Shown here: positions 1-20,564 of the stretch, one piece after another | Layout of the letters: each line of letters begins with the position of its first letter | Numbering within the stretch: the stretch's first letter is position 1 | Source of the DNA: a virus | Length of the DNA: 20,564 nucleotides | Direction: 5' to 3' (one strand) | IMG/VR virus record: IMGVR_UViG_3300009085_000634 | Location: 1 to 20,564 of that record | Position numbers and translations under genes: made by a program | Notes under the pieces: generated by a model | Told to the model about the DNA's origin: nothing | The model's database searches: none | Seen by the model: only the letters and a program-made list of their open reading frames with translations

Positions 1-3000
1 GCCCCGACCAACATCGCGACCGAGATCATCAACCTCCCCGCCGTCCCGAAGCCGTCAGACCCGGCCACGACGCTGGGGTGGTTCGGCGTCTTCGCGGACC
101 TGATCAGTGACCCCAACTCCGAGAAGTCGATGAAGTTCGCCGGGGAGTTGGTGAAGGATCCCCTCGCCGCCGCTCGCATCATCAACGAGTTCGCTCGCCA
201 GAACTGGGACGAGGGGGTCAAGAGCGGTGCCGTCCCCCGCGTGCTTCAGGATCTTGGCCCGTCTTCCGGCTTCGGGGACAGCATGCTCAAGATGCTTGCC
301 TCCGTTGCTCTCCCCGAGCAGTTGGTTCAGCGCACTGTCGCTGGTGGCTTCATGGGCGGCGAAGACAGGATCGGGGCGCTGGAGCGGCTTGAGGCGGCAG
401 GGGTTGATGTCCCCGCCGAGGTGAAGGAGGTCTACGAGCAGTACAAGTCCGGTGAACTCAGCCGCGACGAGGCCCTCGATGAGATCACCCGGTCGAACAT
501 GGGCTACTCCGACAACCCGCTCGGCAACTTCGCCCTCTCCGTCCTGTTCGACCCCTTCCTCGTTGTGGGCGGTGGGGCCTCGACGGCGGCTAAGGTCGCC
601 ACCAAGACGATGCGCGAGGCCGGTGCCCTGTTCGCTGGCGCCCTCACGAAGGACGCCTTTCAGGATCTCCTCTCCAAGGCCACGGCGAACGGAACCCTCA
701 CCAAGATGCGAGGCGATGTCAACGCCGCCGTGCTGCGTCAGGCCAAGGCCGAGGGCGGTCTCTACGACAGGGAGATCGCGGAGGCGATGCGTCAGGGCGC
801 AGGGCCGGTTGCCCGCACCGTCACCGGGATCCGTTCTAACCCCGTGATGTCGCCCATGTTCGACATCGTCCAAAAGATCAACAATCCTTTGGAGTTCTTT
901 GGGCGTGACGACGCAGCCCGCTTCACCAACGGCTACCTCTCTCAGGAGATGACACAGGGTGGAGTCCGGGCCTTTGGTGAGATCCCCGTCGAGAATGTCC
1001 TCCGGGGGGTCGAGAGGGCGGGTGTCGATATTGGCCCTCTCCAGCGAAACGCCGGGGTGTTCTTCGCCAACATGGGTCGGGTGTGGCAGGGGCGCCTCTT
1101 GGCTGCCGACATCCTACGCACCCAGAAGGTGCTGAAGATGACACCCAATGAGGCCGTCGCCGCACGACTGGCAGGGCAGGGTCAGGGCATCTCAGGCCGG
1201 ATGCAAGCATTCGTGGACAGCGTCCGCCCCCAGTTCTTCGGGCAGGGCGGGAAGATGTCTCAGGAGGAGGCTCTCAAGCGCGCCCGCACACAGGCTGCTG
1301 AGCGGCTCGGTGAGATGTACGGGCGGTCTGCCGACGACTTCCTCGACATGACCAAGGGCATGGATGTCAACGAACTGGGGTTCGTGGACGGGGCCTACTT
1401 CGGGCATGTGATCACCACCTTCAACGCCGCAAAGGCGGCGGCTATCCGCGCAGCCGGTGACGACCCCGGGATGCTGAAGCGCCTCGCCATCATCGGCCCC
1501 CGGACGCTGACCGCCGAGAAGGGGAAGGTCGTCCTGAAGGCGATCAAGGACAAGGACTACGGTGCCGTCAGGGCTGCCGTTCAGGCGTACGACGAGTTGG
1601 GCTACAACTTCGCTGAGACCTCGCTGGACGACAAGGCTCTGGCCAAGGCTGTTCGCGGCTTCATCGAGGGCGCCTCCGACCGGCTCCCCAAGGCGCTCGA
1701 CCCTACCGACGACATCGTCAAGTTGGTCGGCCCCGAGATGACAGAGTGGGGCGAGAGGATGAGCCGGGTCGGCTACCTGATTGGCTTCGGCCCGGACGAG
1801 GCAGATGTCTGGAGGGTGGTGCGGGATCCGAAGACTGGCGACATTGTGGGCGTTGCTCCGTGGCTCGACTGGGCATCGGAGGCCAGCGCAGCCTACCGAC
1901 CCGGGCAGTTCGCGCGGATCAGGGGCGCGCTCTTCAACGAGATCCGTGGAGACCGGATCCAGCGCGAGGCCAAGAACCGCTTCATCCGGTACGCGACTCA
2001 GGACTGGGGCATCTCCCCAGCGGACGCGGATCGGCTTTTCCACGCAATCGGACTTGCTGCCAACGACATGAACGTCATGCCACGGGGCATGAGTGGGACC
2101 AAGCAGTGGGAGGCGGCGAAGAAGGTCGTCCTCCAGAAGGAGATCGCGTCCAAGATCGGCCCCCGTGAGGTGGCCGCTCTGATCTCTCGTGCGTACGAGG
2201 GCAAGTTGACGACCGTGGGGGCAACCCAGAAGTTCTCTGGCGCCGTCAAGACTGAGTTCTCGGGCATGGGCAACGTTGTAGGGCAGATCGCTGAACACTT
2301 CTACCCCATCGCTCGCTTCACCATCAACCCGTTCTTCCAGTTGCAGGAGTTCGTGGAGCCGTTCTTCCTCGCCGTCATGCGCGGGGTCAAGCCCGGCGTC
2401 CACCTGAGTGACCTCGACGCAGAAACACTCAACATCGTGAACAACCTTCTCTACGAGGGGCGACACCTCAAGTTCGATCAGGCCGAGTTCGCGTCGGTCT
2501 ACGTTTGGGGCGCCGCTGCGTCGAAGAAGACCTTCGGGTCGAACACCCGGGTGGGCAATATCGCTCGCCGTGTCATTCCCGAGAAGATCAGGAACAAGGG
2601 TGGGTTCTCCGTGGCCGAGGCCAAGCAGGTCGCGTACGCCGGGCAGATCCGCCAGTTGCTGGGCAAGGAGATGTACCAAGCGTTTGAGAGCATCCGGCCC
2701 GGGTTCTTCGATGAACTCCACCGCCACTACTCCGTGGCGTCCGGTAGGGCGCTCGACCGGGGCGAGGTGGCCATCCGGTGGCTGAACGAGAAGGGCGCAG
2801 CAGGGGCCGCTGGTGGGGACTACCAGCAGGTGCTGGCTCGCATCAGCAAGCCCGCCGATATGGGCGCCCAGTCCGTTGTCGAACTTCCCTTCCTTCGGCG
2901 CCTCCTCGACTTGGAGTCCACGGCTGATGTCTTCGCCGCTGCTCGCAAGGGCACGTTGACCCGTGATCAGGTCCACGATGCCCTGACAACCTACGGAGCG

Positions 3001-6000
3001 CACGAGGACTACATCGCTCGTGCGTGGAACTACATCAGCGGGCCGACGCCGAAGGAGTTCCAGAAGGCGCTGGCCGAGGTGTATGGACTCACGTCGAAGG
3101 AGGCCAAGATGCACATGTCCCTCCTCGCCGCCCGAGCAGAGGCAGTGGGGATGGACCTCCACCAGTACGTTGCCACCACCTTCTCCAAGGTGCCGCAGCG
3201 GGTGTCGGGTCGCCGTGGCCTCCCCGGCGGGGCGCTCTTCCAGACGGCCAAGGAGACCTTCGTCGCGCGCGGGATCCCCATCGAGGAGGTTGACTCGCCT
3301 CGCGTGCTGGATGTCCGCGCCGGGATGGAGCGGTACCTGCCGAAAGGGACGGATGTGGACTTCGGCGTGGGCGGCAAGGGCCGAGGCTCGGCCATCGCAC
3401 TCCAGCGCGGCATCGATCAGGGTGCAGAGGCACTCGCCCCCAAGGTGGGGTCTTTCCCGATCATGCGTGGGGGCAAGCAGGTGGGCCATATCGGGCCGAC
3501 CGACATCCCCGGCTGGAAGCAGTCCATCGTCAACACGCTGGGCATCGAGGAGGCCCGAGAGGCTGGCCTTTGGTACCACGAGATGGCCACTACATTCCTC
3601 GCGATTACCGACGGCATGAGTTCAGAGCAACTCTTCATCGTGCTGGGCAAGCAGGTGGACGAGATCGCCCCTCGCGCCGGGTTCACGCTGGAGCAGACGC
3701 TGCGGCAGGAGGCCGCATCGAAGATGCTCGTGGCGTGGGGCCTGAGTCAGTTGAACACCTCCCCGTCCGCTGGGTTCGCCAACCTCCTGCGGCTGATCGA
3801 TGACATCGGCTTCGGCGCCCGCCCCGGCGGGAAGTCGTGGGGCCTCAACTCCGCGAACCTGAGCCGCATCATCCGCGACGGCGAGGCCGCTTCCCAGCAG
3901 AAGGTGGGGGAGAAGTTGTTCGACTTCCTCGACTCCATCCGGCTTGCGTCACTCCGCAACTTCAAGTCCCACCTCGGGGACACGCGGATGCCCGCCGCCG
4001 GGGACATCTGGGCTGCCCGGGATGTCGGCTTCGTGGATCAGGCTACGCTCGCCCGGTTCGCCAAGACTGAGGGCGTGGATGTTGGGGAAGCGGCCCGGCG
4101 GCTCGGCGTCATCTCCCGCAAGGATCCGCGCGTCATGGTCCGTGAGACCTACACGACCAAGGGCGGGAAGACCCGGACCCGGCTCGTCACCGACAACGCC
4201 GCGTACGACAGGCTGGTGAAGGAGGAGGGCCTTCAGCCCGTGTTCGTCAGCGTGTCGGACAACATGTACGAGTACATCGTGCAGTTCTACAACGATGCTG
4301 CTGGACACCTGAACGCCGAAGCCTTCCTTGGGCGCACCGACTGGACCGCCGCCGATGCTCAGGCCATGGGCTGGGTGCGGGCGCAGAAGTCCTTCGGCAT
4401 CAACTCCGACAATCCGGTGGCCGTCTTCATGTCGAACTCCCGGCAGGTGTCCTACGAGATCAAGGCTGGCATCGACACCCGGTATGCCGAGATCCTCCCC
4501 CCGTGGGACGAACTCCCCGAGGTCACCCAGCGCGCGATCATGGACGACTGGGATGCCTACATCGGGCCGAAGGTCGAGAGCATGACTGGGGTCAAGATCC
4601 TCTCCAAGGTCCGTGGCTCTGGCGGCTGGATGGAGGAGGGATCCCCCACCTTCACCAAGAATGTGATGCTGGAGGTGCTGGGCACCGAGGACCAGATCCA
4701 AGACGCCATCGATGTGATGGCGTACCTCTCCCAGCAGAATGCCATCTTCGCCGTGAAGCCCGTTGGGGCTTCGGTCGCTGACCCCAACAAGGGCCACTTC
4801 TGGGCCGTTGACATCATCCCCGACAGGGTGCTGACCGAGGCTGAGGCCGAGGCGATGGCCCTCAAGGCGGCTGAGTCGAGCAGCCTCTTCGGTGGTGGTC
4901 AGAGCATCTTCAGGGCCGACGACGGTCGCCTCGGCGTGAGGGCAATGTTCTTCCCCCGCGAGTGGACGACGACCAAGAAGGAACTCTTCACGGCCTTCCA
5001 CCCGGACAGCGAGTTCGATGAACTTGCTGCGAGTCTGGGTGGTGGGGTCAAGTTCGTCAGGCGCGTGGTATCTTCAGTTGCCGCAGGTGGCGGTGATAGC
5101 AACTTCAAGGAGGGCGAAGGTGGAGCAGCCATTCTCCAGTCTCTTTCTGGACGAGGTCGAGGCGCCCTCGCAGAGCAGTTGGAGCGTGAACACGGGTTCG
5201 ATGCGTTCGCGCATCTCGATGACCTCTACCAGCGACACGCCCCCGAGGTCTACGAGCGACACCGACTCCTCCGTGAGTCCCGCCTCGCTGGAGCCGCCGA
5301 CCCCGATGATCTCGGAGACCCCAACACCCTCTACCAACTTGCCGACGACATCACCGGAGATGACCCCCGAGTTGTCCGAGCCATCGACGCCTATCGAGCA
5401 GCCGATGCCCGACTCGATGATCTCCTCCGAACCCGAGATGAACTTCTAGACGCTGGGGACACGGCGGGGGCACGAAGCCTCAAGCCCCAGATCGCTGAGG
5501 CTCGCCTCGCCGCTGAGGCCACGCTCGCTGACGGGATCCGCACCCGGCTCGGCAGCCTTGAGGACACCCTCTTCCAGTTGGACGAGACTGGCTCGTGGGC
5601 CGACGAGTGGGAAGAGTCGGGCATCGATGTCATCAAGTACGAGCATGCCGCCAAGGTCATGGGCATGGAGTTCCGCAAGGAAGGGCGGGGCTTCCGGCTC
5701 GCGCTCCCAGATGGGGGCGCCGTCGAGGGCGGAAGCAGGGTCGCTGGCTATGTCTCGTTCCCGCGACCGGGGTACGGCGATTGGGCCTTCTACTCCGTGG
5801 ACGACTACGGGATGGTCGTGGGCAAGACGATCAGCGTGGCCGACGAAGCAGCCGCCAAGGAGGCGATGCTTGATCGTGGGGCCAAGGCTCTGGGCAGGGT
5901 GGCCGACGACGAGTTCATTGCCGATGTCTACCGCCCCGACATCTACCAGCACACCTCCAAGGACAACATGGCCGAGGCGCTGAAGGCCCAGTCCATGCCC

Positions 6001-7437
6001 GAGGCCCGGGTGGTCAAGAAGGGGGCCTACCCCGAGTTGGCCGTCGCCCGTGGCAGGGCACCGGATGTGGCCCCAAACCGGCAGGTGAAGCGGCGTGCCG
6101 ACATCACCCCGGAGGAGGAGGCGTCGTATCAGGCGTACGGCAAGGCCGACCCCGACTCCCTCTGCCCCGCCATCGGCTACTCCTCGTATGTTGAGGAGTT
6201 CACCGGGTGCCAGCATCCCAAGGGGCACACCGGCTCCCATGTGTGGCACCACTCCCCCGGCGGCAGCGTGAAGGCTGAGCGGTGGGATGTGTCGCTCACC
6301 GTCGAGCAGTACAAGGAGTTCATGCGCGCGCGAGGCATCGACCTCCAGATGACCGGGGGCGCCCGCCCTGCGATCCGGGGCGCCGCCTCGTTCGGGGCGG
6401 ACGGGCGTGCCGTCATCTACGCCACGAGCAAGGCGAACCGGACCACGGCCCTCCACGAGTTGGCCCATGTCTTTGAGCGCGACCTCGACCCGTCCCTCCG
6501 CTCCATCGTGCTGGACGAGTTCGGCAAGGAGGGCGGGGACGCCACGGCTTGGTCCCGCGAGACCAGCGAGTGGTTCGCGGACGGGTTCAACCGCTACCTC
6601 GCTACCCGTCAGGCCCCGACCCTGCGGCTCCGCAACGCCTTCAACTTCTTCGGGAAGTGGCTGAAGCGGATCCTCAAGCAGGGCAAGCAGGGGCCGCAGC
6701 CGATCAGCGACGAGATGGCCAAGGTCTACGACGAACTCCTGACCCTCAAGGTGGACGCTGCCGCCCCGTTCGATGTCGAGGCCGAGACCTTCTGGCAAGC
6801 GAGCATCGAGGCTGCACGTCGCGCCGAGGACGAGGCGTACACCACCCAGTACTTCCGCCGAGGGCGCTCGTGGCTGGAGCGGTCGGCTAACCACCCGTAC
6901 CTCGGCTACTACCCCGTGTCCTACTACTGGGGCAAGATCCTCCCAGAGATGGTGCGGTTCCTGATGATCTCCCCGTTCGGGGTCGAGTTCCCCATGGGTG
7001 GGCTGGCGGCTGCCAACAAGGTGTGGTCGTCCGTCGCCCAGCAGCGCGAGTTCGACCCTGAGTTCAGGGAGTACATGGAGGAGAACAAAGACGCCTTCCG
7101 CGCGTGGTCGATGCTCATCCCGGGCACGCCGTGGGAACTCCCGGTCAACGCCTCGCTGCCCCTGCGGCGGCTGGCTCAGGCCGATCAGGAGAACCGGCTG
7201 CGGCAGGAGCGGGGGCAGGACCAGTTGCCCGTTGCCTACGGCAAGATCGCGGAGGATGTGACTGGCTACCTCGGGCTGGGGCCGTCCATCAAGTACGGCT
7301 CCCAGATGCTGGGGTTCACGACCGACTCGGCCACCTCGATGCTCAGTGGGGCCTACGACGACCTGAGTGATGTCTTCGCCGGGAACCCACAGGAACCCAC
7401 TGAGGGACCGTTCATCCCACAGGCCGGAGTGCCGTGA
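1..7437 (+). CDS. Giant multidomain virion-associated (polyvalent/ejection-type) protein with zincin domain, 5' partial
   Basis: The frame is open from the first base to a TGA at 7435-7437, giving 2,478 residues; an internal Met at 130 has no ribosome binding site, so the true start is upstream of the window. Numbering from base 1, a zincin-type HELAH motif lies at residues 2152-2156 (nt 6454-6468), with a likely third zinc ligand, Glu2190, in SEWFAD. Just before it is a C2055/C2070/H2076/H2080 cluster of the C..C..GHxGxH type, probably a small zinc knuckle. Three short L[FY]Q motifs (residues 1079, 1777, 1857) lie in low-complexity linkers. Hydrophobic or amphipathic stretches occur near nt 515-590 and 2290-2390. 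Giant proteins with an embedded metallopeptidase are known among phage polyvalent proteins, and the place before scaffold and capsid genes is where MuF-type proteins often sit. Packaging into the head and ejection are inferred. I saw no convincing RNA polymerase motifs. Nucleotides 5120-5449 appear to encode a second protein as well. Confidence 0.7.
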   Translation, partial: APTNIATEIINLPAVPKPSDPATTLGWFGVFADLISDPNSEKSMKFAGELVKDPLAAARIINEFARQNWDEGVKSGAVPRVLQDLGPSSGFGDSMLKMLASVALPEQLVQRTVAGGFMGGEDRIGALERLEAAGVDVPAEVKEVYEQYKSGELSRDEALDEITRSNMGYSDNPLGNFALSVLFDPFLVVGGGASTAAKVATKTMREAGALFAGALTKDAFQDLLSKATANGTLTKMRGDVNAAVLRQAKAEGGLYDREIAEAMRQGAGPVARTVTGIRSNPVMSPMFDIVQKINNPLEFFGRDDAARFTNGYLSQEMTQGGVRAFGEIPVENVLRGVERAGVDIGPLQRNAGVFFANMGRVWQGRLLAADILRTQKVLKMTPNEAVAARLAGQGQGISGRMQAFVDSVRPQFFGQGGKMSQEEALKRARTQAAERLGEMYGRSADDFLDMTKGMDVNELGFVDGAYFGHVITTFNAAKAAAIRAAGDDPGMLKRLAIIGPRTLTAEKGKVVLKAIKDKDYGAVRAAVQAYDELGYNFAETSLDDKALAKAVRGFIEGASDRLPKALDPTDDIVKLVGPEMTEWGERMSRVGYLIGFGPDEADVWRVVRDPKTGDIVGVAPWLDWASEASAAYRPGQFARIRGALFNEIRGDRIQREAKNRFIRYATQDWGISPADADRLFHAIGLAANDMNVMPRGMSGTKQWEAAKKVVLQKEIASKIGPREVAALISRAYEGKLTTVGATQKFSGAVKTEFSGMGNVVGQIAEHFYPIARFTINPFFQLQEFVEPFFLAVMRGVKPGVHLSDLDAETLNIVNNLLYEGRHLKFDQAEFASVYVWGAAASKKTFGSNTRVGNIARRVIPEKIRNKGGFSVAEAKQVAYAGQIRQLLGKEMYQAFESIRPGFFDELHRHYSVASGRALDRGEVAIRWLNEKGAAGAAGGDYQQVLARISKPADMGAQSVVELPFLRRLLDLESTADVFAAARKGTLTRDQVHDALTTYGAHEDYIARAWNYISGPTPKEFQKALAEVYGLTSKEAKMHMSLLAARAEAVGMDLHQYVATTFSKVPQRVSGRRGLPGGALFQTAKETFVARGIPIEEVDSPRVLDVRAGMERYLPKGTDVDFGVGGKGRGSAIALQRGIDQGAEALAPKVGSFPIMRGGKQVGHIGPTDIPGWKQSIVNTLGIEEAREAGLWYHEMATTFLAITDGMSSEQLFIVLGKQVDEIAPRAGFTLEQTLRQEAASKMLVAWGLSQLNTSPSAGFANLLRLIDDIGFGARPGGKSWGLNSANLSRIIRDGEAASQQKVGEKLFDFLDSIRLASLRNFKSHLGDTRMPAAGDIWAARDVGFVDQATLARFAKTEGVDVGEAARRLGVISRKDPRVMVRETYTTKGGKTRTRLVTDNAAYDRLVKEEGLQPVFVSVSDNMYEYIVQFYNDAAGHLNAEAFLGRTDWTAADAQAMGWVRAQKSFGINSDNPVAVFMSNSRQVSYEIKAGIDTRYAEILPPWDELPEVTQRAIMDDWDAYIGPKVESMTGVKILSKVRGSGGWMEEGSPTFTKNVMLEVLGTEDQIQDAIDVMAYLSQQNAIFAVKPVGASVADPNKGHFWAVDIIPDRVLTEAEAEAMALKAAESSSLFGGGQSIFRADDGRLGVRAMFFPREWTTTKKELFTAFHPDSEFDELAASLGGGVKFVRRVVSSVAAGGGDSNFKEGEGGAAILQSLSGRGRGALAEQLEREHGFDAFAHLDDLYQRHAPEVYERHRLLRESRLAGAADPDDLGDPNTLYQLADDITGDDPRVVRAIDAYRAADARLDDLLRTRDELLDAGDTAGARSLKPQIAEARLAAEATLADGIRTRLGSLEDTLFQLDETGSWADEWEESGIDVIKYEHAAKVMGMEFRKEGRGFRLALPDGGAVEGGSRVAGYVSFPRPGYGDWAFYSVDDYGMVVGKTISVADEAAAKEAMLDRGAKALGRVADDEFIADVYRPDIYQHTSKDNMAEALKAQSMPEARVVKKGAYPELAVARGRAPDVAPNRQVKRRADITPEEEASYQAYGKADPDSLCPAIGYSSYVEEFTGCQHPKGHTGSHVWHHSPGGSVKAERWDVSLTVEQYKEFMRARGIDLQMTGGARPAIRGAASFGADGRAVIYATSKANRTTALHELAHVFERDLDPSLRSIVLDEFGKEGGDATAWSRETSEWFADGFNRYLATRQAPTLRLRNAFNFFGKWLKRILKQGKQGPQPISDEMAKVYDELLTLKVDAAAPFDVEAETFWQASIEAARRAEDEAYTTQYFRRGRSWLERSANHPYLGYYPVSYYWGKILPEMVRFLMISPFGVEFPMGGLAAANKVWSSVAQQREFDPEFREYMEENKDAFRAWSMLIPGTPWELPVNASLPLRRLAQADQENRLRQERGQDQLPVAYGKIAEDVTGYLGLGPSIKYGSQMLGFTTDSATSMLSGAYDDLSDVFAGNPQEPTEGPFIPQAGVP
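5066..5074 (+). promoter_or_regulatory. Possible extended -10 promoter for the embedded gene
   Basis: TGGTATCTT has the extended -10 form TGnTATCTT and would start a transcript near 5081, leaving a leader of about 40 nt before the GTG at 5120. A second candidate, TGATAGCAA (5094-5102), is too close to the ribosome binding site. No good -35 is visible. The host protein here is a Gly/Ser-rich linker, so the DNA is free to carry such signals. Weak evidence only. Confidence 0.25.
5120..5449 (+). CDS. Embedded overlapping gene: Ser/Thr/Pro/Glu-rich 109-aa protein
   Basis: A GTG at 5120 follows a strong ribosome binding site, AAGGAGGG (5107-5114), with a 5-nt spacer, and opens a 109-codon frame ending at TAG 5447-5449. 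It lies wholly within the giant gene, shifted by +1. Codon composition supports real translation: by my count third positions are G/C in 92 of 109 codons in this frame but only about 64 of 110 in the giant gene's frame, which is far more GC3-rich elsewhere. The host frame there uses CGA for 11 of 14 Arg codons, a codon it otherwise uses little. The product starts MEQPFSSLFLDEVE and continues as a low-complexity Ser, Thr, Pro, Glu, Met chain with no membrane segment, so it is probably disordered. No function is recognised. The host frame also looks functional here, because it contains one of its L[FY]Q motifs, so dual coding is more likely than an assembly error. Confidence 0.6.
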   Translation: MEQPFSSLFLDEVEAPSQSSWSVNTGSMRSRISMTSTSDTPPRSTSDTDSSVSPASLEPPTPMISETPTPSTNLPTTSPEMTPELSEPSTPIEQPMPDSMISSEPEMNF

Positions 7438-7443
7438 TAGCAT
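7435..7443 (+). promoter_or_regulatory. Possible extended -10 element before the scaffold gene
   Basis: TGATAGCAT overlaps the stop codon of the giant gene: the TGA stop supplies the TG of an extended -10 and TAGCAT is the hexamer. Transcription would start near 7450, just before a palindrome and the scaffold ribosome binding site. There is no convincing -35 (tcccac at 17 nt). It resembles the TAGAMT boxes before other late genes. Confidence 0.35.
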
Positions 7444-7455
7444 TCGCACCGATGC

Positions 7456-7469
7456 CCCCACATGTGGGG
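7456..7469 (+). repeat. Perfect 14-bp palindrome in the scaffold leader
   Basis: CCCCACATGTGGGG is a perfect palindrome between the giant gene and the scaffold start. It could be a protein binding site in DNA or a short hairpin near the 5' end of the scaffold mRNA. It contains an in-frame ATG (7462) that lacks a ribosome binding site and is not taken as the start. Confidence 0.5.
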
Positions 7470-7488
7470 TCTACAACAAGGAGAACCC

Positions 7489-8043
7489 GTGCCCGAGATC
7501 GTTGAAGGCACCTCCACCCCGGAGGCCACGGAGACCACGGAGGCTGCTGCCCCCGTCGCCGCTGAAGCCCCCCGTTCGGTCGAGGATGTCGAGGCCATCT
7601 GGCAGAAGCGGATTGCCGGGAAGGATCGCGCCCACGCCGCCGAGGTTGCGGAACTGCGCCGCCAGTTGGAGGTCAAGTCCAATACCCCTGCGCCCCCGTC
7701 GGTGAACGAGACCCCGGAGCAGCGCCGGATCAGGGAACTGGAGGAAGAGATCGCTGAGGAGCGCAAGACGCGGATCGTTGAGACCCGCAAGGCGCGCTTC
7801 CCCAAGGCGACCGAATACCTCGGAGATGCAGTCACAGCCGCAGACGAGGCAAAACTCGCCGGGCTGGAGGCTCTTCTCGCGGGCGAGGAGTCCGCTCCCG
7901 CTCCGGTGATCGCCCCCAACTCCCCACCGCGCGGTGCCCCCAAGGGCGCCAAGCCGATGGAGGAGATGACGAAGCAGGAACTTCAGGACACGCTGCGTCA
8001 GATCGGCCCGGCGTATCAGGAGTACCTGAACTCAATCCGATAA
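7489..8043 (+). CDS. Capsid scaffolding protein
   Basis: This 184-residue protein has the usual make-up of a phage scaffold: an acidic, Ala/Thr/Pro-rich N-terminus (about 1-40), a highly charged segment with heptad character (about 43-105, including the run around EQRRIRELEEEIAEERKTR), a Pro/Ala-rich linker (about 130-155), and a short helical C-terminus (about 160-184, ending EYLNSIR), the place where scaffolds commonly touch the capsid protein. It lies directly upstream of the major capsid gene, the standard position. The GTG at 7489 is chosen because AAGGAG (7478-7483) sits 5 nt upstream; the in-frame ATG at 7462 lies inside a palindrome without a ribosome binding site and would add nine residues. 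The function is from composition and position, not from a detailed family match. Confidence 0.75.
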   Translation: MPEIVEGTSTPEATETTEAAAPVAAEAPRSVEDVEAIWQKRIAGKDRAHAAEVAELRRQLEVKSNTPAPPSVNETPEQRRIRELEEEIAEERKTRIVETRKARFPKATEYLGDAVTAADEAKLAGLEALLAGEESAPAPVIAPNSPPRGAPKGAKPMEEMTKQELQDTLRQIGPAYQEYLNSIR

Positions 8044-8047
8044 CCAT

Positions 8048-8061
8048 GCCCCTGTAGGGGC
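8048..8061 (+). promoter_or_regulatory. Leader hairpin before the capsid gene
   Basis: GCCCC-TGTA-GGGGC forms a 5-bp GC stem with a 4-nt loop, immediately before the ribosome binding site AGAAAGGAA (8062-8070) of the capsid gene. There is no U-run, so it is not a normal terminator. Protection of the capsid mRNA 5' end or control of initiation is possible. Confidence 0.45.
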
Positions 8062-8079
8062 AGAAAGGAACCAGCCCCG

Positions 8080-9063
8080 ATGGCAACAACGGTTGGTGGC
8101 GTCACTACTGGTAGTGATGTCTATGCCGGAACTCTCGCCGGGACCACCGTCGCAGGTACTGGTGGAGTCGCGTTCTCCACCCTCAACGCCCAGATGGCTG
8201 CGGTCATCACGAACCTCGTCAAGAAGGAAGTCGTTGACATCCTTCGCGAGAAGGCCGTGATCCTTCAGGAAGGCTCGTACATCAAGGCGAGCCACGTCCC
8301 GGGCACCCTCAAGTTCGTCTACACCGCGTTCGCGGACCTCGGTGATGCCGAGGATGTGGCCGAGGGCGTGCCCCCGGTCTCCGTCCCGCTGGCGTGGGAC
8401 ACGATGGAGTTCACGGGCACCCAGAAGGCGAAGATCGTCGCGGTCTCCGACCTCGCGGAACTGCTCAACCCGCACGGTCTCTACAGCAAGGGTGCTGAGA
8501 AGATCGCGTGGAACATGGTGGACACCATGGAGAAGGTGGCTATCGCCGCGTTCTCCGGTGGCCTCACCCCGGCTGCGGCTCAGGCCACGGTCGCGGAGAA
8601 CCTGATCGCGCAGCGCCTCGTGATGAAGACGGCGCTCGTGCCCGAGTTCCCCGAGGGTGGGTACAAGGTCTTCATCAACCCGACTGATCTGGCGGCGGTT
8701 CAGGCCGACACCTCCTCGCTCGGGTATCAGGAGTCCATCAAGTACAAGGACTACATGCCGCTCGCCAATGGCGAGGTCGGCAGGTTCCGTGGTCTTCGCT
8801 TCATCGAGACCACGCGTGTCACCGCTGGTGATGCGGTCCTCTTCGGCCCGGAGTTCTTCGCTTGGGGCGACTACCAGACGGCACAGGTCTACCGTGTCGC
8901 GGCTGGTGGCGACCACGCGGACCCGCTCGCCCAGCGCAGCCTCGTCGGCTGGAAGGGCATGTTCGGCGCCACGGACATCGAGTTCCCGGCGATGAACATC
9001 ACGGCTGGCCCGAACCCGGAGCAGATCCGGTACCTCGTGGCTGACCTCGCGACGACTGCCTAG
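8080..9063 (+). CDS. Major capsid protein, N4-gp56-like (HK97 fold)
   Basis: The product is 327 residues and follows the scaffold. The N-terminus (1-35) is Gly/Thr-rich. A helix (about 36-60) leads to ILQEGSYIKASHVPGTLKF, then an AEGVPPVSVPL stretch (about 94-104) and the conserved-looking KIVAVSDLAELL (118-129). The C-terminal half has VFINPTDLAAVQ (197-208) and NGEVGRFRGLRFIETTRV (230-247), which matches the pattern I know from the N4-gp56 family of capsid proteins (a Gly-E-[IV]-G-x-[IFV]-x-G-[VL]-[RK]-[FI] run followed by ETxxV). That family adopts the HK97 fold. The ATG at 8080 has AAAGGA (8064-8069) upstream. Hairpins flank the gene on both sides, fitting a highly expressed transcript. 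Confidence 0.85.
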   Translation: MATTVGGVTTGSDVYAGTLAGTTVAGTGGVAFSTLNAQMAAVITNLVKKEVVDILREKAVILQEGSYIKASHVPGTLKFVYTAFADLGDAEDVAEGVPPVSVPLAWDTMEFTGTQKAKIVAVSDLAELLNPHGLYSKGAEKIAWNMVDTMEKVAIAAFSGGLTPAAAQATVAENLIAQRLVMKTALVPEFPEGGYKVFINPTDLAAVQADTSSLGYQESIKYKDYMPLANGEVGRFRGLRFIETTRVTAGDAVLFGPEFFAWGDYQTAQVYRVAAGGDHADPLAQRSLVGWKGMFGATDIEFPAMNITAGPNPEQIRYLVADLATTA

Positions 9064-9064
9064 A

Positions 9065-9093
9065 TCGTCAGCGCACCCCGTGAGGGGTAGAAT
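9065..9093 (+). promoter_or_regulatory. Putative late promoter (TCGTCA-N17-TAGAAT)
   Basis: A -35-like TCGTCA (9065-9070) and a -10-like TAGAAT (9088-9093) are separated by exactly 17 nt, just after the capsid stop. The same spacing and similar hexamers occur at 17497-17525 and 20331-20359. The -10 overlaps a hairpin arm by one base, so a promoter and a terminator-like structure share this 80-nt gap. Confidence 0.4.
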
Positions 9094-9127
9094 GGGGGCC
9101 GTGGTGGCAACACCACGGCCCTCTTCG
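9075..9127 (+). terminator. Tandem GNRA-loop hairpins with weak U-tract after the capsid gene
   Basis: Two stems follow one another. The first is ACCCC-GTGA-GGGGT (9075-9088). The second is an 11-bp perfect stem, GGGCCGTGGTG / CACCACGGCCC (9096-9106 and 9111-9121), closed by a GCAA loop and followed by TCTTCGTCT. Both loops fit GNRA, which makes very stable hairpins. The second stem is long and GC-rich enough to be an intrinsic terminator, though its U-tract is poor. It may be a partial terminator that lowers transcription after the capsid gene, or a 3' cap that stabilises capsid mRNA. Confidence 0.65.
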
Positions 9128-9144
9128 TCTATCTGAGGAGTCCC

Positions 9145-9825
9145 ATGGCCTACACCGACTCGCCTCCGCTCCACTCCGAGTTGAAGGCAACCCTTGCCTC
9201 CGAACTGAGGGATCCCGGCCACAACACCTTCAGCGAGGATCACCTCACCCAGTTCATCAACGACGGGATCGTTGAGGTCAACCGGGTCTACCCACTCCAC
9301 CTGACGGACGACATCCTCCTCGTGCAGGACCAGTTCCTCTACGACACGCGGTTCACCACGGCGTACCGCTGCGAGATGTGGGATGGGGCCACCTTCGTGG
9401 GGGTAATCCCCTACAACGACGGTGACTCGGTCTACGGCGGCTACGACCTCCACGGCACGACCCTCTCCGTCCCCCCGGTCCTCGCGACGGAGACCGTCTT
9501 CACGACCTACGCCGACCCGGCCCTCAAGTTGACGGGCTACGCTCGCCGCCAGTTGATCCCCTCCGACGACGACGGGACATTCCAGACTGAACTCGATGGC
9601 GAGGCTGCGCTGGCCGTGCGCTGGTTCGCTCAGTACCGTGCCTTCACCATGCTCCTCTCCGACCGCTCGCTCTTCAAGCAGTGGCAGAGTGAGAGCAACA
9701 ACAGCGATGTGTCGATGCCCATGCTGCTCAACCTGTGGCAGGTCGCCCGCAGCGAGTGGGAGCGGCACGAGGCTTCGATGCGGACTCTGCGGAGGGTTCC
9801 GGTCGGATCCCCGGTGGTGATCTGA
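9145..9825 (+). CDS. Head-tail connector/adaptor protein
   Basis: This 226-residue protein follows the capsid gene and has the look of phage head-completion adaptors. Its N-terminal helical part contains LKATLASELRDPGHNTFSED (about 12-31), then HLTQFINDGIVEVNRVYPLHL (about 32-52), resembling the 'L-r-x-E-L-x-D...F-s-d-x-x-L-x-x-x-I-n-x-a' pattern of gp6/adaptor-like proteins. A beta-rich middle (about 60-130) follows, then a helical C-terminal half rich in Arg, Trp and Gln (about 150-226). GAGGAG (9135-9140) lies 4 nt before the ATG. Its TGA overlaps the next start (TGATG), implying coupled translation. It would sit on the portal ring; the exact family is not certain. Confidence 0.6.
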   Translation: MAYTDSPPLHSELKATLASELRDPGHNTFSEDHLTQFINDGIVEVNRVYPLHLTDDILLVQDQFLYDTRFTTAYRCEMWDGATFVGVIPYNDGDSVYGGYDLHGTTLSVPPVLATETVFTTYADPALKLTGYARRQLIPSDDDGTFQTELDGEAALAVRWFAQYRAFTMLLSDRSLFKQWQSESNNSDVSMPMLLNLWQVARSEWERHEASMRTLRRVPVGSPVVI

Positions 9826-10724
9826 TGGACCTCACCCGGCCCATCGTCTACCGTGCCGTCAACTTCAACGACGGGGCCACCACCGTCGATGGGATTGAGG
9901 GCACCATCGTCCAGCGCGTCCGCTACGGCGGTGTGAATGGTGTTGGGTACACAGAGAAGAAGGCGACCGGGGATGGCCGCAACGCCAGCGATGTCTATCA
10001 GGACTGGCGCACCGTCCAGATCGACGCCGTCACCCACGCCCTGAGCCGTGGTGATCTCTACGACAGGCTGGCGGGGATCATCGCCGCCCTCACCCCGCGT
10101 GGGGCCTATGTCGAGTCCCCCGGCGACAAGGGCTTCCTGCCTCTCCAGTTCATGTGGCCGACCGACAGGATCGAGGACTTCGGGTCCGAGATCAACCTCT
10201 TCATCAAGGCCCGCCCTCGGGCGCAGCCCGACTTCGTGATCGACCGGGACTCGACTGGCGGCGACGACAACGACTCCCTCGCCATCAACTGGCAGGTGAT
10301 CTTCGACGCCATCGACCCGCGTATCTATGTTCTGCCCCGGAACGATACCGATCTGACGACCGCTACTAGTCCAGTCGCACTTGGCAACCGTGGCCTCTAC
10401 CCAGCCCCCCTCAACGCCTTGCTGGTTGTCCCCGGGGGTTCTGGCGTGACGACCTTCACCCTCACTGGGGCCGGGTCCAACATGACGCTGGTCATCCCCA
10501 ACGACGCGCAGGATCGCTATGTGCGGGTCTCCTCCATTGATGAGGTGGTCACCTCCCAGATCGGTGAGAACGGGCAGGAGACCCTCGCCATGAGCCTCCT
10601 GACGGCAATCACCAATCGTCAGTGGCCCTATGTCCAGCCCGGTGGGGCCGAGACCGTGGCCTTCACCTGTGACAAGACGCTCGGCGCTGGCTCTGTTCTC
10701 TTCTACTACGAGGCATTCGCGTAG
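9825..10724 (+). CDS. Dit-like distal tail protein
   Basis: The product is 299 residues. The N-terminal part (about 1-135) is beta-rich: VYRAVNFNDGATTVDGIEGT, a segment rewriting to 'D-W-R-T-V-Q-I' and FMWPTDRIEDFGSEINLFIKARP. The C-terminal part (about 185-299) begins NRGLYPAPLNALLVVPGG, contains RQWPYVQPGGAETVAF and ends SVLFYYEAFA. This is the layout of siphovirus distal tail (Dit) proteins, whose C-terminal galectin-like domain typically has 'N-x-G-x-x-x-x-P' near its start and 'W-x-x-L-x-P-G-x-N-x-I' near its end. It lies directly before a hub (Tal-like) gene, as Dit does. The ATG at 9825 overlaps the connector stop; an in-frame ATG at 9735 would reach 90 nt into the connector gene and is rejected. 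Assignment is by pattern, so moderate confidence. Confidence 0.55.
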   Translation: MDLTRPIVYRAVNFNDGATTVDGIEGTIVQRVRYGGVNGVGYTEKKATGDGRNASDVYQDWRTVQIDAVTHALSRGDLYDRLAGIIAALTPRGAYVESPGDKGFLPLQFMWPTDRIEDFGSEINLFIKARPRAQPDFVIDRDSTGGDDNDSLAINWQVIFDAIDPRIYVLPRNDTDLTTATSPVALGNRGLYPAPLNALLVVPGGSGVTTFTLTGAGSNMTLVIPNDAQDRYVRVSSIDEVVTSQIGENGQETLAMSLLTAITNRQWPYVQPGGAETVAFTCDKTLGAGSVLFYYEAFA

Positions 10725-13456
10725 TGGCGCTCCAGAAGACCTTCGCCTGTACGCGCGACAACAACTCCCGCGCCACATCCAAGACGGGTCGCGGGGGCGA
10801 TGTCTCCTACTCCCAGATCGGCTGGGGGGTCGGCGGCGGGGTCAAGCAGAGGCACATCGGGTACTTCGACTTCGATGACGACTGGACGAATGTCGGGCAG
10901 ATCGTCAAGGCGGAACTGGTCCTCACCACCACGGGTGAGGAAGCGTGGTCCTTTGGCCCCACTCCGAAGGTGGTCGTCGGGCGCATCGAGGACAGTTGGA
11001 CAGAGGGCACCTCTACCACATGGACGAGTGGCGACTATGTGTCCGCCAGTTCAGCCGTGGACCCCGGGATGCCGCCCAAGTACGACATCACCACGGCGAA
11101 GAACAACGCCGAGTACCTCGACATCACCCCGCTGATGGAGGTCGTGGCTCCCTCCCGGGTACTGCGGCGGAACGGGAACCCGTGTGGTGGCAAGGGCTTC
11201 CGTGGGGTCAAGATCTGGGGGTACCGCCCCAACGGCAAGGACGACAACGACTACAGGACGGAGTTCCGCACACGGCACGCCTCGGACAGTGCCCGTCGGC
11301 CCAAGATCATCCTGACCTACGATGTCGGGAAGGTGGCCCCAAAGGCACCGGCCTTGGGCGCACCGTCCGGGTCCGTGGGGCCAAACACCAAGTTCACGGT
11401 GACCTTCATGTCAGATGAAGACACCGACCGCATGGGAAAGGTTGAGGTGCGACTGTGGAACGCAGCAGGGACAACGAAACTCTGGAGCGCCGTCTTCACG
11501 GTCTCCGAACCAGAGCGGGACTCGGGAGTATTCACGACCGACTTGCCGCCCGCCGTGGCGGCGGGTACGACCTACCAGTGGGACGCTCGCACAGCGGACA
11601 CTGGCGGGACATGGGGGCCGTTCGCCTCCAAGAAGTCCTTCACCGTGAACAACACGGCTCCGGTGGTGACCGTGATCGACCCGGCCTTGCCACTCGATAC
11701 CCTTCGGGACTTCCGGTTCCTCGCGGAGTTTACGGACGCGGACGGCGACTCCCTGAAGTTCTTCCGGGTTCAGGTATCGACGGAGACTGACCCGGGCGGG
11801 GACTGGAGTGCGCTGCTCTGGGACTCTGACATCATCGCGCCGACCATCGAGGACATCATCGATGTCCCCTACGGCGGCGGCGAACTCCTCCCTGACACCA
11901 CCTACGGCTACCGCATCATGGCCGTGGACTCTCGCAACGGTGAGTCGGCGTGGGACTACGGCACCTTCACGACCTCGGCCACCTACATGGTGGAGGGGGA
12001 CATCGAGGGCAGCACATCCCTGATCGGCTACAACCGCGTCCGCTCCCCCCACCGCATCGTGCTGCGTGTGGTTGACCGGGCAAACTCCCGCAAGCCCGGG
12101 GCGGTCACGGCAGTCATCACCGATGCGGCGAACATCGGGGTGTCGTACTTCGGGAACTCCCCGGGCGACTTCTTCTTCACGCTCCCCACCGACCACCCGC
12201 AGGTCTCGGCCTGTGAGCCGTACCAGACCCACTGGTCCCTCCAGTTCTACCGGGGCGACCAGTGGGTGGAGAAGCAAGCCGGGATCCTGATCGACTTCGA
12301 CGCCACGGAGGAGGAGGTCATCTTCTACGGGATCGACTACCTCGGGCTGCTCACCTTCAGCGCGGACGAGCGGTACGACCCACTCAAGCCCGAGAAGTCG
12401 TACACCAACGGTGGGAGCAAGTACTCGGATGTCCAGAACTACGCCGTCATCCGTGACCAGATCGATGAGGGCAAGACCCAGACCGGCAGCACCTACGGGT
12501 TCATCTCGCTGCCCAGCCCCGGAGTCCTGTGGGATGTGGGCTTCAGCGAGCGGATCAACCTGATCACCACCTTTGCTCCCACCTTCACCACGGTGATGGG
12601 CCTCATCGAGTCTCACAAGCAGGGCTACGGTCGGCGCCCCCGGCTGTGGGTTGAGCGCACCGGCAGCACCTCCTACCGCTGGCGGCTGAAGAGCAACTAC
12701 GGACAGGACCGGCTCAACCTCCGCATCGAACTGGGCGGGATCCTGAACGGATACCGGCTGATCGGCTTCGGTGCTTTCGGCACGGTCGTCCACGGCATCG
12801 GCAGGGTGAAGGACGAGATCAAGCCGAAGTACCAGAAGGCTGTCTCGCCCGTGAACGATGGAGTCTCCTCGGCCATCGACATCTGGGGCCGGATCTCCCA
12901 GCAGATGGTGTGGAACGACCTGCTGGACGAGAACGACCTGAAGCGCCGGGTGCAGGAAGCGGCGATGCAAGCGGGGAAGATCGGCAAGCAGGTGGCCATC
13001 CCCATCGCCGTGGACAACCTTGAGTTCCTCGACGGCTACGATGTGATGGACTCGTTCCCCCTCGTGATCAACCACGGTGTGGTCAACACCGATGCCTACG
13101 GCAGTGGGATGTACACCATCCTCGGGGTCGCGTGGAGGCTCTACCCGGACGGGCACACAGATCTGGTCCTGAGCATCACGCCGAAGGAAGACGGGGAGCC
13201 GGTAAACCCGGATCTCATTACCGATGGTGATCCTATCCTCTCCGAGAGCGACTGGCAGATCAAGCGCGTTCCGCCCACTCTCCTCGACAGCGGGAAGTAC
13301 TGGCTCGACCAGACCACGGGCATCACCTACATGTGGGATCAGGACACGGAGGAGTGGGTGATCACCATCGCTGATCTAACATTGACGACACCAGACCCGC
13401 CGACCGTTGAGTCCATAGTCCGCAGCGGGGTCCGCGCCATGAGGTTCGTGCCATGA
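10724..13456 (+). CDS. Tail hub (Tal/Gp37-like) with N-terminal DNRLRE-like and FN3-like domains
   Basis: This 910-residue protein starts at GTG 10724, overlapping the previous TAG (TAGTG). Residues about 1-202 resemble a DNRLRE-type jelly roll: a GYFDFDDDW core strand, then VKAELVLTT, VGRIEDSWTEGTSTTWTSG, LDITPLME and RPKIILTYDV. Two FN3-like units follow (about 203-312 and 313-420), each ending in the 'TTYxWxxRxxD...W..' pattern. Residues about 430-820 resemble the central hub of Gram-positive siphoviruses (Siphovirus ReqiPepy6 Gp37-like): SPHRIVLRVVDR, GDFFFTLPTDHP, HWSLQFYRGDQWVEKQAGILIDF, EEVIFYGIDYLGLL and TDLVLSITPKEDG. The tail end (about 820-910) is a linker with YWLDQTTGITYMWDQDTEEW. 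The hub fits its place after a Dit-like gene. Its stop overlaps the fibre start (ATGA). Confidence 0.6.
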   Translation: MALQKTFACTRDNNSRATSKTGRGGDVSYSQIGWGVGGGVKQRHIGYFDFDDDWTNVGQIVKAELVLTTTGEEAWSFGPTPKVVVGRIEDSWTEGTSTTWTSGDYVSASSAVDPGMPPKYDITTAKNNAEYLDITPLMEVVAPSRVLRRNGNPCGGKGFRGVKIWGYRPNGKDDNDYRTEFRTRHASDSARRPKIILTYDVGKVAPKAPALGAPSGSVGPNTKFTVTFMSDEDTDRMGKVEVRLWNAAGTTKLWSAVFTVSEPERDSGVFTTDLPPAVAAGTTYQWDARTADTGGTWGPFASKKSFTVNNTAPVVTVIDPALPLDTLRDFRFLAEFTDADGDSLKFFRVQVSTETDPGGDWSALLWDSDIIAPTIEDIIDVPYGGGELLPDTTYGYRIMAVDSRNGESAWDYGTFTTSATYMVEGDIEGSTSLIGYNRVRSPHRIVLRVVDRANSRKPGAVTAVITDAANIGVSYFGNSPGDFFFTLPTDHPQVSACEPYQTHWSLQFYRGDQWVEKQAGILIDFDATEEEVIFYGIDYLGLLTFSADERYDPLKPEKSYTNGGSKYSDVQNYAVIRDQIDEGKTQTGSTYGFISLPSPGVLWDVGFSERINLITTFAPTFTTVMGLIESHKQGYGRRPRLWVERTGSTSYRWRLKSNYGQDRLNLRIELGGILNGYRLIGFGAFGTVVHGIGRVKDEIKPKYQKAVSPVNDGVSSAIDIWGRISQQMVWNDLLDENDLKRRVQEAAMQAGKIGKQVAIPIAVDNLEFLDGYDVMDSFPLVINHGVVNTDAYGSGMYTILGVAWRLYPDGHTDLVLSITPKEDGEPVNPDLITDGDPILSESDWQIKRVPPTLLDSGKYWLDQTTGITYMWDQDTEEWVITIADLTLTTPDPPTVESIVRSGVRAMRFVP

Positions 13457-16413
13457 GCAGCATCCGGTCCCGCGAGATCCAGTACACCGCTGAGTGGACT
13501 GATGCTCCCACCAACACCATCCCCGACTGGACGAACGCGACCACCATCACCATCGGTCCAGATGTGACCGAGACAACCGTCCCGGCTCTGGGCGGGGCCG
13601 ACTACGCCGTCCGCCAGCGGACGCTCGATGTCTACGGGCAGGTCTCTGACTGGAGCGCCCACGAGAAGGAGAGCGTCCCAGAAGGGGCCGACTCCCTCGT
13701 CAGCGTTGCCACCCCCGTTTGGACGACCACCCCCCTCCCATCTCTGCCCGATGCAGCGTGGCCTCTGGGGTCGCTCATCCTCTACGCCGCCGATGGCATT
13801 GTGTACCGCAACGCCGACGACAGCGTCTGGCTGTCCTCGCTCGGGGATGTCGGCCCACAGGGTGACCCCGGGCCACAGGGTGACCCCGGGCCACAGGGTG
13901 ATCCCGGCGCAGACGCCACGGAACGGTACATGTGGGTGGCGTATGCCGCTGATACGGTGGGCACGGACATCGAAGATACATGGTCAGACGGGCTGGACTA
14001 CATTGGTCATGCCTACAACAAGACGACCCCCGTCGATCCCAACGCCCCCGGCAGCATCGACTACACGGACTACGCATGGTCGCGCATGACGGGCATTCAG
14101 GGTCCGCCCCCTGTCGTACTCGCGGACTACGAGAGCATCGGACTCGTGCCAGCCGGGGAGGCAGAGGGCGACCTTATCTACCTCACGGGTGACAAGAAAG
14201 TCTACCGCTGGACGGGGTCCGCGTGGACGGCTGCCGTTGATGTGGCCGACATCACGGCGGGCACACTCTCGGCGGCGATCACACTCTCGGGCATCATCAG
14301 GACGAGCGACGAGGGCGCCCGCGTAGAGATCGACAGTGCTGGCATCCGTGCTTACGACTCCTTGGGCGGGCTGGCATTCAGGGTTGCCATTGATGGATCG
14401 GATGTCTTCGTCAGGGGGGACATCGAAGCCTCCACGTTGCAGGTTCTGACGGGCGTCTTCAAGGGGAGCATCGTTGCCTCTCCCGGCTCCGTTCACATCG
14501 TGGGCGATAGGCTCGTTGTGCCCGCCAAGCCGATGGCAACCAGCGTACTGAACGTGGGCGTGGAGTTGGAGGCACCAACCTACCCGGCCATGAGCGGCTT
14601 CGGCGGTGGCTACATCGACGCAGCGGGCGGATCGGACGGGGCAACGGCTTGCTACGTCGGCCTGACTCGTGACCCGGTGACCCGCAAGGGATACGTCACT
14701 GAGTGGCGCCTTGACGACGGCTCTGTTGACCGTACAACTGAACTCCTCGGTACGACCTTTGGCGACGGCGGTTTCATCACGCGCATCGGAACCTACTGGT
14801 ACGTCACCGGCAATGCCTATGGTCTCAGCGGCGACTATCTGTGGCGGTTCGTGCGCTCGACCGGGGCCAACGGTGGCGCCACAGCGCTCACATCCCGGTT
14901 CGGGACCACGGACGAAGCGGGATGGCCGGTCAAGACTGATGGAACAGACATCTACATCCTCGGCACGTCCTCGACGGCCAACAACTTCCGTGTGGTCAAG
15001 TACAACGCCGCCCTGACGTACCAGTCCACGCTGGAGATCAGCGACCCGACGCCAACGTCAGGCACCAACTTCCTGTACGGGACATGGGCACAGCCCTTTG
15101 AGGTCACGTCCATCAGCGGGACCACCCGCTTCTGGGTGGGATACAGCGAGTGGGGGGCCGTCCCCGGCTACGTCAAGAAGTTGATCTACGAGGTGGATGT
15201 CTCGACGGGCGCGCTGATCTCCAACACGGAGTTCGACGCCCTTGCCCACACCAACACCGGCCTCTGCTGGGACGGCACGCAGTTCAACGCCATCTCTGGT
15301 GGCCTCAACGTCTACCCGTACTCCAACTGGGTTTGGACGACGGAGAGTCCCGTCTACTGGGTTGCTGCCGCGTGGTACGACAGCGCCGGGACGACCCACG
15401 AAACGGCAGTCGGGGAGCGGCGCAGCCTGACCCACAAGCGGCGATGGTTCATGCGCGTGGACACGGAAGACATCCCCGTGAACGGGCCGGATGATCCCGA
15501 CAGCGTCCGCGTCTACATGGAGCGCGGGGCCAGTGACCCCGGTGAGGGCAACCTGAAACTTCAGGCGACCGACTCGCTGACCACCCGGTACTTCTCGACG
15601 TTCGCCACGGGCGGCGCGGCTGATGGCGGGGGCACGGAGTTCGACCCCGGCTCGGCGGCAATCATCGAGTCACAGACGGCTGGCTGGGAACTCCACGGTG
15701 ACGGCAAGGTGGTGATGCCGCCGCCAATCCGCCGCGTCATCACGGCGAACAGTGTCAACTGGACTCGCCCGGCTGGCCTCAACTACATCGAGGTCGAGGT
15801 GCAGGGCGGCGGCGGCGGCGGCGGTGGTGCCGACAACATCACGACCACCACGGACGGCACGGCTGGCGCGTGCGGTGGCGGCGGGGGCTACGCCCGCTGC
15901 ATTCTGACGGCAGCGGACCTCGATGCCCTGAGCGTCGATGCTGGGGACGTTGTCTCGGTCGTGATTGGCGCAGCCGGGACGGCTGGCAACACGGCTGGAA
16001 CTTCCGGCGGCACGGGTGGGCAGTCGAAGTTCGACCTTGCTACCACCTACGGCGGCACGGCCATCATCGGCAACGGTGGGACCGGCGGCGAAGGTGACTC
16101 CGCACAGGCCGCGAATGACAACACCTCGGGGGGCTTGGGAGGGACTGGCAGCGGACCGACCGGAACCGTCACGGTCACGGGCGGCGACGGCAGCAACTCG
16201 CACGTCCGCGACGGCAAGGTCATCATGAACGGCACGGGCGGCACCGCTGCCCTCGGCGGCGGCGGTCGCTGCGGGAGCAACACGGGCGGTCAGGCCGGTG
16301 GCGCTTACGGCGGCGGCGGCGGCGGTGCCTCGGCGTCAGGCAGCGGCACGGCGGGCCAGACGGGTGGGGGTGGCTATCAGGGCGTCGTCATCGTGACCGA
16401 GCATTACTCCTGA
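13453..16413 (+). CDS. Tail fibre / receptor-binding protein with collagen-like, propeller-like and polyglycine domains
   Basis: The 986-residue product is modular. Residues 1-75 are FN3-like. Three GPQGDP repeats (134-151) are collagen-like. Residues about 265-345 (TAGTLSAAITLSGIIRTSDE onward, through RGDIEASTLQV) match a shaft segment common in phage tail proteins. Residues about 385-625 contain spaced repeats such as GGYIDAAGG, VTEWRLDDGSV, RIGTYWYVTG and TDGTDIYILG, suggesting a beta-propeller. An FN3-like part follows (about 630-725). From about 763 the protein is a glycine-rich domain: VNWTRPAGLNYIEVEVQ, then poly-Gly runs, ending GYQGVVIVTEHYS. Such domains act as host-recognition tips in phage adhesins. 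Sequence composition changes at about 14.4 kb (ACGT becomes common), suggesting that the distal two thirds were acquired separately. The ATG overlaps the hub stop by 4 nt. Confidence 0.75.
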   Translation: MSSIRSREIQYTAEWTDAPTNTIPDWTNATTITIGPDVTETTVPALGGADYAVRQRTLDVYGQVSDWSAHEKESVPEGADSLVSVATPVWTTTPLPSLPDAAWPLGSLILYAADGIVYRNADDSVWLSSLGDVGPQGDPGPQGDPGPQGDPGADATERYMWVAYAADTVGTDIEDTWSDGLDYIGHAYNKTTPVDPNAPGSIDYTDYAWSRMTGIQGPPPVVLADYESIGLVPAGEAEGDLIYLTGDKKVYRWTGSAWTAAVDVADITAGTLSAAITLSGIIRTSDEGARVEIDSAGIRAYDSLGGLAFRVAIDGSDVFVRGDIEASTLQVLTGVFKGSIVASPGSVHIVGDRLVVPAKPMATSVLNVGVELEAPTYPAMSGFGGGYIDAAGGSDGATACYVGLTRDPVTRKGYVTEWRLDDGSVDRTTELLGTTFGDGGFITRIGTYWYVTGNAYGLSGDYLWRFVRSTGANGGATALTSRFGTTDEAGWPVKTDGTDIYILGTSSTANNFRVVKYNAALTYQSTLEISDPTPTSGTNFLYGTWAQPFEVTSISGTTRFWVGYSEWGAVPGYVKKLIYEVDVSTGALISNTEFDALAHTNTGLCWDGTQFNAISGGLNVYPYSNWVWTTESPVYWVAAAWYDSAGTTHETAVGERRSLTHKRRWFMRVDTEDIPVNGPDDPDSVRVYMERGASDPGEGNLKLQATDSLTTRYFSTFATGGAADGGGTEFDPGSAAIIESQTAGWELHGDGKVVMPPPIRRVITANSVNWTRPAGLNYIEVEVQGGGGGGGGADNITTTTDGTAGACGGGGGYARCILTAADLDALSVDAGDVVSVVIGAAGTAGNTAGTSGGTGGQSKFDLATTYGGTAIIGNGGTGGEGDSAQAANDNTSGGLGGTGSGPTGTVTVTGGDGSNSHVRDGKVIMNGTGGTAALGGGGRCGSNTGGQAGGAYGGGGGGASASGSGTAGQTGGGGYQGVVIVTEHYS
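13855..13908 (+). repeat. Three tandem 18-bp repeats (collagen-like GPQGDP)
   Basis: The unit CCACAGGGTGACCCCGGG occurs three times in tandem at 13855, 13873 and 13891. The first two copies are identical; the third differs at two positions. They encode Gly-Pro-Gln-Gly-Asp-Pro triplets in the fibre. Near identity at silent positions suggests recent expansion, so copy number may vary among relatives. Confidence 0.9.
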
Positions 16414-16420
16414 TGTGCGC

Positions 16421-16426
16421 TAGAAT
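16421..16426 (+). promoter_or_regulatory. -10 box TAGAAT giving a probable leaderless holin mRNA
   Basis: TAGAAT ends 6 nt before the ATG at 16433, the distance at which transcription normally starts, so the mRNA would begin at or next to the start codon. There is no ribosome binding site upstream. A -35 is not evident. Leaderless mRNAs with a TANNNT box about 7 nt upstream are common in actinobacteria. Confidence 0.5.
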
Positions 16427-16432
16427 GGACCG

Positions 16433-16843
16433 ATGATGCCGCAGGACACGGAGATGACACCAATCCCCGGACAGCCACTCTCTTGGCGAGATGTCTACCG
16501 CGCCGTAACCGAGAGCGAGGTCCGCATCGTGGCGTCGATCAACGCAGCCGTGACCCCCCTCAACGCGAGCGTGGTTGATCACGAGTCGCGCATCCGTGAG
16601 ATCGAGCGGCTGGGGTGCCCACAGGCAAGGCAGTTCGCGGGGAAGATGGATGGTATCGACGCCAAGGTAACGGCCCTCCACCTACGGGTGGACACCGTGG
16701 AGAAGGACGATGTCGCCCTCATGGCCCGGGAGAAGGGCATCCTCGCCACCCTCTCGTCCGCCCAGAAAGTCATTGTCCTTCTGGGCGCGATCTTGGCCGC
16801 TGCCTACACCATGTCCAACATCATCGACAAGGTTGCCTCCTGA
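16433..16843 (+). CDS. Holin candidate (coiled coil plus one C-terminal membrane segment)
   Basis: The 136-residue protein has an N-terminal polar region (1-30), two helical, heptad-like stretches (about 26-60 and 74-100), and a single hydrophobic segment near the end (about 113-131, VIVLLGAILAAAYTMSNII) followed by DKVAS. This one-TM, coiled-coil layout resembles XhlA-type phage lysis proteins and other small holins. Its position directly before a predicted cell-wall peptidase, with stop and start overlapping (TGATG at 16841-16845), supports a lysis role. Two adjacent ATGs (16433, 16436) could serve as start; neither has a ribosome binding site, and a -10 box ends 6 nt before the first, so leaderless translation is likely. 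A membrane-anchored spanin or a tail-associated protein cannot be ruled out. Confidence 0.55.
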   Translation: MMPQDTEMTPIPGQPLSWRDVYRAVTESEVRIVASINAAVTPLNASVVDHESRIREIERLGCPQARQFAGKMDGIDAKVTALHLRVDTVEKDDVALMAREKGILATLSSAQKVIVLLGAILAAAYTMSNIIDKVAS

Positions 16844-17493
16844 TGGCGCTTCCCGGTGTGTTCAATCAGGTCTCGTGGCCCGGGGTGGGCGACGTTGACG
16901 ACTGTCAGGTGCTGTCGGCCTTCTGGACGATGGTGGCCACCGGCTGGTCTACGAAGGCTGGCCTTCCCACCGTCAGCAAGTTCCGCTACGAGGCGGGTAA
17001 CCCCGACGACCCCGGGCGCAGCGACGGGCTGAACAACACCGAGTCCCTGCGTGCCATCAACCAGATCTGGCCCACGGCTGGGGCGCTCTCGTACGTCGGC
17101 GGGATCGAGGGGTTCAAAGCCCATCTCCGCGCCGGGAAGATCGCGTCGGTCAGCGTGAAGTCCTCGCTGCTCCCGGCTCGTCTGCGGTTCGGGTTCTTGG
17201 GGCTGCATCAGATCGCCGTCGCGTTCAACGGCACGAACGTCAAGGTGATGAACCCGCTCGACGCCATGGGGGATCCACCCATGACGGCAACGTGGGCAGA
17301 GGTTCGGGTCGCGGCGTACGGCGTCTACAACGACGGCAAGGTCCACGCCATCGTCGTCCCGCCCAAGCCCGCCGACCCCACCATCGCCCTGAAGGCCGAG
17401 ATCGCTGCGCTCAAGACGAAGGTCTCCTCGCAGCAGACGACCATCGACGCGCTCACGGCGAAGATCACGGCGGCTCGTAGCGCCCTCCTGTAA
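16843..17493 (+). CDS. Putative endolysin: C39-like (papain-fold) cysteine peptidase
   Basis: The 216-residue protein opens with WPGVGDVDDCQVLSAFWTM, where Cys21 (nt 16903-16905) begins a helix as the nucleophile of a papain-like fold. The middle contains LLPARLRFGFLGLHQIAVAF with His122, then VKVMNPLD with Asn137, giving a plausible Cys-His-Asn/Asp triad. Residues about 178-216 are a coiled-coil-like tail (ALKAEIAALKTKVSSQQTTID...). There is no recognisable cell-wall binding domain. C39-like peptidase domains occur in endolysins of phages of actinobacteria, and the gene directly follows the holin candidate with an overlapping stop/start. Cleavage of peptidoglycan cross-links is inferred; a virion maturation protease is a possible alternative. 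The ATG at 16843 is chosen over an in-frame ATG at 16615, which would overlap most of the preceding gene. Confidence 0.6.
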   Translation: MALPGVFNQVSWPGVGDVDDCQVLSAFWTMVATGWSTKAGLPTVSKFRYEAGNPDDPGRSDGLNNTESLRAINQIWPTAGALSYVGGIEGFKAHLRAGKIASVSVKSSLLPARLRFGFLGLHQIAVAFNGTNVKVMNPLDAMGDPPMTATWAEVRVAAYGVYNDGKVHAIVVPPKPADPTIALKAEIAALKTKVSSQQTTIDALTAKITAARSALL

Positions 17494-17496
17494 CGC

Positions 17497-17525
17497 TGGT
17501 CAGTTGGCCCCACGCGCACTAGACT
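17497..17525 (+). promoter_or_regulatory. Putative late promoter (TGGTCA-N17-TAGACT)
   Basis: TGGTCA (17497-17502) and TAGACT (17520-17525) have the same 17-nt spacing as the elements at 9065 and 20331. The box is followed by TGTGGCACCAACC, nearly repeated after the TAGACT box at 20354. It lies between the lysis pair and the next structural gene. Confidence 0.5.
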
Positions 17526-17526
17526 T

Positions 17527-17562
17527 GTGGCACCAACCTCGTAGAGAAAGGAAAGGTGCCAC
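17527..17562 (+). promoter_or_regulatory. Hairpin presenting the ribosome binding site in its loop
   Basis: GTGGCACC (17527-17534) and GGTGCCAC (17555-17562) are perfect 8-bp complements around a 20-nt loop that holds the purine-rich AGAGAAAGGAAA. The right arm abuts the ATG at 17563. In read-through RNA the stem would form with the ribosome binding site exposed; in RNA started from the adjacent promoter (about 17532) most of the left arm would be missing. This could make translation depend on the transcript's origin. Confidence 0.55.
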
Positions 17563-18363
17563 ATGGCCGCTCCCACTTGGGCGACCGACCCCCTCGCGAC
17601 AGCCCTCCAGTTGATCGGCTATCACACCACCCACTCGGCCCGCCTGTTCAACAGGTCCGCCCGTACGGCGGTTGACCTCACTGTGGCTGAGGCTGTCACC
17701 AACGCCGCCGGTCTGCTTGACGACACCGTGTCGATCACGCTGGACGACATCACGGCCCTCCCCGACGCACCGTTCTTCGCCCGCCTCGACTACGACGACA
17801 CGGCTGCCGTCGAGTGGGTGGCCGACACCTCCTACCTCCAGAACGCCATGGTGATCCCCGTTGGGGGCACCCCGGCAATCGTCGCCGTGTGCGTCACGGC
17901 GGGAACCTCCGACGACACGGACGAGCCGACATGGCCAGACGCCGATGCCGTTGGCGCCACCGTCGAGGATGGCACGGCAGAGTGGGTCACCTACGCCCTC
18001 GGCAGCGAGGTCGTGAAGGTCACGGTCGTGACCCCGGGCGGCATTGCCGACGAGGGCACGCTCACCGTCACCCGTCAGGCCCGTGGCCTCCCTCTTCATG
18101 CTGGCGGGACGCTCACGGTCGCGGACAACCCCCTTCGCGTCTTCCCGCCCGACTGCGCCACCCTGACGGCCACTGGTGTGTACGTCACGGTCGCCGCCGT
18201 GTCGGATGTCACCCCGGCCCACACTCCCGACGACGGGGGCGCGGCTCTGGGCGACCTGCTCTACCGCCACTGCGGGCTGAGCAAGAGCGTTGGCAAGCGC
18301 GTCTACGACGCGGCGACCGCCAACGAGTACAGCCTCACCATCACCACCGTCGAGCCAGCGTAA
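17563..18363 (+). CDS. Probable virion protein with an inserted carbohydrate-binding-like module
   Basis: The product is 266 residues. An N-terminal helical part (1-50, starting MAAPTWATDPLATALQLIG) precedes a beta-rich region. Residues about 51-80 (VSITLDDITALPDAPFFARL) and 146-190 (SEVVKVTVV, EGTLTVTRQARGLPLHAGGTLTV) together resemble a strand-rich domain seen in phage tail proteins. Between them, residues about 82-145 contain VEWVADTSYLQNAMVIP and EPTWPDADAVGATVEDGTAEW, a motif I recognise as a widespread small module of phage fibres ('W-x-x-x-T-x-Y', 'EPxWP', 'DGTxxW'), suggested to bind sugars. The gene starts with the same MAAPT-x-ATD as the one at 18759. GAAAGGAAAGG lies upstream. A structural role is inferred; no exact family is known to me. 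Confidence 0.5.
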   Translation: MAAPTWATDPLATALQLIGYHTTHSARLFNRSARTAVDLTVAEAVTNAAGLLDDTVSITLDDITALPDAPFFARLDYDDTAAVEWVADTSYLQNAMVIPVGGTPAIVAVCVTAGTSDDTDEPTWPDADAVGATVEDGTAEWVTYALGSEVVKVTVVTPGGIADEGTLTVTRQARGLPLHAGGTLTVADNPLRVFPPDCATLTATGVYVTVAAVSDVTPAHTPDDGGAALGDLLYRHCGLSKSVGKRVYDAATANEYSLTITTVEPA

Positions 18364-18380
18364 GGAAGGAAGGACATCCA

Positions 18381-18749
18381 ATGGCTGCTCCCAAGAAGAA
18401 GCCGACCACGGCTACCAAGGGCTACACCCCCAAGGTCAACAAGGCCACCGGCTTCACGACCGGCGTCCGCACCGTGAAGCGTGCGAACGCGATCAGTTCC
18501 AAGATCAAGCCGTACGCCCCCCGTGGCACCACCACGAGTCGCAAGGCTGCTCCTGCTCCGACAAAGGATCCTTGGTCTACCGGCAAGATCGGTGAGGCCG
18601 TGAACGCTGCGGCCAATGCCCTCGGTCGCCACCGCGAGTCGTTCGGCTCGGGCGTGAGGGCAATCGCCAAGGCTCCGCGAAGCACCGTCAATGTCCCGTC
18701 CATCGTGGAGCGGGAGAAGAAGAAGATCGCCGCCGCGAAGAAGAGGTAA
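18381..18749 (+). CDS. Small basic Lys/Ala-rich protein of unknown function
   Basis: The product is 122 residues, strongly basic at both ends: MAAPKKKPTTATKGYTPKV at the start and a Lys/Arg/Ala-rich tail (REKKKIAAAKKR). The middle (about 65-95) has GKIGEAVNAAANALGRHRESFGSGVRAIAKA, a helical stretch. There is no membrane segment or zinc motif. A triple repeat AAGGAAGGAAGG (18362-18373), 7 nt before the ATG, is one of the strongest ribosome binding sites here, suggesting high expression. The 17-nt gap to the preceding gene implies one transcript. Nucleic-acid binding or charge neutralisation inside the head is possible from the charge alone, but I do not recognise a family. Confidence 0.7.
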   Translation: MAAPKKKPTTATKGYTPKVNKATGFTTGVRTVKRANAISSKIKPYAPRGTTTSRKAAPAPTKDPWSTGKIGEAVNAAANALGRHRESFGSGVRAIAKAPRSTVNVPSIVEREKKKIAAAKKR

Positions 18750-18758
18750 CCGCACGCT

Positions 18759-20351
18759 GTGGCAGCCCCGACCTACGCGACCGATCTCACGACGATCAAC
18801 GCCTGTGACAGCAACGCTACGCCCACGGCGTGGACGAACCTCGGGACTGGGTCCGACGCGACCGAGACCGACTACTTCATCCACAACGGGGCGTGCGTTT
18901 CCAAGCCGTTCAACATCACGGCTGGGGGGCTGTACACGGACTACGGGTCCAACATCGCCTTCGCCAGTGGTGAGTGCTACTGGCTGTGGGCGTGGTTCGG
19001 TGCGCCCAACGCGATGCTCGCAGAGGCCAGCGGGGGCTACCAAGCCCTCGTTGGTTCGTCTGCTGGCAACTACGAACTCTGGAATGTCATGGGCAGTGAC
19101 ACCAACCCGTACGGCGGGTGGCGGTGCGTGCCCGTGGACATCAACAATGTCTCCCCGGACGGGACAGTCGGAACCCCGGCTGGCACCTACCGCATCTTCG
19201 GGTGCTACTGCAACACCTCAACCGGCATCGGCAAGGGCAACCCGCTCGGGATCGATGTCATCCGTCGCGGGCGCGGTGAACTGAGGATCGCTGCTGGAGA
19301 CCTCGCCAACGGCTACGGTACCTTCGCCGGGGCGGCTGCCGCCAACGACGCCTCGACCGCCCGGTGGGGCCTGTGTCAGGCGCAGGACGGCACCTACCTC
19401 ATTCAGGGGATGCTGGTCCTCGGCTACGCCGCAGCCGTGGACTTCCGCGACCAGAACAAGGTCATCATCATCGCCAACACCAAGAAGGTTCAGTCCACCT
19501 TCAACCGGATCGAGGTCCGCAACGCGTCGAGCCGCGTGGACTGGACGAACATCAACATCACCGCCCTCGGCACCGTGAGCCGGGGCGCGTTTGAGATGAT
19601 CGACGCGGCTGATGTGAACCTCGACACCTGCGTGTTCACCGACATGGACACCTTCATCTTCCTGTCGAGCGCGTCGGTCCTCGGCTGCACCTTCCGCCGC
19701 TGCAACCTCGTCACGGCGAGCGGGGCAGACTTCTCGGGTAGCACGGTCGCCTCCTCGACGGTGGCGGCTGACGCCTCGGCGCTCCTCTGGAATGTCGCCA
19801 CGGACACGGACGGCAAACTGGACGACATGACCTTCGTCCGTGGGACCAACTCGCACCACGCCATCGAACTCGGCCCCAACACCCCGTCCTCGATCACCCT
19901 GCGCGGCATGACTGTCTCGGGCTTCAACGCCAGCAACGGGCAGACGGACTCGGTGATCTACAACAACTCGGGCAAGTCCATCACGATCAATGTGACGGGC
20001 AACAGCGGGACGATCTCGTACAAGAACGGGACCGGGGCCAGCACGAGCATCGTGGCTGACCAGCGCACCCTGACGGTCGAGGTTCGCGACGAGGCCGGGG
20101 CACTGATCACCGACTCGACCGAGATCACCATCGTCCGCGCGAGCGACCTCACGGTCCTGCACCACGAGGAGGGATCCACGGACGGGAACACCTCGTACAC
20201 CTACGCGTACTCAGCCGGGGAGGAGACCTACATCAATGTGGTCTCTTCGGGCCTCTATGTCCCCAAGACGGTGTCGCCCGTGTACCTCATCAACGCAGAC
20301 CAGACAGTGGCCATCCAGTTGGCCCCAGACAGGACATTCTCAAACCCGTAG
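18759..20351 (+). CDS. Beta-helix virion protein (probable tail-spike-like or decoration protein)
   Basis: This 530-residue protein starts at GTG 18759, 9 nt after the previous stop; GAGG (18743-18746) is a weak, rather distant ribosome binding site. The first 225 residues are beta-rich (MAAPTYATDLTTINACD...). Residues about 227-427 show short strand/turn repeats typical of a right-handed parallel beta-helix: IEVRNASSRVDWTNINITAL, VNLDTCVFTDMDTFIFLSSA, VLGCTFRRCNLVTASG and ITLRGMTVSGFNASNG. Residues about 430-530 (RTLTVEVRDEAGALITDSTEI, YINVVSSGLYVPKTVSPVYL) look like a carboxypeptidase-regulatory/Ig-like C-terminal domain. No catalytic pectate-lyase residues were identified. A tail or capsid surface role is likely; enzymatic action on surface sugars is possible but not shown. 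Confidence 0.6.
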   Translation: MAAPTYATDLTTINACDSNATPTAWTNLGTGSDATETDYFIHNGACVSKPFNITAGGLYTDYGSNIAFASGECYWLWAWFGAPNAMLAEASGGYQALVGSSAGNYELWNVMGSDTNPYGGWRCVPVDINNVSPDGTVGTPAGTYRIFGCYCNTSTGIGKGNPLGIDVIRRGRGELRIAAGDLANGYGTFAGAAAANDASTARWGLCQAQDGTYLIQGMLVLGYAAAVDFRDQNKVIIIANTKKVQSTFNRIEVRNASSRVDWTNINITALGTVSRGAFEMIDAADVNLDTCVFTDMDTFIFLSSASVLGCTFRRCNLVTASGADFSGSTVASSTVAADASALLWNVATDTDGKLDDMTFVRGTNSHHAIELGPNTPSSITLRGMTVSGFNASNGQTDSVIYNNSGKSITINVTGNSGTISYKNGTGASTSIVADQRTLTVEVRDEAGALITDSTEITIVRASDLTVLHHEEGSTDGNTSYTYAYSAGEETYINVVSSGLYVPKTVSPVYLINADQTVAIQLAPDRTFSNP

Positions 20352-20359
20352 CGTAGACT
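20331..20359 (+). promoter_or_regulatory. Putative late promoter (AGGACA-N17-TAGACT) with shared leader
   Basis: AGGACA (20331-20336) and TAGACT (20354-20359) are 17 nt apart. The leader that follows contains GTGGGACCAACC (20365-20376), matching 11 of 12 bases of GTGGCACCAACC (17527-17538) after the TAGACT box of another gene. The -35 overlaps the end of the beta-helix gene. Confidence 0.5.
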
Positions 20360-20392
20360 TCGCTGTGGGACCAACCAAGGAAGGACGGACGA

Positions 20393-20564
20393 ATGGCAAA
20401 GATCGTTGATCCAGATCAGTTGAACCAAGGGATTGAGGTGGTGATTGATACCACCGGCAAGACCCTCCAACTGCTCGTGGCCGGAAACCTCAACGACGCG
20501 TCCCCGGGCGCGACATCTGGCGTGACGCTTCAGGCGCTCTACTCCTTCCTGAAGGAGGAGTGGA
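20393..20564 (+). CDS. Hypothetical phage protein, 3' partial
   Basis: The ATG at 20393 follows AAGGAAGG (20377-20384) and the frame runs open to the window's end, giving 57 residues: MAKIVDPDQLNQGIEVVIDT at the start, then TGKTLQLLVAGNLNDA, and VTLQALYSFLKEEW before the edge. The pattern resembles a conserved protein of unknown function often found among tail genes of uncultured marine and freshwater phages. It has its own TAGACT promoter-like element. Nothing more can be said without the downstream sequence. Confidence 0.75.
   Translation, partial: MAKIVDPDQLNQGIEVVIDTTGKTLQLLVAGNLNDASPGATSGVTLQALYSFLKEEW

Follow-up and report, generated by a model that had tools for sequence, protein, structure and literature searches.

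In phage lambda, the o-spanin gene Rz1 is nested in Rz: a complete small gene with its own start and a Pro-rich product is read in a different frame of the larger gene (PMC5295617, PMC6139136). In ssRNA phages, embedded lysis genes are likewise small and overprinted on other phage genes; they bring about lysis and show rapid de novo evolution (PMC7693330). In E. coli, overprinted orphan genes (e.g. PMC4683798) encode a de novo protein in the alternative frame of an existing gene. In the sections of the account by Iyer et al. (2017, PMC5512222) available to us, zincin-like domains are the commonest part of polyvalent proteins, and these proteins are injected together with the DNA. The locus described here resembles each of these systems in part. 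It consists of a small, complete ORF with its own start and a Pro-rich product, lying out of frame within a larger phage gene. The giant host proteins of this family recall polyvalent proteins through their place by the head genes, an HExxH motif and, in relatives, a GNAT-like part and possibly an ART-like part. No nested gene is mentioned in the available sections on polyvalent proteins (PMC5512222).

The window, i.e. the whole stretch of DNA that was analysed, is a virus record of 20,564 bases from an uncultivated tailed phage, with a GC content of ~65%. Its features are collected in Table 1; the giant ORF sits directly 5′ of a scaffold-like gene, which is followed by the major capsid gene. 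Elsewhere in the window, the first part of the ORF at 16615-17493 overlaps the gene at 16433-16843 and has an abnormal third-position GC content (GC3) of 0.35; the true start of this ORF is probably the ATG near 16843.

Table 1. Features of the giant gene, the nested ORF and their neighbourhood in the window
Feature	Position	Strand	Remarks
Giant host gene, polyvalent-like; 2478 aa shown, 5′ end lost at contig end	1..7437	+	Upstream of capsid gene
Stretch before the GTG; +1 frame also open (ATG 5018), host GC3 already low	5018..5119	+	
Shine-Dalgarno site AAGGAGGG, within host codons K-E-G	5107..5114	+	5 nt before GTG 5120
Nested gene (very probable) in +1 frame of giant gene; GTG start, 109 codons, TAG stop 5447-5449	5120..5449	+	
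W-S-V motif codons of nested product	5180..5188	+	Same host-alignment column in 21–22 of 22 loci
HELAH, HExxH zincin-like metallopeptidase motif of giant protein, 3′ of nested gene	6454..6468	+	
Acidic protein gene between giant and capsid genes, putatively scaffold-like	7462..8043	+	From position and composition
Major capsid protein gene	8080..9063	+	PHROG major head protein; query for relatives

A first-pass annotation made from the sequence alone had noticed a GTG behind a strong ribosome binding site with a 5-nt spacer, opening a 109-codon frame in the +1 phase of the giant gene. All of these elements were found as described, with CGAAG as the spacer between AAGGAGGG and the GTG. The same annotation had put GC3 at about 84% in the nested frame and about 58% in the giant frame; we measured 84.5% and 58.2% over the ORF, respectively. 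The former value is not independent evidence because these are the same bases as host GC1, and it is the fall of host GC3 that constitutes the real signal. The giant gene is GC3-rich elsewhere, as had been stated (mean of 84% gene-wide), with the dip at the ORF being the sole strong one, and the reported switch of Arg codons to CGA was recovered as well: CGA accounts for 11 of 14 Arg codons in the ORF region compared with 12 of 164 in the rest of the giant gene. In the window this dip spans the sequence from about 5018, ~100 nt ahead of the GTG, to the vicinity of the nested stop. The in-frame ATG at 5018 is an alternative start that would yield a product of 143 aa. In the relative L002, however, a +1 stop lies 15 nt before the ATG of its own nested ORF, an ATG located two codons from the position of the window GTG. 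GTG 5120 is favoured over ATG 5018 for this reason, and the sequence between them is probably excluded from the nested product. Low GC3 begins ahead of the nested start in both the window and L002.

Searches of viral and genome contigs with segments of the giant protein alone yielded no relatives. A search with the capsid protein led to L002, L003 and L004, a search with the capsid alignment to 31 loci and a search with an alignment of the giant C-terminus to 80 loci. The giant protein of L002 is 48% identical to that of the window, and its gene has a +1-phase ORF in the homologous position (4026-4316); the two nested products can be aligned (APSQSSWSVNT in the window, APSQTHWNVST in L002). 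As the family set we used 28 non-duplicate giant genes with a +1-phase ORF behind a Shine-Dalgarno-like site. The IMG/VR lineage L002-L105 represents a large uncultivated phage group with giant proteins of ~1650-3050 residues encoded upstream of the capsid gene and with almost no relative among GenBank phage records. Among GenBank phages, a DNA search with the window gave no match, a protein search gave weak matches to the HExxH region only and no close relative, and the giant protein of L008 was without a match. Two further observations were made in these genomes. In L002 (4250-4850) the giant protein carries an insert of ~150 residues directly behind the nested gene, with low GC3 and no matching +1 ORF, which reads like a swapped-in effector-type domain. 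In L071 (4247-4414) and L082 (1748-1945) the giant gene contains another +1-phase ORF of a different type, which coincides with a GC3 dip of its own. The products of this second type begin with MDPKT and end with EQAVDMVV plus an Arg-rich tail, and in L082, which has both types, an AAGGAG site lies 5′ of it; it is probably another nested gene.

On comparative sequence evidence we conclude that 5120-5449 is very probably a protein-coding gene overprinted on the giant gene in the +1 frame. A complete ORF lies in a host frame that is maintained and alignable, with conserved initiation signals and with selection on the second frame. The earlier proposal that two proteins are read from the same DNA is thereby supported by the edges of the GC3 dip, the Shine-Dalgarno sites, a Trp column and shuffle tests. 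The relatives were checked for breaks in the +1 frame, and none was present within the ORF in any of the 28 loci; start, Shine-Dalgarno site and Trp motif recur. AAGGAGG precedes GTG in the window, GGAGGTGA precedes ATG in L007, AAGAAGGAG precedes TTG in L012, L022, L023 and L085, and GGAGG precedes ATG in L005, L008, L049, L054 and L056. We counted Shine-Dalgarno matches before +1 starts located within 30 codons upstream of the motif Trp in 22 loci: matches of at least 5 bases were present in 19 of the 22, versus 4.1% at control places in the same genes, and matches of at least 4 bases in 22 of 22, versus 13.9%. These loci share ancestry, which makes formal p-values for the recurrence too small, but the effect is large. 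The nested products of 22 loci carry an N-terminal W-[STNQHI]-[VIMG] motif, mostly with V or I in third place, for example W-N-V in L002 and W-[ST]-V in L007, L008, L011 and L057; a related N-terminus without Trp occurs in L005, L054, L056 and L061. When the host proteins alone were aligned, with random flanks, the Trp codon fell into one column in 22, 21 and 22 of the 22 loci (three trials). The host residue in this column is Leu, Val or Met, and its codon is xTG in 22/22 loci, followed by the G that TGG needs. From codon usage the chance of xTG throughout is ~5e-6, for loci that were listed for having the motif.

The position of the nested gene relative to the giant protein is largely constant. 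In 22 of 26 mapped loci (the motif positions of L039, L042, L045 and L047 were left out) the motif lies 70-133 residues before the HExxH of the giant protein, whereas 425-666 residues separate the two in the window, L002, L046 and L049; in the window and L002, further host sequence lies between the nested gene and HExxH. The HExxH motif is present in every giant protein carrying the nested gene. Judged from this motif, a zincin-like domain would fit polyvalent proteins; in Pfam searches of the giant proteins no model scored above the cut-off. The giant C-terminus gave a poor structure prediction of low confidence, and a fold search with it was without a match. A GNAT acetyltransferase-like region (residues 1837-1915 of the L003 giant protein) scored just below the Pfam cut-off, and the L054 giant protein showed a weak ADP-ribosyltransferase match. 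Where domains of the giant proteins appear to adjoin, an L-[YF]-Q motif recurs (LYQLAD, LFQRTPGG, LFQTAKE), at residues ~1778 (LYQ) and ~1858 (LFQ) in the window and before the HExxH region in L008, L057 and L003; these could be processing sites or linker motifs. In a tree of the giant C-terminus, several well-supported clades carry the nested gene and others lack it, with absence being less secure in low-GC members. Its presence requires 9 changes on the tree, compared with 19.5 for shuffled labels. The nested gene is thus either old with losses or was gained a few times, and it is not universal in the family.

The window product had been described as Ser/Thr/Pro/Glu-rich and probably disordered, and we agree: it consists to 62% of these four residues, has a net charge of -13, lacks Cys and is predicted to be unstructured. 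Family products span ~70-155 aa with about 50-65% S+T+P+E; most are acidic, a few are near neutral, and hydrophobic content is low (8-22%). The Ser/Thr part of this composition is the default of the +1 frame throughout the giant genes. Traits that differ from the default are an enrichment of Glu, Asp, Gln and Pro, low Arg and the absence of Cys. AlphaFold2 predictions for 25 members gave no secondary structure (mean pLDDT 68, pTM 0.16). The nested product matched neither Pfam nor PHROGs, and that of L057 had no match in GenBank phages. A profile HMM built from the L007, L008, L011 and L057 products finds L010 and misses the window product; across clades the products are linked by phase, host position, Shine-Dalgarno site, short motif and composition rather than by sequence statistics. 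The nested products appear to form a new protein family, undescribed in the libraries and literature searched; the initial impression that there is no described counterpart holds for Pfam, PHROGs and this literature, which was mostly of the kind available without subscription.

The product would be a protein of ~100 residues, acidic, Pro-rich, free of Cys and probably disordered, with a short N-terminal motif of the W-[ST]-V type. It would be made in cis in the middle of the giant message, usually just before the HExxH domain, and could act on or with the giant protein, which would be of the virion or ejection type. As the product is made in cis and near HExxH, we tentatively suggest, from its position and cis synthesis, that it partners the giant protein in loading or assembly, or restrains its metallopeptidase-like domain, a role we rate as possible and no higher. 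In a more specific and more doubtful version, a disordered Trp-anchored peptide would keep the neighbouring metallopeptidase domain inactive, or guide the giant protein into the head, until ejection. A real nested gene could instead act on the host cell and not with the giant protein, for example as an anti-host or anti-defence factor, which is still on the unlikely side when taken singly. Small acidic disordered proteins are common among inhibitors. Polyvalent proteins, as far as the available sections of their description go, serve phage-host conflict (PMC5512222), which is in line with such an action. The missing PHROGs or Pfam match argues against it, and so does the fixed site by the HExxH domain, which fits a partner of the giant protein better, although this position may be merely inherited. 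Overall, an independent anti-host role is about as likely as one as partner, loader or restraint.

A lysis protein like Rz1 would share the architecture, a small Pro-rich protein wholly inside another gene in a different frame, and lysis is a frequent function of nested phage genes (PMC6139136, PMC7693330). However, the 28 products contain 0 Cys and therefore no lipobox, their hydrophobic content of 8-22% leaves no obvious membrane segment, and the location is a giant gene by the capsid gene, outside any lysis cassette; we regard this function as very improbable.

Could the ORF be an accident of codon usage? The region would then be a low-GC3 linker, horizontally acquired or weakly selected, and both the open +1 frame and the S/T/P richness would follow from the host codons. 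In fact the ORF region is an unevenly conserved linker, long, S/T-rich +1 frames are frequent in these GC-rich genes, and in L002 low GC3 reaches beyond the nested ORF. Against this stand the fixed W column and the recurring Shine-Dalgarno sites and starts as well as the shape of the dip. For the majority of high-GC members, GC3 of the giant gene dips most strongly at a +1 ORF. The GC3 minimum falls inside a +1 open run of at least 90 codons in 38 of 52 genes (expected 17.6) and inside +2 runs in 14 of the 52 (expected 26.1). Anchored at the nested start, which was picked by Shine-Dalgarno site and motif and hence independently of GC3 and folding, mean host GC3 of the 28 loci falls from 0.86 (40-20 codons upstream) through 0.79 (final 20 codons upstream) to 0.54 (first 20 codons inside). 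With the stop as anchor it climbs from 0.66 immediately ahead of the stop to 0.86 directly beyond it, so that the dip has sharp edges at both ends; GC1 and GC2 go up together inside the nested ORF. Codon order contributes beyond codon content: the 28 products (2,889 residues) contain 0 Cys and 0 stops, while shuffling the order of the same codons with the host protein kept (300 shuffles) gave 7-24 Cys and 8-26 stops and left the +1 frame open in at most 20 of 28 loci. Gene-wide codon usage would give 21 Glu and 437 Arg in these products, where the actual numbers are 277 and 110, respectively.

The first-pass annotation had also anticipated reduced synonymous variation of the host frame over the ORF, and this was supported by one type of measurement and in part by another. 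With synonymous codon shuffling, similarity in the +1 frame reached z ≥ 3.2 in 19 of 23 locus pairs (maximum 7.6) and in 18 of 23 it was higher than in any control window of that pair; for the window and L002, z was 3.29, with 2.63 for the best control window. Plain codon identity of this pair showed no excess (0.52 vs 0.55) because the two have diverged and codon bias differs inside the dip. Plain 4-fold divergence was lower inside the ORF in some close pairs only: 3/65 inside vs 159/911 outside for L006/L008 (p 0.005), 6/41 vs 227/701 for L054/L056 (p 0.016) and 1/64 vs 101/1167 for L054/L055 (p 0.057), with no difference in three further pairs. It is a weak line of evidence since the low-divergence stretch of L006/L008 extends beyond the ORF on both sides. 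Taken with the shuffle results, a mere codon-usage effect seems to us hardly credible.

A programmed ribosomal frameshift would let ribosomes slip into the +1 frame and produce a truncated giant protein with an S/T/P/E-rich tail. The ORF is on the same strand in phase +1, and the window has 180 nt without a +1 stop ahead of the GTG, as such a slip would demand. In many loci, however, +1 stops are found just 12-60 nt upstream of the start (L011, L002, L036, L085, L070, L012, L061, L006 and L026), and strong Shine-Dalgarno sites lie ahead of the start codons. GC3 shifts at the start codon, where the mRNA is also least folded: the mean 50-nt folding energy of the 28 loci is weakest at the nested start with -10.5 kcal/mol, versus ~-15.6 kcal/mol upstream. 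Frameshifting is accordingly given very little weight here. Translation of the nested gene would rather start independently on the giant mRNA, from the Shine-Dalgarno site and GTG of the nested gene itself. A sequencing indel as the source of the +1 ORF was rejected, with the host frame being alignable through the region in relatives.

The nested gene adds an unannotated protein family common to many environmental phages; standard gene callers would tend to miss it, as a longer ORF encloses it entirely. As a nested gene of double-stranded DNA phages, it can be argued for from comparative sequence data alone and is conserved over deep divergence. The 28 loci offer a test set for the co-evolution of two proteins on one stretch of DNA, and the gene offers a concrete way into the question of how giant proteins of the polyvalent type are produced or packaged. 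If the product is indeed a partner made in cis, it would be a phage regulator encoded within the message of the protein under its control.

In comparison with the systems introduced above, the giant protein differs from described polyvalent proteins (PMC5512222) in that it passed no curated Pfam cut-off. Unlike Rz1 in Rz (PMC5295617, PMC6139136), the nested gene encodes neither a lipobox nor Cys and lies outside a lysis cassette, in a giant head-region gene of at least 2478 codons. In contrast to the lysis genes of ssRNA phages (PMC7693330), its product is acidic and probably disordered, and despite deep divergence the gene has stayed at a single site of its host gene. Whereas the E. coli orphan case (PMC4683798) is recent, the gene described here recurs in several deep phage clades. 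The architecture of an overprinted nested gene is already known; the protein family that it encodes here appears to be new.
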